Positions 1 to 64,000 of a DNA stretch of 64,000 nt are shown one piece after another. Source of the stretch: Pseudomonas sp. KBW05 (lineage in GTDB: Bacteria > Pseudomonadota > Gammaproteobacteria > Pseudomonadales > Pseudomonadaceae); the NCBI RefSeq assembly GCF_003852405.1, contig NZ_QAJM01000020.1, forward strand, positions 105,480 through 169,479, written 5' to 3'. Below the pieces are notes generated by a model, which saw nothing but the letters and a program-made list of their open reading frames with translations, had not been told where the DNA came from and did no database searches. The translations under genes were made by a program, and so were the position numbers. Position 1 is the first letter of the stretch. Each line of letters opens with the position of its first letter.

Positions 1-92
1 GGTTGTACACGTTGCGGGCGGCCATTCGCGTCGATCCAATCGACGGCCAGGCCCGCTCGGCTGGCGAGGATTTCCAGGTTCGCTTCGCTCAA
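1..92 (-). CDS. malQ: 4-alpha-glucanotransferase, N-terminal fragment (cut by window edge)
   Basis: About 30 codons of a minus-strand gene that runs off the left edge. The start is a TTG at 92-90 that overlaps the treZ stop (TTGA), preceded by a GGAGAG ribosome site. The peptide begins MSEANLEILASRAGLAVDW, which resembles the start of Pseudomonas amylomaltase MalQ. MalQ transfers maltodextrin segments in the cytoplasm and normally follows treZ in Pseudomonas trehalose operons. The fragment is too short for catalytic motifs, so identity rests on this N-terminus and the neighbourhood. Confidence 0.6.
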   Translation of the reverse strand, partial: MSEANLEILASRAGLAVDWIDANGRPQRVQ

Positions 93-1834
93 GGGTGCTC
101 TCCAACAGGGGATAGGGTGACGCGTGCGCTGTAGGGCGGCAGTTGCGCGCCTTGGTGCGCAGGCGTTTCGAATAGCAGGTGGGTGCTGGCGGGATGATCG
201 AGGGCGGTGGCGCTGAGGTTGAGGTCGATCTGCAACAGGCTGCCGTTGCCCAGGCGCCAGCGTGCGCTGACAGCGCCGTCGGCCAACACCTGCGCGCCCA
301 GCGCCACGCTGCCGGGTAGGTGCGGCACCAGGTGCTGATGGCGCAGGCTAAGCAGATGGCGGTAGAGATCGGCGTGTTCGCTGGCGGCAAACGTGGGGGT
401 CGATTGGGCAAAGGTCGCCGGGGCGTTCGGATCGGGAATGCGTTCGCGCAGCGCCGGGTCGTGGAACGCGGCGAAGTCGGCGAACTCGTTGCGCCGGCCT
501 TCGCGCACGGCGTCGGCCAGTTCGCCGTGGTGGTCGGTGAAAAACAGGAACGGCTCGCTGGCGTTGACTTCATCGCCCATGAACAGCAGCGGAATCATTG
601 GTGACAGCAGCAATAAGGCGGTCGCGGCGCGCAGTGCCTGGGGCGAGCACAGTTGGTGCAGGCGCTCGCCGAGGGCACGGTTGCCGATCTGGTCGTGGTT
701 CTGCAAGAACAACACAAAGGCGCTCGGCGGCAGGTGGGCGCTGGGTTCGCCGCGTGTATGGCCGTGCCGGGTGATCTCGCCTTGGTAGATAAAGCCTTCG
801 CCCAGGCAACGCGCCAGTTTGGCTGTGGTGTCGCTGGCGAAGTCGCTGTAGTAGGCGTCGGTTTCGCCGGTGAGTAACACGTGCAGGGCGTTGTGGCCGT
901 CGTCGTTCCATTGCGCGTCGAAATCATGTTCCAGCAGGCTGGCCTGGTTGAATTCGTTTTCCAGCACCAGCCAGACGTGACGGCCGATATCCACTTGCTG
1001 GCGCACGCGCTGGGCGAGGGTTTGCAGGAAACCGGGGTTGTCGATGGCGTGCACTGCGTCCAGGCGCAGGCCGTCGAAGCGGTATTCCAGCAGCCACATC
1101 AACGCGTTGTCGAGGAAGAAGTCGCGCACTTCGCGGCGTTCAAAATCGATGCCGGCACCCCAGGGCGTGTGCACGTCTTCACGAAAGAAGCCCTCGGCAT
1201 ATTGGCCGAGGTAGTTGCCGTCGGGGCCGAAGTGGTTGTAGACCACGTCGAGGATCACCGCCAGGCCGTGTTCGTGGGCGCTGTCGATCAGGTGCTTGAG
1301 CTGCTCGGGTGTGCCGTAGGCTGCGTGGGGCGCGTAGGGTAAGACGCCGTCGTAGCCCCAGTTGCGCTCGCCGGGGCATTGCGCGAGCGGCATCAACTCA
1401 ATGGCCGTTACGCCCAGTTCGGCCAGGCGCGGCAGGTGTTGCTCCACGCCGGCGTAGCCGCCCAGAGCGCCGACATGCAGCTCGTAGATCACCGCTTCAT
1501 GCCACGGCCGGCCTTGCCACTGGCTGTGGCGCCAGGGGTAGGCGAGCGGGTCCACCACCAGGCTCCAGCCATGTACATCCGAGGCCTGGGCGCGGGACGC
1601 GGGGTCGGGGACATCCCGTTCCCCGTCGATATTGAAGCGGTAGCGGGTGCCTGCCGGGCAGGCGATTTCGCTTTCAAACCAGCCATCTGCCTGGGGCAGC
1701 ATGGCGACGGACTTGCCGTGTTCCAGTTCAACGCTGACGTAATACGCATCTGGCGCCCACAAGGCAAAACGCGTGTGTTGCGCGTCCAGCATGATTGCGC
1801 CGTGGGGCCAGGTTTCCAGAGTCCGTGACGGCAT
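89..1834 (-). CDS. treZ: malto-oligosyltrehalose trehalohydrolase
   Basis: A 581-residue GH13 enzyme that releases trehalose from maltooligosyl-trehalose, the second step of the TreY/TreZ route from glycogen to trehalose. Visible motifs are an N-terminal beta-sandwich (about 10-95), DVVYNHFG (region I), GLRLDAVHAI with the nucleophile Asp, LVLENE with the acid Glu, and LQNHDQIGN with the third acid. Length is normal for TreZ. A GGGAGG site precedes the ATG. The gene lies 19 bp after glgA and overlaps malQ by 4 bp, so one operon and translational coupling are likely. Trehalose made this way is an osmolyte in pseudomonads. Confidence 0.95.
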   Translation of the reverse strand: MPSRTLETWPHGAIMLDAQHTRFALWAPDAYYVSVELEHGKSVAMLPQADGWFESEIACPAGTRYRFNIDGERDVPDPASRAQASDVHGWSLVVDPLAYPWRHSQWQGRPWHEAVIYELHVGALGGYAGVEQHLPRLAELGVTAIELMPLAQCPGERNWGYDGVLPYAPHAAYGTPEQLKHLIDSAHEHGLAVILDVVYNHFGPDGNYLGQYAEGFFREDVHTPWGAGIDFERREVRDFFLDNALMWLLEYRFDGLRLDAVHAIDNPGFLQTLAQRVRQQVDIGRHVWLVLENEFNQASLLEHDFDAQWNDDGHNALHVLLTGETDAYYSDFASDTTAKLARCLGEGFIYQGEITRHGHTRGEPSAHLPPSAFVLFLQNHDQIGNRALGERLHQLCSPQALRAATALLLLSPMIPLLFMGDEVNASEPFLFFTDHHGELADAVREGRRNEFADFAAFHDPALRERIPDPNAPATFAQSTPTFAASEHADLYRHLLSLRHQHLVPHLPGSVALGAQVLADGAVSARWRLGNGSLLQIDLNLSATALDHPASTHLLFETPAHQGAQLPPYSARVTLSPVGEHP

Positions 1835-1853
1835 CTATAGAGACCTCCCGTAT

Positions 1854-3407
1854 TTATTTAGCGGATTTCCCCAGGGCCTTGGCCACCAGTTGTTCGTACA
1901 GGTCGGCGTAGGGTTCCACCGCCTGGCACCAGTTGAAGGGTTGGGTCATGGCGCGGCAACGCATGGCGTTGAGCAGGCGCGGAAAGGCGAAGACCTTGAA
2001 CGCGCGGCTCAGCGCTTCCTGGTAGCTGTCCACGGTGGACTCATTGAACAGGAAGCCGGTGACGCCATCCTCGATGGTGTCCGCCAGCCCGCCGGTATTG
2101 CGTGCCACCGGCAGCGAACCGAAGCGCTGGGCGTACATCTGGCTCAGGCCGCACGGCTCGTAGCGTGACGGCATCAGCAGGAAATCGCTGCCGGCAAACA
2201 TGCGCCGGGCGTCGGTTTCGTTAAAGCCGATGCGCACACCGATCTGGCCGGGAAAGCGCAGGGCCAGTTCACGCATGGCTTGCTCTTCTTCAGGTTCGCC
2301 ACGGCCGATAATCGCGATCTGGCCGCCCTGTTCGACGATAAAGCTGGCCACGGCTTCGGTGAGATCCAGGCCTTTCTGATAGACCAGGCGCGAGACCACG
2401 GCGAACAGCGGGCCGCTGGATTCGTCCAGGCCGAACAGGTTGCGCACATGAGCCGCGTTGATCGCCTTGCCGTCCCAGTCGCCGATATTGAAGTTGTGGG
2501 TCAGGTGGCTGTCGGTGGAGGTTTCCCAGCTTTCATCGATGCCGTTGGGGATGCCACTGAGCAGGCCTTGCTGGGTCTTGCTGGCGAGGAAGCCATCGAG
2601 GCCGCAGCCGAATTCGGGGGTGGTGATTTCCTGGGCGTAGGTCGCGCTCACCGTGGTGATATGGCTGGAATACGCCATGCCGGCCTTGAGGAACGACATC
2701 TTGCCGTAGAACTCCATGCCTTCCTGTTGCAAGGCGTGGGGCGGAATGCCCAGCTCCGGCGTCGAAGCGAGGCTGACCACGCCTTGATAGGCCAGGTTAT
2801 GAATGGTGAACAGGGTCGGGGTGCGTGACCCACGCCAGTGCATATATGCCGGGGCCAGGCCTGCGGGCCAGTCGTGAGCGTGCACCAGGTCCGGGCACCA
2901 GTGGATCTGCGCGAGGTTGGCGGCCATGTCGGCGGCGGCCAGACCGAGGCGGGCGAAGCGGATATGGTTGTCCGGCCAGTCGCGGCCATTGTTGGCGCCG
3001 TAAGGCGTGCCTTCGCGCTCGTACAGCTCGGGGCAGATCAGCACATAGATGACCAGGCCATCCTTGAGGTCCATGCGCCCGATCTTGCACGGCGGCAGCG
3101 CAGCGTGGCCGCCCAGTTCGCCGATGATATGGATCGGGTTGTCGCTTTCCATCACCTGCGGGTAACCGGGGATCAACACGCGTACATCATGCAGATGGGC
3201 CATGGCGCGGGGCAGGGCGGCGGAGACGTCGCCCAGGCCACCGGTTTTCACCAGGTCGGCGAATTCGGAGGTGACGAACAGGACTTTCTTGCGATTGGGG
3301 TTCTGACTCACGACCGGCCGCGAAGTGGCTGGCAGATCGATCAATGAAGATCCCTCTACCGGCTGACTGACTCGCTCTCCCTGAACATCTACAGCGGCAC
3401 TGATCAT
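1854..3407 (-). CDS. glgA: glycogen synthase (ADP-glucose type, GT5)
   Basis: A 517-residue cytoplasmic GT5 glucosyltransferase that extends alpha-1,4-glucan from ADP-glucose. It carries the N-terminal KTGGLGDV nucleotide-sugar signature (about residue 55), a central HAHDWPAGL, and a C-terminal SRYEPCGLSQMYAQRFG followed by NTGGLADT. The start is ATG 3407: a strong GGGAGAG site lies just upstream, while the earlier ATG at 3422 would put that site inside the coding sequence. The first 40 residues are an extension ahead of the usual KVLFVTSEF start, common in Pseudomonas GlgA. First gene of the glgA-treZ-malQ operon. Confidence 0.95.
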   Translation of the reverse strand: MISAAVDVQGERVSQPVEGSSLIDLPATSRPVVSQNPNRKKVLFVTSEFADLVKTGGLGDVSAALPRAMAHLHDVRVLIPGYPQVMESDNPIHIIGELGGHAALPPCKIGRMDLKDGLVIYVLICPELYEREGTPYGANNGRDWPDNHIRFARLGLAAADMAANLAQIHWCPDLVHAHDWPAGLAPAYMHWRGSRTPTLFTIHNLAYQGVVSLASTPELGIPPHALQQEGMEFYGKMSFLKAGMAYSSHITTVSATYAQEITTPEFGCGLDGFLASKTQQGLLSGIPNGIDESWETSTDSHLTHNFNIGDWDGKAINAAHVRNLFGLDESSGPLFAVVSRLVYQKGLDLTEAVASFIVEQGGQIAIIGRGEPEEEQAMRELALRFPGQIGVRIGFNETDARRMFAGSDFLLMPSRYEPCGLSQMYAQRFGSLPVARNTGGLADTIEDGVTGFLFNESTVDSYQEALSRAFKVFAFPRLLNAMRCRAMTQPFNWCQAVEPYADLYEQLVAKALGKSAK

Positions 3408-3760
3408 AGTTCTCTCCCACATGTTGGTTGGCTAACGGCCCGCTGCCATCAGCTCCGATGACCGCTTCCTGCGGTCAGGCGCACAAGCACTGTACAAACT
3501 GGCAAGGCGTATGCCAGTTGCACGGATTGCGAAAAAAGAGTGGATGGACGGCACTGGTCATGAAGCCCACGTGCTCGCCTTACCTTAAAACTGGACCTAC
3601 GGCAGAGTTGTAAAGTTTCGATTTTTTGCGGGGTTTTTGTTTTCGAACGGACCCATCGGTCATCAGTCTAGGACAGATCCTAGAGCCCGTAGGGTTTGTG
3701 AGAGAATTTTGTAGGACAAAAATCTTGTAACCATATGCTGCTTTGAAAAAGCCGTTTTTT

Positions 3761-3868
3761 GTGGCGAGGGAGCTTGTCGAATCGTCGCACCGTCCCGCTG
3801 GAGTGCGTAGCGCTCCCAAGATTTTTGGGGCCGCTTCGCGCCCCAGCGGGAGCAAGCTCCCTCGCCAC
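3761..3868. repeat. REP palindrome (inverted pair) upstream of glgA
   Basis: The outer arms GTGGCGAGGGAGCTTG (3761-3776) and its complement within 3851-3868 enclose an inner GC-rich palindrome. This is the common fluorescens-group REP sequence. It sits in the 489-bp gap 3408-3896 between glgA and the dehydrogenase gene. I see no convincing gene in the rest of the gap, which is AT-rich around 3590-3760 and probably holds the glgA promoter. Confidence 0.85.
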
Positions 3869-3896
3869 ATAGGTGCATATGCCTCAAAGTGGTGCG

Positions 3897-4850
3897 TCAG
3901 CCAAGCACGCGAATGGGCGCGCCGCTGGCCCAGGCCTGGATGTCTCCGATCATCTGCCCATAGAACTGCTGGTAATTCTGTTCGCTTACATACCCCACAT
4001 GGGGCGTAGCCAGCACGTTGGGCAAGCGGCGGAACGGGTGATCCAGCGGCAGCGGTTCGTCGGCAAACACATCCAGTGCGGCGCCGGCCAGCCGGCCACT
4101 TTCCAGGGCCTGGATCAGCGCCTGTTCATCCACGATCGGCCCGCGCGCGGTGTTCACCAGGCGCGCGCCCGGTTTCATCCAGCCCAGCGCCTCGGCGTCC
4201 ACCAGGCCACGGCTGCGGTCGCTGAGGACCAGGTGCACCGTGAGAATGTCCGCCTGTTCGAACAGCTGTTGTTTGCTGACCCAGGTAACACCGGCTTGCG
4301 CAGCGCGCTCGGGGGTGAGGTTTTCGCTCCAGGCAATCACGCGCATGCCGAACACCTGGGCAAATTGCGCGACTTTCTGGCCGATGCTGCCCAACCCGAG
4401 GATGCCCAGGGTCTTGCCATGCAGGTCGCCGCCCAGGCCGACTTGCCAGCCGCCTGCACGCAGCGAGTTGGCTTCGGCCAGCAGGTTGCGGGTGCTGCCC
4501 ATGATCAACGCCCAGGTCAATTCCGGCGCCGCATGTTTATAGCTGTCGGTGCCGCACACCTGGATGCCCAGTGCCTTGGCGGCGGGAATGTCGATGGCGG
4601 CGTTGCGCATGCCGCCGGTTACCAGCAGCTTGAGCCGGGGCAAGCCTTGCAACAGGGCCTGGTCAAAGGTGGAGCGTTCGCGCATCACGCAGATCACGTC
4701 GAACTCGCGCAAACGCTCGATCATCGTCGCGGTATCTGCCGGGTAATTGTGCAGGAAGTGCAACTGCCCAACAGCCTCCAGGGCTGACCAGTCCACCACG
4801 CCTCGCGCCACACGCTGCCAATCATCGATGACTGCAATCTGTACCGACAT
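3897..4850 (-). CDS. D-2-hydroxyacid dehydrogenase, NAD(P)-binding
   Basis: A 317-residue member of the D-isomer-specific 2-hydroxyacid dehydrogenase family, which reduces 2-oxoacids to D-2-hydroxyacids or the reverse. It has the Rossmann motif GLGSIGQ (about residue 152), NTARGPIVDEQAL carrying the substrate-binding Arg region, and ATPHVGYVSEQ carrying the catalytic His. The length is typical. A GAGG ribosome site lies before the ATG. It is read in the same direction as the hydrolase gene, which starts upstream of it, but the two functions show no obvious link. The substrate cannot be told from sequence. Confidence 0.85.
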   Translation of the reverse strand: MSVQIAVIDDWQRVARGVVDWSALEAVGQLHFLHNYPADTATMIERLREFDVICVMRERSTFDQALLQGLPRLKLLVTGGMRNAAIDIPAAKALGIQVCGTDSYKHAAPELTWALIMGSTRNLLAEANSLRAGGWQVGLGGDLHGKTLGILGLGSIGQKVAQFAQVFGMRVIAWSENLTPERAAQAGVTWVSKQQLFEQADILTVHLVLSDRSRGLVDAEALGWMKPGARLVNTARGPIVDEQALIQALESGRLAGAALDVFADEPLPLDHPFRRLPNVLATPHVGYVSEQNYQQFYGQMIGDIQAWASGAPIRVLG

Positions 4851-4876
4851 TCACGCGAACCTCAAAAAGGGTTGGA

Positions 4877-5878
4877 TTAAAGGGCGTTCAGGCCCTGCAA
4901 CAGCGCCTGGTGGAACTTGGCCGGTTCTTCCATCTGCGGCGCATGCCCCAGCCCCGGGAATTCCACCAGGGTGGCGTGGGGAATCAGCTTGGCCACTTGC
5001 TTGCCCAGCACCTGGTAATCGCCCAGCTTTGCCTTCACGGCGGGTGTCGCGAGGTCCTTGCCGATGGCGGTGTTATCGGACGTGCCAATCAACAGCAGCG
5101 TCGGCATTGGCAGGTGCTTGAACTCGTAATACACCGGCTGGGTGAAGATCATGTCGTAAATCAACGCCGAGTTCCAGGCGACCAACTTATGGCCCGGGCC
5201 GTTGCTGAGGCCCGCGTACATGTCCACCCAGCGCTCGTACTCTGGCTTCCAACGCCCGACGTAGTAGGTATTGAGCTGGTATTTGCGAATCCCGTCGGCA
5301 TTGACCTTCAGTTCACGCGCATACCATTGGTCGACGGTGAGGGAGGGCACGCCCAACGCTTTCCAGTCTTCCAGGCCGATGGGGTTGACCAGCGCGAGTT
5401 GTTCGGTTTGTGCCGGGTACATCAGGGCGTAACGGGTGGCGAGCATGCCGCCGGTGGAGTGGCCAAGGAGCGTGGCCTTCCGGACGCCGAGTTTTTCCAG
5501 CAGCTGGTGGGTGTTGGTTGCCAGCTGCTGGAAGCTGTACTGGTAATGCTCAGGCTTGCTGGAGCTGCAGAAGCCGATCTGGTCTGGGACAATCACGCGG
5601 TAACCGGCCTCGCTGAGGGCTTTGATCGAGCCTTCCCAGGTGGCGCCGCAGAAGTTCTTGCCATGCATCAGCACCACGCTGCGACCATTCGCGCGGCCCT
5701 TTGCGGGCACGTCCATGTAGCCCATTTGCAGGTGCTTGCCTTGGGACTGGAAGGCGAAATGCTCCACCGGGTAAGGGTATTGAAAACCTTGCAGCTCGGG
5801 GCCGTAGGTCGCGGCGAACACCGGGGCGGTGCCCGCCGTCAGCAAGGTGGCGATGCAAAAAACGCGTAGAGAAGGCAT
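4877..5878 (-). CDS. secreted alpha/beta hydrolase
   Basis: A 333-residue alpha/beta-fold hydrolase. The chosen ATG at 5878 has a GGAG site and begins a clear signal peptide ending near APVFA-A, so the product is probably periplasmic. Motifs: MHGKNFCG (oxyanion region), GHSTGG (nucleophile Ser, about 150), LIGTSDNTAIG (acid Asp) and LGHAPQ (catalytic His). It resembles haloalkane-dehalogenase or epoxide-hydrolase type enzymes in fold, but the substrate is unknown. The open frame continues upstream into the yqaA-like gene, but that part lacks a ribosome site. Confidence 0.8.
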   Translation of the reverse strand: MPSLRVFCIATLLTAGTAPVFAATYGPELQGFQYPYPVEHFAFQSQGKHLQMGYMDVPAKGRANGRSVVLMHGKNFCGATWEGSIKALSEAGYRVIVPDQIGFCSSSKPEHYQYSFQQLATNTHQLLEKLGVRKATLLGHSTGGMLATRYALMYPAQTEQLALVNPIGLEDWKALGVPSLTVDQWYARELKVNADGIRKYQLNTYYVGRWKPEYERWVDMYAGLSNGPGHKLVAWNSALIYDMIFTQPVYYEFKHLPMPTLLLIGTSDNTAIGKDLATPAVKAKLGDYQVLGKQVAKLIPHATLVEFPGLGHAPQMEEPAKFHQALLQGLNAL

Positions 5879-5922
5879 TGGCAAGGCTCCGGAAAGGATG
5901 CCCGGATGCTCTTTGGAGGCGA

Positions 5923-6366
5923 TTAAGTGGGGATTAACACCCACTGCAAGGTCACGGCGGCGAGCACCGCATAACGCAGGCTTTTGGCCACGGTCACCAG
6001 CAACAAAAAGCGCCACAACGGCTCACGCATCACCCCGGCCACCAGCGTCAGTGGATCACCAATGATCGGCACCCAACTGAGCAGCAACGTCCAATGCCCC
6101 CAACGCTGGTAATGCCGGCGCGCCTTGTCCAATTGCTGGTCGTTGACCGGAAACCAGCGCCGTCCCTTGAAATGCTCGACCCAGCGCCCCAGCCACCAGT
6201 TGACCAGCGAACCGAGGACATTGCCCAGGGTTGCGAGGCCCAGCAGCAGCCACAGGCTGTAATGCCCGCTGAGCAGCAGGCCCACCAGCACGGCTTCCGA
6301 TTGCAACGGCAACAAGGTGGCGGCGCCAAACGCCGCGAGGAACAGCCCGAGGTAGCCCGCGATCAT
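5923..6366 (-). CDS. YqaA/DedA-type small inner-membrane protein
   Basis: A 147-residue polytopic membrane protein with about four hydrophobic segments and the DedA/SNARE-associated signature: an early AATLLPLQSEAVL loop, GNVLGSLVNWWLGR, and SWVPIIGDPLTLVAG. The family (YqaA) is related to DedA membrane proteins implicated in lipid scrambling and envelope homeostasis; its specific role here is unknown. The start overlaps the stop of the DUF411 gene by 4 bp (ATGA), which indicates co-translation with that periplasmic protein. Confidence 0.8.
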   Translation of the reverse strand: MIAGYLGLFLAAFGAATLLPLQSEAVLVGLLLSGHYSLWLLLGLATLGNVLGSLVNWWLGRWVEHFKGRRWFPVNDQQLDKARRHYQRWGHWTLLLSWVPIIGDPLTLVAGVMREPLWRFLLLVTVAKSLRYAVLAAVTLQWVLIPT

Positions 6367-6809
6367 TGCGCCGGGTAGTCAGCCACCACCACATCTTTAC
6401 CTTCGCGGGTCAGGCCGATGACTTGATAGGCCTCGCTGCGGCCGTCCACTTCCATGCCCGGCGAACCCATCGGCATGCCCGGCGCGGCCATGCCCAGCAG
6501 GTCGCTGCGCTTGCGCAAGGCCAGCACCTGCTCGGCGGGCACGTGGCCTTCGACAAACTTGCCGTCGATCACCGCGGTATGGCACGAACCCAGCCGCGGG
6601 GCGACGCCGAGGCGTTGCTTGACGGCGCTCATGTCGGCTTCGACATGGTCATTGACCTTGAAACCGTTGCTTTCCAAGTGGCTGATCCACTTTTTGCAGC
6701 AACCGCAATTGGCGTCGCGGTGCACGTCGATGGGGATCAGGTCGGCCGCCTGGGCCAGGGTGGTGGTGAACAGGGCGGACAGCAGGGCCAAGCGCAATGG
6801 GGTTTTCAT
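6363..6809 (-). CDS. DUF411 metal-binding periplasmic protein
   Basis: A 148-residue protein with a signal peptide (cleavage near AQAAD) and the DUF411 signature: NCGCCKKW at about residues 34-41, then LGSCHTAVIDGKFVEGHVPAEQV. The CxCC cysteines, the second SCH motif and a Met-rich GMAAPGMPMGSPGM stretch suggest copper binding. DUF411 proteins often lie in copper-resistance clusters, but no other copper gene is visible here. Followed by the yqaA-like gene with a 4-bp overlap. Copper binding is inferred from the family and residue pattern. Confidence 0.8.
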   Translation of the reverse strand: MKTPLRLALLSALFTTTLAQAADLIPIDVHRDANCGCCKKWISHLESNGFKVNDHVEADMSAVKQRLGVAPRLGSCHTAVIDGKFVEGHVPAEQVLALRKRSDLLGMAAPGMPMGSPGMEVDGRSEAYQVIGLTREGKDVVVADYPAQ

Positions 6810-6852
6810 GATGGGCTCACACGGTGATGGTCGGGGCGATCATGACGACGTC

Positions 6853-6886
6853 ATCGCAGGCAAGCCAGCTCCCACAGGGGGGAGCT
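6853..6886. repeat. single REP-like element
   Basis: The sequence GCAAGCCAGCTCCCACAGG followed by GGGAGCTGTGG forms the small palindrome of the other common fluorescens-group REP family (compare GTGGGAGCTGGCTTG near 63890). It lies in the intergenic space upstream of the DUF411 gene. Confidence 0.6.
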
Positions 6887-6906
6887 GTGGCGGTAATGTT
6901 TCTAAA

Positions 6907-7365
6907 TTATACAAAGGGTGGGTTTTCCAGCCGATGTTTGAGCTGGTCCAGGGCAATCGTCGACAGTTCGATCATGCGGTCATGCAAGGTGGCCAGTTGC
7001 AATTCGGTTTCATAGACCAGCACGCGCTTGAACAGGGTGCCGTCGCGGTGGGGCTGCAAGAAGTAGTGAATCGAGCCGTCAACGGCCAGGGAGGTGAACA
7101 CGGTCTTGAATTCGCTGGGGCGCCGGGCGATCTGCACGCGGTAGCTCATGGGCACGCGCACGCCCAGCAGGTCGATGTACTCGGTGAAGCGTGCACCGAC
7201 GGGGAGGGAACCGAGGGTGCCGGTGTCGGCACTGAGGGAGGTGGGGTGCCATTCGTGCCAGCGATCTGGCTGGGTGACGTAGTCGTAGATGGCTTCGATA
7301 GGGGCCTGGATAAAGCGTTCTTGACTGATCCGCTCCAAGCGGACCGACTGCTCGACAGCGCGCAT
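6907..7365 (-). CDS. SRPBCC (START-like) family protein
   Basis: A 152-residue protein with the polyketide-cyclase/START-like pattern: RISQERFIQAPIEAIYDYV at the N-terminus, DRWHEWHPTS, a central beta-rich region, and a long C-terminal helix (LHDRMIELSTIALDQLKHRL). Such proteins form a hydrophobic ligand-binding helix-grip; the ligand is unknown. ATG 7365 is chosen because AGGAGG lies 8 bp upstream. It stands alone between the REP element and the chemoreceptor gene. Confidence 0.75.
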   Translation of the reverse strand: MRAVEQSVRLERISQERFIQAPIEAIYDYVTQPDRWHEWHPTSLSADTGTLGSLPVGARFTEYIDLLGVRVPMSYRVQIARRPSEFKTVFTSLAVDGSIHYFLQPHRDGTLFKRVLVYETELQLATLHDRMIELSTIALDQLKHRLENPPFV

Positions 7366-7454
7366 TGCACACCTCCTGTGTGGCGTTCTTAGCACTGGGA
7401 ACTGTCAGAATAGTCCGACTCCCGTGCTTTGCACGGGAGTAAGCGAGCAATTGA

Positions 7455-9449
7455 TCAACGGACTTTGAAGCGACTCATCAGGGCAATTACCCGGCCATTG
7501 GCGTCCAGCAGGCTTTGGGTATTGGTTTCGGTGGCGTGCCCGCTTTGCACCAATTCTTCGACCATATGGCGGATGTGTACCATGCTGCGGTTGATCTCCT
7601 CGGTGACCGCGCTTTGTTGCTCGGCGGCGGTGGCGATCTGCGTGCTGAGGTTGTTGATATGGCTGACCGAACCGGCCATCTCATCCAGGCCGGTGTTGAC
7701 CCGGGCCGTCGCATCGGCCGCCGACTGGCAGCTGGCCTGGGTGTTTTCCATGGCCGCTACCGACGTGCTCACCCCGCTGGTCAAGCGCGCGAGCATCTCG
7801 TTGATCTGCGAGGTGCTGGCCTGGGTGCGTGCAGCCAGTGCGCGCACTTCATCCGCGACCACCGCAAAGCCACGGCCTTGTTCGCCAGCCCGCGCTGCTT
7901 CGATGGCGGCGTTGAGCGCCAGCAGGTTGGTCTGGCCGGCGATTGCGCCGATTACGCCGAGGGTTTCGGTGATACGCGCGGCGTCCTGGCGCATGTTTTC
8001 CACGCTGTGGGTGGCGCTGGACACTTCGCCGATCAAGGCGCTGACGCTGTTGGACGCTTCGCCCACCACCACGCGGGAACGGTCGGCGTGCTCGTTGGCA
8101 CGTTGGGTAAACGCCGCGGTTTCGGCGGCGTTCTGCGCGACGGTGTCGGCGGTGGAGCTCATTTCGGTGATGGCGGTGACGGTCTGGTCGGTCTCCGAGG
8201 CGTGGCGTACCAGGATCTGGTTGGTCTGTGCCGAGGTCTGCTGCAACTGCGCAAGCCCTGACGACATGGCGGCGGTGGCCTGGGTTACTTCACCGATCAT
8301 GTTTTGCAGGTAAACGATAAAACGGTTCACCGAATGGCCGATGGCCCCCAGTTCGTCCTCGGCGCGGATGGTGATGCGGCGCGTCAGGTCGGCATCGCCG
8401 GCGGACAGCGCGTCGATGTTGCTCTTGAGCGACTTCATGCGCTGTACCAGTTGGCGGATCGCGTAGACCTGCAACAGCACCAGCAACAACACCATGGGAA
8501 TTTGCAGCAGGGCCAGGCTGCCCAGCACGTCATTGCGCTGGGCGGTGATCAGCGACGTGGGCAGGGCGGTGGCGAGGAACCACGGCGTGCCTTCGATCGG
8601 GCGCATATAGAAGGTGCTGGCGACGCCGCCGTTGTCGAACTCGCTGCGCTGCAACCCCTGGTTGCGCTGGGCCAGGGCTTTGCTGACCTGGGCGGCAAAC
8701 GCCGAGGTGCCGGTCAGTTCGCTGATGTTCTTCAACACCACCGGGCCGCTGATGCGTGAGCTGTTGCTGATGATCTTGCCGTCGCCTTCGACGATGAGCA
8801 TTTGCCCGCCGATGTCTTTTTCCTTGCTGGCCACCAGGTCATTGAAGAAACCCAGGGTCACGTCGATGGTCGCCACGCCATACGCGGCGCCGTCACGCTG
8901 GATGGCCATGGCGCAGTTGGTGCGCGGCTCCTGGCTGGCGTCGTCTTTATAAGCGGCAGCCCAGGCGCATTGGCCGCGCGGCGAAGCGAGGCCGCCTTTG
9001 TACCAGCTCTGGTCGTAGTAGTTCGGCGCGGGGTCGCTGTTCCAGAACGTGTTGACCGTCAGCTTGCCCGAGGCATCGCGGTGCCAGAACGTGCTGTGCT
9101 TGTTGCGCCCCGGGGTGCGTTGGTTGGGCAGCGGCCAGATGCCGCCGCCAAAGACTTTCAGCTCGCCATACTGATCCACCAGGCCCGGCAAGACCTTGTC
9201 GATGGCATCGCTGTCGAGCAGGGGAATGGTTTGGGTGATGGTGCGTTGCTGGGCCTGAACCTTGTTCAGTTCGCCCTGGATCTGTTCGGCCACTTCGCTG
9301 ACGCGGTTGAGCACCACCTGTTCTTCGGTGTGCTGCAACTTGGGCGCGACCAACTGGCCGATGCCGACGACGGTCAAGACAAATAACACCAGGACGAACA
9401 GCACCAGAAACAGGGTATAGCGGGCTTGGATGGAGCGCAGTGCAGGCAT
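7455..9449 (-). CDS. methyl-accepting chemotaxis protein with dCache-type sensor
   Basis: A 664-residue chemoreceptor in the inner membrane. A first membrane helix ([19 protein letters not shown]) is followed by a periplasmic region of about 270 residues with the double-Cache pattern ([10 protein letters not shown], then [12 protein letters not shown]). A second membrane helix near 300-325, a HAMP domain ([11 protein letters not shown]) and the conserved hairpin tip follow, with [19 protein letters not shown] and [16 protein letters not shown] 9449 is chosen over GTG 9482 because AAGGA precedes it. Ligand unknown. A 5' segment of this gene is duplicated at 11433-11514. Confidence 0.9.
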
Positions 9450-9550
9450 GGGGGTCGTCCTTACGAAGCGTTTATTATTCACGCGGCTTTGTTAGAGCTT
9501 CGTAGGGTTATCGGCTTGTGTATCAGGAGCTTTAGGTACGATCGTGCAAG

Positions 9551-9579
9551 AAAATCGAGGCGCCGTTTGCCGGCGCCTC
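9551..9579 (-). terminator. rho-independent terminator after the M91 peptidase gene
   Basis: On the minus strand, GAGGCGCCG pairs with CGGCGCCTC around a short loop and runs into TTTT. A near-identical terminator follows the aldo/keto reductase gene at 11563-11593; the two belong to an 80-bp duplication. Confidence 0.85.
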
Positions 9580-9629
9580 ATTCTTGTGATGGTGCCGCCG
9601 TGTGAGGGTAGCAGCGCTGACTTTTGGCG

Positions 9630-11183
9630 TTACAGGCCGTAACCCTGCCGACTAGGGGTAAGCAGGTGGAATTTGCGTAGCGGCTTGCCCATTTCTTCAT
9701 TCAGCGCGTTTTCTGTGAAGTGCTTCGGGTTGACCGTCGTGGGCGGGGTAGAGGGGTCATCATCGAGGTCAAAAGGTGTTGCGGTGTTGGGTATGCCGAT
9801 AGCCTGGAACTCTTCATTGTGCGTCGAGTCTTTGCTGCTTGAGTCGGCCTTGGTGGACGGATCGTCGGCTTTGCTGCTCCCGCTCAGGAAGGTGCCCTTT
9901 GCGCCATTCCAGGCGTGGATTATTTCATGGTAGAGCCCTGTCACGGGGACGATCGTATTTCCGTTTTTTTCCTCGATGATTGACAGCGCATCGTAGTGAA
10001 TGCGGGCGCGGTCAGCGCGAGAACCGGCTACGCCATTGGTGATTCGGCCAAAGCTCGACTCATCAATCTTTCCTTCACCCCCGGCTCTCAGAGCATCCAA
10101 GGCCTTACTACCAAACACGTACTCGCAGCTGCCAAACCCGATGGGCTTAATGGTGACCTTGCTGTCATGGGTGTCAGCGAGCGCATCCATCTCAGCGAGG
10201 ACCTTCTGACCATTAGGCGAACTGCGCATGAACTCAAAATCATCGGCCACGCGTTGCTTGAAGTCTTCATCACCGGCTACCGTAAACCCCCGCTCGCCCG
10301 CGTTGCTGGTTGAAACGGGGGTAAATGACGAACCCACGTTACGGTTAAATTGATCGTTGATCTTGGCGTAAATGCGGTCATGAGCCTGATTTTTTCGTAT
10401 CCGGTCCTGGCCTTTACCGGTATAAAATGTCGTGCGGTCATGCCCGACCAGATCATCATCACCGTTGCCACCGTGCAGGACACTATGCCCTTTGCCTGCG
10501 TAGAGTTGATCGTTGCCATTGCCCCCATCCAGGTAACTTTGCTTATGTTTGCCACCCGTGCCTGCATAAAGACGGTCGTTGCCATTGTTGCCATACATGA
10601 CGCCGTTGCCGCTGCCGCCGATGAGGGTGTCATCACCGTCGTTGCCTTCTGCATACCCCAAGCCGCTGCCCAGGCGTAGCGTATCGTTACCAGCTCCACC
10701 GCACAGGCGGGATCGTCCGCCTCCCGCTTGAATATCATCGTCGCCGTCACCACCGTCCACATCGACACGAAGCATCACGTCCTGGTCGATCGTTATTTTG
10801 TCGTTACCACCCTTCGCGTCGATCCACAGCCCCAGTTGCGGGCCTTTTTTTGTCTCGGTATCAATCTTGAATACATTGCCGTTTACGGTGATCTGAATCT
10901 GCTTCCCAGGCCCTTTACTGACATGAATGACGTCATCGTCATTACCGGTTTTCACCACGATTCGGTTGTTCAAAATCGACGGCTCTCGGCCAGGTTTCCA
11001 GGAGACTTCATGGCTAATCTGGATATCGCCTTTGGTGTGCAGCACATGGTATTTATAATTCATGACCCCAGGCTTCAGGTCTTTTGGTGTGTCGTAGGGT
11101 GAGGGCGGAGGAGGGTTCTCAGAAGCGGAGGTGTGTCGTTGTTGTGATGCCGCTAAATATCCAAGGGCTGCGAGTATCATCAT
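9630..11183 (-). CDS. M91-family zinc metallopeptidase with RTX-like calcium-binding repeats
   Basis: A 517-residue protein. Residues about 130-260 contain at least seven GGxGxD-type repeats (DGGDGDDDI, GGAGNDTL, GNDGDDTL, GNNGNDRL, GGNGNDQL, GGNGDDDL). The C-terminal part carries LYHEIIHAWNG, an HExxH zinc site, then HNEEFQAIGIP and ENALNEEMGKPLR, the pattern of M91 peptidases such as NleD and HopH1, which are type III effectors of host-attacking bacteria. RTX repeats instead suggest type I export or calcium-dependent folding. The N-terminus is weakly supported: ATG 11183 has a poor ribosome site and an in-frame ATG lies at 11063. Flanking mosaic duplications suggest it was acquired. Confidence 0.8.
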   Translation of the reverse strand: MMILAALGYLAASQQRHTSASENPPPPSPYDTPKDLKPGVMNYKYHVLHTKGDIQISHEVSWKPGREPSILNNRIVVKTGNDDDVIHVSKGPGKQIQITVNGNVFKIDTETKKGPQLGLWIDAKGGNDKITIDQDVMLRVDVDGGDGDDDIQAGGGRSRLCGGAGNDTLRLGSGLGYAEGNDGDDTLIGGSGNGVMYGNNGNDRLYAGTGGKHKQSYLDGGNGNDQLYAGKGHSVLHGGNGDDDLVGHDRTTFYTGKGQDRIRKNQAHDRIYAKINDQFNRNVGSSFTPVSTSNAGERGFTVAGDEDFKQRVADDFEFMRSSPNGQKVLAEMDALADTHDSKVTIKPIGFGSCEYVFGSKALDALRAGGEGKIDESSFGRITNGVAGSRADRARIHYDALSIIEEKNGNTIVPVTGLYHEIIHAWNGAKGTFLSGSSKADDPSTKADSSSKDSTHNEEFQAIGIPNTATPFDLDDDPSTPPTTVNPKHFTENALNEEMGKPLRKFHLLTPSRQGYGL

Positions 11184-11332
11184 TAAACCTTGTTGTTGAA
11201 CTTAGGAAAAGGTCTGGCAGCGCTATTGAGTTTTGCGCGTCAGGCTCGCAGATTCTGTGGGCGTAACGCGCATAACGTTCCCGGATACCGCAAGATGCTT
11301 AACGCTAAATGTTTCGACGGGGCCTGCTGCAC

Positions 11333-11597
11333 TTGGCCTGTCCTACCTGCAGAACATCGAGGCCTTTAGCGAGATAACCTTTCAATACATCGCGATTTCT
11401 GTCGGCTTGTTCGTGGTGGTGATCAACGGCATATCGCGGTGCCAGAACGTGCTGTGCTTGTTGCGCCCCGGGGTGCGTTGGTTGGGCAGCGGCCAGATGT
11501 CGCCGCCGAAGACTTGTAGGGCGATCGGCTTGGGTATCAGGATTTTTAGGTACGTTCGTGCAAGAAAATCGAGGCGCCGTATGCCGGCGCCTCATCT
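11333..11597. repeat. mosaic of three duplicated fragments (small gene, chemoreceptor, terminator)
   Basis: Three stretches match other parts of the window in series. 11333-11431 matches 13832-13930, the middle of the 64-residue membrane protein gene. 11433-11514 matches 9075-9156, inside the chemoreceptor gene. 11516-11597 matches 9501-9586, the chemoreceptor upstream region plus terminator. The copies are diverged and carry no intact gene. In the rest of the gap 11184-11597 I see no gene. Confidence 0.8.
11563..11593 (-). terminator. rho-independent terminator after aldo/keto reductase
   Basis: On the minus strand, GAGGCGCCG and CGGCGCCTC form a stem followed by GATTTTC. It lies 5 bp beyond the aldo/keto reductase stop and is the probable parent of the copy at 9551-9579. 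Confidence 0.85.
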
Positions 11598-12593
11598 TTA
11601 TATGTCCAGCATCGCCATGACCGCTTCGGGATAACGCAGGCCGGCGGTTGCCTGTGCCGGGAAGATCGCTTCCAGCGCGGCCAATTCGTCAGGCGCGAGG
11701 GTGATCGACAGGGCCTTCACGTTTTCTTCCAGGTATTTACGCTGCTTGGTCCCCGGGATCGGGATGATGAAATCGCCCTGGGCCAACACCCACGCCAGCG
11801 CCAGTTGCCCGGCTGATACGCCTTTGTCCGCCGCCAGCGCCTGCACCTGGTTCACCAACAGCAAGTTTTTCGCAAAGTTTTCGCCCTGGAAGCGCGGGCT
11901 GAAACGGCGGTAATCATCAGCCGCGAAATCCTCCGGGCTGTTCAACGCGCCGGTGAGGAAGCCCCGGCCCAGTGGGCTGTACGGCACGAAGGCGACACCC
12001 AGGCGCTGGCACGCCGCGAGGCAGCCGTTGTCTTCCTGGTCGCGGCTCCAGAGCGAATATTCACTTTGCAGGGCGCTGATGGGATGGACCTTGTGCGCCC
12101 GTTCCAGGGTGGTAGCGGAGGCTTCACTCAAGCCCAGGTAGCGCACCTTACCCTGGGTGACCAGTTCGGCCATGGCGCCGACGGTTTCTTCGATGGCCAC
12201 GTCGGGGTCGATGCGGTGTTGGTAGTAGAGGTCGAGGGTGTCCACGCCGAGGCGGCGCAAGGTGCCGTCGATGGCCGCGCGGATGTACTCGGGGCGCCCG
12301 TTGACGCCGCGCAGCGCAGGGTTGGCCGGGTCGCGCACAATGCCGAACTTGCTGGCCAGGAACACCTGGTCACGCTTGCCGGCGATGGCTTGGCCGATCA
12401 GGCTTTCGTTGGTGTGCGGGCCGTAGATGTCGGCGGTGTCGAGGAAGTTGACCCCCAGTTCCAAGGCGCGGTGCAGGGTCGCGATGGCCTCCTGGGTGTT
12501 GGTGCCGGTGGTATAGAAATCGGTCATGCCCATGCAGCCGAGGCCGATGGCGCTGACATGGGGGCCGTTTTTGCCGAGTTGACGGGTGTGCAT
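11598..12593 (-). CDS. aldo/keto reductase
   Basis: A 331-residue NADPH-dependent aldo/keto reductase of the YajO/AKR13 kind. The catalytic tetrad is visible: Asp and Tyr in [14 protein letters not shown], Lys in FLASKFG, and His in [10 protein letters not shown]. The C-terminal [16 protein letters not shown] is the cofactor-binding loop. Length is normal, and GGAG precedes the ATG. The LysR gene starts 112 bp away in the opposite direction, so that regulator is a plausible controller. Physiological substrate unknown. Confidence 0.9.
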
Positions 12594-12705
12594 GGGTGTC
12601 GCTCCTGGGTGGGATAGGACGCTATTGTTATCCTCGACAAAACCTGGATAAACCGGCTAAAACCGCTATCACTATTCGTAAATTCCAAATAATCGACGGG
12701 GAAGG

Positions 12706-13626
12706 GTGCCTTTGGACCGTTTTAATGCGATGCGCGTGTTTACCCGGATCGTCGAATTGGGTGGCTTCGCCAAGGCCGCCGACAGCCTGCAACTGCCGCG
12801 CGCGTCGGTGACGGTGCTGATCAAGCAGTTGGAAGCGCACCTGGGTGTGCAGCTGTTACAGCGCACCACGCGACAGGTCAGCCCGACATTGGACGGTGCG
12901 GCGTACTACCAGCGCTGTGTGCGTTTACTGTCCGACCTTGAGGAAACCGAGGCGGTATTTTCCGCCAGCCGCCAGCACCCACGAGGCACCTTGAGCGTGG
13001 ACATGCCCTCAGGCATCGGGCGTTTTATCGTGATCCCGGCGCTGCCCCAATTTACCGCGCGTTACCCGCAGATCGAATTGGAGATCGGTCTCAATGACCG
13101 CCCGGTGGACCTCATCCGTGAAGGTGTGGATTGCGTGCTGCGCGGTGGTTTGGCGCTGGATGAATCACTGGTGGCGCGGCCTTTGGCGATGATGGAACAG
13201 GTGACCCTGGCCAGCCCCGCTTACCTCGAACGCATGGGGGTGCCCACCTCCCTTGACGAACTGGTGGCCCATCACCAGATGGTCGAGTACGTTTCCAGCA
13301 CCAGCGGCAAACGTTTTGGCCTGGAGTTCCAGCTGGGCAGCGAACTGCGCGCGATCAACCTGCCCAAGCGTATCGCAGTCAACAGCGCCGATGGGTACTT
13401 CGCGGCGTGCGCGGCCGGGTACGGCCTGATCCAGGCACCGCATTACCACGCCATGCGTCAATTGGCCGAGGGCACGTTGGTGCCGGTGTTGGCCAAACTG
13501 CCGGTGCCGGAAATGGCGCTGACGGCGTTGTACCCGCCGCACCGCCAGTTGTCCCAGCGGGTGCGGGTGTTTGTGGATTGGCTGGTGGAGTTGTGCGCAT
13601 CCCCAGGCCTGGGATTGCGCCGATAA
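12706..13626 (+). CDS. LysR-family transcriptional regulator
   Basis: A 306-residue LysR-type regulator. The N-terminal winged helix (FNAMRVFTRIVELGGFAKAA, then SVTVLIKQLEAHLGVQLLQR) binds DNA; the C-terminal substrate-binding fold (about 90-295) senses an effector. The start is GTG 12706 or TTG 12712; the second gives the more usual MDRFNAMRVF. It is divergent from the aldo/keto reductase gene, the classic arrangement for a LysR regulator and its target. The effector is unknown. Confidence 0.9.
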   Translation: MPLDRFNAMRVFTRIVELGGFAKAADSLQLPRASVTVLIKQLEAHLGVQLLQRTTRQVSPTLDGAAYYQRCVRLLSDLEETEAVFSASRQHPRGTLSVDMPSGIGRFIVIPALPQFTARYPQIELEIGLNDRPVDLIREGVDCVLRGGLALDESLVARPLAMMEQVTLASPAYLERMGVPTSLDELVAHHQMVEYVSSTSGKRFGLEFQLGSELRAINLPKRIAVNSADGYFAACAAGYGLIQAPHYHAMRQLAEGTLVPVLAKLPVPEMALTALYPPHRQLSQRVRVFVDWLVELCASPGLGLRR

Positions 13627-13767
13627 CGTCAGCGTCAGGCAAGCCAAAGTGCGTCATCGCCTGTAATATGGGACCTTGCCGACCCTGGCTCATCCCTGGC
13701 AAGGGCGATGGGCTTGGCGTGTGTCGGCGATACACAGTGGCTACATTCTCAAGATTCAGGAACTGTC

Positions 13768-13962
13768 ATGACCCAAAAGCAACGTTTGAAATATTCAATT
13801 CTGATCGCCCTGACGGTACTGGCGACGATGTTTGGCCTGTCCTACCTGCAGAACATCGGGGCCATCAGCGAGAAAACCTTCCAGTACATCGCGATTTCCG
13901 TCGCCGTGATCGTGGTGGTGATCAACGGCATCATGCGTCGCAAGGTCAAGCCTAACTTCTGA
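13768..13962 (+). CDS. small two-helix membrane protein, unknown function
   Basis: A 64-residue protein with two hydrophobic segments (SILIALTVLATMFGLSYL and YIAISVAVIVVVINGIM) and a basic tail RRKVKPNF. I do not recognise a family. Its stop lies next to the convergent stop of the Fur-like gene. A diverged copy of its middle part lies at 11333-11431, which shows that the locus was involved in a local duplication. Confidence 0.65.
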   Translation: MTQKQRLKYSILIALTVLATMFGLSYLQNIGAISEKTFQYIAISVAVIVVVINGIMRRKVKPNF

Positions 13963-13963
13963 G

Positions 13964-14344
13964 TCAGGCGCGGCCTTCGAGCACTTTGGCAGCCTCTGCA
14001 TGGAGGCTGTAGCTTTTATCGGCATTGAGGGTGATCACGCCCTCGCTGCACAGGCGCTTGAGCACCTCACGCACGCTGAGAAACGACAACGGAATGCCCA
14101 GCTCCAGCAAGTGGCTGTGCACGCCGCGTACCCCGAGGGTGCGCTGGTTGTCGGCGGCCGTGAGCAGGGCGTCGATGACCTTCAGCCGGATCAGGCTGGT
14201 GCGCAGGCCAAAATACTTGAGCAAATGGCGAATCCGTTGGTTGCCTTGCTGTTCCGGCGCCTTGCCGAAGGCGTGGCCGGCGTTGCCAAACGAGGCCTCG
14301 GCGGCGGGTGAATGTCCATCCGTGGGCAGTTGCGAGTTGTACAT
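13964..14344 (-). CDS. Fur-like winged-helix regulator (PA2384-like)
   Basis: A 126-residue protein. Residues about 40-110 match the Fur DNA-binding domain layout (FGLRTSLIRLKVIDALL, GVRGVHSHLLELGIPLSFLSVREVLKRLCSEGVI). The C-terminal Fur dimerisation and metal-binding domain is absent. In P. aeruginosa a protein of this type, PA2384, lies beside pvdQ (PA2385) and is strongly iron-starvation induced; the same neighbourhood here supports the match. AGGAG lies before the ATG. It is divergent from pvdQ with a 225-bp shared control region. A role in iron-responsive control is inferred from that homologue. Confidence 0.75.
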   Translation of the reverse strand: MYNSQLPTDGHSPAAEASFGNAGHAFGKAPEQQGNQRIRHLLKYFGLRTSLIRLKVIDALLTAADNQRTLGVRGVHSHLLELGIPLSFLSVREVLKRLCSEGVITLNADKSYSLHAEAAKVLEGRA

Positions 14345-14488
14345 GCAATAAAACTCCTTATCAGAGCCTGATCAGGAAAATGAGCGCTCTTAGTTAATAA
14401 GACGAACGAGCAGCCGAAATCATGAAGTTTTAGATGTGTAAATTTCGTCAGTATCGGATTTGTCACAGCGACAAAGCCTGCGTGTGCC

Positions 14489-14512
14489 TAAATTGTTCCC
14501 GGTCAATTGCGT
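14489..14512 (+). promoter_or_regulatory. PvdS (iron-starvation sigma factor) box
   Basis: TAAAT at 14489-14493 is followed, after exactly 16 bases, by CGT at 14510-14512. This is the published consensus of PvdS-dependent pyoverdine promoters (TAAAT-N16/17-CGT). It lies 58 bp before the pvdQ start and points at it. Confidence 0.8.
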
Positions 14513-14569
14513 CCTTACGGTGGGGTAGCTGCCCCTTGCGAGGGTGTTCAATTTGACTGTGGAGTGGGT

Positions 14570-16858
14570 GTGATTATTTCCAACGGGTTGTCCAGGGTGT
14601 GTGTGGCGGGTGTGTTGCTGGGCTTGAGCCTGGGCGCATCGGCACGGGAGCAGGTGACGCAGGCGTCGGCGCAGATCCAGCGCACCGGCTTTGGCGTGCC
14701 CCATATCCGCGCCAATGATGAGCGTGGTTTGGGCTACGGCATCGGCTATGCGTATGCCCAGGACAATATGTGCCTGCTGGCCAATGAAGTGGTGACGGTG
14801 AGTGGCGAACGTTCACGCTTCTTTGGCCCGGAGCAGGCGACGCTGGAAGAGCGCAACAACCTGGCCAGTGACGTGTTTTTCACCTGGCTGAATACGCCGC
14901 AGGCGGTCGCCACCTTCTGGAACGCGCAAACGCCGCAGATCCAGCAGCGGGTCGAAGGCTACGTGGCGGGGTACAACCGTTATTTGAAAGAACACGGCGC
15001 GCCGGCACAGTGCCAGGCCGCGTGGATGCGCGCGATCACGGCTGAGGACGTGGTCAAGCTGACCCGCCGCTTGCTGGTGGAGGGGGGCGTGGGCCAATTC
15101 GCCGAAGCGCTGGCGGGGGCAACGCCGCCTGGTGTTACCACCGGCGTACAGGCCAGCGCCCAACGCTTCGAAGTGGCAGAGGCCAATCAGCAGCGTTTTG
15201 CTCTGGACCGTGGCAGCAACGCAGTGGCAGTAGGCCGTGACCGCTCGTTCAATGGCCGTGGCATGTTATTGGCCAACCCGCATTTCCCGTGGGTCGGTGG
15301 CATGCGCTTTTATGAGATGCACCTGACCATTCCCGGCCAGTTGGACGTGATGGGCGCCGCATTGCCGGGCTTGCCGGTGATCAACATTGGCTTCAACCAG
15401 CATGTGGCCTGGACCCATACCGTCGATACCTCCAAGCATTTCACCCTGTACCGCCTGACTCTGGACCCCAAGGATTCCACGCGTTACCTGCTGGACGGCA
15501 AATCCCTCCCGCTGGATAAAACCACGGTAACCGTCCAGGCCAAACAACCCGACGGCAGCCTCAAGGCCTTGTCCCAGACGCTTTACAGCTCCCAATTCGG
15601 CCCAGTGGTGCAATGGCCCGGCAAGCTGGACTGGGACAACCACTACGCCTTCAGCCTGCGCGACGCCAACCTCGGCAACGACCGCGTGTTGCAGCAGTGG
15701 TACGCAATGAACCGCGCCGCCAGCCTCAAGGAGCTGCAAACCTCGGTGCATACCCTGCAAGGCATCCCGTGGGTTAACACCTTGGCCGCCGACGACCAGG
15801 GCCAGAGCCTGTACATGAACCTGTCGGTGGTGCCGAACGTCAGCCAGGCCAAGCTCGCGCAATGCAGCGACCCGCGCGCCGGCCTGCAACTGATCGTGCT
15901 CGACGGCGCCCACAGCGCCTGCGCCTGGGACATCGACCCGCGCGCAGCCCAGGCCGGCATCTTCGCCGCCGACCAGCTGCCGCAACTGGAACGCAGCGAC
16001 TATGTGCAGCATTCCAACGACTCGGCGTGGCTGGCCAACCCCAAGGCGCCGCTGACCGGGTTCTCGCCGGTCATCAGCCAGGACCACATCGACCTGGGCC
16101 CACGTGCACGCTTCGCCGTGCAACGCCTGCAATCCCTGGAGAGCAAGCCGATCAGCGTCACCGACCTGCAACATATGGTGATGGACAACGAGGTCTACCT
16201 GGCAGGGCTGGTCATGCCAGACCTGCTGGCGTTCTGCGCCAAACACCTGGGCGCCGACGCGGCTGCGCTGCAACCGCTGTGCACCAGCCTGAAAACCTGG
16301 GACCAACGCGCCAACCTCGACAGCGGCCTGGGCCTGGTGCACTTCATCAACCTGATGGAGCACCTGCAGCAAATGCCCGACGCCTGGCGCGTGGCCTTCG
16401 ATCCGACGCAACCATTGACCACGCCACGCGGCCTGGCCATCGACCGCGAAACTGTCGCCAAGGCCCTGCGCGAGGCGATGCTTGCTTCCGTGGCGGATGT
16501 AAACAAGTTGGGCCTGACCGCCAACAGCCGTTGGGGCGATATCCAGGTCAGCGGCCAAACCCCGATCCATGGCGGCCCGCAGGCACTGGGCATCTACAAC
16601 GCCATGCAAACCGTCCCACGTGCCGACGGCAAACGCGAAGTGGTCAGCGGCAGCAGCTACCTGCAAATCGTCACCTTCGACGACAACGGCCCCCAGGCCC
16701 AAGGCGTGCTGGCGTTCTCCCTGTCCAGCGACCCAGCGTCCAAGCACGCCAAGGACCAGACCCAGGCCTTCTCCGAGAAAAAACTCCGCCCGCTGCCGTT
16801 CACCGAAGCCCAGATCAAGGCCGACCCGCAATACCAGCAGCTCCAGATCAAGGAGTAG
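14570..16858 (+). CDS. pvdQ: acyl-homoserine lactone acylase / pyoverdine maturation acylase PvdQ
   Basis: A 762-residue Ntn-hydrolase, the same length as P. aeruginosa PvdQ. GTG 14570 is chosen because GGAG lies 5 bp upstream and a signal peptide (ending GASA) follows. The self-cleavage site and nucleophile are in DRGSNAVAVG: Ser at about 216 becomes residue 1 of the beta chain. LLANPHFPW and WTHTVDTS follow, as in PvdQ. PvdQ works in the periplasm, removing the fatty acyl chain from pyoverdine precursors; it also hydrolyses long-chain acyl-homoserine lactones. The upstream PvdS box agrees with iron-starvation control. Confidence 0.92.
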   Translation: MIISNGLSRVCVAGVLLGLSLGASAREQVTQASAQIQRTGFGVPHIRANDERGLGYGIGYAYAQDNMCLLANEVVTVSGERSRFFGPEQATLEERNNLASDVFFTWLNTPQAVATFWNAQTPQIQQRVEGYVAGYNRYLKEHGAPAQCQAAWMRAITAEDVVKLTRRLLVEGGVGQFAEALAGATPPGVTTGVQASAQRFEVAEANQQRFALDRGSNAVAVGRDRSFNGRGMLLANPHFPWVGGMRFYEMHLTIPGQLDVMGAALPGLPVINIGFNQHVAWTHTVDTSKHFTLYRLTLDPKDSTRYLLDGKSLPLDKTTVTVQAKQPDGSLKALSQTLYSSQFGPVVQWPGKLDWDNHYAFSLRDANLGNDRVLQQWYAMNRAASLKELQTSVHTLQGIPWVNTLAADDQGQSLYMNLSVVPNVSQAKLAQCSDPRAGLQLIVLDGAHSACAWDIDPRAAQAGIFAADQLPQLERSDYVQHSNDSAWLANPKAPLTGFSPVISQDHIDLGPRARFAVQRLQSLESKPISVTDLQHMVMDNEVYLAGLVMPDLLAFCAKHLGADAAALQPLCTSLKTWDQRANLDSGLGLVHFINLMEHLQQMPDAWRVAFDPTQPLTTPRGLAIDRETVAKALREAMLASVADVNKLGLTANSRWGDIQVSGQTPIHGGPQALGIYNAMQTVPRADGKREVVSGSSYLQIVTFDDNGPQAQGVLAFSLSSDPASKHAKDQTQAFSEKKLRPLPFTEAQIKADPQYQQLQIKE

Positions 16859-16911
16859 GGCAGGCGCGCAACCCCTTGAAAGCGCTGCGAAATATTTTTG
16901 AAATCAAGGGG

Positions 16912-16940
16912 TTGCACGCATTGGCAAATACGTACATAAT
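16912..16940 (+). promoter_or_regulatory. sigma-70 promoter for tRNA-Cys
   Basis: TTGCAC (16912-16917), a 17-bp spacer, then CATAAT (16935-16940). It is the only good sigma-70 match between pvdQ and the tRNA and implies a leader of about 120 nt. I see no other RNA gene in 16859-17070. Confidence 0.6.
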
Positions 16941-17070
16941 GGCGCCCATCGAACGCAACGAAGCATTAAAAACTTCAATGTATTCAATGAGTTAGAGTAG
17001 AGGCAGGCTTCATTAGCCCACTCAAGTTTGCATGCGGTGAGTGCCAGTGACTAGGGCATTGATCGTTTGA

Positions 17071-17144
17071 GGCCGAGTAGCAAAATGGTTATGCAGTGGA
17101 TTGCAAATCCACCTACGCCGGTTCGATTCCGACCTCGGCCTCCA
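17071..17144 (+). tRNA. tRNA-Cys (GCA)
   Basis: A 74-nt cloverleaf with acceptor arms GGCCGAG and CTCGGCC, discriminator T and encoded CCA. The anticodon loop TTGCAAA gives anticodon GCA, and GGTTCGATTCC is the T arm. Its 3' half is the attachment site of the prophage; the integrated element restored a complete gene. Confidence 0.97.
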
Positions 17145-17152
17145 CTCTTAAA
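17097..17152 (+). other. attL core of the tRNA-Cys prophage
   Basis: 56 bp from the anticodon stem through the tRNA end into the first bases of the downstream region. It is repeated without mismatch at 54740-54795 (attR). Beyond the core, TTCCGCAAC-type repeats at 17207-17237 are candidate integrase arm sites. Confidence 0.9.
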
Positions 17153-17153
17153 G

Positions 17154-17184
17154 CCCCGTAGATCAATGGTCTACGGGGTTTTTT
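17154..17184 (+). terminator. terminator after tRNA-Cys
   Basis: CCCCGTAGA pairs with TCTACGGGG and is followed by TTTTTT. Related hairpins follow attR (54798-54828) and the third att copy (57914-57945). The stretch 17185-17418 has no gene and holds the TTCCGCAAC repeats. Confidence 0.9.
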
Positions 17185-17418
17185 ATTGCCTGCGATTTAT
17201 GAGCCATTCCGCAACTTTCGAGAGGCCTTCCGCAACCACCCTCCTTTATGACCACAATTTAGGGGGGGCAGCATCAGGCGCGAGGAGGCTATCGTTCATT
17301 TTCAGAGAGACGCCCAAGCATTAGAAAATGATATATTCGGGCGCGTAGAGATAAATTCATACTGGTATGCCGGACCCTGATTTTCGCGGTTGGCATGTTG
17401 CGTGGGAGGGGGAGTGAT

Positions 17419-17928
17419 ATGTCAAGTATGTTGTTGGGGTTGCTTTCTTCTGAAACATTCAAAAGGAATAATAAGGTTTTAGAAGAGCACTTCAAAGATG
17501 GTGTTGATGAATTGTCCGCGCTACTAAAGTGCCACTTGCTAATCGAACAAAATCTCAGAGACTTCTGCAATGCGAGCGTTCTTAATCCGTCTCATCTTAA
17601 AGGTAAGCGATTTCAGTTTTCTCATGTTGTGAGCTTGGCAAGGGCGCTCATAGAAGAGCCTAAAGACCTCGATGTTAGCTGGATGTGGGGCGCGATAGAT
17701 CTTTTGAATGGCCTAAGAAACAGCTATGCGCATGAGTTGGATCCGAACCTATTACTGATTGAAGAAAAAAAGAATAAACTCATAAAGCTTTTGTCTCCCA
17801 TGATTAAGGATGAACCCCTGTATAAGGGAGTTGACGTTCCGCTAAATGTGTACCTGGGGATCCTAATTGGAGCGTTGTCTGGGTATTTGTTTTTTATTCT
17901 AGAAACACGCGGTGGCCTGAAGGGATGA
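17419..17928 (+). CDS. HEPN-like cargo protein, unknown function
   Basis: A 169-residue, AT-rich gene just inside attL and convergent with the integrase gene. ATG 17419 follows a strong GGAGGGGGAG site. The mostly helical protein contains LRNSYAHEL at about residue 106, matching the HEPN ribonuclease signature R-x4-6-H, and ends in a hydrophobic helix (VYLGILIGALSGYLFFIL) that may anchor it in the membrane. HEPN proteins often act in toxin or abortive-infection systems. Its position and base composition fit a lysogenic-conversion gene. RNase or defence activity is inference from one motif and the location. Confidence 0.55.
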   Translation: MSSMLLGLLSSETFKRNNKVLEEHFKDGVDELSALLKCHLLIEQNLRDFCNASVLNPSHLKGKRFQFSHVVSLARALIEEPKDLDVSWMWGAIDLLNGLRNSYAHELDPNLLLIEEKKNKLIKLLSPMIKDEPLYKGVDVPLNVYLGILIGALSGYLFFILETRGGLKG

Positions 17929-17999
17929 CTACGAATTTAGCTCTCGGTTTTTGGCCTCAAACGTAGTTAGCCCATCAAGCTTTTTTAGAATTGATTTGA

Positions 18000-19064
18000 T
18001 TACTTCGTGGGCTTTACGATCTCGCCAACTCTTCGGTAAACCTTCTTGGTCATCTCCTCTGTGGAGTGTCCTAGTAATCGGCTGGCATGTCCCAGCTCGA
18101 TCTCACTGGCAGCTTTCGGGCGGATGTCCTTGAACTGGAACTGGCGAATCAGTACGGCCAGGGCAGAGTCCCCATCGGCTCCGGCCTTAATGGCCGCGTT
18201 CTCGCGTGCTTCATCCCATCGATTGCGCAGCATCTGCTGACTCATCCGCAGGCCGGACGTGTTGGTGATGAGCCTCGATGTTTTGATGCCCTTGAGTGCA
18301 CGTCGCTCTTGGAGATCATCAATAAAGGCACTGAGCCCGGATTGCACGCCCTCATCCTCCAGCCGTAGGCGGAGTTTCTTCGAGGTCTTGCCTTGTTTGA
18401 CCATCAGGAAACCCGCGTTCAGGTCGGTGGTGGCGACCTTGAGTACGTCAGCGGGTCGCTGGCCAGTTAGATAGGCCAGGTCCATGGCGTCTTTGAGTTC
18501 CTGCGGCGCCTGATCATAGACGGCATTCCAAACGATCTCACCGGCGTAGTAGTCACGCGGGGTTTCTTTGTTGCGGCGCAGGCCGAAACACGGGTTTGCC
18601 TTGTCCGTCAGACCCCATTCCCGGGCGAACGTGAACATAGTTGATAGAAGCGCGATCTCTCGGTTGGCACGCACCTTGGCCTTCCTCGCGTCGCGGTATT
18701 GAGCAATGATCTGTGGTGTCATAGCGTCGAGTGGGGCGCCGCTGAACGCCTTTTTCAGCTGTCGGAGACCTTTCTGATAGTCGTCCTGAGTGCCCTTGGT
18801 CAGCTTGGGCATCACTTTCTTTTCGTACTCTTCGAACAGTCGGTCTATTAGGTGCGCAGGAGACGGCACTGCTTTGCGCTCCAGGCGCGCCCATTCAACT
18901 TTTGCGTCGTCAAGGTCACTGCCCAGGGGGATCTCTTTGCGTTTGCCTTCGGCGTCCCTGCCGTTGTAGTAGTACCCGATCCAGATTGTTCCGTTCTTTC
19001 GTTTCTGGCGGCGGCGGATCATGCGCGGGGGCAAATCCCGGTTTGCTGTAGATTTCTGGCGCAT
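18000..19064 (-). CDS. int: phage integrase (tyrosine recombinase)
   Basis: A 354-residue tyrosine recombinase that would catalyse integration at, and with a directionality factor excision from, the tRNA-Cys site. It has an N-terminal arm-binding domain (GTIWIGYYYNGRD), a SAM-like core domain, and the catalytic domain: Arg in YLTGQRPAD, FKDIRPKAASE (second Arg, with Lys where His is more usual), LLGHSTEEM, and Tyr in KKVYRR. Located at the attL end and reading leftward, as is normal. Confidence 0.93.
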   Translation of the reverse strand: MRQKSTANRDLPPRMIRRRQKRKNGTIWIGYYYNGRDAEGKRKEIPLGSDLDDAKVEWARLERKAVPSPAHLIDRLFEEYEKKVMPKLTKGTQDDYQKGLRQLKKAFSGAPLDAMTPQIIAQYRDARKAKVRANREIALLSTMFTFAREWGLTDKANPCFGLRRNKETPRDYYAGEIVWNAVYDQAPQELKDAMDLAYLTGQRPADVLKVATTDLNAGFLMVKQGKTSKKLRLRLEDEGVQSGLSAFIDDLQERRALKGIKTSRLITNTSGLRMSQQMLRNRWDEARENAAIKAGADGDSALAVLIRQFQFKDIRPKAASEIELGHASRLLGHSTEEMTKKVYRRVGEIVKPTK

Positions 19065-19067
19065 TGA

Positions 19068-19304
19068 TTAACTCACGTTCGCCAGGTCGAGTGACCAAGT
19101 TTCGGCGACCGCATTTACCGCAGAGGGCTTAACGCCTGCCAGTTTCAGGCGGGCGTATACGCGACCCACGATAGGGCGGTGTGCGCCTGTCAGGACAAAC
19201 TCCCAGCGGTTGGTGGTCAGCCACAGGATTTGCTTGGACGGGATCTGATAACCGGTGATGGTGGCCAGCTCTTCGTCGGCTAGGGTTTCGCTTTGAAATT
19301 CCAT
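19068..19304 (-). CDS. DUF4224 protein, possible excisionase-like factor
   Basis: A 78-residue protein (MEFQSETLADEELATITGY...) of the DUF4224 type, small proteins found directly upstream of phage integrases. ELATITGYQIPSKQILWL may form a DNA-binding helix pair. Three consecutive ATG codons are present; the third (19304) is best spaced from GGAGG. It follows the preceding gene with a 2-bp gap, or a 4-bp overlap if the first ATG is used. The position suggests a directionality role, which is inference. Confidence 0.7.
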   Translation of the reverse strand: MEFQSETLADEELATITGYQIPSKQILWLTTNRWEFVLTGAHRPIVGRVYARLKLAGVKPSAVNAVAETWSLDLANVS

Positions 19305-19306
19305 CA

Positions 19307-19726
19307 TCATGCCTCCGATACCAGTGCGTTTTTGAACTGTGCAGCGAGATGCCAAGGCGTCCAGTAACCATCGTCCATTTGAACGGCGAGAGGTTCCGTC
19401 GGGCCATTCCAGCGCAGCCCATACCGAGGTAGCCCATAGCCCTCAGGCGGTCGCGGCGGTAGATCAGGTTTAAGCCCTCGTAGGTGTTCGTTTTCGGCGA
19501 TCAGGGCCAGAATGGCCGCTGGTGTAGCGGCCTCAATAAAGTCGCGATAGGGCTTGGGAATCGCCAGTAGGGGCGTACCATCCATGCTCTTTACGGCGCT
19601 CAGCACATCGCCGTCACGCAGGCCATGATCTAGATTGCTGGTGAGCCGCAGCACTGAATTGCTGGTCCACCAGCTCCATTCGACTCCACCGGCAGCCATT
19701 GCCGCTGATTTAAGTACGTCGCTCAT
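19307..19726 (-). CDS. phage hypothetical protein (Ead/Ea22-like fragment)
   Basis: A 139-residue protein. ATG 19726 is preceded by GGGAGG and overlaps the methyltransferase stop by 4 bp. AATPAAILALIAENEHLRGLKP is the helix seen in Ead/Ea22-type phage proteins; the remainder (WNGPTEPLAVQMDDGYWTPW) looks like a small DUF551-like beta region. Function unknown. Part of the tightly packed leftward early operon. Confidence 0.7.
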   Translation of the reverse strand: MSDVLKSAAMAAGGVEWSWWTSNSVLRLTSNLDHGLRDGDVLSAVKSMDGTPLLAIPKPYRDFIEAATPAAILALIAENEHLRGLKPDLPPRPPEGYGLPRYGLRWNGPTEPLAVQMDDGYWTPWHLAAQFKNALVSEA

Positions 19727-21804
19727 GCGGCCTCCCGATGCTGCACAGTGAGTTGCCATGGATCATTCGCCAGTGCTAGCGCTGCCATTGGCGGTGGGCT
19801 TACGCTGTTCCCGCACATGTGCACCTGCTGGCTGATGTTGAAGGGCTTGCCGTCGGCGCCGTGGGTGATGACGTAGCTGGTGGGGAAGCCTTGGGCCTTG
19901 TACAGCTCTGCCGGTTTGAGCATCCGCAGGCAGATGTCGACGATCACGTACGGCGTGCCTTTCACCATCACAGTGACCAGGGCCAGGCGGTCCTTGGTGG
20001 TGATGGTGGGTGCCGGTGCATCGCAGGCGCTGACGTTCTCGGTGCCGTAGTAGCTGATCAGGAAGGCGGCAACGCGCAGGGCTCCGGCTTCGTGTTCCGG
20101 CGAGAGGGTGAGCGACACCAGCGAGCTCTTGCCACCGCCACCGGCAGTGATGGTCGGTGCCGGATCATCCAGGCCCAGGCCAACGCTCCCGCCGATTGCC
20201 CGTTCCATGAAGGCGCTGACCAAGCCGTGGTGCTGGCCGCCGGCACTGATGGTGTGCAGCGGGTCATTGGCGTCCCGTGCATCACAGTTGCCACGCATGT
20301 GCACCAGGTGCGCCGTCGCCAACTGCTGCTGGCTGCCGGTGTTGGTCACCGTGGTCATCGGGTCGCGGATGTCCTTGGCGTGCACGGTGTTGAACCCGCC
20401 GTTGGCCTGGATCATCACCGCAGTGCTGACGGACTGTCCGCCGCCGCTGGCAGTGACGGTGCCCACCGGGCCGCAGATGTCGTTAACCCCGTGGGAGCGG
20501 CGCTTGGTTGCACCGGAACCCTCGCCGTGCCCGGCCTGGACAATGCAGGCTGATGCTACCGCGCGGTGGCTTCGGGTCATTAGCGTTCCCATTGGCTGGT
20601 CCGCCGATACCGGGTGCCCGGCATACACCGGCCCGCCGGCCCCAACCATTACTGGGCTGATCAGCGTCAGCTCACCGCGATTCGCGCAGGTCACCGTCGG
20701 CAGTGGGTCGAGCGGATCATTGATCCGGTCGCTGCCCTGGTGCGTTGCCGGTGCGATCACCGGGCTCACCACCGAGAAAGCGCCGCCCTTGGGATAGGAG
20801 GTGATCGTGCGCAGCGGCTCGCCGGCGGACTGCACCGACTCACCCGACCAGTTGGCGATAGGCACAATGAACGGCGCGGGGCTGTCGATGACGAATTTCT
20901 TCATGCCCTTGGCGACGCGGCGCAGGGTGGCGTCGGCCAGGTCTTTCTTGCGGCCGAAGATGCTTTTGCCAAGGTCGGTGAAGTCGATGCAGTCAGCGGC
21001 TGTCTTGTACTTCTGCTGACCCTTGACCGGGTTCTTTGCGTGGGTAGCCTCAGGCCATACCACCGGCCGGCCATCGCACCGGGCAATCATGAACAATCGT
21101 TCCCGGCTGGTCGGCGCGCCGAAGTCGCACGCTTTGATCACCTTCCACTCCACCACATATCCCATGCCTTCCAGCAGGGCTACGAAACGGCGCCAAGTGC
21201 GGCCGCGCTGTTTCGGGTCCGGTACCAGGAACTGGTTCGACACCGACACTTGCTCGCCGGGTTCGGCCACCCTGTTGGTGGTTTTCCCTTTCTTGGTTGG
21301 GTGCGGCACCTGGTCCAGCGTTACCACCCGGCCGGTGGCCTTGTCGCGTTTGGCGATCAGTCGGCCCCATTGCAGGATCTGCTTCACGTTCTCCAGGCTG
21401 ATCACCCGTGGCCGCTTCATGCCTGCCCACTTGAGGCCGATCCACGACAGGTTGCGGATCTCGCGCTTGCGCGGCTGACCGCCGGCTGCCTGGCTGTGAT
21501 GCGTGCAGTCCGGCGACATGTGGAACCAGCCCACGGCCTTGCCGCCGCACTCAGTATCGGGGTCGCCCTCGAAAACATCCGTGGTGAAGTGCTGCGCCCC
21601 GGGGTGGTTCATTGTGTGCATGCTGATCGCTTGGGAGCTGTGGTTCTTCGCGACATTGACGGGGCGGCCTAAACCCATCTCCAGGCCGGTGCCTGCGCCG
21701 CCGCCACCACAGAAAAAGTCCACGACGATTTCGTCATCTTGTGCGTCGAAGCCCAGGCCGTATTGGGTTTTGAAGTCGAAGGGCTGCTTATTGGATGTTT
21801 TCAT
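19723..21804 (-). CDS. C5 DNA cytosine methyltransferase
   Basis: A 693-residue DNA (cytosine-5) methyltransferase. Motif I is DFFCGGGGAGTGL (about 28-40), motif IV is MSPDCTHHS with the catalytic Cys, motif VI is SLENVKQI, motif VIII is TSRERLFMIA, and motif X lies near the C-terminus (MCGNSVSPPPMAALA). Between VIII and X is a long region with eight spaced repeats of the type D/E-P-x-x-T-I/V-T (DPLPTVTC, DPMTTVTN, DPAPTITA and others), where target recognition resides. No cognate nuclease is visible, so protection of phage DNA against host restriction is the likely role. ATG 21804 overlaps the preceding gene by 4 bp. Confidence 0.9.
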   Translation of the reverse strand: MKTSNKQPFDFKTQYGLGFDAQDDEIVVDFFCGGGGAGTGLEMGLGRPVNVAKNHSSQAISMHTMNHPGAQHFTTDVFEGDPDTECGGKAVGWFHMSPDCTHHSQAAGGQPRKREIRNLSWIGLKWAGMKRPRVISLENVKQILQWGRLIAKRDKATGRVVTLDQVPHPTKKGKTTNRVAEPGEQVSVSNQFLVPDPKQRGRTWRRFVALLEGMGYVVEWKVIKACDFGAPTSRERLFMIARCDGRPVVWPEATHAKNPVKGQQKYKTAADCIDFTDLGKSIFGRKKDLADATLRRVAKGMKKFVIDSPAPFIVPIANWSGESVQSAGEPLRTITSYPKGGAFSVVSPVIAPATHQGSDRINDPLDPLPTVTCANRGELTLISPVMVGAGGPVYAGHPVSADQPMGTLMTRSHRAVASACIVQAGHGEGSGATKRRSHGVNDICGPVGTVTASGGGQSVSTAVMIQANGGFNTVHAKDIRDPMTTVTNTGSQQQLATAHLVHMRGNCDARDANDPLHTISAGGQHHGLVSAFMERAIGGSVGLGLDDPAPTITAGGGGKSSLVSLTLSPEHEAGALRVAAFLISYYGTENVSACDAPAPTITTKDRLALVTVMVKGTPYVIVDICLRMLKPAELYKAQGFPTSYVITHGADGKPFNISQQVHMCGNSVSPPPMAALALANDPWQLTVQHREAA

Positions 21805-22151
21805 GCCGCATCTTCCGCATTCAGTTGCGCGGGATAGGCCGCTAGCCACATCTTCGCGGCGAAGGCAGTCAGTTGGCGGCGCTGTTTGTTCACTTTCGTC
21901 ACCATGGCTTCTGTGCCAGGGAACGCCTGCCAAGTCGCCACGGCCAGGCCCAATGATGTAGTTATCTTGGTCATCAGTTCATGGTCAGCAATGGTGCAAG
22001 ACGGCGAGCTGGCATGCTGTTGGCGAGCAAGCCTCACTCCACGGTCAAAGCCGCGCGCGTATGCTTTGTTGGCTGCTCGGTACAGGAAAAATCCGGTTGC
22101 AAGCCAGCCGGCTAGAAGGCCGATGGAGATGATGTAGGTTTCGATTTGCAT
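21801..22151 (-). CDS. small membrane-anchored phage protein, unknown function
   Basis: A 116-residue protein with one N-terminal membrane helix (IISIGLLAGWLATGFFLYRA) and a basic cytoplasmic part. I recognise no family. Its start is preceded by GAGGCACAGCAC, the same leader as the gene at 23081-23431. It overlaps the methyltransferase start by 4 bp. Confidence 0.65.
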   Translation of the reverse strand: MQIETYIISIGLLAGWLATGFFLYRAANKAYARGFDRGVRLARQQHASSPSCTIADHELMTKITTSLGLAVATWQAFPGTEAMVTKVNKQRRQLTAFAAKMWLAAYPAQLNAEDAA

Positions 22152-22171
22152 GTGCTGTGCCTCGATAAGAG

Positions 22172-22210
22172 CCCGCCGCCGGACAGTTTTGGTGAGAGGA
22201 CGGCGGCGGG
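22172..22210 (-). promoter_or_regulatory. RNA hairpin with CCTCTCACCA loop (copy 1)
   Basis: On the minus strand, a 10-bp GC stem (CCCGCCGCCG with CGGCGGCGGG) encloses a 19-nt loop containing CCTCTCACCAAAA. It lies between yfdQ and the membrane protein gene. The loop is shared with 25163-25197 and 26698-26740 although the stems differ. Unpaired copies of the loop motif are at 23050-23063 and 25592-25605. Confidence 0.6.
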
Positions 22211-22225
22211 GTGTTGCAGTGGTGG

Positions 22226-23035
22226 TTAACCCAGGTTGAAGCTGCCGATGGTCAAGGTCGCGGAGCCGCCGACTTCTTGTTGAACGACTTGCTTGAACTC
22301 TTGGGCCAGGTCTTCGCGCAGTTGCGCTTCGCCAATCCAGCGCAGACGCAACGCTGGCTTATCGCCGCCGGTCAGCACGGCTACGCGGAGGCGGATCGTG
22401 CGCGAGTCCAGCCCTTCGTACGGCGGCGTGGTGAACAGAAACTCAGCTGGCAGACCTTCCGAGGACTTGGCCTCGATCTGATCCATGGCCGAGCGGGACG
22501 CGCTCAGGTCGCCTACGACGTGCTCGCTTTTACGGGCCTGCTCGATGCTGATGGAGCGGATGGCGCCAGCTGCCTTGGTCAGTGGGATGTCCTTGTCATC
22601 GGCGTCCAATGCTTTCAGGTTTGGCGCCCAATCCTCGATCCAATCACTGAGGTCTTTCTGGGCGTGCGTACGTTGTGCCGCGTGCTCAAGTGCCAGGAAT
22701 GCAGCGGTTTTTTTCAGCGTGAGTGTGGCGTTGTAGTCGCCGTGGCCCGGTGTTTCGGCATCGCCGAGGTTGAAGTACACGGTGCAGGCCATCGCGTCGC
22801 CGTCTACGAAGCCTACGGCGGCCGGACCTTTGGCGGCGACCACGTAGTCGGCGAAGTCTTTCAGCGAATGAGTGGCCAAAGCACCACGGAAGCGGCTGCG
22901 CAGTTCCTGGAACTTCTCGATGCTATGCAACTTCACGTCCACTGGCAGGGCCAGCACTGGAGTGAAGGTGCCCAGCGATTTTGCGTGGGCCAGCAGGGCG
23001 GTGTCTTGAATCAACTGAATTGCTTTGGCTTCCAT
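22226..23035 (-). CDS. YfdQ family protein (DUF2303)
   Basis: A 269-residue protein of the YfdQ/DUF2303 family, common in early operons of temperate phages. Recognisable stretches include FRGALATHSLKDFADYV, the conserved KTAAFLALEHA, and FLFTTPPYEGL. The molecular function of the family is not established. Its ATG has only a loose AGGAAC site. The leader contains an unpaired copy of the CCTCTCACCAAAA motif (23050-23063). Confidence 0.85.
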   Translation of the reverse strand: MEAKAIQLIQDTALLAHAKSLGTFTPVLALPVDVKLHSIEKFQELRSRFRGALATHSLKDFADYVVAAKGPAAVGFVDGDAMACTVYFNLGDAETPGHGDYNATLTLKKTAAFLALEHAAQRTHAQKDLSDWIEDWAPNLKALDADDKDIPLTKAAGAIRSISIEQARKSEHVVGDLSASRSAMDQIEAKSSEGLPAEFLFTTPPYEGLDSRTIRLRVAVLTGGDKPALRLRWIGEAQLREDLAQEFKQVVQQEVGGSATLTIGSFNLG

Positions 23036-23080
23036 TGGATCTAGTTCCTGTTTTGGTGAGAGGTATGGAGCGGTGTAGCG

Positions 23081-23431
23081 TTAGGACTTGGCGTGAATCG
23101 GTGCGGCTTCGCGGTTGAACAGCTGATCCGCGTGGGGTGTCTCGGGGAACAGCGTGAGGCAGCCGCCGGAGCCGACATGCATAGGCGTGTCGAGGGTGGT
23201 GTCTTCGCTGCGGCTTCCGCGTTTGGTCGGTACCTTGTAGGCGAGCTTGTGGTTGACGGTCACCTGGTGGCTGTCGGCGATTTGCTTCATGGTGAAGGTG
23301 AGCGTGACGGTGCCGACCTTCTTGTTGTCAACGACGCCGGCCGCGACCTCCGAGAGCGCGTGACCTATTTGGCTGGCGAAGACGCCGGCGTTGAGTTCGC
23401 CAATAAAGTCGGCGGTATTGGTAGCTTTCAT
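23081..23431 (-). CDS. phage hypothetical protein paired with YfdQ
   Basis: A 116-residue protein (MKATNTADFIGELNAGVFASQIGHAL...) with a beta-rich middle (KKVGTVTLTFTMKQI). Proteins like it regularly accompany yfdQ in phages; no function is known to me. The ATG is preceded by GAGGCACAGCAC, identical over 12 bases to the leader of the gene ending at 21801. The gap before it holds a small GCCCCTG hairpin. Confidence 0.7.
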   Translation of the reverse strand: MKATNTADFIGELNAGVFASQIGHALSEVAAGVVDNKKVGTVTLTFTMKQIADSHQVTVNHKLAYKVPTKRGSRSEDTTLDTPMHVGSGGCLTLFPETPHADQLFNREAAPIHAKS

Positions 23432-23491
23432 GTGCTGTGCCTCAGTGATGAGTTGCTGTTTGCCCCTGGTCGGCAGGGGCTACCGTTTGAA

Positions 23492-23734
23492 TCAGGCCGC
23501 TTGCTTCGTCGCCTGGGCGTCGAGGTAGTCGGCCAGGTCGTGCAGGTAAACGACTGGCTTGGCGCGGGTCGAACAGTGCAGGCGCTTGACCACCAGCTTG
23601 ATCCGACCTGCCTTGATTTCGCTCAGCAGGTAGCGGTCGGTGCGGATGTGCGTGAAGTACTGTTCACGCACGGCGGTCAGCGATGGGCACGGTGTGGCGA
23701 ACTGGCGCCGGAGTTGTTCCAGGGTGGTGGTCAC
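23492..23734 (-). CDS. PrtN-like (pyocin activator family) DNA-binding protein
   Basis: An 80-residue protein starting at a GTG that overlaps the previous stop (GTGA). PSLTAVREQYF, LLSEIKAGRIKLVV and KPVVYLHDLADYLD match the PrtN family, whose founder activates pyocin genes in P. aeruginosa. Short PrtN-like proteins are common in Pseudomonas prophages, where they may act on phage genes. DNA-binding function is inferred from the family. Confidence 0.75.
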   Translation of the reverse strand: MTTTLEQLRRQFATPCPSLTAVREQYFTHIRTDRYLLSEIKAGRIKLVVKRLHCSTRAKPVVYLHDLADYLDAQATKQAA

Positions 23735-24105
23735 GCGGGTTCCTCCCCATGCCCCTCCTTTTGGGGCACCAGCTTGAGGCGGATCAGTTCGGCGAGACCT
23801 TCTTTGCTCTTGCCCTTGGCCGCTGCCAGCACGTTGCCCTTGGCGTCTGCGACTACGGCGCCATATGGGTATTCCGGGCACTTGACCGGGGTTACGTAGA
23901 CCACCTGGTCGTCGGAGATGACGGCATCCACGCAGCGGAATACTTCGGCCAGTTCGACCGACACGCAGGGCAAGGCCTCAAGTAGTGCGACAGCTTCGGC
24001 CGAGGCGCCAATCAGCGTGGCGCGGCTGATTACCGTTGGATGGTTGAGGTACATCGGCACCAGTTTCAGTGCGCCTACAGCGGCGTTGATGGCGTTCGGC
24101 TTCAT
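23731..24105 (-). CDS. phage hypothetical protein
   Basis: A 124-residue protein starting MKPNAINAAVGALKLVP, overlapped by 4 bp at both ends by its neighbours, which makes the frame and start secure. I see no recognisable domain. The C-terminal part (VVADAKGNVLAAAKGKSKEGLAELIRLKLV) is alanine- and lysine-rich. Part of the leftward early operon. Confidence 0.65.
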   Translation of the reverse strand: MKPNAINAAVGALKLVPMYLNHPTVISRATLIGASAEAVALLEALPCVSVELAEVFRCVDAVISDDQVVYVTPVKCPEYPYGAVVADAKGNVLAAAKGKSKEGLAELIRLKLVPQKEGHGEEPA

Positions 24106-24377
24106 GCTGCGGCGTCCTTCTTGGTGATGGTGATGTTCAACTTCTTGGCGATCCACTCGACACCGGCTTCCTTGACCATCACCACGGAGTAATGGGTGTA
24201 GTTGCGGAGTGTTGGATTCCAGCGGCAGCGCGGGTCGGAGAACAGGTAGCCGCGCTCGCGGTGTGCGCTGGCCAGGTCGCCGGACGAATTCAGCACGCCG
24301 AGTGCCCGCAGCCTGGTGCGGAAGGCACGGGGCTTGAGCCCGAGCAAAGCGGCGGTTTGATCCAGGGTACGGTTCAT
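24102..24377 (-). CDS. KilAC-type antirepressor domain protein
   Basis: A 91-residue protein matching the C-terminal KilAC domain of phage antirepressors: LDQTAALLGLKPRAFRTRLRALGVLN (helix-turn-helix), then LFSDPRCRWNPTLRNY and VKEAGVEWIAKKLN. The N-terminal Bro/ANT domain of full-length antirepressors is absent, so this is a stand-alone DNA-binding module. It overlaps the next gene by 4 bp. Confidence 0.75.
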   Translation of the reverse strand: MNRTLDQTAALLGLKPRAFRTRLRALGVLNSSGDLASAHRERGYLFSDPRCRWNPTLRNYTHYSVVMVKEAGVEWIAKKLNITITKKDAAA

Positions 24378-24387
24378 GACGCTGTCC

Positions 24388-24969
24388 TCAGGCTGATAGC
24401 TTTTCGGCGCGCGGGTGGCGCTCGCGAATCATGAGGAACACCTCGTCCAGCGAGCGCAGGAACTCATCAACTGTGCCGTTGTTGCGCAGGATCAGGTCGT
24501 CCTGGCGAACGGCTACACCGGCCTCGCTAATGTGCGGGTTCACCGCTTGCGCGTCGTTGCGGCCGATGTGGATGATGGTGCCGCCCCGGCGGCGAATGAG
24601 GTCCGCCTCGTTTTCGAAGCGCACGTCGCTGACGACGAAACCGAGTACTGCGCCCAGCGCTTTCGTCATGTAATCGAGGTTCTGTTCGGCGAGCTTCACC
24701 CAGATATCCGGGTGTACAGTGTTGCGTGCCCACTCTGTACCCATCGACTGCATCAGTTGACGGGGCGAGCGGCCCAGCCAGGCCAGAGGCTGTTCCTTGC
24801 GGTCGCCTTCAAAGTCGCTCGGGTCGAGATTGAAGATCGCCATCAGACCGTCGCGAAGCGGATCAGCGAAGGCGTAGTGCTCCAGCAGGTACGTGCCAAC
24901 CAGGTGTTCAGCGGCAGTCGACTTGCCGGAGCGTGCGCGCCCAGTGAGACCAATCAGAAGAGGCTTCAT
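24388..24969 (-). CDS. deoxynucleoside monophosphate kinase-like protein
   Basis: A 193-residue P-loop kinase with Walker A GLTGRARSGKST at the N-terminus, then FADPLRDGLMAIFNL, LMQSMGTEWARNTVHPDIWV and VVSDVRFENEADLIRRRGG, the pattern of phage dNMP kinases (T4 gp1 relatives). It would phosphorylate dNMPs for phage DNA synthesis. ATG 24969 overlaps the preceding stop by 4 bp; the open frame extends 6 codons further without support. Confidence 0.85.
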   Translation of the reverse strand: MKPLLIGLTGRARSGKSTAAEHLVGTYLLEHYAFADPLRDGLMAIFNLDPSDFEGDRKEQPLAWLGRSPRQLMQSMGTEWARNTVHPDIWVKLAEQNLDYMTKALGAVLGFVVSDVRFENEADLIRRRGGTIIHIGRNDAQAVNPHISEAGVAVRQDDLILRNNGTVDEFLRSLDEVFLMIRERHPRAEKLSA

Positions 24970-25163
24970 GCTGCATCGCCTCCCCAAGGGCCCTGGTCGT
25001 CAGCGATGACAACTGCGGGGGCGTTGGACATGGTGACGCGACCGAGGTTAACGATGACCAGCAGGCCGGTACTGCGCTGGATGCGCTCAACGGCGGCTGG
25101 ACTGGTGGCGGCTGCCGGGTGGAGATACACCGGGCAGCGATTGTTGTGCTGTGTTGTTTGCAT
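24966..25163 (-). CDS. small phage protein, first gene of the leftward early operon
   Basis: A 65-residue protein starting MQTTQHNNRCPVYLHPAA at ATG 25163. No family recognised. It follows the early promoter directly, and its start codon touches the 3' arm of the leader hairpin at 25163-25197, so its translation may depend on that structure. It overlaps the kinase gene by 4 bp. Confidence 0.6.
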   Translation of the reverse strand: MQTTQHNNRCPVYLHPAAATSPAAVERIQRSTGLLVIVNLGRVTMSNAPAVVIADDQGPWGGDAA

Positions 25164-25197
25164 GGCTCGTAACCTGTGGTGAGAGGAGTACGAGCCA
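25163..25197 (-). promoter_or_regulatory. RNA hairpin with CCTCTCACCA loop (copy 2, nutL-like position)
   Basis: On the minus strand, TGGCTCGTA pairs with TACGAGCCA (9 bp, perfect) around a 17-nt loop CTCCTCTCACCACAGGT. It begins about 10 nt after the predicted transcription start of the leftward promoter and ends at the ATG of the first gene. Confidence 0.65.
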
Positions 25198-25200
25198 AAA

Positions 25201-25239
25201 TTAGCAATAGCTAAATTATAATGCAATAGCAGATGCTAA
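25201..25239 (-). promoter_or_regulatory. leftward early promoter with two repressor operators
   Basis: On the minus strand a perfect -10 TATAAT occupies 25220-25215. Palindromic TTAGCAATAGCTAA (25201-25214) lies just downstream and the related TAGCAGATGCTAA (25227-25239) just upstream; both match the operator half-site TTAGC found beside the CI gene. The -35 region is weak. Confidence 0.7.
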
Positions 25240-25257
25240 ATTAGTTTGGTGCCAGAG

Positions 25258-25509
25258 CTACTCGGTTTGGGGTACATCCCAATACACGCGAATAGCGCCA
25301 TCGTCTTGAAAAGTGACGTGCACACCATCGGTCTCTGTAATCGCTTCTATGATCTGATCCCAATCTTCCTGTGCCTCATCTGGTGCTTTCGAGATGATCG
25401 CGGCGTGTGCCTTCTGGGCGGCGGGGGCATTTATTATTTTCTGTAGCCGCGCGCCGAGCAGCTCGATGGACGTGGTTGGGGCGGGGCTTTTGGGGTTGGG
25501 CTTTGCCAT
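25258..25509 (-). CDS. SOS-boxed small phage protein
   Basis: An 83-residue protein (MAKPNPKSPAPTTSIELLGARL...) with an acidic, mixed alpha/beta C-terminal half (EDWDQIIEAITETDGVHVTFQDDGAIRVYWD). No family recognised. ATG 25509 follows GGAGG. A perfect LexA-type palindrome lies 18 bp upstream at 25527-25542, so it is probably induced by DNA damage independently of CI. It lies between the CI terminators and the leftward early promoter. Confidence 0.65.
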   Translation of the reverse strand: MAKPNPKSPAPTTSIELLGARLQKIINAPAAQKAHAAIISKAPDEAQEDWDQIIEAITETDGVHVTFQDDGAIRVYWDVPQTE

Positions 25510-25526
25510 AGGATCCTCCTTGGTTG

Positions 25527-25542
25527 CTGTATGTTCATACAG
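25527..25542. promoter_or_regulatory. LexA/SOS box
   Basis: CTGTATGTTCATACAG is a perfect palindrome fitting the CTG-N10-CAG LexA consensus. It precedes the gene at 25258-25509. A second box is at 53257-53272. Confidence 0.8.
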
Positions 25543-25565
25543 TATGTCGAGAGGATTCCTACGGC

Positions 25566-25592
25566 AAGAAAAAAAGAGCACATATGTACTCT
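25566..25592 (-). terminator. second terminator between CI and the SOS-boxed gene
   Basis: Minus strand: AGAGTACAT and ATGTGCTCT form a stem (one wobble pair) followed by TTTTTTTCTT. It isolates the SOS-boxed gene from read-through from CI. Confidence 0.6.
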
Positions 25593-25606
25593 TTACGGTG
25601 AGAGGC

Positions 25607-25630
25607 AATAAAAAGCCCGCATAAGCGGGC
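25607..25630 (-). terminator. terminator of the CI repressor gene
   Basis: Minus strand: GCCCGC, loop, GCGGGC, then TTTTTATT, 21 bp after the CI stop. Confidence 0.85.
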
Positions 25631-25650
25631 TTCTATCGTCGGGCGTTCAA

Positions 25651-26364
25651 TCACAGTTTTTTAGCATTCCAAACCAGCAAAACTCGGGCTTGGATATGGA
25701 CCTTTTCAAGGTCAGCGCCCTCAATCATGATCGCTGGATAAACAGGATTATCAGAGATCATGCGTAAGGAGCCGCCAGTTAGGCGCTGCAAACGCTTTAT
25801 GAAAAGATCTCCGTCCAGTGTGAAAACGTACACCGCGTCAGTTCTTATATCCGTGATACCGCGATCTACAAGCAGGGAATCGCCGTCGCGGAACGTACCA
25901 TTCATGCTGTCGCCGTCGCCGGTAATGATGGCCAGGTTTTCAATCCCGGAGAACGCGAGGCCTTGGGTTTTGATCCAGTCTAGGTGGACCGTAATTTCGC
26001 GTATGACCTCGATCTGATGATCGGGCGGTACATTGCCTGATCCCATTGACGCGGCGACATCGAGGTGCGGGATGGTTACAAACCCCAGAGACTCCATCAC
26101 CTTCTTTTTACCAGGCAGTACAGGGTGGACCGAATTGACATCGGTCTCGTCACCAACCGGCTGAGTAGGCGCTACAAGCGTTCCAGGCGCGAGTTGGATC
26201 TTTGCCTCAAGCGAGGACGCGGCTTTCTCACCGAGCTTCCTGTGGCCTGTTAATAGCTGCGACAAATAGGACGCGTCCAACCCGTGCTGATTGGCAAAGT
26301 CCTTCTGTGTGAGCCCTGCCATTGCGTGGCGTAGAGCCTTAATGCGCTGTTCGTAGATATCCAT
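25651..26364 (-). CDS. CI-like prophage repressor (HTH + S24 peptidase)
   Basis: A 237-residue LexA/CI-type repressor. The N-terminal helix-turn-helix (LTQKDFANQHGLDASYLSQLLTGHRKL) binds operators; the C-terminal S24 domain has GDGDSMNGTF with the catalytic Ser and DLFIKRLQR with the Lys, so RecA-stimulated self-cleavage is expected. ASMGSGN near residue 105 is the probable cleavage region. It is divergent from the Cro-like gene across a 99-bp operator region (26384-26438). It keeps the lytic operons silent in lysogens. Confidence 0.92.
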   Translation of the reverse strand: MDIYEQRIKALRHAMAGLTQKDFANQHGLDASYLSQLLTGHRKLGEKAASSLEAKIQLAPGTLVAPTQPVGDETDVNSVHPVLPGKKKVMESLGFVTIPHLDVAASMGSGNVPPDHQIEVIREITVHLDWIKTQGLAFSGIENLAIITGDGDSMNGTFRDGDSLLVDRGITDIRTDAVYVFTLDGDLFIKRLQRLTGGSLRMISDNPVYPAIMIEGADLEKVHIQARVLLVWNAKKL

Positions 26365-26383
26365 TTCTCATGATCGCTTGACG

Positions 26384-26438
26384 TTAGCAAACAGTAAATT
26401 ACGGTTTGCTATTGCTGTGCTGATTAGCAATTGCTAAT
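26384..26438. promoter_or_regulatory. divergent operator region between CI and Cro genes
   Basis: ATTAGCAATTGCTAAT (26423-26438) is a perfect 16-bp palindrome. Looser versions are TTAGCAAACAGTAAA (26384-26398) and TTTGCTATTGCTG (26405-26417). The half-site TTAGC is shared with the operators at 25201-25239, so one repressor probably controls both early promoters. Confidence 0.75.
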
Positions 26439-26463
26439 CTGCGTATCCAGAACGGAGGTGCAC

Positions 26464-26691
26464 ATGACTCTGCACGAATTTTTGAAAGGTCTTAACAAGA
26501 CGGATCTAGAGGCGTTCGCGAGCAAATGCGACACCTCGGCAGGACAGCTTCGGCAGGTCGCATATTGCAATCGCCGAGCAAGTGCGGCTCTCGCAGTCAA
26601 CATTGAGCGTGAGTCCAAAGGGGCTGTGGTCTGCGAAGTGATGCGCCCGGATATCGATTGGGCGTACCTGCGCGGTTCTGAAGCGGCTTAA
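26464..26691 (+). CDS. Cro/YdaS-like regulator
   Basis: A 75-residue DNA-binding protein of the YdaS/Cro kind: MTLHEFLKGLNKTDLEAFASKCDTS and a C-terminal VMRPDIDWAYLR motif typical of these antirepressors. GGAGG lies upstream of ATG 26464. As the first gene of the rightward operon, it would counter CI at the shared operators. Confidence 0.8.
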   Translation: MTLHEFLKGLNKTDLEAFASKCDTSAGQLRQVAYCNRRASAALAVNIERESKGAVVCEVMRPDIDWAYLRGSEAA

Positions 26692-26697
26692 ACAGGT

Positions 26698-26740
26698 GCC
26701 GGAACTGGGGCCTCTCACCACAAGATTTCCCCAGTCCGGC
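26698..26740 (+). promoter_or_regulatory. RNA hairpin with CCTCTCACCA loop (copy 3, nutR-like position)
   Basis: GCCGGAACTGGGG pairs with CCCCAGTCCGGC (12 bp, one bulged A) around an 18-nt loop CCTCTCACCACAAGATTT. It starts 6 bp after the Cro stop, the place of nutR in lambda. Confidence 0.65.
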
Positions 26741-26810
26741 TACGACGACATACAGCACATGCACATCGGTCGTGGTCGTAGGATAGGGCGTGCCCGTTTC
26801 TATGACTAGA

Positions 26811-26831
26811 CCGTAAACGGGGAATTTACGG
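26811..26831 (+). promoter_or_regulatory. hairpin holding the ribosome site of the CII gene
   Basis: CCGTAAA and TTTACGG pair around the loop CGGGGAA, and the ATG of the CII gene follows 2 bp later. The GGGG of the ribosome site is in the loop. It could tune translation of CII. Confidence 0.5.
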
Positions 26832-26833
26832 TT

Positions 26834-27322
26834 ATGAGTCGAACAGAACAGTCACCGGCCATCGCGCCGGTTCTTTCACTTCGCAAGGCAATCTATCGCG
26901 CAGCGCATGACTTCCATGGCGGTGTCACCGCACTGGCGCTCGATATGGTCATGGACTACGACAGCCTGCAAAAGAAGGTCAAGCACGACTTCGAACAGCG
27001 CTGGCTTGATCCTGATGAGTTGGAAGAGGTGATACGCCTGACGGCCAACCCCTTGTTGCTGGATGCCTTGATGCGGCCCGCAGGGATGGTTTGGTACAAG
27101 CCGGAAGCGGCGGCGCCGACCAAGGAAGCCTTGCTGGCTGTCAGCAAGGTGTTGCACCAAACAGGCCTTTTTGTTTCCAGCATGCATGAAGGTGCTGCCG
27201 ACAACATTTGGGAGCCACACGAGGTTGAATGCCTGGAGAAACACGGCGCCGACGTGATCCGCGCGGTTCTGGGCATTATGGCCGGGGCCAGGGAAGCGAT
27301 GGAGGCCCGCCAGAATGTCTGA
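26834..27322 (+). CDS. phage regulatory protein CII (CP76 family)
   Basis: A 162-residue protein matching the Phage_CP76/CII regulatory family: LSLRKAIYRAAHDFHGGVTALALDM, DYDSLQKKVKH, then LDPDELEEVIRLTANPLLLDALMRPAGMVW. Members are early regulators that influence the lysis-lysogeny decision. Overlaps the next gene by 8 bp. The ATG is directly behind the hairpin at 26811-26831. Confidence 0.85.
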   Translation: MSRTEQSPAIAPVLSLRKAIYRAAHDFHGGVTALALDMVMDYDSLQKKVKHDFEQRWLDPDELEEVIRLTANPLLLDALMRPAGMVWYKPEAAAPTKEALLAVSKVLHQTGLFVSSMHEGAADNIWEPHEVECLEKHGADVIRAVLGIMAGAREAMEARQNV

Positions 27323-27517
27323 TGATATCGATATGGCCAACGAAGCTGCCGAACGCTTCCGCCTGCACGCATTGGCGTGCCGTCCGCGCCCGACGTGCTC
27401 TGTCAGCGCGCAGTTCTGTGAGGACTGCGACGAACCCATCCGTTACTTCGTCAACAGACGATCCAGGGTTGTGCAACCTGCGTCAGTTGCCAGGGGTTGC
27501 GGGAGCGGCGGCGATGA
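27315..27517 (+). pseudogene. TraR/DksA-like zinc-finger protein, frameshifted
   Basis: It starts MSDDIDMANEAAERFRLHAL and contains CEDCDEPI, the first half of a DksA/TraR four-cysteine finger. The frame then leaves the family pattern. The next frame downstream reads GCATCVSCQGLRERRR, the missing second Cys pair, and ends in a TGA overlapping the primase ATG (ATGA). One extra C near 27441 would restore DEPIP and the whole protein. As read, the finger is broken, either by a real 1-bp deletion or a sequencing error. The shifted reading frame would give 68 residues. Confidence 0.75.
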
Positions 27518-30204
27518 GTGAGCAATCCACTGGCACTGCAATATCGTCCTGGGCTCGCCGCTACATCGAAACCTTTAACCTTGCCCTGGTGCCGATTGAC
27601 CCAGGCGAGAAGGCACCGAAGGGCAAGGGCTGGAACAAACCGGGCGGTTACATTACCGACCCGGCAGCCGCCGAAGCATTCTGGCAACGCAACCCCAACC
27701 ACAACCTAGGCGTCGTGCTCGGGCCTAGCCGTGTCTGCTCGTTGGACGTGGACGATGTGCAGTGGACGCGGTTTGTGTTGTTTGACCAGATGGGCCTCGA
27801 TCTGGATGCCATGGCGGTGGTTTATCCGACCATCGTGGGTAACCCGTTGCGATTTCGTGTGCTGTTCAAGATGCCCGATGACATCGACCTGACGCGTCAC
27901 TCGCTTTCCTGGCCCAACGAGAAAGACCCAGACGGATCGATTCACAGGGGGCTATTGGCTCGGGCCAAGGCCGCGAAAGAGCAGGGCGATACTGTCGGTG
28001 AGGAGGCAGCCCAGGCAGAAGCCGACGAATACAAGCGCTTCACGGTGTTTGAACTGCGTGCGGGCCTGGTGCAGGACGTGTTCCCGCCATCGATCCATCC
28101 GGGCACTGGCAAGCCGTATACCTGGCGCACGCCGCCGAGTGCCGCTGATGGTCTGCCGGTGCTTACCAACGAACTGCTGAATATTTGGCAGAATTGGGAT
28201 GTCTTCAAGCGCAATGCCGAGGCCGCGTGCCCTTGGGCCCCTAAGCCCAAGAAGCCCGCCGCGAAACCAATCAAGCGCGCTCCACCCGCAGACGGCAAAC
28301 CCTCAGTGATTGATGAGTTCAACCGCTGTCACGATGTGGAAGAGCTATTGCGTGCCCATGACTACATCAAGCGCGGCAACAAATGGCTGTACCCCCATAG
28401 CAGTACCGGGCTACCAGGTGTGACGGTCACCGACCGCAAGGTCTATTCGCACCACGGCGCGGACCCGCTGGCCAACGGTCACCAGAATGACGCTTTTGAG
28501 GTGTTTTGCCTGCTGGACCATGATGGCGACCAGTCCAAGGCGGTGAAGGACGCGGCCCGAATGCTGGGCATGCAGCACGCCCCACGCCCAGCCCCACAAG
28601 ATCTTCCCCCGCCCCCATCGGCGGATGCCAGCGTGCAGGACTCTGGCGAGCCGGCCTGTGAGGCAGCTCCTGCTGCTGACGGGGGGGCGGGGGAGGTGCT
28701 GACCTATGAGCAAGTGCTCCGGCGTTATGTGTTGGTTGAGGGCACCACTCAGGTGTGGGATCTCGACAAGTCGCGGGTTATGAAGAAAACCGCTTTTGAG
28801 GCCCGCGTCGGTAAGCCGTTGGCGAAACAGTGGATTGACGACACGAGTAAAAAGCTGATCTCTGACGACAAGGTTAAGGAGATCGAGCAGGCCCGCAAGA
28901 TGGCCGGCAAGAAGGGCGGTGCGCTCAACCTGGAGCCGATTGAACGCTATGTGTACATCGACGGTACCAAGGACGTTTGGGACCGGGAGAAGAAACGCCG
29001 CGTTGCCGAAGGCGCCGTCAAGATGGCCATCGGTGATATGTACGGTATGTGGTTGAACAGCCCGGAGCGGCGCGTGGTCGACGTGGAGAATATCGTGTTC
29101 GACCCGACTATGACCAAAGACCCCAACCTTTACATCAATACGTTCGACGGGTTGCCTATGGAGCCAGCCCGTGATGACGCCGCGTGCGAGAACCTGCGGT
29201 GGTTGATCTCGTTTCTGTGCAACCACGATAAATCGTCGAACGATTGGCTGGTGAAGTGGTTGGCGTACCCGTTGCAGCACCTGGGCGCGAAGATGGATAC
29301 GGCGGTGCTGGCTCACTCGACCATGGAAGGCTCGGGCAAAAGCCTGCTGTTCGCCGATGCCTTCGGTTTACTTTACGGCCAGTACGCCGCCACGGTCGGG
29401 CAGACGCAGCTCGAAAGCAACTTCAACGCGTGGCAAAGCAGAAAACTGTGGGCAGTGTTTGAGGAAGTGGTCAGCCGTGACCAGCGTTACAACCAGGTGG
29501 GCAAGATCAAGCACCTGGTCACCGGCAAGACGGTGCGCATGGAATCGAAGTTTATCAACGGTTGGGAAGAAGCCAACCACATGAACGCCGCGTTCCTCAG
29601 CAACGAGATCATGCCCTGGCCCATCGCGCCAAGTGATCGCCGCATGTTGGTGTTGTGGCCGATGGAGACATTGCCGGTCGAGCGACAGAAGGCCGTGGGC
29701 CGTGAGCTGGAAAATGGTGGTGTGGCGGCGCTGTATGCGTGGTTGCTTGCCGTTGACCTGGGTGACTTCGACCAGCGTACCAGGCCGCCCAGCACTGATG
29801 CGCGTGAGCGGTTGGTGGCGTTGAGCCGGGCGAGTTGGCAGACTTTTCTGTTCCTTTGGCAATACGGCGAGTTGGGGCGTGATATGTGGGGCGCCTGTCT
29901 ATCCACCGACATTTACGCGATGTTCCTGGAGTGGTGCCACCGCAACAAAGAGCACGTGATGAGCCAGACGAAGTTCTCGTTGTTCATCAGCTCTGAGGTG
30001 GACAAGACCCGTGCGATCCCCTGGACCGACGGCAGCAATCGCAAGTTCGGGGCGTTCTTCTTTCCGCGCGATGACCAGGCTTCCCAGCCCCCATCACTCA
30101 GTTCGGCCGATCTGGGCAAGGCGGTGGTCGCTTGGCGGGCTGCGGCGCGCCTGGCGGGCTGGAACGTCGATAACTGGGATCACATCAAGGCGGCAGCGGC
30201 ATGA
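27514..30204 (+). CDS. phage primase-polymerase / helicase
   Basis: An 896-residue replication protein. The N-terminal domain (about 1-230) is a bifunctional primase-polymerase (ALVPIDPGEKAPKGKGWNKPGG, NLGVVLGPSRVCSLDVDD). A middle DNA-binding part follows. The C-terminal helicase domain of the DUF5906/D5 type has Walker A HSTMEGSGKSLLF and KLWAVFEEVVSRD. It would prime and unwind phage DNA. ATG 27514 overlaps the frameshifted finger gene's original stop. The GTGTTGGG repeats follow at once. Confidence 0.9.
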   Translation: MSEQSTGTAISSWARRYIETFNLALVPIDPGEKAPKGKGWNKPGGYITDPAAAEAFWQRNPNHNLGVVLGPSRVCSLDVDDVQWTRFVLFDQMGLDLDAMAVVYPTIVGNPLRFRVLFKMPDDIDLTRHSLSWPNEKDPDGSIHRGLLARAKAAKEQGDTVGEEAAQAEADEYKRFTVFELRAGLVQDVFPPSIHPGTGKPYTWRTPPSAADGLPVLTNELLNIWQNWDVFKRNAEAACPWAPKPKKPAAKPIKRAPPADGKPSVIDEFNRCHDVEELLRAHDYIKRGNKWLYPHSSTGLPGVTVTDRKVYSHHGADPLANGHQNDAFEVFCLLDHDGDQSKAVKDAARMLGMQHAPRPAPQDLPPPPSADASVQDSGEPACEAAPAADGGAGEVLTYEQVLRRYVLVEGTTQVWDLDKSRVMKKTAFEARVGKPLAKQWIDDTSKKLISDDKVKEIEQARKMAGKKGGALNLEPIERYVYIDGTKDVWDREKKRRVAEGAVKMAIGDMYGMWLNSPERRVVDVENIVFDPTMTKDPNLYINTFDGLPMEPARDDAACENLRWLISFLCNHDKSSNDWLVKWLAYPLQHLGAKMDTAVLAHSTMEGSGKSLLFADAFGLLYGQYAATVGQTQLESNFNAWQSRKLWAVFEEVVSRDQRYNQVGKIKHLVTGKTVRMESKFINGWEEANHMNAAFLSNEIMPWPIAPSDRRMLVLWPMETLPVERQKAVGRELENGGVAALYAWLLAVDLGDFDQRTRPPSTDARERLVALSRASWQTFLFLWQYGELGRDMWGACLSTDIYAMFLEWCHRNKEHVMSQTKFSLFISSEVDKTRAIPWTDGSNRKFGAFFFPRDDQASQPPSLSSADLGKAVVAWRAAARLAGWNVDNWDHIKAAAA

Positions 30205-30536
30205 ATCCGACCAAAAGTGTGTTGGGTGTGTTGGGTGTGTGTTGGGTTGGTTTTCGATACCCCACACAATTTCAAGCCTTCTATCTCGCGGCTTTGAGCC
30301 ATGTGTGTTGGGTGTGTTGGGTTTGTCGTCGCGCGCGCGCATGGGCGACATTATTTAACTCAATGGCAGCAAGATTTTTTTCTCATGCGAGAACCGTTAA
30401 ACCCAACACACCCAACACACTCAACACAGTTTGTTTAAAGCTATTGAATTTAAAGGGTTTTAGCTGTGTTGGGTTTGTGTTGGGTACGGTGTTTTTTGTG
30501 TTGGGTTTGGTTTTGACCGGGGGAGCGGGGCGATGA
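30201..30536 (+). CDS. repeat-encoded small hydrophobic protein, doubtful gene
   Basis: An open frame of 111 residues whose ATG overlaps the primase stop (ATGA) and whose TGA overlaps the next ATG (ATGA), the coupling used throughout this operon. The product is peculiar: VLGVLGVCWVG, CWVCWVCRR and NTPNTLNT, all translations of the GTGTTGGG repeats on one or the other strand. No family recognised. The precise coupling argues for translation, but repeat-driven open reading is an alternative. Confidence 0.35.
   Translation: MNPTKSVLGVLGVCWVGFRYPTQFQAFYLAALSHVCWVCWVCRRARAWATLFNSMAARFFSHARTVKPNTPNTLNTVCLKLLNLKGFSCVGFVLGTVFFVLGLVLTGGAGR
30217..30510. repeat. GTGTTGGG repeat cluster, candidate replication origin or protein-binding array
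   Basis: Tandem GTGTTGGG units at 30217-30250 and 30303-30323, inverted CCCAACAC units at 30399-30429, and direct units again at 30463-30510. The spacers are AT-rich. Position directly after the primase-helicase gene fits an iteron-type origin. Confidence 0.6.
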
Positions 30537-31015
30537 TCGAAGAAATGGAAACGTTGTTGAAGCACTGGGGCGAGCAGACGCGGCGGTGTGGCTCGGCCGG
30601 TGGTTTGGGCAGTCCGATGGCTACGATTATGGAATGGGGTGGTTGCGCACCACGCGGCACGCCTGGGCCCCGGATCCTTCTCGATGCGGGGGCTGGCATT
30701 GATGCTGTTGCGCAGGAAGTCGCGGCGGCGCTGGCAGAAGTTGGGCGGCAGGACGCTCGTGGTCAACAGTTGGAGCATTTGGCTGTGCTGCGTTATACGG
30801 ATGACCCGGCGCCGCCGTGGACGATGCAGATGCATCTACTGGAATCCGGGTCGCGCGCAAAGCAGACCTACTATGACTGGGTGCATAGCCTGCATCTGCG
30901 ACTGCTACAGGTGTTGGCTGACCGGTCTGGGGCGCGCAAGTGGCTTACCGCTGGTCAGGGCACTTTGCCTCAAAGTCTCCTCAAAGCTGCGTCAAAGTTG
31001 CGTCGAGTCAGTTAA
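30533..31015 (+). CDS. phage protein of unknown function at the early/late boundary
   Basis: A 160-residue protein starting MIEEMETLLKHWGEQTRR. The C-terminal half (TYYDWVHSLHLRLLQVLADRSGARKWLTAG) is helical with a possible helix-turn-helix. It occupies the place where late-gene antiterminators or activators are often found, ahead of a terminator and the holin gene, so a Q-like function is possible but not shown by any motif. Confidence 0.6.
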   Translation: MIEEMETLLKHWGEQTRRCGSAGGLGSPMATIMEWGGCAPRGTPGPRILLDAGAGIDAVAQEVAAALAEVGRQDARGQQLEHLAVLRYTDDPAPPWTMQMHLLESGSRAKQTYYDWVHSLHLRLLQVLADRSGARKWLTAGQGTLPQSLLKAASKLRRVS

Positions 31016-31144
31016 CCGAAATTGCCCCCTTTTCGGTTCCGTACTCAGAGGGTAAAAAGTCCCCACGATATGGAATTTGCGCCTCGGCGCTGACCTCGCA
31101 CGTGCTGTGCAGCTTTACCCGGTTTCCCTAGACCGGTCACTTGA

Positions 31145-31166
31145 CCCCGCTTCGGCGGGGTTTTCT
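31145..31166 (+). terminator. terminator before the lysis/late region
   Basis: CCCCGC-TTC-GGCGGGG followed by TTTTCT. It separates the early rightward operon from the holin gene; a late antiterminator would have to act here. The rest of 31016-31204 contains no gene. Confidence 0.8.
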
Positions 31167-31204
31167 ATTTCTGCCCGATGGGTGTCTGCATATGGAGTAT
31201 CAGC

Positions 31205-31570
31205 ATGGGCGAGCCAGCAAGCACGGCTGCAACTGTTGTCGTGGCCGGCGGTGCCGGTGCTGCTGTAACCGGCTTGTTCACCGGGATTGATGCGCTTGCC
31301 GTGATCGGTGCTCTCGCTGGTGCGCTGGTGTTCTTCACCACCACCGAAGAGTTGCCGGTGTGGAAGCGGGTGGTGTTTCTTCTGGTGTCCTTTGTCATGG
31401 GCTATCTGTTTGCCCCGGGCCTCGGCGAGTTGGAGCTGTGGGGCATTCGCCCGTTCAAGCATTCAGGGCCGGCTGCATTCGGTGCGTCGGTACTGGTTGT
31501 CACGGTTGCTCTCGCCATCATCAAGCGACGCGGTCTCGATGCCGAACCGCATGGGAGGCAGGATGGATAG
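31205..31570 (+). CDS. putative phage holin
   Basis: A 121-residue protein starting MGEPASTAATVVVAGGAGAA behind GGAG. About three to four membrane segments (AATVVVAGGAGAAVTGLF, ALAVIGALAGALVFF, VVFLLVSFVMGYLFA, GASVLVVTVALAII) and a charged tail RRGLDAEPHGRQDG fit the putative holin families of Pseudomonas phages. It would form the membrane lesion that releases the endolysin encoded at 51761. It overlaps the next membrane protein gene by 8 bp. Confidence 0.75.
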   Translation: MGEPASTAATVVVAGGAGAAVTGLFTGIDALAVIGALAGALVFFTTTEELPVWKRVVFLLVSFVMGYLFAPGLGELELWGIRPFKHSGPAAFGASVLVVTVALAIIKRRGLDAEPHGRQDG

Positions 31571-31853
31571 TCACCTGATGCAGGCGGTTCTGACCCAGGC
31601 CACGTTCTGGTTGTGCGTGGCGCTGTTCGTTCGGCTGTTCACGTTCAAGCGCCTCGGCGCACGCTTCCGTCGTGACATGAGCTGGCTTGCTTGGCTGGTG
31701 ATGGTGGCGTGCGGCGCGGTCATCGTTTACATCGGCAAGGGCCAGTTGATCATGCCGCGCAATTCGTGGCCGCTGGTGTTGCTGCTCGCGGTGTTCGTCG
31801 GGTCGGTGTGCCAGAGTTCGGGCAACCTGGCCCGGGTGTGGAGAGTGGGCTGA
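31563..31853 (+). CDS. second holin-family membrane protein
   Basis: A 96-residue protein with three membrane helices (AVLTQATFWLCVALFVRLF, WLAWLVMVACGAVIVYI, SWPLVLLLAVFVGSV) resembling the Phage_holin_3_7 group. Starts 8 bp inside the preceding holin gene and its stop shares a base with the HNH gene start (TGATG). It may act as holin partner or antiholin. Confidence 0.7.
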   Translation: MDSHLMQAVLTQATFWLCVALFVRLFTFKRLGARFRRDMSWLAWLVMVACGAVIVYIGKGQLIMPRNSWPLVLLLAVFVGSVCQSSGNLARVWRVG

Positions 31854-32197
31854 TGGCAACTGAACCAAGGGTTTACAACAGCCGCTGGGACAAAGCCCGA
31901 CGCACCTATTTGTTGAGCCATCCGCTGTGCGTGATGTGTGAGCAGCAAGGGTTGGTCGAGGCGTCCCGTGTCGTGGACCACAAGATCAAACATGGGCTGA
32001 AGGCAGCGATCCTATCTGGTAACAAGGCCGCAATCGCGAAGGCGCAGCGGTTGTTCTGGGATCAGGGCAACTGGCAGGCGCTGTGTAAGGTGCATCACGA
32101 TTCGACCAAGCAACGCGCAGAGAAGCGCGGGCACGAGATCGGATGCAGTGAGCACGGCCTTCCGCTGGACCCGCGTCACCACTGGGCTCAGGGCTGA
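31853..32197 (+). CDS. HNH endonuclease
   Basis: A 114-residue HNH nuclease of the phage packaging type: PLCVMCEQQGLVEASRVVDHKIKH contains the Cys pair and the D-H of the active site; the later NWQALCKVHHDSTKQRAE completes the fold. Such nucleases lie directly before the terminase genes in HK97-type phages and assist cos cleavage. The Cys/His arrangement is intact. Confidence 0.9.
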   Translation: MATEPRVYNSRWDKARRTYLLSHPLCVMCEQQGLVEASRVVDHKIKHGLKAAILSGNKAAIAKAQRLFWDQGNWQALCKVHHDSTKQRAEKRGHEIGCSEHGLPLDPRHHWAQG

Positions 32198-32397
32198 AAT
32201 TTGTGTGTGGCACGCCAGTTCCCCTTGGTGGCGCACCGAAAGGGTGCGGAACGCCAGTGCCCCGGCGGGGGTGGGGTGAAAAGTCTGGACCTTTTACCTC
32301 CCTGACCCCTCGCCCTGGTTTGTGTGCAAAAGCGGGAAAAATGGGGGGGTACCCCTTCGGTATGTTTGATGCGTGTGCGTGAAATCTGAGGTTTGAA
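32198..32397 (+). other. non-coding gap, candidate cos/packaging site
   Basis: The only sizeable gap (200 bp) in the late operon, between HNH and the small terminase gene. It contains two similar GCGGAACGCCAGTGCC / GTGTGGCACGCCAGTTCC stretches and a G-run followed by a short palindrome (GGGGGGGTACCCC near 32344). Cos sites of HK97-like phages lie in this place; the cleavage point cannot be seen. Confidence 0.35.
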
Positions 32398-32925
32398 ATG
32401 GCCGGAAACGAGAACTCCGGGCGACCCGGGAAGCCGGCCGTCGTCCACTTAATCAATGGCAACCCCAGCAAAAAGAACCGCGCTGACCTTCTCCGCGAGC
32501 AAGCCCAGCCGGTGATGCCGGTAGAGGCGCCGCCGATGCCAGACTGGCTCGACGATGACGCCCGGCGAGAGTGGGAGAGGGTGGTGCCCGATCTGGTGAC
32601 CCTCGGACTGATCTCTAAGATGGACATGCAGGTCATGGCCCAGTATTGCGAGGCAGTGTCCGACTACCGCCGCTGGACCTTGAAGATCCAGGAACTGAAC
32701 GACAGCCTCTCCGCGTCAACACGCGGCGATGTGCAGACCTACCGCACGGGCGCCCAGGACCTTTCGATCTGGCGAAAGCTGCGTAACGACGCCGAACGCC
32801 GCGCCAACGATGCCGGCGGAAAGTTTGGGTTCTCACCAATGGCGCGGCGTTCGCTGAAGCCTGCTGCGCCTCAGGGAGACCTGTTCCCCAATGACCACAA
32901 ACGTATCGCCGACACCTATTTCTGA
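32398..32925 (+). CDS. terminase small subunit (P27 family)
   Basis: A 175-residue DNA-recognition subunit of the packaging motor: GRPGKPAVVHLINGNPSKKNRADL, then PDWLDDDARREWERVVPDLVTLGLI and the helical C-terminal part, characteristic of the P27 small-terminase family. The next gene starts 35 bp before its end. Confidence 0.9.
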   Translation: MAGNENSGRPGKPAVVHLINGNPSKKNRADLLREQAQPVMPVEAPPMPDWLDDDARREWERVVPDLVTLGLISKMDMQVMAQYCEAVSDYRRWTLKIQELNDSLSASTRGDVQTYRTGAQDLSIWRKLRNDAERRANDAGGKFGFSPMARRSLKPAAPQGDLFPNDHKRIADTYF

Positions 32926-34651
32926 TAGGGCCACCTGGTTTGCTCAAGAAGTCGTAGCGCGACGAATCATCGCCGGACCAGACGTGCGTAACGGCTGCCA
33001 GCGTCACCTCAATGACCTCAAGCAAGGCCCGGTTCGCGGGCTGCGCTGGGATCTGGCGGCAGCTCAGCGCGCAATCGGGTACTACGAAGATGTGTTGTGC
33101 CTCAACGGCGGTGAGTATGAGGGCCAACCCTTCATCCTAAATCCTTGGCAGGCGTTCGTGATTGGCTCGCTGTTCGGCTGGAAAGCCGCAGATGGCTACC
33201 GCCGCTTCCGCACCGCGTATGTCGAAACCGGCAAGGGCTCGGGCAAATCGCCACTGGCAGCGGGCATCGGCCTACTAGGAATGACGTCCGACGGCGAGGC
33301 GCGCGCCGAGGTGTATGCGGCCGCGACAAAGAAAGACCAGGCAATGATTCTGTTCCGTGATGCCGTGGCGATGGTCGATCAGTCAGAACTACTGGCCGAA
33401 CGTATCGAGCAGTCAGGCCGTGGCGAAAAGGTGTGGAACCTTGCACACGCAGCGTCTGGCAGCTTCTTCCGTCCGATCAGTGCGGACGACGGCCAGTCAG
33501 GCCCGCGCCCACACATCGCGCTACTAGACGAAATCCACGAACACAAAACACGCATGGTTGTGGACATGATGCGGGCGGGAACAAAAAGCCGCACGCAAGC
33601 GCTGATCGTGATGATCACCAACAGTGGGCACGACCGTACAACCATCTGTTACGACTACCACGAATACGGTATTGCACTGTGCAAGGGCGACAAGCAGGAC
33701 GACAGTTTCTTTGCGTTCATCTGCTCGCTCGATCCAGGTGACGATCCGATCAAGGATGAAGGGTGCTGGTATAAATCGAACCCCAGCCTAGCGTTCGGGA
33801 GGCCAGGTGATGTAAACGGCGGGGTGCCTGGACTCAAGTATTTACGTGAGCAGGTCACCGAAGCCAGGGGCATGCCTTCCAAAGAGTCGAGCGTGCGCCG
33901 TCTGAACTTTTGTGAATGGGTGGACGCCGAGAATCCATGGCTGGCCGCCAACATTTGGCTGGCTTGCGAGGATGACTTTGACGTCGATGAAATACCTGAG
34001 GGCGAGCCTTGTTACGGCGGGCTCGACCTCTCCGGTACCCGCGACCTTACCGCACTGGTACTGTTCTTTCCGCGTCTGAAAAAGGCCCTGTCGTTTTTTT
34101 GGACGCCCAAGGACAGCCTGCTAGATCGTGCGCGCGTTGACCGGGTGCCTTACGACGCCTGGGTGCGCGGTGGCTTCTTGAATGCGCCACCAGGCATGGC
34201 CGTGGACTACTCGGCTGTTGCCACTCTGGTCGGCGAACTCGCTGTTCGGTTCAGTATTCAAGGCATAGCGTTTGACCCGTACCGGATCAAATACTTCACG
34301 CCCGAACTTGAAGCTCAGGGCATCGAAGTGCCATTGCTGCCCCACGGCCAGGGCTACACGGTTTCGAAAGAAACCGGGCTGTGGATGCCGCGCTCAATTG
34401 AACTGACTGAAACACTGCTCACCGAGCAGGGCATCACGATTAAAACCAACCCTGTGCTGCGGTGGAACGCAGCCAGTGCGGTGCTGGATGCGGACCAAAA
34501 AGACAATCGAATATTTGCCAAGCGTAGGAGTACCGGGCGAATCGACGGCGTTGTTGCGCTGGCGATGGCCATCGGTGCGGCAGATCTGCAACCTGTCTTT
34601 GCTGGCGACCGCGACGGCTTCTTCGATAATCCGATCATGGTGGGACTTTAA
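32891..34651 (+). CDS. terminase large subunit
   Basis: A 586-residue HK97-type packaging ATPase/nuclease. Walker A is ETGKGSGKSPLA (about 113-124), Walker B with catalytic Glu is IALLDEIHEH, and the nuclease Asp is in GGLDLSGTRDLTAL. It translocates DNA into the prohead and cuts it. Starts inside the small subunit gene; the portal gene starts on its last base (TAATGG). Confidence 0.95.
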   Translation: MTTNVSPTPISDRATWFAQEVVARRIIAGPDVRNGCQRHLNDLKQGPVRGLRWDLAAAQRAIGYYEDVLCLNGGEYEGQPFILNPWQAFVIGSLFGWKAADGYRRFRTAYVETGKGSGKSPLAAGIGLLGMTSDGEARAEVYAAATKKDQAMILFRDAVAMVDQSELLAERIEQSGRGEKVWNLAHAASGSFFRPISADDGQSGPRPHIALLDEIHEHKTRMVVDMMRAGTKSRTQALIVMITNSGHDRTTICYDYHEYGIALCKGDKQDDSFFAFICSLDPGDDPIKDEGCWYKSNPSLAFGRPGDVNGGVPGLKYLREQVTEARGMPSKESSVRRLNFCEWVDAENPWLAANIWLACEDDFDVDEIPEGEPCYGGLDLSGTRDLTALVLFFPRLKKALSFFWTPKDSLLDRARVDRVPYDAWVRGGFLNAPPGMAVDYSAVATLVGELAVRFSIQGIAFDPYRIKYFTPELEAQGIEVPLLPHGQGYTVSKETGLWMPRSIELTETLLTEQGITIKTNPVLRWNAASAVLDADQKDNRIFAKRRSTGRIDGVVALAMAIGAADLQPVFAGDRDGFFDNPIMVGL

Positions 34652-36072
34652 TGGCACGCGATAAAAAGACCGGGCGAGTTCGTGCCGCCCTCCAGCAGTG
34701 GCTGGGCGTGCCGATCGGGTTGAACAACAGCGCCTTTTGGCAGGAATGGTTCGGCACCTCCAGCAGTGGCAAGTCGGTGACCGTAGACAGTTCGTTGCGC
34801 TTATCCACGGTGTGGGCCTGTGTACGGTTGCTGTCTGAGTCAGTCTCGACGTTGCCCCTCAAACTGTACAAACGAATGCCCGATGGTTCCAGGCAGCCGG
34901 CCACTGACCACCCACTGTACCGGGTGTTGTGCCGCTCTCCGAATATCGAGATGACGCCGCAGCGCTTCATGCTGATGGTCGTGGCCAGCATTTGTCTGCG
35001 CGGCAATGCCTTCATCGAAAAAAAGATGATCGGCAGCCGCATCACGGCATTAGTCCCGCTGTTGCCTCAGTTCATGAAGGTGGAGCGGGCCCGCAACGGT
35101 CGTTTGGAGTACACCTACACCGAGAACGGTGTGCGGCGTGAAATTCCTGAAAAGACGCTGGTGCATATCCGTGGCTTCGGTCTCGATGGCGTTTGCGGGA
35201 TGCTGCCCATTACAACGGGCCGCGACATAATTGGTGCTGCCATGTCGGCTGAGGAAGCCGCCGCCAAGGTGTTTGCCAATGGCTTGCAAGCCTCGGGTTT
35301 CTTGACTGTGGAAGGGGGCGGTGCCCAAGGCGCAGGAACCCTGACCGACAAACAACGCGAATTGCTGCGGTCCAGTTTAGCCGCGTTCAGTAGTTCAACC
35401 AACGCCGGTAAGACGATGGTGTTGGAGGCCGGCTTGAAGTACCAGGGGATCACGATGAACCCCGAAGCCGCTCAGATGCTTGAAACGCGCTCGTTCAACG
35501 TCGAGGAAATTTGTCGATGGTTCCAGGTGCCCCCTTTTATGGTCGGGCACATGGACAAACAGAGCAGCTGGGCGGCGAGCACAGAGGTGCAAAACCTGCA
35601 CTTCCTTACCAACTGCCTACGGCCCTTGCTGGTCAACATCGAACAGGAAATCTCCCGATGCCTGATCGGCGACCTGGACTCTGAAGAGTTCTTTGTGGAG
35701 TTCTCAGTTGAAGGGCTGTTGCGGGCAGACAGCGCGGGCCGCTCGGCCTACTACAACAGCGCGTTGGATCATGGTTGGATGAACCGCAACGAGGTCCGGC
35801 GCAAAGAGAACATGCCGCCGATACCTGGTGGGGAGGTCTACACCGTGCAGGGTGCGATGGTATCGCTGGAGTGGTTGGGGCAGAACGGTGGGCTTTCCGC
35901 AAAAGCAGCCAAGTTCATGCAAGACCTTATGGCCGCTAACGATACCGGCGACCAAGCAACGATCCGCCTGGCCTACGCCGAGGCAGCTAAGGCGCTGCAA
36001 GCGGGTGACCCTGACGGCACCGTGATGGCTCACGCGTTGATCTCTCTCGACCGGCTGAACAAGGCCGCCTGA
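34651..36072 (+). CDS. portal protein (HK97 family)
   Basis: A 473-residue portal: VWACVRLLSESVSTLPLKLYKR, LLPQFMKVERARNGRLEYTY and RWFQVPPFMVGHMDKQSSWAASTEVQN are typical HK97 portal stretches. Twelve copies would form the DNA entry ring at one capsid vertex and bind the terminase. Normal length, no interruption. Confidence 0.95.
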   Translation: MARDKKTGRVRAALQQWLGVPIGLNNSAFWQEWFGTSSSGKSVTVDSSLRLSTVWACVRLLSESVSTLPLKLYKRMPDGSRQPATDHPLYRVLCRSPNIEMTPQRFMLMVVASICLRGNAFIEKKMIGSRITALVPLLPQFMKVERARNGRLEYTYTENGVRREIPEKTLVHIRGFGLDGVCGMLPITTGRDIIGAAMSAEEAAAKVFANGLQASGFLTVEGGGAQGAGTLTDKQRELLRSSLAAFSSSTNAGKTMVLEAGLKYQGITMNPEAAQMLETRSFNVEEICRWFQVPPFMVGHMDKQSSWAASTEVQNLHFLTNCLRPLLVNIEQEISRCLIGDLDSEEFFVEFSVEGLLRADSAGRSAYYNSALDHGWMNRNEVRRKENMPPIPGGEVYTVQGAMVSLEWLGQNGGLSAKAAKFMQDLMAANDTGDQATIRLAYAEAAKALQAGDPDGTVMAHALISLDRLNKAA

Positions 36073-36088
36073 CACCTTCGGAGTTTCC

Positions 36089-36973
36089 ATGACTATTAAA
36101 TCGCTTCCGGCCGCGCCGGCGGCTCGGCCGCGCTCGGACGTTTCTTGCGATATGTCGCCGTTGGCGCTTGATCGCTGGAACCCCGAAATCCGGGCGGCTG
36201 CCGATGAAGACAACACTATCTCGATCTACGACCCTATCGGCTACGACTATTGGACGGGGGAGGGTGTGACCGCCAAGCGGATCAGCGCTGCTTTACGCTC
36301 CATGAACGGCGCTGACGTCATCGTCAACATTAACTCTCCGGGCGGTGATGTGTTCGAAGGGCTTGCGATCTACAACTTGCTCCGCGAACACAAGGGCAAG
36401 GTGACGGTTCGTATCCTGGGGCTTGCTGCGTCGGCCGCGTCGTTTATCGCCATGGCGGGAGATGACATCCAGATCGCCCGTGCAGGGTTCCTGATGATCC
36501 ACAACGCATGGACCATCGTTGGTGGCAATCGCAACGACATCCGAGAGGTCGCTGACTTCCTGGAGCAAATCGATACGGCCCTAGCTGATATTTACGCGGT
36601 CCGCACCGGCGACCTCATCCAGGACATGCAGCGCCTGATGGATGCCGAAACGTGGATGGCTGGTTCGGTTGCAATCGAAGAGGGTTTTGCGGACCAGCTG
36701 CTGCCGTCCGATGCCACCAAACAAGAGGCTAAGGCCGGGAGCCCGCAACAGATCGCGGCGCGCCGGCTGGACGTCATCCTCGCAAAACAAGGGATGCCGC
36801 GCAGTGAGCGGCGTTCGCTGATTCAAGACATCAAGACCGGCAAGCCAGGCGCTGCTGATCAGGGTACGCATGACGCTACCAACCCCCAGGCCATTCCGGC
36901 CGCCGCCATTGCTGAGTTCGAACGGGCTTTCGCCCAATTCAAAACAGCAGCCTCAACAGTACCTGGAGTTTGA
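36089..36973 (+). CDS. ClpP-like head maturation protease
   Basis: A 294-residue protease of the ClpP/S14 prohead type. NSPGGDVFEGLAIYNLL, then GLAASAASFIAMAGD with the catalytic Ser, and AGFLMIHNAW with the His. The C-terminal 80 residues are probably a scaffold-like extension. It cleaves the capsid delta domain during head maturation. Starts 16 bp after the portal gene. Confidence 0.93.
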   Translation: MTIKSLPAAPAARPRSDVSCDMSPLALDRWNPEIRAAADEDNTISIYDPIGYDYWTGEGVTAKRISAALRSMNGADVIVNINSPGGDVFEGLAIYNLLREHKGKVTVRILGLAASAASFIAMAGDDIQIARAGFLMIHNAWTIVGGNRNDIREVADFLEQIDTALADIYAVRTGDLIQDMQRLMDAETWMAGSVAIEEGFADQLLPSDATKQEAKAGSPQQIAARRLDVILAKQGMPRSERRSLIQDIKTGKPGAADQGTHDATNPQAIPAAAIAEFERAFAQFKTAASTVPGV

Positions 36974-36976
36974 TAC

Positions 36977-38194
36977 ATGCCCGATACCGCCGAACTACTC
37001 AAGAACGTCTCTGCCGAATTGGCAAAGGCCAGCAGCGAATTCAGCCAGAAAGCAGAGGCTGCCCTGACCGAAGCCAAAAAGGCTGGAACCCTTTCCGCTG
37101 AAACCAAGGCTGCGGTCGATGAGCTGGCGACTAAGCACAACTCGTTGATGGAAGCTGAAAAGCAACTCAAGGCCAAACTGGGCGAGCTGGAGCAGGAGTT
37201 TGCCCGTTTGCCATCCCTCTCGGCGCCGCAGCCCCGCGACAGCCTAGGCGGCACGGTGATCAAAAGCGAAGCGCTTAAATCATTCGCTGCCAGTATCGAG
37301 GGCAACAAACGGCTGAGCATTCCAGTCAGTGCCGCGCTTCTTTCGGGTGATGTACCTGCCGGTGTGGTCGAGCCACAGCGTCTTCCTGGTATCGACAGTC
37401 TCCCGAAGCAGCGTTTGTTCATCCGCGATTTGATCGCATCTGGGCGTACGACTTCGCCGGCTATCTTTTGGGTGCAGCAAACCGGTTTCACCAACGCCGG
37501 CAAGGCCACGGCAGAAGGCACTGCCAAAGCCTACTCGGCAATCCAATTTGCCGCGAAACTGACGGGTGTGTCGACCATCGCCCATATGTTCAAGTCGTCC
37601 AAACAGATCTTGGACGACTTTGCGCAGCTCGCTTCGACCATCGATGTCGAAATGCTGTATGGGCTGAAATATGTAGAAGAACAGGAAATTCTGTTCGGCG
37701 ACGGTACCGGTGTGCACATGCACGGGATTGTTCCTCAGGCATCCGTTTTCGCTCCGGCATTCGATGTCGAGGACCAATCGGGTATCGATGATCTGCGACT
37801 TGCAATGCTCCAGTGCCAGTTGGCGCGACTGCCTTCCAGCGGCCACGTGCTGCACTTCATGGACTGGGCCAAAATCGAACTGACCAAGGACTCGCTGGGC
37901 CGTTACATCTTGGCCAATCCACTGGGCCTGGCGGGTCCTGTTCTTTGGGGGCTGCCAGTCGTTGCCACTGAGGCTGTTGGTTTCGAGGGCAAGTTCCTCA
38001 CCGGTGCATTCCAAACAGGTGCCCAGCTCTTCGACCGCGAAGACGCGAACGTCGTGATCAGCACCGAAAACGCGGATGACTTCGAAAAGAACATGATCTC
38101 CATCCGCTGTGAAGAGCGGGCGGCGTTGATCGTGAAACGTCCAGAAGCATTCGTTTACGGTCCGTTCACTGCACCTGCTCCGGCGGGTGGTTGA
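36977..38194 (+). CDS. major capsid protein (HK97 fold)
   Basis: A 405-residue capsid protein. The first 75 residues are a coiled-coil delta domain (LLKNVSAELAKASSEFSQKAE onwards), removed by the protease. The HK97 core follows: IRDLIASGRTTSPAIFWVQ, SKQILDDFAQLAS, GLKYVEEQEILFGDGTG and a C-terminal ERAALIVKRPEAFVYG. Located directly behind the protease gene. Confidence 0.95.
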   Translation: MPDTAELLKNVSAELAKASSEFSQKAEAALTEAKKAGTLSAETKAAVDELATKHNSLMEAEKQLKAKLGELEQEFARLPSLSAPQPRDSLGGTVIKSEALKSFAASIEGNKRLSIPVSAALLSGDVPAGVVEPQRLPGIDSLPKQRLFIRDLIASGRTTSPAIFWVQQTGFTNAGKATAEGTAKAYSAIQFAAKLTGVSTIAHMFKSSKQILDDFAQLASTIDVEMLYGLKYVEEQEILFGDGTGVHMHGIVPQASVFAPAFDVEDQSGIDDLRLAMLQCQLARLPSSGHVLHFMDWAKIELTKDSLGRYILANPLGLAGPVLWGLPVVATEAVGFEGKFLTGAFQTGAQLFDREDANVVISTENADDFEKNMISIRCEERAALIVKRPEAFVYGPFTAPAPAGG

Positions 38195-38235
38195 ACTTGA
38201 TTCGGGCCGCCCTTGGCGGCCCGTTGGAGGTCACA

Positions 38236-38637
38236 ATGAAACTGATCACGCTGAAACCGCTCTTTCTGGGTGGCTCGGTTGTGGTTGAGGGCAAGCCCTT
38301 CGAAACCATCGAGCAGCATGGCCGTGAGCTAATCACGAAAGGCTACGCGGTGCTGGATGAATCCGACGCTGAGCCAGTGGTGACGCTCGCTGAAGAGCCC
38401 ACGGCTTTTGCCTTGGCATTCACCAGCGATCAAATTTTACCTACACCGCTGAGCACGGCAGCAGCTCGTATCGGTGACCTGCTGGACCCACCTGCGCCGG
38501 ACGCATCTGATGCACCGGACCTGCTGGACCCGCCTGCGCCGGACGTGCCTGATGCGCTGGACCTGCTGGACCCACCTGCGCGGGATGCACCTGAGGCGTC
38601 GCAGAAGCCCGCTAACCCTAAAAAGAAAGCGAGCTGA
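38236..38637 (+). CDS. phage protein with three 14-residue proline/aspartate repeats
   Basis: A 133-residue protein. ATG 38236 follows TTGGAGG. Residues 1-45 (LITLKPLFLGGSVVVEGKPFETIE) form a small domain often found beside capsid genes. The tail has three units of the type LLDPPAPDxxDAxD, encoded by a 42-bp DNA repeat, ending in a lysine tail. Role unknown; possibly a minor head protein. Confidence 0.7.
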   Translation: MKLITLKPLFLGGSVVVEGKPFETIEQHGRELITKGYAVLDESDAEPVVTLAEEPTAFALAFTSDQILPTPLSTAAARIGDLLDPPAPDASDAPDLLDPPAPDVPDALDLLDPPARDAPEASQKPANPKKKAS

Positions 38638-38639
38638 TT

Positions 38640-38990
38640 ATGGGGGCAATCGATATCACCCTGGCCATGCAACACCTGCGTGCCGAAGTGGAAGATCAGG
38701 CGTACGTCCAGGTGCTGCTTTCCGCTGCGGAGGACAGTGCGGCCCAATACCTGCAACGTCAGTTTTACGCTGACAGTTCCGCCCTTGAGGTGGCTGTGCT
38801 TGGCGGGACAGCGGGCAATGATCCGCTTGTCATCACTGGATCGATTGTGGCGGCATGCTTGCTAACCCTGGGGCATCTGTACGCAAACCGAGAAGACACG
38901 GTAACCGGTATCAACGTCGCCTCGGTGGTTCAATTGCCTATGGGATCCCGAACGCTGCTGCATCCGTATCGGGTGCAGATGGGGGTATAG
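38640..38990 (+). CDS. head-tail connector (gp6-like)
   Basis: A 116-residue adaptor protein of the HK97 gp6 family: ITLAMQHLRAEVEDQAYVQVLLSAAEDSAAQYL, then IVAACLLTLGHLYANRE and PMGSRTLLHPYRVQMGV. It would extend the portal ring. The next gene starts directly after its stop. Confidence 0.85.
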   Translation: MGAIDITLAMQHLRAEVEDQAYVQVLLSAAEDSAAQYLQRQFYADSSALEVAVLGGTAGNDPLVITGSIVAACLLTLGHLYANREDTVTGINVASVVQLPMGSRTLLHPYRVQMGV

Positions 38991-39368
38991 ATGGCCTTTC
39001 GCGAACCTGGCGCTGGTGAATTAAACCGGAGCGTTCTAATCCGGCTGCGCGCAGATGAGCCAGCAACGGATATGGGGCTCGACTCGGTGTTCACGGATGA
39101 ACGCCGCCGGTGGGCCAAGATTGAGCCGGTAGGTACAGCGGTTTATGCAACCGGGGTGCAGACTGAAAACAAGCTGACTCATCGCATTACCCTGCGCTTG
39201 TTGAAAGGAGTGACTGATGCCCATGAAGTTGTACACGGTGACACGATCTACCGAGTGAAGCGCAGTGCAGACCTAAACGGCACCCATCGTTTCACCCAGC
39301 TAGAAGTCGAGGAACTGGGTAGCGATCAGGCGGGAGATGATATTTATGGCAAACTCAGTCGGGGTTGA
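38991..39368 (+). CDS. head closure protein
   Basis: A 125-residue protein of the phage head-tail adaptor/closure family (SPP1 gp16-like). GELNRSVLIRLRADEP, the conserved RRWAKIEPVG with a central Trp, and a beta-rich end DTIYRVKRSADLNGTHRFTQLEVEE. It would seal the connector after packaging. It overlaps the following gene. Confidence 0.85.
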   Translation: MAFREPGAGELNRSVLIRLRADEPATDMGLDSVFTDERRRWAKIEPVGTAVYATGVQTENKLTHRITLRLLKGVTDAHEVVHGDTIYRVKRSADLNGTHRFTQLEVEELGSDQAGDDIYGKLSRG

Positions 39369-39867
39369 CGGTTACATTCACATCGAGGGTTTCGAAAAGT
39401 TTGAGCGCGATGCTTTCGACAAGAAGAAAATCAAGGCTGCAATGCGTAAGGCCGGCAAGTTGGTTCGGCAGCGTGCACAGCTAAACGTCGCATTGTCCCG
39501 TGGCCAGGACAGCTACCCTGTGAATCGAACCGGCGCTTTGCTGGACTCGATCAACTTCAAGGTTTCCCGGTCGGGGTTTCTGGTGAAGATCGCGCCCTAC
39601 AAAACGGGGGCGATGCATGATTACTACCCAGCCTACCTGCACTACGGGGTGAAGCTGGGCGGCCGTATCAAGAAGCTCGCGCCGGGCGAAGGTCGTGGTA
39701 AGAGCAACCGCCGTCGGAAGGGCGCTCGCGCTGCGCTGGTTGCTGACCGCAAGAGCAACGGCTGGCGCATTGAACCACGGGCCAACTACATGAGCGACGC
39801 CCTGCAGGACTCTTCTTCGGCAGTCCGTGCGATTCTGTCGCAGGCTTTCGCTGACGCGCTGGGCTGA
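39346..39867 (+). CDS. HK97 gp10-type head-tail/tail completion protein
   Basis: A 173-residue protein of the HK97 gp10 family: FEKFERDAFDKKKIKAAMRKAGKLVRQRAQ followed by SYPVNRTGALLDSINFKVSRSG. ATG 39346 is preferred to 39337 for spacing to GGGAG. It bridges the head and tail modules. It overlaps the closure gene by 23 bp and is followed by a hairpin. Confidence 0.85.
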   Translation: MANSVGVDGYIHIEGFEKFERDAFDKKKIKAAMRKAGKLVRQRAQLNVALSRGQDSYPVNRTGALLDSINFKVSRSGFLVKIAPYKTGAMHDYYPAYLHYGVKLGGRIKKLAPGEGRGKSNRRRKGARAALVADRKSNGWRIEPRANYMSDALQDSSSAVRAILSQAFADALG

Positions 39868-39896
39868 TCATCCTCAGATATTGACTCAATAAACAA

Positions 39897-39918
39897 CCTC
39901 GCCACGGCGGGGTTTTTT
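39897..39918 (+). terminator. terminator-like hairpin between head and tail modules
   Basis: CCTCGCC-AC-GGCGGGG followed by TTTTTT. It may reduce, rather than end, late transcription here. Confidence 0.65.
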
Positions 39919-39936
39919 ATTACCTGGAACTCACCC

Positions 39937-40527
39937 ATGAAGATCTCTCCAATCGTTGCCCACCTGCGTCAGTACTGCCCTAGCTTCTCCGGGCGAGTGG
40001 CCGGCGGCATTGATTTCGAGGCGGTAGCCGCCAGTGCAAAGTTGAGCCACCCCTCGGCATACGTAATCGCGGTGTCTGACAAGGCCACTCAAAATGACGT
40101 GCAGAACGGCCTGCGCCAGGTAATTACCGACTTTTTCGACGTGGTGCTGGTGGTGGACACCCGGGACGAGCGGGGTCAGGAAGCGGCAGATCTGACCCAC
40201 CTGTTCCGTGCGGAGATCTGGCGGGCCCTGGTCGCCTGGGTGCCTGGCCCGGAATACACGCCGATTGAATACGGGGGCGGGGAGTTGCTTTCGATTAACC
40301 GTAGCCGAGTGGTTTACCGCTTCACCTTCTCGGCGGACTTCCAGATTGGCCGCAATGCGGCCACTGACCCGCCGGAAACGTGGGAAGAGCTGGAGTTAGA
40401 TGGGCTGCCTAGTTTTGCCGGCATCACCTTCGACATGGACTGTATCGACCCGGCAGACCCCAACCTGCAACGACCCGGCCCTGATGGCCGCATCGAAGTG
40501 AAATTCTCAGGAGACGTAACCCCATGA
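39937..40527 (+). CDS. tail terminator / Gp37-like tail protein
   Basis: A 196-residue protein in the tail-terminator position of Mu-type contractile tails. AYVIAVSDKATQNDVQNGLRQVITDFFDVVLVVD and LFRAEIWRALVAWVPGPEY match the Gp37-like family. It would cap the tail tube. It overlaps the DUF2635 gene by 4 bp. Confidence 0.8.
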   Translation: MKISPIVAHLRQYCPSFSGRVAGGIDFEAVAASAKLSHPSAYVIAVSDKATQNDVQNGLRQVITDFFDVVLVVDTRDERGQEAADLTHLFRAEIWRALVAWVPGPEYTPIEYGGGELLSINRSRVVYRFTFSADFQIGRNAATDPPETWEELELDGLPSFAGITFDMDCIDPADPNLQRPGPDGRIEVKFSGDVTP

Positions 40528-40718
40528 CCAAACGCATCACTGTGCGGCCGGCTGCTGGCCGTGCTGTGCCTGACCCGGACGCCGGCGACCTGTTGCCAGG
40601 AGCGGGCCGGGAGGTTCCAGACAACGCTTATTGGCGCCGCCGCCTGGCGGATGGCGACATCACCGTTGAAACCCCTACCAAGACTGCCAAGGCGGTAAAC
40701 CCCGAGGAGCCTAAATAA
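40524..40718 (+). CDS. DUF2635 protein (Mu gp38-like)
   Basis: A 64-residue protein: VRPAAGRAVPDPDAGDLLPGAGREVPDNAYWRRRLADGD. This is the DUF2635 pattern, a small protein always found before the sheath gene in Mu-like tail clusters. Function not established. ATGA overlap on the left and a one-base overlap with the sheath gene. Confidence 0.85.
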   Translation: MTKRITVRPAAGRAVPDPDAGDLLPGAGREVPDNAYWRRRLADGDITVETPTKTAKAVNPEEPK

Positions 40719-42214
40719 TGGCTATTGGATTCAGCAATATCCCGGCCGACATGCGCGTGCCGCTGTTCTACGCGGAGATGGATAACTCGGCGGCGAACAC
40801 CGCTTCGTCATCCATGCGCCGCCTGATCGTGGCTCAGGTCAACGGTGATGCAGCCGCTGAGAACATCGGTTCTTTGGTGCTGGTGCCGAGCCTGGGCCTT
40901 GCCAAGAGCATTGGTGGTTCGGGCTCTATGCTCGCCGCGATGTACGAAGCCTGGCGAAAGGTAGATCCGGCGGGCGAGGTGTGGTGTTTGCCGTTGCAAA
41001 ACACGGAAGGTGCCGCAGCGGCAGGGACGGTAACAGTGGTCGGCACGGCCACCGAGGCCGGGCTACTGAACCTTTATATTGGCGGCGTGCGGGTGCAAGC
41101 CACCGTAACCGCGGCAGCAACGGCCACTGTCGCGGCCGCTGCGCTTGCGGTGAAGATCAATGCTACTGCCGATCTGCCGGTAAAAGCCGTCGCGGCGGCG
41201 GGTGTGGTTACCCTGACGTGCAAGTGGAAGGGCGACAGTGGCAACGACATCGCATTGCAGTTGAACCGCCTGGGCAAAACCAGTGGCGAAATCACCCCCG
41301 CTGGTATCACCGTCACGCTGACCAAAATGCTGGGTGGCGTCGGCGTGCCGGATCAGGTCAGCGCCTTGGCCGCGCTTGGCGACGAGCCTTTCGAGTTCCT
41401 TTGCGTGCCGTGGTCCGACACCAACAGCCTGGACGCCTGGAAGGGCGCGATGGATGACAGCGTGGGCCGCTGGAGCTGGGCCAAGCAATTGTTCGGTCAC
41501 GTCTACGGGGCGAAGCGCGGCACTATTGGAACCCTGGTGGCAGCTGGTCAGACGCGCAATGATCAGCACATGACGATCCAGGCCATGGAGCCCGGTGTGC
41601 CCCAGCCGTTTTGGGTGCAGGCGGCGTCGTTGGCGGCGCGCACAGCGGTGTTTATTTCCGCCGATGCCAGCCGCCCAACGCAAAGCGGTAGCCTGCCTGG
41701 TCTTGATCCTGCACCGGCAAGCGAGCGTTTCACGCTGACGGAGCGTCAGTCGTTGCTCAGCTACGGCATTGCCACCGCGTACTACGAAGGCGGCTATGTG
41801 CGTATCCAGCGCTCGATCACCACGTACCAGAAGAACGCCTACGGCCAGGCGGACAACTCTTATCTGGACAGCGAGACCATGCACCAGTCGGCGTTCATCA
41901 TCCGCCGGATGCAGAGCGTCATCACCAGCAAGTACGGCCGCCACAAGTTGGCCAACGATGGCACCCGGTTCGGTGCGGGCCAGGCCATCGTCACGCCGAG
42001 CACGATTCGTGGCGAGCTGATTGCGCAATACACGCTGCTGGAGTTGGAGGGCCATGTGGAAAACACTGAGCTGTTCGCGCAGCACCTGATCGTTGAGCGC
42101 GACAGTAACGACCCGAGCCGGGTCAACGTGTTGTTCCCGCCTGACTACATCAACGGCCTCCGGGTGTTTGCGTTGCTGAACCAGTTCCGTCTGCAATACA
42201 ACGACGCCGCTTAA
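40718..42214 (+). CDS. contractile tail sheath protein (Mu gpL-like)
   Basis: A 498-residue tail sheath protein with the phage sheath subtilisin-like core. It begins GFSNIPADMRVPLFYAEMDNS and has VPWSDTNSLDAW and RPTQSGSLPGLDPAPASERFT, then the conserved C-terminal domain with YCAM-like TTYQKNAYGQADNSYLDSETM. Presence of a sheath shows that the phage is a myovirus. Confidence 0.95.
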   Translation: MAIGFSNIPADMRVPLFYAEMDNSAANTASSSMRRLIVAQVNGDAAAENIGSLVLVPSLGLAKSIGGSGSMLAAMYEAWRKVDPAGEVWCLPLQNTEGAAAAGTVTVVGTATEAGLLNLYIGGVRVQATVTAAATATVAAAALAVKINATADLPVKAVAAAGVVTLTCKWKGDSGNDIALQLNRLGKTSGEITPAGITVTLTKMLGGVGVPDQVSALAALGDEPFEFLCVPWSDTNSLDAWKGAMDDSVGRWSWAKQLFGHVYGAKRGTIGTLVAAGQTRNDQHMTIQAMEPGVPQPFWVQAASLAARTAVFISADASRPTQSGSLPGLDPAPASERFTLTERQSLLSYGIATAYYEGGYVRIQRSITTYQKNAYGQADNSYLDSETMHQSAFIIRRMQSVITSKYGRHKLANDGTRFGAGQAIVTPSTIRGELIAQYTLLELEGHVENTELFAQHLIVERDSNDPSRVNVLFPPDYINGLRVFALLNQFRLQYNDAA

Positions 42215-42244
42215 CCCATCACGCCGCATTTTCTGAACAACCCC

Positions 42245-42266
42245 AGCCCGCGATGTGCGGGCTTTT
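42245..42266 (+). terminator. terminator-like hairpin after the sheath gene
   Basis: AGCCCGC-GATGT-GCGGGCT followed by TTTGC. Weak T-run; may act in retro-regulation or processing of sheath mRNA. Confidence 0.5.
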
Positions 42267-42280
42267 GCATTCTGGAGACT

Positions 42281-42634
42281 ATGACCATGGGTCAATTAGT
42301 GGCGGGTACCACCTACGTCAAGGTGGATGGCGTGCAGCTGACTATCACAGGCGGTGCGGAAGCGCCCCTGATGGATGTGAAACGGGAAACGATTTTTCCG
42401 GGTTACTACAAGGAAGAGGAGTTGGCGCCGTACGTGAAGATGACCGCGATCCTCGGCTCTGACTTTCCAATCAAAACTCTGGTGAATGGCCGGGATATGA
42501 CGGTTACCACCGAATTCAAAAACGGGCGTGTTTACGTCCTTGCCGGTGCGTATCTGGTCGATGAGCCGTCTTTCAAGGCTGACGACGGCACCGTGGAGTT
42601 GCAATTCGATGGCATCAAGGGGTCATGGCAATGA
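42281..42634 (+). CDS. tail tube protein (Mu gpM-like)
   Basis: A 117-residue (or 115 from ATG 42287) tail tube protein: GQLVAGTTYVKVDGVQLTITGGAEAPLMDVKRE and the conserved GYYKEEELAPYVK. It forms the inner tube surrounded by the sheath. GGAG precedes both possible starts. The ATG of the next gene overlaps its stop. Confidence 0.92.
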   Translation: MTMGQLVAGTTYVKVDGVQLTITGGAEAPLMDVKRETIFPGYYKEEELAPYVKMTAILGSDFPIKTLVNGRDMTVTTEFKNGRVYVLAGAYLVDEPSFKADDGTVELQFDGIKGSWQ

Positions 42635-42918
42635 GCTTAACCGTAACGCTACAAGTCCCAATCGAGGCTCATGACAAAACCGTCACTGAGCTGACTCTAC
42701 GTCGCCCGACTGTGCAGGAAGTCCGCGCCATCAAGTCTCTGCCCTACAAGCTCGGCAAGGACGAAGAGATCAACATCGACACCGAGGTCGCGGCGAAGTA
42801 CATCGCGGTCTGTGCAGCGATTCCTTCCTCGTCGGTCAATCAGCTGGATCTGTCAGATCTGAATGATCTTGCGTGGGCCATTGTTCGTTTTTTCATGAGC
42901 GCGGCATCAGCGAAGTAA
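42631..42918 (+). CDS. tail assembly chaperone (gp41/E-like)
   Basis: A 95-residue protein: SLTVTLQVPIEAHDKTVTELTLRRPTVQEVRAIKSLP, the Mu gp41/P2 E family. It ends in AWAIVRFFMSAASAK. At T-TTT-TTC (42888-42894) a -1 shift would fuse it to the following frame and give a 141-residue product, as in P2 E+E' and lambda G/GT. It helps the tape measure protein assemble. Confidence 0.88.
   Translation: MSLTVTLQVPIEAHDKTVTELTLRRPTVQEVRAIKSLPYKLGKDEEINIDTEVAAKYIAVCAAIPSSSVNQLDLSDLNDLAWAIVRFFMSAASAK
42888..42894 (+). promoter_or_regulatory. programmed -1 ribosomal frameshift site
   Basis: The heptamer T-TTT-TTC is in phase with the zero-frame codons CGT TTT TTC. After slippage, translation continues as RFFHERGISEVTDLIAVAYDLAWFW. 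Confidence 0.75.
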
Positions 42919-43055
42919 CCGACCTGATCGCCGTTGCTTATGACCTGGCTTGGTTCTGGAAAACGGATCCTGAGCTGATGATGGCCCGCCCCCTGGACGT
43001 GCTCTGTGAGTCATTGGAGCACGCACAGCGAATCAATAAAACACAGCAGGCATAG
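42894..43055 (+). CDS. frameshift extension of the tail assembly chaperone (E'-like)
   Basis: 53 codons in the -1 frame: HERGISEVTDLIAVAYDLAWFWKTD and onward to QRINKTQQA. It has no good start codon with a ribosome site of its own. The AWFW and DLI motifs are those of GpE-type extensions, so expression by -1 frameshifting from the upstream gene is the likely route. It stops 2 bp before the tape measure ATG. Confidence 0.75.
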   Translation, partial: HERGISEVTDLIAVAYDLAWFWKTDPELMMARPLDVLCESLEHAQRINKTQQA

Positions 43056-43057
43056 CC

Positions 43058-45106
43058 ATGGATAAGTTTCAGCTCAAGGCGTTGATAACCGGCGTCGATA
43101 AGTTGTCGCCAAAGCTGGCCGGTATTCAAAAAAACGTCGGGACATTCAGGAAGAATCTCGAAAAGACGGGCCTCGGGAAAATCGGTATTAAGGATCTGAT
43201 CACCGGTGGTGCCCTGGCTGCGCCGTTTGCCGTCGGTACTCGGTCGGCGATTGAGTTTGAATCCGAAATGGCGAACGTTAACAAGGTCGTTAACTTTGAC
43301 AGCCCCCAGCAATTCAAGCAGATGGGTGATGACATTACCCGTATGTCGGAAGTGCTGCCAATGGCTGCGGGGGACATCGCCAAGATTGTCGCGGCTGGAG
43401 GCCAGGCGGGGTTTGCCAGCAACGAGTTGTTGGGCTTCGCTGAGTCGGCGGTCAAGATGGGGATTGCCTTCGATCAGACCGCCGACCAAAGCGGGGAGAT
43501 GATGGCGACCTGGCGTACATCGTTCAAGATGACCCAGGACGGTGTGACGGACCTCGCCGACCGCATCAACTATCTGGGCAATACCGGCCCTGCCAACACC
43601 AAAAAGATCTCCGATATCGTCACCCGAATTGGCCCGCTGGGTGAAGTGGCCGGGCTTGCATCCGGCCAGATTGCGGCACTGGGTGCGACCATGGCCGGGG
43701 TAGGGGTCGAGCAGGAAGTTGCGGCTACAGGCATCAAAAACTTCATGCTGGCGATGACTAAAGGTTCATCAGCGACGAAGGCGCAGTCGCAGGCATTCAA
43801 GGCGATTCGGCTGGATTCCAAGCAAGTAGCAAAGTCTATGCAGACCGACGCGCAGGGCACGATCCTGAACATTCTGGAGCGAATTGGAAAAGTCGATTCT
43901 GCGTCCCGGGTGGGTTTGTTGACCCAGTTGTTCGGGTCCGAGTCGGTTACCTCTATCGTGTCACTGGTCTCCAACCTCGATTTGCTCAAGGGCAATCTCA
44001 CCAAGGTAGGTGATGCCACGCTGTACGCGGGTTCCATGGAAAAGGAATACGCGGCTCGCGCGGCAACAACAGAGAACAACCTCGGCTTGCTGCGCAATGC
44101 CACGACAAACGTGTCGAAGGCAATCGGCAATGCCATGTTGCCGGCCGTTAACGCGGTGGTGGATGCGGTTCGGCCAATGGTCGTGCAGTTTGCGAAGCTA
44201 GTAGAGGCGAACCCCGAGGTTGTGCGGGGTGTTGCCGCTGCCGGGATCGCGTTCACCGCGCTGCGACTTGGGATCGTTTCAACCATTGTTGCCACCAAGC
44301 TGCTTTCGTTTGCATTGAAGGCAAACCCCATCGGGCTGGTGGCGACCGGCATCGCACTGGCGGCGGGGCTTATTGTTGCAAACTGGTCAGCTATCGCCCC
44401 TTACTTCCAGGCGATCTGGGCCAAGATCAAAGGCCCGACCATGGCCGCCTGGGACATGTTCAAGACCTTTGTATCGTGGACCCCTATCGGCCTGATCATG
44501 TCCAACTGGGGACCGTTGACCGAGTTCTTCAAGGCGATATGGGGAGTGCTGGTTGCGATCTCTGTGCCCGTGATGGACTTCCTCAAGACGATGTTCGACT
44601 GGTCTCCGCTGGGGTACATCGTCAAGAACTGGGAACCCATCAGCGCCTGGTTCAAAAGCCTGTGGGAAAAACTACGGCCGATCATCGAGCCCATGATGAA
44701 GTTCTTCGGCGGCGGGGAGGGTGGTGACGGACTCATCGAAACCGCCACCGGCAAGGCCAATGCCTTTGCCGAGCAGCAGCGCCTGCGCAACGCGGGCGTC
44801 GGCGGCGGCACCGGTGAGTTTCTACAGGCGAATGCGGTGCAGTTGGCACAGAACCGGCAGTTGGCCAACAACTCCCAGATGGGAATAAGCCCTGGTCAAC
44901 TGCTGCAAACCCCCAGCAAGTTGCCAGCACCGGGCAGTCTGCTGCAACAAACCGCCGCCGCCAACGCCCAGAACCTCAACGGCAAAATCGACATCAACCT
45001 GAACGGTGCGCCACCCGGCACCACCGTCGAACAGTCGCAAACCAACCAACGCGGCTTGACCATCAAGCCCAATATCGGCCAGCGCACGGTCGGCACGCAG
45101 AGGTAG
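43058..45106 (+). CDS. tail tape measure protein
   Basis: A 682-residue tail tape measure protein. The N-terminal part has the phage_tail_TP901 core (ITGGALAAPFAVGTRSAIEFESEMANVNKVV, then AAGDIAKIVAAGGQAGF). The middle (about 385-445) is hydrophobic, with probable membrane-interacting helices, followed by SWTPIGLIMSNWGP and SPLGYIVKNWEP, a WSPLG-type repeat. The Gln/Asn-rich tail is disordered. Length sets a relatively short tail. Confidence 0.92.
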   Translation: MDKFQLKALITGVDKLSPKLAGIQKNVGTFRKNLEKTGLGKIGIKDLITGGALAAPFAVGTRSAIEFESEMANVNKVVNFDSPQQFKQMGDDITRMSEVLPMAAGDIAKIVAAGGQAGFASNELLGFAESAVKMGIAFDQTADQSGEMMATWRTSFKMTQDGVTDLADRINYLGNTGPANTKKISDIVTRIGPLGEVAGLASGQIAALGATMAGVGVEQEVAATGIKNFMLAMTKGSSATKAQSQAFKAIRLDSKQVAKSMQTDAQGTILNILERIGKVDSASRVGLLTQLFGSESVTSIVSLVSNLDLLKGNLTKVGDATLYAGSMEKEYAARAATTENNLGLLRNATTNVSKAIGNAMLPAVNAVVDAVRPMVVQFAKLVEANPEVVRGVAAAGIAFTALRLGIVSTIVATKLLSFALKANPIGLVATGIALAAGLIVANWSAIAPYFQAIWAKIKGPTMAAWDMFKTFVSWTPIGLIMSNWGPLTEFFKAIWGVLVAISVPVMDFLKTMFDWSPLGYIVKNWEPISAWFKSLWEKLRPIIEPMMKFFGGGEGGDGLIETATGKANAFAEQQRLRNAGVGGGTGEFLQANAVQLAQNRQLANNSQMGISPGQLLQTPSKLPAPGSLLQQTAAANAQNLNGKIDINLNGAPPGTTVEQSQTNQRGLTIKPNIGQRTVGTQR

Positions 45107-45109
45107 CCA

Positions 45110-46360
45110 ATGGAAAAAACGTGGCGTGATCAACTGCTGCCCGCATCGTACCGGGGTATCAGCTTTCTGATCGAGCAAGCGGCCGTCCCTGTCGGGCAGA
45201 AGGGCCAGCTGCATGAGTTCCCGCAACGGGATGAACCCTACTTCGAAGCATTGGGCAAGCAGGCGCAGGTCCACCGGATGAGCGCCTGGGTGATCGGTGA
45301 CGACTGCTTTGAGCGACGGGACAAGTTGCAGGAAGCGCTGCAAACGCAGGGCTCCGGCGAGCTGGTACACCCGTGGTTGGGCCGCATGCTGGTCAAGGCG
45401 GGCGAGTGCGAGCTGACCCATGATCGCCGCGAAGGTGGCGTGGCCAGGTTTGAACTGACGTTCTATCCCGACGCGCCGCGTAAGTTTCCCACGGCAACGG
45501 CGAACACGCGGCAGCAGGTGGTCAAGTCGTCGGAGGGGCTGCTGGAGTCGGCCCTGGCTCGATACAAGGCCGCGATGGAAAAGATCGACAAGGCGCGGCT
45601 CAGTGTCATCGGGCTGCGCAATGGCCTGTCCGGTGTTTATGCCGCCATCCAACGCCAGTTCGCGCCGCTGGTTGGGTTGTTTACCAACCTCAGCGGGTTT
45701 GTGCAGTCGCTGATCAACTCGCCGGGTGCGCTGGGCGCGTTGTTCTCCAGCTATTTCAGCGACTTCACTGGGCTGGACTTCTCCAGTCCGGGGTCCAGTT
45801 ACCTCGCGACGGTGGCCACCGCGTCGCAGCATGCGTCGGCGGTGTCCAGCATCAACACCGTCAGCCCCGCGAATGGAGCGGATACCAGCGCGATGGCCCA
45901 GGCTACCGCCGACCTGGTGCAGGACGCCCTGTTGGTGCAGGTCGGATTGATCATCAGCGAGATGCCTGTGTCAGTGCGGCCGCCGGTGATGGAGTCGGTA
46001 CCGGCGATTGACCAGCAGGCCATCGCACCTGTCGTGCGGCCGGAAGTGCCGGTCGCTGATGACGTGATCGAGTTGCGCGACTCGCTCAGTGAGGCGATCT
46101 GGGAGGCGTCACTCAAGGCTGATCCTGATCACTATCGGGTGCTGACCACCATGCGTCAGGTGCTGGTCAAGCACCTGACCGCCGTGGCGGCGTCAGGCGT
46201 GCGCCTGGTGGACATGACGCCGGCGGAAACACTGCCAGCCCTGGTGTTGGCATACCGCCGCTTCGGCGACTCCACGCGAGCTGGGGAGATCGTCCAGCGC
46301 AATCGCATCAGTCACCCGGGCTTCGTCCCGCCGGTATCGCTCAAGATCGCCCAGGAGTAA
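45110..46360 (+). CDS. DNA circularization / baseplate protein (Mu gpN-like)
   Basis: A 416-residue protein of the DNA-circularisation N family: TWRDQLLPASYRGISFLIEQAAVPVGQKGQLHEFPQRDEPY, FEALGKQAQVHRMSAWVIGDD and GELVHPWLGRM. Mu gpN is a baseplate component also implicated in circularising injected DNA. Standard position between tape measure and gpP. Confidence 0.9.
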   Translation: MEKTWRDQLLPASYRGISFLIEQAAVPVGQKGQLHEFPQRDEPYFEALGKQAQVHRMSAWVIGDDCFERRDKLQEALQTQGSGELVHPWLGRMLVKAGECELTHDRREGGVARFELTFYPDAPRKFPTATANTRQQVVKSSEGLLESALARYKAAMEKIDKARLSVIGLRNGLSGVYAAIQRQFAPLVGLFTNLSGFVQSLINSPGALGALFSSYFSDFTGLDFSSPGSSYLATVATASQHASAVSSINTVSPANGADTSAMAQATADLVQDALLVQVGLIISEMPVSVRPPVMESVPAIDQQAIAPVVRPEVPVADDVIELRDSLSEAIWEASLKADPDHYRVLTTMRQVLVKHLTAVAASGVRLVDMTPAETLPALVLAYRRFGDSTRAGEIVQRNRISHPGFVPPVSLKIAQE

Positions 46361-46363
46361 CCC

Positions 46364-47479
46364 ATGCTCGATGCAGAGAATGCAGTCAGCCTCACCGTTG
46401 ACGGTCTGGATTATGGCGGCTGGAAAAACGTGGAGATCTCCGCAGGACTCGAACGCCAGACCCGTGAGTTCAGCATGGGCATTACCTGGAAGTGGCCGGG
46501 CCAGCCGATCTCAATACCTATCCGGCAGGGCTCCAAGTGCCAGGTGCGCATTGGCGGCGACCTGGTGCTGACCGGCTGGGTGTTCGCCACGCCGATCAGC
46601 TACGACGACAAGATGGTCACGATGACGATCTCGGGCCGCTCGCTGACGGCTGATCTGGTGGATTGTGCGGCGGTGAACAAGCCTGGCCAATGGAGTGGCC
46701 TCGGGGTGCTCGCCATCGTCAAGGCGCTCGCGGCGCCGTACGGCGTGAAAGTGCGCAGTGAGATCAGCGAAACGGGAACGCTTTCCGACCATACGATTGA
46801 GCCGGGAGAAACGGTCTTTGAATCCATCGACCGACTGCTGACGGTGTTTCGCGTGTTCTCCACCGACGACGCCAACGGCATGGCGGTGCTTGCCAAGCCT
46901 GGTAGCGAAGGCTGGGCCAGCGACCGACTTGAGGTCGGGCGCAACATCCTGACTGGTGATGCGGGCTTGGATTTTTCGGGGGTGTTTTCCGAATACCGCG
47001 TGCTCGGTCAACGCAGCGGTACCGACGAAGAATTCGGCAAGACAGTGGCCGAAGTTTCGGCCGTGGTGGCCGATGATCGAACCACCCGTAAGCGGGTAAT
47101 GATCATCAAGGAATCAGGGCAGATGACCTCGGCGCTGGTCAATGCGCGTGCCAACTGGGAAAGCGTCACCCGCATGGGCAAGTCGCTCAGCACCACCTAC
47201 AAGGTGCAGGGCTGGCGGCAGTCGAACGGTGCGTTGTGGAAGCACAACATGCTGGTGCGGGTGGTAGATCCAATCATCGGCATGGACCGCGACATGCTTA
47301 TTTCCGAGATCACCTATTCGCTCAGCGACAGCGGCACGGTGTGCACGATGGTTGTTGGCCCGCCGGACAGCTTCGAACCCGAACCGAATGACCGTCACAA
47401 AAAACGCAAGCTCAAGAAGGGCGGCAAGGCCGACAACTTTGAGTACCTCCTACCCGCTGACTGGAAGCCCAACGAATGA
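46364..47479 (+). CDS. baseplate hub protein (Mu gpP-like)
   Basis: A 371-residue hub protein of the Mu gpP/gp44 family: VSLTVDGLDYGGWKNVEISAGLERQTREFS, GWVFATPISYD and the C-terminal VVDPIIGMDRDMLISEITYSLSDSGTVCTM. It forms the centre of the baseplate under the tube. Overlaps the next gene by 4 bp. Confidence 0.9.
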   Translation: MLDAENAVSLTVDGLDYGGWKNVEISAGLERQTREFSMGITWKWPGQPISIPIRQGSKCQVRIGGDLVLTGWVFATPISYDDKMVTMTISGRSLTADLVDCAAVNKPGQWSGLGVLAIVKALAAPYGVKVRSEISETGTLSDHTIEPGETVFESIDRLLTVFRVFSTDDANGMAVLAKPGSEGWASDRLEVGRNILTGDAGLDFSGVFSEYRVLGQRSGTDEEFGKTVAEVSAVVADDRTTRKRVMIIKESGQMTSALVNARANWESVTRMGKSLSTTYKVQGWRQSNGALWKHNMLVRVVDPIIGMDRDMLISEITYSLSDSGTVCTMVVGPPDSFEPEPNDRHKKRKLKKGGKADNFEYLLPADWKPNE

Positions 47480-47985
47480 GCCTCATGAGTTTGTTTGTGC
47501 GCGGGACCGTGGTGCTGGCTGATGCCACGAAGAAGTTGCAGACCCTGCAAATGCGGCTGTTCGCCGGTGAGGTCAAGGACAACCTTGAGCACTTTGAACC
47601 CTACGGGTGGACAAGCAACCCCCTGGAAGGCGCCGAGGGCATTGCTGCGTTCCTCGGCGGTGACCGCTCCCACGGGGTGGTGCTGGTGGTCTCTGACCGA
47701 CGTTACCGCATTCGGGAGATGGAGCCGGGAGAGGTGGCCATCTACACCGATGAAGGCGACAAGATCCACTTCAAGCGCGGCCGGATCATCGACATCGAAA
47801 CCCAGACCCTGAATATCAAGGCCGGGGCTTCGGTGAACTTCGACACACCACTGATCACCCAGACCGGTCGGATTGTCTCCGGTGGCGATCAGGTCGCCGC
47901 CGGCGTCAGCCAGGTGGAGCATCTGCACACGGAGGTGCAAGTCGGCACCGCCCAGAGCGGCCCACCTGTTGGAGGTGGCGGATGA
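47476..47985 (+). CDS. baseplate assembly protein V / spike (Mu gp45-like)
   Basis: A 169-residue protein of the Mu gp45 spike family: an N-terminal OB-like domain (LQTLQMRLFAGEVKDNLEHFEPYGWTSNP) and a C-terminal beta-helix-like region (IDIETQTLNIKAGASVNFDTPLI) ending in HTEVQVGTAQSGPPVGGGG. It pierces the outer membrane on contraction. Confidence 0.9.
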   Translation: MSLMSLFVRGTVVLADATKKLQTLQMRLFAGEVKDNLEHFEPYGWTSNPLEGAEGIAAFLGGDRSHGVVLVVSDRRYRIREMEPGEVAIYTDEGDKIHFKRGRIIDIETQTLNIKAGASVNFDTPLITQTGRIVSGGDQVAAGVSQVEHLHTEVQVGTAQSGPPVGGGG

Positions 47986-48380
47986 TCCTCGCCAGCAATC
48001 GGGAGGCCTCCCTGGTGCGCGCCGTGGTGATCAGCCTGTTCACCTGGCGCCGCGCTGCGACAGATGACCCGCTCGACGACGATGAGCGTTACGGATGGTG
48101 GGGTGACAGCTACCCCAGTAGCGCCGATGACCGCATCGGCTCCCGGTTGTGGCTGCTACGGCGGGTGAAGCTCACCACCGATACCCGCCGTGATGCCGAG
48201 TACTACGCCCGTGAGGCGCTGGCCTGGCTGATCGATGACGGCGAGGTTGTCGAAATCGACATCCTCAGCGAGCAGTCGGGAGTCAACCGGCTGAACCTGC
48301 GGGTAATCCTCACTATCGACACCGGCGCGCGCCTGGAAATCAACTCAAACCAATTGTGGCAGGTGATCTATGCCGTTTGA
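47982..48380 (+). CDS. baseplate protein GP46 family
   Basis: A 132-residue protein: NREASLVRAVVISLFTWRRAATDDPLDDDERYGWWGDSYPS, the GP46 pattern with conserved RYGWWGD, and a C-terminal SGVNRLNLRVILTIDTG. It corresponds to the gp25-like sheath-initiator wedge subunit. Starts 4 bp inside the spike gene. Confidence 0.9.
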   Translation: MILASNREASLVRAVVISLFTWRRAATDDPLDDDERYGWWGDSYPSSADDRIGSRLWLLRRVKLTTDTRRDAEYYAREALAWLIDDGEVVEIDILSEQSGVNRLNLRVILTIDTGARLEINSNQLWQVIYAV

Positions 48381-49410
48381 TACGCCAACGTTACCGGTGC
48401 TGGTCAACCGTACACAGAGCGACCTGGCCAGCGATGCGCTACGGCGCTCTGATGCGCAGGTGCTTTCACGGGCATTGAGCGGTACGGCTTACGGGCTGTA
48501 TGGCTACTTGGAATGGATTGCACAGCAGATCCTGCCCGACACCGCCGATGAAGAAACCCTTGAACGTATCGCAAACCTTCGCCTGAACCAGCCCCGTAAA
48601 GTCGCCCAGGCGGCCGAAGGCACTGCCAGCTTCACGGCGGGTGCAGGACGGGTGGTGGACGTGGACACGGTGATGAAGGCCAACGATGGCCGGGCCTATC
48701 GTGTGACGCAGAGCGTCACTACGGTGGCGGGTACCAACGTCGCAAAGCTGGCAGCGGTTGACGCGGGCGCCTTGGGCAACATCGAAGCAGGAATGGTGTT
48801 GACGCTGATCCAGCCGGTGGAAGGGCTCGTCAGCACCTTTACGGTTCTGACGCCTGGCCTGGTGGGTGGCATCGCCCAGGAGAGCGTCGAGTCTTTGCGT
48901 GCGCGGGTGGTGCGCTCTTATCGTGTGATCCCTCACGGCGGATCGGCGGACGATTACGAAACGTGGGCTTTGGAAGTTCCTGGCGTAACCCGCGCTTGGT
49001 GTCGTCGTAACTTCCTTGGGCCAGGCACCGTTGGGCTGTTCGTAATGCGTGACAACGACTCCAATCCAACCCCGGCCCCTGCACAACTAGCCGAGGTAAA
49101 AGCCCATATCGAGCCGCTGCGACCTGTCACCGCAGAGCTGTACGTGCTTGCTCCGGTGCGGGTTTCTGTGGTGTATCAGTTGCGCCTTACCCCAGATACG
49201 GGCGCGGTGCGTGCGGCCGTTGCACTTCAATTACAGGACTTGCACAACCGAGAGGCGGGCCTGGGTGACGGCCTGCTGGTCAGCCACATTCGTGAGGCCA
49301 TCAGCAGCGCCACGGGCGAAACCGATCATCAGCTTTTGGCACCAGTGGCAGACGTGCCAGCGGCGAGTAATCAGTTGCTGGCGTACGGGGGGTGCATATG
49401 GTTGCCGTGA
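48370..49410 (+). CDS. baseplate J / gp47 family protein
   Basis: A 346-residue baseplate wedge protein: LSGTAYGLYGYLEWIAQQILPDTADEETLERIANL, then FTAGAGRVVDVDTVMKANDGRAYRV and VESLRARVVRSYRVIPHGGSADDYETWALEVPGVTRAW. These are diagnostic of the J-like/gp47 family. Overlaps its neighbours on both sides. Confidence 0.93.
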   Translation: MPFDTPTLPVLVNRTQSDLASDALRRSDAQVLSRALSGTAYGLYGYLEWIAQQILPDTADEETLERIANLRLNQPRKVAQAAEGTASFTAGAGRVVDVDTVMKANDGRAYRVTQSVTTVAGTNVAKLAAVDAGALGNIEAGMVLTLIQPVEGLVSTFTVLTPGLVGGIAQESVESLRARVVRSYRVIPHGGSADDYETWALEVPGVTRAWCRRNFLGPGTVGLFVMRDNDSNPTPAPAQLAEVKAHIEPLRPVTAELYVLAPVRVSVVYQLRLTPDTGAVRAAVALQLQDLHNREAGLGDGLLVSHIREAISSATGETDHQLLAPVADVPAASNQLLAYGGCIWLP

Positions 49411-49997
49411 GAACTGCTGCGCACTATCGCGCCCAGTTGCAGGCGCTGCTCCCAGCCGGGCCTGCTTGGGATCCCGAACTCGTCCCCGAAGTCGGACTGA
49501 TCCTGTCGGGTGTTTCGTTGGAGTTCGCGCGTCTGGAGGGTAGGGCCGCTGACATTTTCAACGAAATGGATGCGGGCGGTGTTAGTGAGCTGGTACCCGA
49601 CTGGGAAAAAGTCATGGGCCTGCCTGACGAATGCCTGGGCTTGAACCCCGCATTTGAAGATCGGCGCCTGGCAGTCCGCCGCCGGCTGGTGGAAGTCGGT
49701 GGTCAGCACCGCGCCTACTTCATTGAAATCGCGGTAAGCCAGGGCTACCCCGGTGCAACCATCACCGAATACCGAGCCCCGCGAATGGGGCGCTCACGTT
49801 TTGGCGCTGCGCACTTTGGCACCTGGGGTGCCCAGTTCATGTGGGCGCTGAACACTGGTGGGCGCCAACGTGTTGGGCGGCGCTTCGGTGCGAGCTTCTG
49901 GGGCGAGCGCTTCGGCACCAATCCCGGTGATGCACTTGAGTGCCTGATCCGCAGGCCGGCGCCGGCGCATACCGTCGTGCATATCAATTACGATTAA
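49398..49997 (+). CDS. YmfQ/DUF2313 tail protein (gp48-like)
   Basis: A 199-residue protein of the DUF2313 family (Mu gp48, P2 I-like): YRAQLQALLPAGPAWDPELVPEVGLILSGVSLEFARLEGRAADIFNEMDAG, then EDRRLAVRRRLVEVGGQHRAYFIEIA. It links the baseplate to the tail fibre. ATG 49398 follows GGGGGGT. Confidence 0.9.
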   Translation: MVAVRTAAHYRAQLQALLPAGPAWDPELVPEVGLILSGVSLEFARLEGRAADIFNEMDAGGVSELVPDWEKVMGLPDECLGLNPAFEDRRLAVRRRLVEVGGQHRAYFIEIAVSQGYPGATITEYRAPRMGRSRFGAAHFGTWGAQFMWALNTGGRQRVGRRFGASFWGERFGTNPGDALECLIRRPAPAHTVVHINYD

Positions 49998-50007
49998 GGG
50001 GTGAGAT

Positions 50008-51273
50008 GTGGATTTTCCAAAGAGTGTTCCGGGTGTGGGTTTGGTTAATGGGAAGTTTATTGACGAAGACCCGTTGGCGGCTACGCCAGGGTCGTTGATT
50101 CCTTCCGAGTGGGGTAACGCGGTTACTCAGGAAATCCTGAACGTGATTACATCCGCCGGCGCAGTCCCTGATGAGGCGAATACCGGCCAGCTACTGACGG
50201 CTATTGATAAAAAGATCGAGAGCAGTACCGTTTCATTTGCCACCCAGGCGGAAGCCGAGGCAGGAACGGTCACGTCGAAAGTGATGAGTCCGGCGAGGGT
50301 GTTTCAGGCAATCGCCAAAGTCGTGACCCAGGCGACAGAGGCCAAGTTTGGGTGGCTAAAACTAGCCACGCAAACGCAAACTAACAACGGTCTGGATGAT
50401 GCCACAGCCGTTACCCCTAAAAAGCTGGCGTCTACCGTTCAAAGCCAGGCTTATTTGGCCGTTACTACGACAGGTACTAGTACCGCGTATGCCATTGCGC
50501 CGAACTATGATGCTGCTCCGTATGCGCCCAATCAGCGGTTCTTCATAACGTTCCACATAGCGTCCACTGGCGCCCCAACGCTTAACGCTTCGGGTCGCGG
50601 GAACCGCTCTTTAAAGATGTTCGACTATTCCGGGGCCAAGATCCCGGCTGTGGTTTACGCGGGTCAAATGTCCGACGTTGTATGTGATGGACTTGACTTT
50701 ATCGTTCTCGACCAACCCCCACAGTACTTCACTCAAGATCTGTGGGCTTTCCAGCCCATCGGCGCTCTTATTTCGCTCGTTGACAATGTGCCCGTGCCGG
50801 CTCCACCGCTTGGCAATCCGAACTACACCTACATCAAACTTACGGCTGGTGACGCATATAACGCCGGCTTTCTGACGTCCGAGTCCGTGTCCGGCACGAA
50901 GCCACAGTTGCTTGCGTCGGCTGTAGTGAGTCTCGCAGGAAGCCCATTCAACGGGGCAACTGTTCGACTCATCAATACTGAAGGTCGGTTCATTCGGGCC
51001 GGGGCCCCCGGGACAATCGAAGCCGACCAGTTTCAAGGACACTCTTTCGGCGACCCTCGTTTGGGGGCCGGGTATATTCTTTCTACCCCTGGCAACGTGA
51101 ACATCTCTTATTCAACCGGCGCAGACTACGGCACCGTCATCACGCGGATCGATGTGGCCACGACCGGTGTCCAGCTTGCTGCAAAAACTGACGGGACTAA
51201 TGGCACCCCAAGAATCGGCAATGAAACCAGGGTCAAGTCTATGGGCGCCACTTTCTATCTGAGGATCAAATAA
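50008..51273 (+). CDS. tail fibre protein
   Basis: A 421-residue host-recognition fibre starting at GTG 50008 behind AGGGGTGAG. The N-terminus (DFPKSVPGVGLVNGKFIDEDPLAATPGSLIPSEWGNAVTQEILNVI) is the common attachment module of Mu/P2-type fibres in Pseudomonas. The middle and end are beta-rich and would determine the receptor. The chaperone gene starts on its last base. Confidence 0.9.
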   Translation: MDFPKSVPGVGLVNGKFIDEDPLAATPGSLIPSEWGNAVTQEILNVITSAGAVPDEANTGQLLTAIDKKIESSTVSFATQAEAEAGTVTSKVMSPARVFQAIAKVVTQATEAKFGWLKLATQTQTNNGLDDATAVTPKKLASTVQSQAYLAVTTTGTSTAYAIAPNYDAAPYAPNQRFFITFHIASTGAPTLNASGRGNRSLKMFDYSGAKIPAVVYAGQMSDVVCDGLDFIVLDQPPQYFTQDLWAFQPIGALISLVDNVPVPAPPLGNPNYTYIKLTAGDAYNAGFLTSESVSGTKPQLLASAVVSLAGSPFNGATVRLINTEGRFIRAGAPGTIEADQFQGHSFGDPRLGAGYILSTPGNVNISYSTGADYGTVITRIDVATTGVQLAAKTDGTNGTPRIGNETRVKSMGATFYLRIK

Positions 51274-51698
51274 TGCCGTATGCCGCCAAATGGGAAATAG
51301 CCACTGATAAAACTGCCTTTGAAAAGGACGGTAAAGATTTCATTGAGATCACTGATGAACAGTACCTTCAAGCTTTGGAGGGTATGCAGAATGGTCTGGC
51401 AGTTACCATCGACGACGGCTTCACAGTTGCGTTACCACCGCCTCCACCAGCTGCACCGCCTCCACCATCGCCTACTGACGATGAACTCTCTGTCGCGGCA
51501 ATGGCTCAGCGCGATCAAGCGCTGGCGGTTGCAGCTATCCGCATCGCACCTCTACAGGATGCAGTGGACCTTGGTAAGGCAACCCCTGCCAAGATTGCAC
51601 TTCTGAAAAAGTGGAAGGAATACCGGATCGATCTCGACGATGTTCCTGATCAGGAAGACTTTCCTCGGGTAATCGACTGGCCTGTAGCGCCTTCTTAA
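51273..51698 (+). CDS. tail fibre assembly-type protein
   Basis: A 141-residue protein. The C-terminal half (AMAQRDQALAVAAIRIAPLQDAVDLGKATPAKIALLKKWKEYRIDLDDVPDQE) is the tail fibre assembly (Tfa/gpG) pattern ending in VIDWPVAPS. The N-terminal 60 residues (YLQALEGMQNGLAVTIDDGFTV) and a proline linker PPPPPAAPPPPSP are typical of Pseudomonas versions. It would chaperone fibre trimerisation. Confidence 0.85.
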   Translation: MPYAAKWEIATDKTAFEKDGKDFIEITDEQYLQALEGMQNGLAVTIDDGFTVALPPPPPAAPPPPSPTDDELSVAAMAQRDQALAVAAIRIAPLQDAVDLGKATPAKIALLKKWKEYRIDLDDVPDQEDFPRVIDWPVAPS

Positions 51699-51719
51699 GT
51701 CAGTTGCCGAATACCAGCC

Positions 51720-51744
51720 ACCCGCCATCGAGCGGGTTTATTTT
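51720..51744 (+). terminator. terminator-like hairpin after the fibre chaperone gene
   Basis: ACCCGC-CATCGA-GCGGGT followed by TTATTTTT. Confidence 0.6.
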
Positions 51745-51760
51745 TGCCTGGAGAAAAGCA

Positions 51761-52270
51761 ATGGCTCGACTTTCTGAATCGCTCGCCGGCGGCCGCAACG
51801 CGCTGGCCTTCCTCGATATGCTCGGCTGGTCCGAGGGCACCAGCACCTCACCGGCCACGGCCATGGATGGCTACGACGTCATCGTGACTGGCATCGACCG
51901 TAAGCCTGAGGTGTTCAAGGACTTCACTGATCACCCGTTTGCCAAGGGGCGCGCCTCCAAGGTCATCAACAGCAAGGGACTGAAGTCCAATGCTTCCGGC
52001 CGGTACCAGCAGATGCTGAAGGACTGGCCGCACTACAAGGCACTGCTCAAGCTGCCGGATTTCAGCCCGATCAGCCAGGACCTGCTAGCCCTGCAACATA
52101 TCCGCGAGTGCCGGGCTTTGCCTGATGTGCTTGCCGGTCGGATCGAGACGGCAATCTCGAAGTGCCGGAACATCTGGGCCAGCCTGCCGGGTGCGGGGTA
52201 TGGCCAGCGGGAACACCGGTTGGAGGACCTGCTGAAGCAGTACCGCCTGGCAGGCGGGGTGATGTCGTGA
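51761..52270 (+). CDS. endolysin (lambda R-like lytic transglycosylase, GH104)
   Basis: A 169-residue endolysin clearly homologous to lambda R: FLDMLGWSEGT with the catalytic Glu, GYDVIVTGIDRK, FKDFTDHPF, SNASGRYQ and IWASLPGAGYGQREH. It cleaves peptidoglycan glycan strands after the holin opens the membrane. ATG 51761 follows GGAG. No signal sequence is visible, so it depends on a holin. Confidence 0.93.
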   Translation: MARLSESLAGGRNALAFLDMLGWSEGTSTSPATAMDGYDVIVTGIDRKPEVFKDFTDHPFAKGRASKVINSKGLKSNASGRYQQMLKDWPHYKALLKLPDFSPISQDLLALQHIRECRALPDVLAGRIETAISKCRNIWASLPGAGYGQREHRLEDLLKQYRLAGGVMS

Positions 52271-52638
52271 CGCCGTTGGAGAAGTTGATCGGGCTGGGCC
52301 TGGCGGTGATCTTACTGCTGGTCCTCGGCGCCAGCGTTGGGGTCTGGCGTGCCGTTGCTCACTTCCGGCCGCTGCTCGATGCGGCCAATAGTGACCTAGC
52401 CACCACCAATGCCGCCCGTGACAATTTGGTAACTCTGACGGGAGAGCAGGGCAAGAAGCTCGGCGAGCTGGTGCTGGCAGGTGAACTCCGGGAGCGGAAT
52501 GCCGCGCTGGCACAGGAGAAAGCCGCGCAAGAAGCCCGGCCAGACTACGCCGCAGCCAATCAGCTATTGCGGGAGCGAACCGGCGGCGATCCTGCTCAGA
52601 CTGCCGCGGCGATCATCGATCAGGAGTTGGGGTTATGA
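52267..52638 (+). CDS. Rz-like i-spanin
   Basis: A 123-residue protein beginning at GTG 52267 inside the endolysin stop (GTGA). One N-terminal membrane helix (LIGLGLAVILLLVLGASVGVW) is followed by a long periplasmic helix/coiled coil. Position between endolysin and an Rz1-like lipoprotein identifies it as the inner-membrane spanin subunit that fuses the membranes at lysis. Confidence 0.75.
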   Translation: MTPLEKLIGLGLAVILLLVLGASVGVWRAVAHFRPLLDAANSDLATTNAARDNLVTLTGEQGKKLGELVLAGELRERNAALAQEKAAQEARPDYAAANQLLRERTGGDPAQTAAAIIDQELGL

Positions 52639-52892
52639 AGCTGCTACTGGTGGTACTGGCCCTGGTGCTGGCCGGCTGCGCGACCAAGGAACCGGCGGTG
52701 CGCACCGTTCGTGTTGAAGTGCCGGTGCTGGTGCCGTGCAGGACGAAAGAGATAGTGGTGCCGCCGTGGGCCGCCGTCGGGCTCAAGAAGTCCGACAGCC
52801 TGGAAGTGAAGGTACGGGCGTTGCTGGCAGAGCGACGGCAGCGGATCGGCTACGAGCGGCAATTGGTAGCGGCTATTACGGCGTGCCAGTGA
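52635..52892 (+). CDS. Rz1-like o-spanin lipoprotein
   Basis: An 85-residue lipoprotein: signal MKLLLVVLALVLAGC with lipobox LAGC, then a short proline-containing region (VEVPVLVPCRTKEIVVPPWAAV). Starts 4 bp inside the Rz-like gene rather than being embedded in it. Its 3' end overlaps the convergent SOS-boxed gene by 17 bp. Confidence 0.8.
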   Translation: MKLLLVVLALVLAGCATKEPAVRTVRVEVPVLVPCRTKEIVVPPWAAVGLKKSDSLEVKVRALLAERRQRIGYERQLVAAITACQ

Positions 52893-53238
52893 GTGGCAAT
52901 TTCCGCGCCAGTAAAAGCCGCTGATTCTCCCTGAACAGTTCGTCACGTTGCTGGGCTACGGCCATTAAGCCGTTTATCCGACGATCCATTTCTGAGGTTT
53001 CGCGGTTGAGTGCACCCACTTCGGCCAGTGCTTTCTTCAGCGATTCCTCGGCGAGAGCTTTCTCGGTGGACAGCGCATCATTCATCTGCACCAGCCCGGC
53101 GATGTTCTTCCGGGCATTGCGCAGCAGCGCCTGGGTTTGGGTTAGTTCGTCCTCGAGCAGCGCGCACTGGTGCTTGTACATTTCCAGAGGTGTGGGGCAG
53201 CCAAGCCACGCTGAGGTGTCTTCGTCAATGAGGTGCAT
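52876..53238 (-). CDS. SOS-boxed coiled-coil protein
   Basis: A 120-residue protein from ATG 53238 (an in-frame TTG at 53253 is possible). The first 20 residues (HLIDEDTSAWLGCPTPLEMY) precede an almost continuous coiled coil (LLEDELTQTQALLRNARKNIAGLVQMNDAL and onward). I recognise no family. A LexA box lies 19 bp upstream. It is antisense to the late operon and its end overlaps the Rz1-like gene, so it is expressed independently of the late genes. Confidence 0.65.
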   Translation of the reverse strand: MHLIDEDTSAWLGCPTPLEMYKHQCALLEDELTQTQALLRNARKNIAGLVQMNDALSTEKALAEESLKKALAEVGALNRETSEMDRRINGLMAVAQQRDELFRENQRLLLARKLPLTGTP

Positions 53239-53256
53239 GGTGGGTAAACTCAAGTA

Positions 53257-53272
53257 CTGTATGTGCGTACAG
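53257..53272. promoter_or_regulatory. LexA/SOS box
   Basis: CTGTATGTGCGTACAG fits CTG-N10-CAG with near-perfect symmetry and resembles the box at 25527-25542. The region 53273-53497 contains no gene; it probably carries the promoter of the acyltransferase gene. Confidence 0.75.
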
Positions 53273-53497
53273 TAGTCGAGGTTTGGCCGTAGCGCGATTT
53301 GAGGCGACGAGCTGTAGCAGATTTGGTTTGGTGTTCGGTCGGCAGAGCGCCGGGGGGAGGGAGTAAATAATATTCGCAGCTACATGTTCCCTGAATAGCC
53401 GGGCCATCAACGGTGGCGAGTTGCCGCTATCCATTTAAGCTATCATCCTTCCCGCCGATACACATCCGGTAAATAATAAAGCGTCCATGGAGTGCGT

Positions 53498-54583
53498 ATG
53501 TCGCGGGAAAGAGTTGAAACCATTGATTACCTACGCGGCATTCTTTCCGTGTCGATCATGTTTTATCACTACATGGGGTGGCTGTTCCCCAACCAGATGG
53601 CCGAAGACAGCTTGCTCAGCAAGGTTGGTTACTACGGTGTCTCGGCTTTTTTTGTCATCAGCGGCATGAGCATGTGTATTGCCTACAACGGCAGGCTCTC
53701 AACTCCGGGTGACGTGAACCAGTATGTGATCAGGCGCGCTCTTCGCATTGTCCCGCTGTACATGCTCGCCTCAGTTGCGGCGTTGGCAGCAGCAGGGATG
53801 GCAAGCAAGACTCAGGGCGCCATCGATGTTTATGGCTGGTCGTCGGTCGTCCTGAACTTCACGTTGCTGTTTTCCTTTATTGATCCGAGTAAGGCCATAC
53901 CAGGTGGTGGCTGGTCCATCGGCAATGAGCTGTTCTTCTATTGCTACTTCCCGATCATGCTGTACCTGATTCGTCTGCATCGCGCCTATGCGGCGGCGAT
54001 TCTGCTGGTGTCGGCGGGGATGTTCATCTATTGGGCCATGGTCTTGGTGCCATCAGCCGGTGAGGCGCAGGCCTGGAAAGAGTACGTAAGCAACCAGAAT
54101 CAGGCGTTGTTCTTCGTGTGCGGCGTGCTGATTGCCTACGCTGGCGGTCGCCACAAGCTGGGCAATCTTGCCTCGATTACGTTGGGCGTGTTGGCGTTTA
54201 CGGCCTTTTGGGCTGTGAGTGTTGAAGTCAGCACCGCACTGGTGGTGGGCTGGGAGCGGATCGCGCTGGGAATCTGCACCATCGCGTTTGTCTCGAGCGT
54301 CTATTTTGTGAAGGTGAAGCTGCCCATCGCTATCGCCTGGGTTCTGCATACGGTTGGCGCGCTCTCGTTCTCGATCTATCTGCTGCATCCGCTGGTCTTT
54401 TCGGTCGTGCGCAAGGTCGGTTCGATCCTGGGCCTTGCGCCTGAGCTGATTATTGCCGCGTCGGTTGCTGGCACTTTGGTTGGGGCTTATGTGGTGTACC
54501 ACTGGTTTGAATTGCCGATCATGCGTCTGGGCAAGAAGCCAAAGCCGCAGGCGCCGATCAGCGCTGAGCTGGTGCAGAGATAG
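53498..54583 (+). CDS. OafA-type membrane acyltransferase (serotype-conversion cargo)
   Basis: A 361-residue integral membrane protein of the acyltransferase-3 family, with about ten membrane helices. It starts with the family signature ETIDYLRGILSVSIMFYHYMGWLF and contains WSIGNELFFYCYFPIM, the conserved WSLxxE-type motif. ATG 53498 follows GGAG. These enzymes O-acylate LPS O-antigen or other envelope sugars. Between the lysis genes and attR, with its own promoter region, it fits lysogenic conversion that changes a phage receptor. The modified sugar is unknown. Confidence 0.85.
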   Translation: MSRERVETIDYLRGILSVSIMFYHYMGWLFPNQMAEDSLLSKVGYYGVSAFFVISGMSMCIAYNGRLSTPGDVNQYVIRRALRIVPLYMLASVAALAAAGMASKTQGAIDVYGWSSVVLNFTLLFSFIDPSKAIPGGGWSIGNELFFYCYFPIMLYLIRLHRAYAAAILLVSAGMFIYWAMVLVPSAGEAQAWKEYVSNQNQALFFVCGVLIAYAGGRHKLGNLASITLGVLAFTAFWAVSVEVSTALVVGWERIALGICTIAFVSSVYFVKVKLPIAIAWVLHTVGALSFSIYLLHPLVFSVVRKVGSILGLAPELIIAASVAGTLVGAYVVYHWFELPIMRLGKKPKPQAPISAELVQR

Positions 54584-54739
54584 CGTCGGGAGGCGTTCGG
54601 CAGGAAGCCGGGGGATGGGGCAAATCAGTTCCGCAACTAGATTTCTACCCCTTGAAATCATTGACCCTAAGGGGCATTCAAAACCTCAAGGTGCGGAATT
54701 TATATTGGCATAAGGTGCTGATAAGTATAGAAAAAATCA

Positions 54740-54795
54740 TGGATTGCAAATCCACCTACGCCGGTTCGATTCCGACCTCGGCCTCCACTCTTAAA
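54740..54795 (+). other. attR core
   Basis: 56 bp identical to 17097-17152. It contains only the 3' part of tRNA-Cys; upstream is unrelated AT-rich sequence, so this is not a tRNA gene. The gap 54584-55124 otherwise holds integrase arm-like TTCCGCAAC (54629-54637) on the prophage side and no gene. Confidence 0.9.
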
Positions 54796-54797
54796 AA

Positions 54798-54828
54798 CCC
54801 CGTAGATTAACGTCTGCGGGGTTTTTTA
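54798..54828 (+). terminator. terminator hairpin beside attR
   Basis: CCCCGTAGA and GTCTGCGGGG followed by TTTTTT, a diverged copy of the tRNA-Cys terminator at 17154-17184. Confidence 0.75.
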
Positions 54829-55124
54829 TTGGCTGCAGGAAAGTGAGGTTTTCTGCAACTATCAGTTGTGTTCCGCAAGTGCGAGCGATGTGGCGGCACG
54901 TGATCAGAATGATGTCAGGGCGCAATCGGCCAGGGGTGGATATTCATTAGCGGCCAGAAACAGCCCTCGGATGTCGGCGAGTTTGGGCCCGTGTACCACG
55001 CGAGGTTCAGTTTTCAGTTGTGTCTCTCAAGCGCTTTCTTTACAAGCATTGATAGACGCAAGCTTTTCTTTTACGTGCCTTGAACTATGGTGAGTAGAAT
55101 TGTCAGCTCATCAGGGAGAAAGGT

Positions 55125-57599
55125 ATGCGAGCACCATTTGAGATGACCGACGGGATGGTGTCTCTGCGCAAGATATTAGAAAGCTACCCAGTTGGGAGTG
55201 AACATTGGAACGAGGCACAAAATCGGTTTCAGTTTGTTGACAGGTTGCTGACAGAGTGCTTGGGTTGGGAAAAGCCAGATATTGCTGTTGAGCTAACTGA
55301 TGAAATGAATGGGAGAGCGGATTACGCATTAGGCCTTCCCGTCAAGGCAATTCTAGAAGCAAAAAAAGAGGCGATTCTTTTTGACATACCTCCTTCTAGC
55401 TCAAATATTGTGCTTCGTAAGCTCCAACCTTTAATTGTCGCATCCAAAAGCTTTAAAGAAGCCATTATTCAAGTTATTCCCTATTGCGCAATGAGAGGCG
55501 CACAAGTCGCGATTGTTTGTAATGGTCCACAAATTGCAATTTTTCAAGCAGTCACTCCTGGATTTCCTCCGCTAGAAGGCGAGTGTTACTTTTTCAATGG
55601 TTTTCAATCGTACATTGAACATTTTCCACTTCTGTGGAAGTTTCTTTCACCTGAGGGGATTGAGGGGAACCATGCAAATCGAGACTTGGCTTTTCATCGA
55701 AACCCTAGGATACCTCCCAAAGGTTCCACGGTTATCGCTGAACCTTTAAAATATAGGTACCGGAATGACTTTCAAGAAAATTTAAGATCATTGTCATCGC
55801 TACTTTTGGAAGAGATCGAAGATAATCCCGAACTAAAATCAGACTTTTACAAAGAATGCTATATCGGCATTGAGGCTAATAACAGGCACCTTCTTTTAAG
55901 CAAAAGTATAATTTCCGCTCGTTACCGGCGAGCAGGTGAACTCGGCGTTGCACCCTCAGCTCTAGATGAAATTACGGGAGTTGATGGAAATGGCAATTTA
56001 CAGATCAGCGACCCTTCTCTGCTTGGAAAGATGGGCTCCCGTCCCATAGTAGTGATTGGAGATGTGGGCGTAGGAAAAACGTCTTTTTTTGAAAACTTAT
56101 TTGAAAGCCTCACTAGCACAGATCAGGCTAATACGTATTTCATAAATATTAATCTTGGCATAAAGGCAACTTTGAGTCGAGATATAAAAACATATATACT
56201 GGAAGAGGTTCCGAGAATACTAAAAAGCAAATATAGCATCGATATAAATACTGCTGCTTTTGCCAATGCGATATACCATAAGGACTTGGTGGATTTCGAC
56301 GCAACTGTAAATGGAAACCTAAAAGAATCAAATTCAGAACAGTATATCCTCGAGCGAGCAAGGTTCTTAACAATTAAAACAGATCAAAAGGATATGCATT
56401 TACAGGCCGCATTGGGTCACCTGAGTCGTGGTCGTAGCAAACAAATAATAATGGTGCTGGACAATGCAGATCAGCGCTCGTTCGAAGTGCAGCAAGAAAC
56501 ATTTCTTATTGCGCAAGAGTTTGCGGCATCTAGGAACTTGTCAGTTTTTGTAGCACTAAGGCCTAGTACATTTTATCTCTCAAAAACTACTGGAGCACTT
56601 TCTGCTTATCAAAACAAAGTCCTAACTATATCCCCTCCGCCTGCGGATGAGGTTATCCAGAAAAGGCTAATTTTTGCTGTCAGAGTGGCAGAGGGGAAGG
56701 TAGCTCCTGCCGCACTGCAGGACATCAGGCTAAACCTGAAAAATGTTGTGCTTTTCTTGAATGCCACTTTGCGCTCCATTAGAACAAGTGACTCTATTAA
56801 GCAGTTCTTGAGTAATGTGACGGGAGGTAATACGCGCTCGGTTATCGAATTAATTACCGGCTTTTTTGGAAGCCCCAATGTCGATTCTAAGAAAATAGTC
56901 AAGATCGAAGAGGAAAGGGGCGGGTACAGAATACCATTGCACGAATTTACGAAACATAGCTTGCTAGGTGAGTATGCCTACTTTAACTCCCAGTCGTCAT
57001 TAGTTGCTTGCAATATATTTGACGTTGTTGGCGCAGCTGACCCGCGAGAGCATTTTTTGTCTTCTCTAATTGTTGCCTACCTCAGCTCCAATACGGGCGT
57101 GGTCGACAATGATGGTTTTTTGGCTGGTAGAAATATAATTGCGGAGCTTACTGGTCATGGTTATGTAGATGATCAAATCAGTAGGGCTTTAAAGTTTTTG
57201 GCTATGAAGCGGTTAATTGAAACTCCGTACGCGCACTACCGCGAAATACAGGTTGCGGAGCATGAGCGCAGTGATCAGATGCATTATCGGGCGACATCAG
57301 TTGGAATTTATCATGTTCGTCACTGGGCAGGTTCGTTTGCATTTTTAGATGCCATGTCAACTGATACCCCAATCTTTGACGAGGCTGCAAGAGAAATAGT
57401 TTGTGGTCTTGCGTCTTCCTTTTCTATAAGTGACAGATATACAAAAACTGTTGCCTTTAGAGATTATTTAAAGGCGCAGTGGCTGTTATCTAGCATAAAT
57501 GTAAATTATTTTGATTTTATAAGTTTGCTCGGCGGCCAGGAGAACTCTTTTCTTACCGTCTCCAGTCACATTGTAAACCGACCTGCTCACCAAAGATGA
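55125..57599 (+). CDS. predicted PD-(D/E)XK nuclease - P-loop NTPase fusion, candidate defence gene
   Basis: An 824-residue AT-rich gene behind AGGGAGAAAGG. Residues about 35-145 resemble the N-terminal nuclease domain of type I restriction HsdR: FVDRLLTECLGW, GRADYALG (Asp66) and AILEAKK (Glu78, Lys80), then CNGPQIAIF. Residues about 305-490 form a P-loop NTPase: Walker A GDVGVGKTS (312-320), Walker B IIMVLDNAD (441-449) and a VALRPST strand. The C-terminal 300 residues look like helical/winged-helix repeats with no known domain. There is no helicase motif and no hsdM or hsdS, so it is not a type I subunit. Nuclease plus regulatory NTPase resembles Avs/STAND-type antiphage proteins in logic. 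Function is inferred. Confidence 0.7.
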   Translation: MRAPFEMTDGMVSLRKILESYPVGSEHWNEAQNRFQFVDRLLTECLGWEKPDIAVELTDEMNGRADYALGLPVKAILEAKKEAILFDIPPSSSNIVLRKLQPLIVASKSFKEAIIQVIPYCAMRGAQVAIVCNGPQIAIFQAVTPGFPPLEGECYFFNGFQSYIEHFPLLWKFLSPEGIEGNHANRDLAFHRNPRIPPKGSTVIAEPLKYRYRNDFQENLRSLSSLLLEEIEDNPELKSDFYKECYIGIEANNRHLLLSKSIISARYRRAGELGVAPSALDEITGVDGNGNLQISDPSLLGKMGSRPIVVIGDVGVGKTSFFENLFESLTSTDQANTYFININLGIKATLSRDIKTYILEEVPRILKSKYSIDINTAAFANAIYHKDLVDFDATVNGNLKESNSEQYILERARFLTIKTDQKDMHLQAALGHLSRGRSKQIIMVLDNADQRSFEVQQETFLIAQEFAASRNLSVFVALRPSTFYLSKTTGALSAYQNKVLTISPPPADEVIQKRLIFAVRVAEGKVAPAALQDIRLNLKNVVLFLNATLRSIRTSDSIKQFLSNVTGGNTRSVIELITGFFGSPNVDSKKIVKIEEERGGYRIPLHEFTKHSLLGEYAYFNSQSSLVACNIFDVVGAADPREHFLSSLIVAYLSSNTGVVDNDGFLAGRNIIAELTGHGYVDDQISRALKFLAMKRLIETPYAHYREIQVAEHERSDQMHYRATSVGIYHVRHWAGSFAFLDAMSTDTPIFDEAAREIVCGLASSFSISDRYTKTVAFRDYLKAQWLLSSINVNYFDFISLLGGQENSFLTVSSHIVNRPAHQR

Positions 57600-57863
57600 G
57601 TTTCAGTTATGGGGTCGATTCCTTGGGGAGCAATTTCGGTAAAGCTGCTATTAGCCAATAGTTGCCTGTTGTGTCGAGGGTCGGCTCAAGGCATAGGTGA
57701 AACTAAGGCGGCGATATTAGCCAGCCAAGATTGAAGAAAAAATCATTTCCTCAATGATAAATCAATGTCGTGTGAATAAAGGTTTTCAGCCGTCTTGATA
57801 CATCATAAATACGGAAGGTTATTTATCTTAACTAACTGGGTTGCAGGGTTTTATTCTTAGATC

Positions 57864-57950
57864 GCAACTCCAGCTACACCGCTTCGATTCCAACCTCGGC
57901 CCCATTCTTGAAAACCCCGTAGACCAACGTCTGTGGGGCTTTTTTATTGC
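57864..57950 (+). other. decayed third copy of the tRNA-Cys 3' end and terminator
   Basis: GCAACTCCAGCTACACC, TTCGATTCCAACCTCGGCC, then CTTGAAAACCCCGTAGACC and a hairpin with TTTTTT. It aligns with 17103-17190 with about one mismatch per seven bases and a 1-bp gap. It marks the outer end of the island. In 57600-57863 I see no gene. Confidence 0.75.
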
Positions 57951-57965
57951 CAAAAGACAAGTACC

Positions 57966-58490
57966 TCACCGCGCCGTATACCCCACCCCAAGCTCCCACC
58001 GCGACTGCCAATGTTCCACATACCGCCGTGCTACCTCCGGCGCCCCCTTAATCACCAGCACATTCTCCGAATTCGCCGTCTCCGCAGACGTCGCATAATT
58101 GAATGACCCCGTTTGCACCGTGCTGCCATCAACAATGATCACCTTGTCATGCTGCAGGTGAAAGTGATCACTGGTACGCAGTTCCACGCCATTGCGGCTG
58201 ACAAAGTCCATAGCCGTGGTACTGGCCTTGCCAAGGTTGCGTTTCTTGTCGATGACCACACGCACCTTCACCCCACGCTTCTGCGCCTCGACCAACGCCC
58301 GTGTGATGTCGGGCGCTTGAAAGGCGTAGGCAAGCATCTGAATGCTGTGCCGCGCGCTGCCGATGGTCTCCAGGACCAACGTACGCGCCGAACCTTCTGG
58401 CGAGAAACCGACGGCAATGCTGGGTTCAGCCAGAGAGAGGGGCGATAAGCCGAGCAGGGCCCCCAAGGTGATGCTTCGAACGATCATCAT
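57966..58490 (-). CDS. secreted phospholipase D-family nuclease
   Basis: A 174-residue protein with a signal peptide (cleavage near SLAEP) and one HKD motif, HDKVIIVDGSTVQTGSFN (HxKx4D), plus MLAYAFQAPDITRALVEAQKRGVKVRVVID. This is the layout of the Nuc endonucleases (pKM101 Nuc), which dimerise to bring two HKD motifs together and degrade DNA in the periplasm. Phospholipid cleavage is the alternative. It reads toward the island. Confidence 0.8.
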   Translation of the reverse strand: MMIVRSITLGALLGLSPLSLAEPSIAVGFSPEGSARTLVLETIGSARHSIQMLAYAFQAPDITRALVEAQKRGVKVRVVIDKKRNLGKASTTAMDFVSRNGVELRTSDHFHLQHDKVIIVDGSTVQTGSFNYATSAETANSENVLVIKGAPEVARRYVEHWQSRWELGVGYTAR

Positions 58491-58653
58491 GTTTCAAACC
58501 CCGATAGCGCTGTGTGCAAACGCTTCGTTCGCAGCGCGTTGTAAGTTTAAAAATACAAAGCCTACCAACACGTTACACGATAGCCGTGACGCCGTCGGCT
58601 TTCGCTTGTCCTATCTCTCGCGAAACAAATATTGCCAAGCAGAGAGTGTTTTC

Positions 58654-58821
58654 ATGAAGTTGAATTACCTGACCAAGGCGGCCGTCGTGGTCGCGCTGTT
58701 GTCCACCCTTTCGGGTTGCTGGATGTTCATGCCACCACCAGGTGGTGGTGGTGGTGGTGGTGGTGGGCACGGACAGGGCGGTGGCCACGGTGGTCCAGGC
58801 GGTGGCGGTGGCCAGCGCTAA
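58654..58821 (+). CDS. small glycine-rich lipoprotein
   Basis: A 55-residue lipoprotein: signal peptide with lipobox (LSTLSGC), then WMFMPPPG and a tail made almost only of Gly with His and Gln. A run of GGT codons (58742-58764) encodes nine Gly and could vary in length by slippage. Function unknown; membrane-anchored flexible tail. Followed by a strong terminator. Confidence 0.7.
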   Translation: MKLNYLTKAAVVVALLSTLSGCWMFMPPPGGGGGGGGGHGQGGGHGGPGGGGGQR

Positions 58822-58834
58822 GTAGTGCATCCAG

Positions 58835-58867
58835 GGAGCAAGCCGTTGCGGCTTGCTCCTTTTTTTT
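58835..58867 (+). terminator. terminator after the glycine-rich lipoprotein gene
   Basis: GGAGCAAGCCG-TTG-CGGCTTGCTCC followed by eight T. Confidence 0.95.
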
Positions 58868-58972
58868 GTGCGGCGAAAGTGTATTCCCCGATCCACCCCT
58901 AGCTGTACGGGGCGGTCGGCCCGCTAAACCTCTACTGTCACAGTCCTGCCACCACCGTCTGGATGCTGCGCC

Positions 58973-59581
58973 ATGTTCATGTCTACCAGCCTGCTGTCAG
59001 CCTTTGTGCTGTTCGCTTTCGTGTCTTCGATCACCCCGGGGCCTAACAACACCATGCTGCTGGCGTCGGGGGTGAACTTCGGGTTTCGTCGCTCGATGCC
59101 TCATGCGCTGGGGATCAGCATCGGTTTCATGCTGTTGGTGATTGCGGTCGGCCTGGGGTTGGGCGAGGTGTTCAAGGTGTTCCCGTGGGCCTACACGCTG
59201 TTGCGTTATGTGGGCGCGGCGTACCTGCTGTACCTGGCGTGGAAGATTGCGACGTCCGCCGGTATGTCCGAGAGCAGCGATGCGCACGGCAAGCCGATGA
59301 CGTTCCTCGGCGCGGCGGCGTTTCAGTGGGTCAACCCCAAGGCGTGGATCATGGCGCTGGGGGCAATCACTACCTATACGCCGGCCGAGGGTTATGTCAC
59401 CAACGTGCTGGTGATCGCCTTGGTGTTTGCCGTGGTCAACCTGCCCAGCGTGTGTGTCTGGGTGGTCTGTGGCAGCGGCCTGCGCAATGTGTTGCGCGAG
59501 CCGCGCTGGTTGCGGGTGTTCAACGGGTCAATGGCGGGCTTGTTGGTGCTGTCGTTGTACCCGATGTTGTTTGTCAGCTGA
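58973..59581 (+). CDS. LysE/RhtB-family amino-acid exporter
   Basis: A 202-residue inner-membrane translocator with about six helices. The N-terminal SAFVLFAFVSSITPGPNNTMLLASG is the LysE family signature, followed by GISIGFMLLVIAVGLGLG, LLRYVGAAYLLYLAWKI and QWVNPKAWIMALG. It exports amino acids or related metabolites; substrate not predictable. Confidence 0.9.
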   Translation: MFMSTSLLSAFVLFAFVSSITPGPNNTMLLASGVNFGFRRSMPHALGISIGFMLLVIAVGLGLGEVFKVFPWAYTLLRYVGAAYLLYLAWKIATSAGMSESSDAHGKPMTFLGAAAFQWVNPKAWIMALGAITTYTPAEGYVTNVLVIALVFAVVNLPSVCVWVVCGSGLRNVLREPRWLRVFNGSMAGLLVLSLYPMLFVS

Positions 59582-59586
59582 CGGCG

Positions 59587-59670
59587 TTACACCGGCGAGA
59601 TGGTCGCCAGCAGGCCGATGCCGATGGTCAGCACTAAAAAGCCGAACAGGAAAATTGCCATCTTGGTCAT
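59587..59670 (-). CDS. 27-residue membrane peptide
   Basis: A very short gene: MTKMAIFLFGFLVLTIGIGL and ATISPV, essentially one membrane helix. An optimal GGAGG lies 4 bp before the ATG. It is convergent with the lysE-like gene, whose stop lies 6 bp away. I recall no named family. The ribosome site and the clean hydrophobic helix support it. Confidence 0.55.
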   Translation of the reverse strand: MTKMAIFLFGFLVLTIGIGLLATISPV

Positions 59671-59941
59671 AAGGCCTCCGAAGGGAAGGGGGCGCCAGGA
59701 AGTGTCCTGGTGCACTCGACAAGGGTGTCGGGAGTGGGCGTATTGTCCGCCCGGGGCAGTTTTCGATACAGAGGCAGATGATAAAGAAAAAACCGTATCA
59801 GATGCGCGTTCAGGCGCCTGGCTTCGGCCTGTGCAGGGTGGCGGTTTTTTCAAGCTCAGCCCACATCCCGGTGTTTATGCGCCCGCCAACCTGTAATCTT
59901 TACGCTTGATAGTGACCGTTACCGTGCCCGTGCGAGGATGT

Positions 59942-60610
59942 ATGCGACGTCTGTTGAGCAAATACCGTTACGCCATTATTTTCTGGCTGTGCTTCGGCAT
60001 CTTCCGCACCTCCCTGGCCGATTGGAACCCCATCCCCTCTGGCTCCATGCGCCCGACGCTGGTGGAGGGCGATGTGGTGCTGGTCAATCGCGTCGCCTAC
60101 GACCTCAAGCTGCCGCTGACCGACATCTCGGTATTCGCGCTGGAAAACCCGCAACGGGGCGACGTGGTTACCTTTACCTCGCCCAAAGACAGCCTGCGCC
60201 TGATCAAGCGCATCGTCGGCATCCCTGGCGACACCCTGCAAATGAAAAACGAGGTGCTGTGGATCAACGGCGTGCCCGCCACTTACCTCGATGCGCAGGC
60301 CATCAGCGAGCGCGTCTCGCCTGATCAATCCATCGCCGGGATCAAGCTGACCGAGCTGGCGAACAACAGTCGGCGCAGCGTCCAGTTCATGCCGCAGGTG
60401 CGCGCGCGCAGGGACTTCGGCCCAGTAGTGGTGCCCGCCGACAGCTACTTCATGCTCGGCGACAACCGTGACAACAGCGCCGATTCGCGCTACATCGGCT
60501 TCGTACCGCGCCGTTTGCTGATCGGCCGCGCGCACCATATCCTGGCGTCCGCGCAGATCCTCGATCGTTGGATGCCGCGATTTCGCCGATTTGGTGCGCC
60601 AATCCTCTAA
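59942..60610 (+). CDS. signal peptidase I (short form)
   Basis: A 222-residue type I signal peptidase. One N-terminal membrane helix, then PSGSMRPTL with the catalytic Ser, RLIKRIVGIPGD with the catalytic Lys, and GDNRDNSADSRYIGFVP. It cleaves signal peptides on the outer face of the inner membrane. The main Pseudomonas LepB is near 284 residues with two helices, so this looks like a second, shorter enzyme. ATG 59942 has a GAGG site. No operon partner visible. In 59671-59941 I see no other gene. Confidence 0.9.
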   Translation: MRRLLSKYRYAIIFWLCFGIFRTSLADWNPIPSGSMRPTLVEGDVVLVNRVAYDLKLPLTDISVFALENPQRGDVVTFTSPKDSLRLIKRIVGIPGDTLQMKNEVLWINGVPATYLDAQAISERVSPDQSIAGIKLTELANNSRRSVQFMPQVRARRDFGPVVVPADSYFMLGDNRDNSADSRYIGFVPRRLLIGRAHHILASAQILDRWMPRFRRFGAPIL

Positions 60611-60655
60611 GATGGCGCCCACTGCACCAACAACAATAAAGTGGGCAACCCCTCG

Positions 60656-61666
60656 ATGGAAAGACGCCAGTTCAGCGGTGGCATGAAAGGCAAGAACCTG
60701 CGCTACCTGAATGACAACCCGCAACAGCCGTCGCCGGTCACCCGCGTCGGCTTTGTGCTGCTCGAACACTTCTCCCTGCCCGCATTCACCCAGACCCTCG
60801 ACACCCTGGTCACCGCCAACCTGCTGCGCCCGGATCTGTTTGCCACACGCACCTTTGGTTGGGACGATGGCGAAGTCATCAGCGACCTCGGCCTGGTGAT
60901 CCGCCCGGACGCGCGCCTGGACGTTGCGGCGTTGCACGAGCTGGAATTGCTGGTGATTTGCGGGGGCTTTCGCACCGAACTCAAGGCCGGCGATGACTTT
61001 GTGCAACTCCTGCGGGTTGCCGCCGAGCAAGGCGTGGGTCTTGCGGGGCTGTGGAATGGCTCGTGGTTCCTCGGCCGTGCCGGCTTGTTGCAGGGCTACC
61101 ACTGCGCGATCCACCCGGAACATCGCCCGGCCTTGGCGGAGGTGTCCAAGGCGGCCCACGTCACCAGCGAACCCTTTGTGATCGATCGCGACCGGCTCAC
61201 GGCGTCCAGCCCATCGGGGGCGTTTCATATGGCCCTGGACTGGATCAAAAGCCTGCACGGCAAAGCCCTGGTGGAGGGGATTGAAGATATCCTGGCGTTT
61301 GAAGAGTCGCGCTACCGGCGTATCAAACCGACGGAAAACGTCAGCGTCAGCGCGCCGTTGCGCGAAGTGGTCAAGCTGATGGATGCCAACCTTGAAGAAC
61401 CCCTGGAACTGGATCAGTTGGCCGTGTACGCCGGCCGCTCACGGCGCCAGCTTGAACGGTTGTTCAAGGAGCAACTGGGCACCACGCCGCAACGCTACTA
61501 CATGGAGTTGCGCGTGACCGAAGCGCGGCGGTTGTTGCAGCACACCGAACTGTCCCAGGTGGAAGTGCTGGTGGCGTGCGGGTTTGTGTCGCCGAGCCAT
61601 TTCAGCAAGTGCTATAGCTCGTACTTTGGGTATCGGCCTTCCAAGGAGAAGCGGTTGGTCAAGTAG
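60656..61666 (+). CDS. GlxA-family transcriptional regulator (DJ-1/PfpI + AraC)
   Basis: A 336-residue regulator. The N-terminal amidase-like DJ-1/PfpI domain (about 25-195: [49 protein letters not shown]) is a ligand sensor; the usual nucleophile Cys is replaced by Trp-Asn. The C-terminal AraC helix-turn-helix pair contains [21 protein letters not shown] and [17 protein letters not shown]. Related proteins (ArgR, GbdR, CdhR) control catabolism of arginine and quaternary amines in pseudomonads. The ligand is not predictable. Confidence 0.88.
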
Positions 61667-61806
61667 CGGGGTGGTTGGCAGTACCACCGCTATCGCAGGC
61701 AGCACAGACAACATCCCAACCCCAGACCCACCCCCAATGCAACGATTCGCCCCCACACCCCTCATATGTCTACACCCAACGTTTCTCCACGACAGGTAGC
61801 GGACTT

Positions 61807-63873
61807 ATGACGGCGGCGGACAACGATCATGTGAACTGGCTGGTGCAACAGTCGATGCTGCACGCGGCACGCCAGCGCGCGAGGCTCTATTCCGGGCAAG
61901 GGCGCCTGTGGCAGCAACCCTACGCACAGACTCGGCCACGGGATGCGACGGCGCTGTCGTCGGTGTGGTTCACCGCCTACCCGGCGTCGATTGTCACCCG
62001 TGACGGCGGTACGGTGCTGGAAGCCCTTGGCGATGAAAGCCTGTGGCAGGCCTTGTCGAAGATCGGCATCCAGGGCATCCACAACGGTCCGTTGAAGAAG
62101 TCCGGTGGCCTCAGCGGCACCCAGCACACGCCGACCATTGACGGCAATTTCGACCGCATCAGTTTCGACATCGACCCGCAACTGGGCACCGAGGCGCAGT
62201 TGCAGGCGTTGACGCGCATGGCCGCCGCACACAACGCGGTGATCATCGACGATGTGATCCCGTCCCACACCGGCAAGGGCGCGGACTTCCGCCTGGCCGA
62301 GATGGCCTACGAGGACTACCCCGGCCTGTACCACATGGTGGAGATCCGCGAAGAAGACTGGCCGCTGCTGCCCGATGTCGCCGAGGGCGATGACGCACAT
62401 AACCTCAGCCCGCTGCAGGTCGATGCCCTGCGTGACAAGCACTACATCGTCGGCCAGTTGCAGCGGGTGATCTTCTTCGAGCCCGGCGTCAAGGAAACCG
62501 ACTGGAGCGCCACGCCCGTGGTCCTCGGTGTGGACGGCAAGCCGCGCCGCTGGGTGTACCTGCATTACTTCAAGGCCGGCCAGCCGTCACTGAACTGGCT
62601 GGACCCCAGCTTCGCCGCGCAGCAGATGATCATCGGCGACGCCTTGCACGCCATCGATGTGATGGGCGCGAAGATCCTGCGCCTGGACGCCAACGGTTTC
62701 CTCGGCGTGGAACGCAAGCTGGACGGCACGGCCTGGTCGGAAAGCCACCCGCTGTCGATCACCGGCAACCAACTGCTGGGCGGGGCGATTCGCAAGGCGG
62801 GCGGCTTCAGCTTCCAGGAGTTGAACCTGACCGTGGACGACATCGCCGCCATGTCCCACGGCGGCGCGGACCTGTCCTACGACTTCATCACCCGCCCGGC
62901 CTACCAGCATGCCTTGCTGATGGGCGACACCGAATTCCTGCGCTTGATGCTGCGCCAGATGCACAGCCTGGGCATCGACCCCGGTTCGTTGATCCATGCC
63001 CTGCAAAATCACGATGAGCTGACCCTGGAGTTGGTGCACTTCTGGACCCTGCACGCCCATGACAGCTATCAGTACCAGGGCCAGACCTTTCCCGGCAACA
63101 GCCTGCGCGAGCACATCCGCGAACAGATGTACGAGCGCCTGGCCGGCGAGCAGGCGCCGTATAACCTCAAGTTCGTCACCAATGGCGTGGCCTGCACCAC
63201 GGCCAGCATCATCACCGCGGCACTGGGCATTCGTGACCTGGCTACCATCACGCCGACGGATATCCAGCAGATCCGCCAGATCCACCTGCTGTTGGTGATG
63301 TACAACGCCATGCAGCCCGGGGTGTTTGCCTTATCGGGTTGGGACCTGGTGGGCGCGCTGCCTTTGGCGGCGGATAGCGTGGCGCATTTGATGGGCGATG
63401 GCGACACGCGCTGGATTCATCGCGGCGCCTATGATTTGGTGGACCTCAACCCCGAGGCCGAACTGTCGGCCGGGCAGATGCCGCGCGCGCAAAGCCTGTA
63501 TGGCAGCCTGAACAGCCAACTGCTGGACCCGCAATCCTTTGCCTCCCAGCTGCAAAAAATCCTCGCGGTACGCCGTGCCTACGACATTGCAGCGAGCCGC
63601 CAGATCCTCGTGCCGGATGTGCAGAACCCTGGGCTACTGATTATGGTTCACGAACTGCCAGCGGGGAAGGGCACGCAAATCACCGCGCTGAATTTTGGCG
63701 CGACGCCGATCACCGAAACCCTGCACTTGCCCGACATTGCGCCGGGGCCGGTGGTGGACATTATCAATGAGCGGGTTGAAGGGGATTTGTCGGCGGAGGG
63801 CGAGTTCACTATCACCCTGGATGCTTATGAGGGATTGGCATTACGGGTAGTCAGCACCACCCCGATGCTGTGA
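61807..63873 (+). CDS. GH13-family alpha-glucosyltransferase-like enzyme (trehalose synthase-like)
   Basis: A 688-residue GH13 protein. [11 protein letters not shown] carries the nucleophile Asp, FQELNLTV the acid Glu and LQNHDEL the third acid. The N-terminal segment ([37 protein letters not shown]) departs from ordinary TreS. Many Pseudomonas copies are labelled maltose alpha-D-glucosyltransferase, but interconversion of maltose and trehalose is not proved by these motifs. ATG 61807 is chosen for the MTAADND start; the ribosome site is weak, and an open frame extends to 61675. Stands apart from the glgA-treZ operon at the other end of the window. Confidence 0.75.
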
Positions 63874-63900
63874 TTGAACGCGGTCAACTGTGGGAGCTGG

Positions 63901-63997
63901 CTTGTGTGGGAGCGGGCTTGCTCGCGAATGCGGTCTATCAGTCACAGATGTGTTGTCTGATCCACCGCATTCGCGAGCAAGCCCGCTCCCACACAAG
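63901..63997. repeat. REP palindrome pair
   Basis: A 34-bp arm (63901-63934, containing GTGGGAGCGGGCTTGCTCGC) is repeated inverted at 63964-63997. This is the typical fluorescens-group double REP. A half element GTGGGAGCTGGCTTG lies just before it. Confidence 0.9.
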
Positions 63998-64000
63998 CTC

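Follow-up and report, generated by a model that had tools for sequence, protein, structure and literature searches.

What does a lone gene joining a nuclease-like domain to an NTPase do beside a phage attachment site in Pseudomonas sp. KBW05? The gene lies in the window, the whole 64,000-nucleotide stretch of contig NZ_QAJM01000020.1 that was analysed, and a preliminary description of it had proposed an undescribed antiphage system, with Avs as the comparison. Analysis of the locus, its protein and its relatives indicates that the gene is probably an undescribed phage-defence gene and is best regarded as a candidate, with an architecture that appears to differ from that of Avs. The features on which this assignment rests are collected in Table 1.

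Table 1. Features of the tRNA-Cys locus, in window coordinates
Feature	Position	Strand	Basis
tRNA-Cys, integration target	17071..17144	+	tRNA call
Tyrosine integrase of the neighbouring prophage	18000..19064	-	PF00589, E 8e-10
Prophage attR (3' end of the tRNA with its terminator)	54740..54836	+	Repeat match
Gene for the 824-aa HsdR-type nuclease plus ORC/Cdc6-like AAA+ protein	55125..57599	+	ORF, profile, predicted fold
Predicted PD-(D/E)XK nuclease (about residues 1-192)	55125..55700	+	
D66, catalytic-type Asp	55320..55322	+	32/32 relatives
ExK motif, E78-A79-K80	55356..55364	+	E and K in 32/32 relatives
Q116xxxY120 motif	55470..55484	+	Aligned with HsdR 3h1t; Q in 29/32, Y in 32/32
Predicted AAA+ ATPase region, about residues 297-630	56013..57014	+	
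Walker A, GDVGVGKT (312-319)	56058..56081	+	G312, G315, G317, K318 in 32/32
Walker B, IIMVLDNAD (441-449)	56445..56471	+	D446, N447, D449 in 32/32
Helical C-terminal region (about 640-824) with a possible winged helix	57042..57596	+	AF2 secondary structure
Third, decayed att copy	57860..57951	+	Repeat match; empty site in relative

The tRNA-Cys site and its insertions

The gene is an intact ATG open reading frame of 824 codons set in a distinctly AT-rich stretch, the GC content of the 1-kb blocks across 55001-58000 being 0.43, 0.42 and 0.44, against 0.55-0.59 in the flanking blocks (53001-55000, 58001-60000). Upstream of it, attR matches the 3' end of tRNA-Cys plus its terminator at 92.9% over 98 columns, while downstream a third repeat matches at 83% over 94 columns. 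The AT-rich gene standing alone between attR and a decayed att copy, as first described, is thus borne out by the ORF call, the GC blocks and the repeat positions, and no partner gene is seen in the window. A promoter scan, with 7 found against 6.0 expected, carries no information.

The interval between tRNA-Cys and attR (window 17145-54739) is occupied by a prophage of the contractile-tail kind. Seven of its genes were scanned, and they encode a tyrosine integrase adjoining the tRNA, a Prim-Pol/DUF5906 protein, a terminase, a portal, two tail proteins (sheath and minor) and an acyltransferase. The last of these (PF01757, 53492-54583), the final large prophage gene before attR, is possibly a surface-modifying lysogenic conversion gene. 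The nuclease-ATPase gene itself is unlikely to be part of the present prophage, from which attR separates it; lying between attR and the third repeat, it therefore reads as the cargo of an older insertion.

Relatives show the site in other states. In genome G067 (locus L081) it is empty, the left flank and tRNA-Cys being followed within about 0.65 kb by a match to window 58537-58802, and in G040 (L085) an empty site is indicated by one 46-bp match at the locus end; the third repeat is therefore taken to be the original 3' end of the tRNA, since displaced. In G017 (L055), some 18 kb of other genes occupy the same tRNA-Cys site with an att copy in the middle, and efflux-pump-like and metabolic-looking genes, judged by eye, are among the contents. 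Duplication of this tRNA end is frequent, with at least 25 of 120 sampled genus genomes, the window's own included, carrying an extra match to the tRNA 3' end alone as a candidate att copy. Just beyond the third copy in the window, a small PLD-like (PLDc_2) protein is encoded at 57966-58490 on the minus strand, and part of its gene matches genus genome G011 at 72% DNA identity.

Predicted nuclease and ATPase modules

The N-terminal region is predicted by fold search to adopt a PD-(D/E)XK nuclease fold that is HsdR-like and type IIG-like. This search had been set beforehand as the test of the proposed nuclease assignment and did not place the N-terminus outside the PD-(D/E)XK group; both the fold and the D/ExK/QxxxY residues expected of an HsdR-type member are present, and D66, E78 and K80 occur in the translation at the positions first given for them. 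Profile matching to HsdR 3h1t reaches a whole-sequence E of 2.3e-4, with the best single domain at just 0.15. A profile of the window clade's N-termini (11 sequences), compared with the N-termini of type I HsdR proteins from 11 of 14 HSDR_N loci (L118, L120 and L121 left out), gave no significant match, at a probability of 0.7% with 2.7% for the C-terminal control; that non-significant comparison did align the QxxxY motif.

Like HsdR of type I systems (3h1t, EcoR124I), the protein shows the D, ExK and QxxxY residues in a PD-(D/E)XK domain, whereas an AAA+ module takes the place of the HsdR helicase motor and hsdM/hsdS do not stand alongside. No helicase family is found for it in Pfam or NCBIfam at E up to 1, its window neighbours include neither hsdM nor hsdS, and the window's own assembly gives no HSDR_N match, in agreement with what had been read from the letters; a type I restriction subunit, lacking both the motor and the partners, is rejected. 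The protein also differs from the type IIG enzymes BpuSI, DrdV and BsaXI, as no methyltransferase domain is found in it by Pfam or NCBIfam.

For the NTPase region, the best structural matches of the predicted fold are ORC/Cdc6-type AAA+ proteins, with TnsC, MuB, RdrA and BrxC also among the matches, and the fold search points to an AAA+ core of the ORC/Cdc6 type. A winged helix following this core is less clearly indicated, as few ORC rows reach residues 725-802 and these do so with rmsd of 7.9-9.4. The full-length AF2 model has a pTM of 0.61, with residues 250-304 below pLDDT 50. Searched with this model, a viral fold library returns mostly replication factor C-type and other AAA proteins, and a type I HsdR N-terminal protein ranks sixth (E 4.0e-4); eight matches fall below E 0.001, with low TM-scores of 0.14-0.23 by query length. 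Against PDB sequences, the NTPase profile yields generic P-loop matches, with Cdc6 chains at E 0.013-0.015, and the best match of the C-terminal profile stands at E 0.34. Both Walker motifs are found in the translation where they had been placed and, together with the predicted folds, they uphold the description of a nuclease-NTPase fusion in one gene.

The comparison with STAND proteins and Avs, by contrast, is not supported as it was drawn, since ORC/Cdc6-type AAA+ proteins lead by fold and the relatives match STAND, KAP and AAA_22 models of Pfam just weakly, with nSTAND matches in a minority. The protein resembles Avs and other nuclease-STAND proteins in being a single chain with an N-terminal nuclease and a central P-loop NTPase, and differs from Avs in its ATPase fold, nearest to ORC/Cdc6, and in that a long C-terminal repeat region is not noted. 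Avs membership is set aside, no named PADLOC model being matched at E up to 1. RdrA of RADAR and BrxC of BREX are components of multi-protein systems, unlike the window protein, in which a nuclease is fused and whose gene has no partner; the RdrB deaminase partner of RADAR is not seen in the window, and the RdrA model matches 2 of 14 relatives (best E 0.018). Nuclease-STAND proteins with a BpuSI_N or Mrr nuclease and C-terminal repeats are mentioned by Rousset et al. 2022 (PMC9122126).

A conserved family of prophages and plasmids

The preliminary description recognised nothing in the C-terminal half, but the protein is not an orphan. Residues 14-783 of 824 align with positions 11-782 of 833 of the PHROG 14719 profile (E 2.7e-71), which makes the protein a member, and the same profile is matched by all 14 aligned family sequences, the window's included. 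PHROG 14719 is a phage protein family without a described function, from which the window protein shows no difference, and its relatives reside on chromosomes, plasmids and prophages. A match to an already named defence family, set beforehand as a refuting outcome, is not seen with the PADLOC models, which return zero families for the window protein at E up to 1. The two NCBIfam matches are to P-loop families at chance level, and those in Pfam are to generic ATPases and stay under the cut-offs. Across the 14 family sequences, PADLOC matches DrmMI of DISARM in 5 (best E 6.6e-7) and mad8 of MADS in 9 (best E 0.0044), probably reflecting shared domains, and the window protein itself matches neither.

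Relatives occur in P. composti (70%) and P. huaxiensis (69%). Within the genus, 11 of 299 sampled genomes carry the gene, the window's own included, and a profile search of the phylum finds it in 5 of 398, again with its own, one of which matches just part of the ATPase. Among 72,556 plasmid records, 24 hold a relative, 7 of them over at least 80% of the query, and 12 are typed conjugative; two scans of IMG/VR give 20 and 16 loci, mostly on the same contigs. In 5,426 E. coli genomes, the DNA of one relative has matches in 10, of which 8 cover at least 80% of its length, and that of a second has matches in 11, of which 7 reach the same coverage; the 7 genomes are different from the 8. No member was found by tblastn of three different members against 50,697 phage records, though PHROG holds the family, and this counts against the assignment. 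The member at L031 comes from a 121-kb viral contig, and the 13.8-kb stretch in which it lies also contains 21 predicted tRNA genes; a large phage-like element therefore also carries the family.

Conservation was assessed over 32 sequences distinct at 90% identity, reduced from 63 long copies (several being the same gene twice) and including the rows that built the profile; copies without a complete 700-aa frame, among them L026, L035, L039, L066 and L073, were left out. Residues E30, D66, E78, K80, Y120, G312, G315, G317, K318, D446, N447, D449, R514 and R571 are kept in all 32 and Q116 in 29. Between the P. composti and P. huaxiensis copies, dN is 0.029 and dS 0.529, and the gene is therefore under purifying selection; with dN far below dS and the catalytic residues kept throughout, a decayed gene is rejected. 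Some relatives are interrupted or shortened (L073, L035, L039, L066, L075), an observation that counts against the defence reading and that any dispensable gene would share. The members at L035 and L039 are split in two frames, L075 is counted with one stop that is perhaps just its last codon, the E. coli H7 relative is interrupted by IS1, and the Vibrio casei relative adjoins an IS3 element. Two relatives, L009 (909 aa) and L067 (976 aa), are longer and extend further at the C-terminus; the added part matches a cold-shock domain in L067 and contains an S1-like stretch, by eye, in L009.

Neighbourhoods were examined in 42 stretches, some of them near-copies, with frames taken by a longest-frame rule; L026 gave no member. 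Neither the window nor most of the 41 stretches in which a member was recognised show a recurring direct partner; several more distant neighbour genes do recur across stretches. The exception is a branch comprising L027 (also L130), L034 (also L131) and L134, in which a small same-strand gene of about 160 codons (L027:5450-5947, L034:4646-5131, with a counterpart in L134) lies upstream of the member, ending 32-35 bp before it in L027 and L034. The three copies share 34-41% identity, have no Pfam match at 0.01 and are absent from the window and the other loci examined; the two tested weakly match the C-terminal part of the PADLOC DarG antitoxin model (E 3.6e-5 and 4.9e-5). Judged from this resemblance, the small gene may possibly act as a brake on the nuclease, and a DarG-like companion would be unsurprising were the protein able to harm its host.

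Several settings are those of mobile elements. A P2-type portal and/or terminase gene lies near L020/L038 (one gene), L026, L028, L030 and L032, and in the window's own clade the nearest large neighbour at L022 is a gpP-like terminase. The gpA-gpQ interval of P2-like phages is a defence hotspot holding old, tin and other defence genes, according to Rousset et al. 2022 (PMC9122126); judged from the portal and terminase side, the P2-type settings may correspond to this interval. The two E. coli lineages share a location in Rac-type prophages, close to the same DUF977 gene; in one of them the member is oriented against the genes around it, in the other it is not. At L023 a phage integrase lies three frames off, and at L024 a relative of that integrase adjoins the member. 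The Paracoccus plasmid relative (L018) is preceded by an annotated gene identified as Tmn (E 7.6e-78), the Shewanella plasmid relative (L019) is followed by the gene of a DNA methylase and by one annotated as a restriction endonuclease, and one K. pneumoniae plasmid, perhaps a phage-plasmid, carries its member among phage-type genes. Ordinary settings occur too, with hrpA downstream in P. composti and metal-resistance and metabolic genes on plasmids. PADLOC identifies 1 of 10 larger neighbours as a known defence gene and 9 as not, a raw count that speaks against defence.

Proposed function and alternatives

The fusion, the lone position in an att-site island and the standing as a defence candidate are supported among the elements of the preliminary description; the comparison with STAND proteins and Avs is not supported as drawn. 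We consider it fairly likely that the product is a single-protein, ATP-gated DNA nuclease of mobile elements that blocks competing phages or plasmids. The ORC/Cdc6-type AAA+ module together with the C-terminal region would form the sensor, and foreign DNA, a replication intermediate or a phage protein may serve as the trigger. Once triggered, the AAA+ module would bind ATP and assemble into an oligomer or a DNA-bound filament; by analogy, a module of the ORC type seems suited to DNA binding and assembly. This would bring the HsdR-type nuclease heads together for DNA cleavage, directed either at invader DNA or at all DNA of the cell, with loss of that cell. This reading draws on the predicted nuclease and AAA+ folds, the residues kept in 32 of 32 relatives, the purifying selection, the P2-type and Rac-type settings, the genes beside L018 and L019 and the small upstream gene of one branch. 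The missing PADLOC match, the pTM of the full-length model and the non-significant N-terminal profile comparison weigh against it. Without a methyltransferase partner, self-DNA cannot be so marked, and the enzyme would therefore be held off until triggered or would read a feature of foreign DNA.

Three other explanations, which overlap in part, bear on this reading. Modification-dependent (type IV) restriction is unlikely; in such an enzyme modified bases would be read by the C-terminal region, the AAA+ module would load onto DNA or move along it, and cleavage by the HsdR-type domain would require no sensing of infection. It is unlikely even though the HsdR-like and type IIG-like nuclease fold, the lack of a methyltransferase gene next to the window gene and the annotation of one relative as 'Predicted type IV restriction endonuclease' are all consistent with it. 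Winged-helix fusion endonucleases sensing 6mA do exist, as described in PMC11037411, whereas Pfam matches of the window protein are confined to the ATPase and its C-terminal profile finds no modified-base reader among PDB sequences, both searches being informative for known readers only. A short-form, Avs-like STAND sensor, whose C-terminal region would bind a phage protein directly and whose oligomerisation would activate the nuclease, differs from the favoured ATP-gated nuclease in its trigger alone and has a low probability.

A role in the maintenance of mobile elements (stability, replication or repair) rather than in defence is likewise improbable. An ORC-like AAA+ module with a nuclease could process replication ends, and such a role agrees with the replication initiators as best folds, with the transposition regulators among the matches and with the plasmid-borne relatives, some of which lie near replication genes (L019, L067, L069). 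Yet the family occurs in unlike element types, its rarity in E. coli is unlike that of a core gene of a prophage type, and the opposite orientation of one of the two E. coli lineages also tells against it.

As to novelty, defence by a single nuclease-NTPase protein is already known, and what would be new is that an HsdR-type nuclease is joined to an ATPase of the ORC/Cdc6 type. None of PADLOC, NCBIfam, Pfam and PHROG gives this combination a functional name, nor does it appear in any title or abstract opening found in the literature searched, where subscription papers are sparsely covered. The main caveat is FS_HsdR_like, a DefenseFinder name reportedly going back to Fillol-Salom et al. 2022 and by that name an HsdR-like single gene on phage satellites, which could be the same family as that of the window protein. 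The broader proposal, of a new immunity class in which an origin-recognition-like ATPase of the ORC/Cdc6 type senses infection and gates a fused HsdR-type nuclease, carried by prophages and plasmids at hotspots of competition, usually as a lone protein and paired in one branch with a small DarG-like companion, is tentative and somewhat short of an even chance.

The candidate consists of one gene and is therefore cheap to test. Its switch resembles a replication-initiator ATPase that normally grips DNA, unlike the repeat-bearing STAND sensor of Avs. If the protein is active, a function would be given to a phage protein family whose members now pass as hypothetical proteins or bear the labels 'P-loop NTPase fold' and 'type IV restriction', and mobile elements would have turned an origin-recognition machine into a stand-alone immune nuclease.
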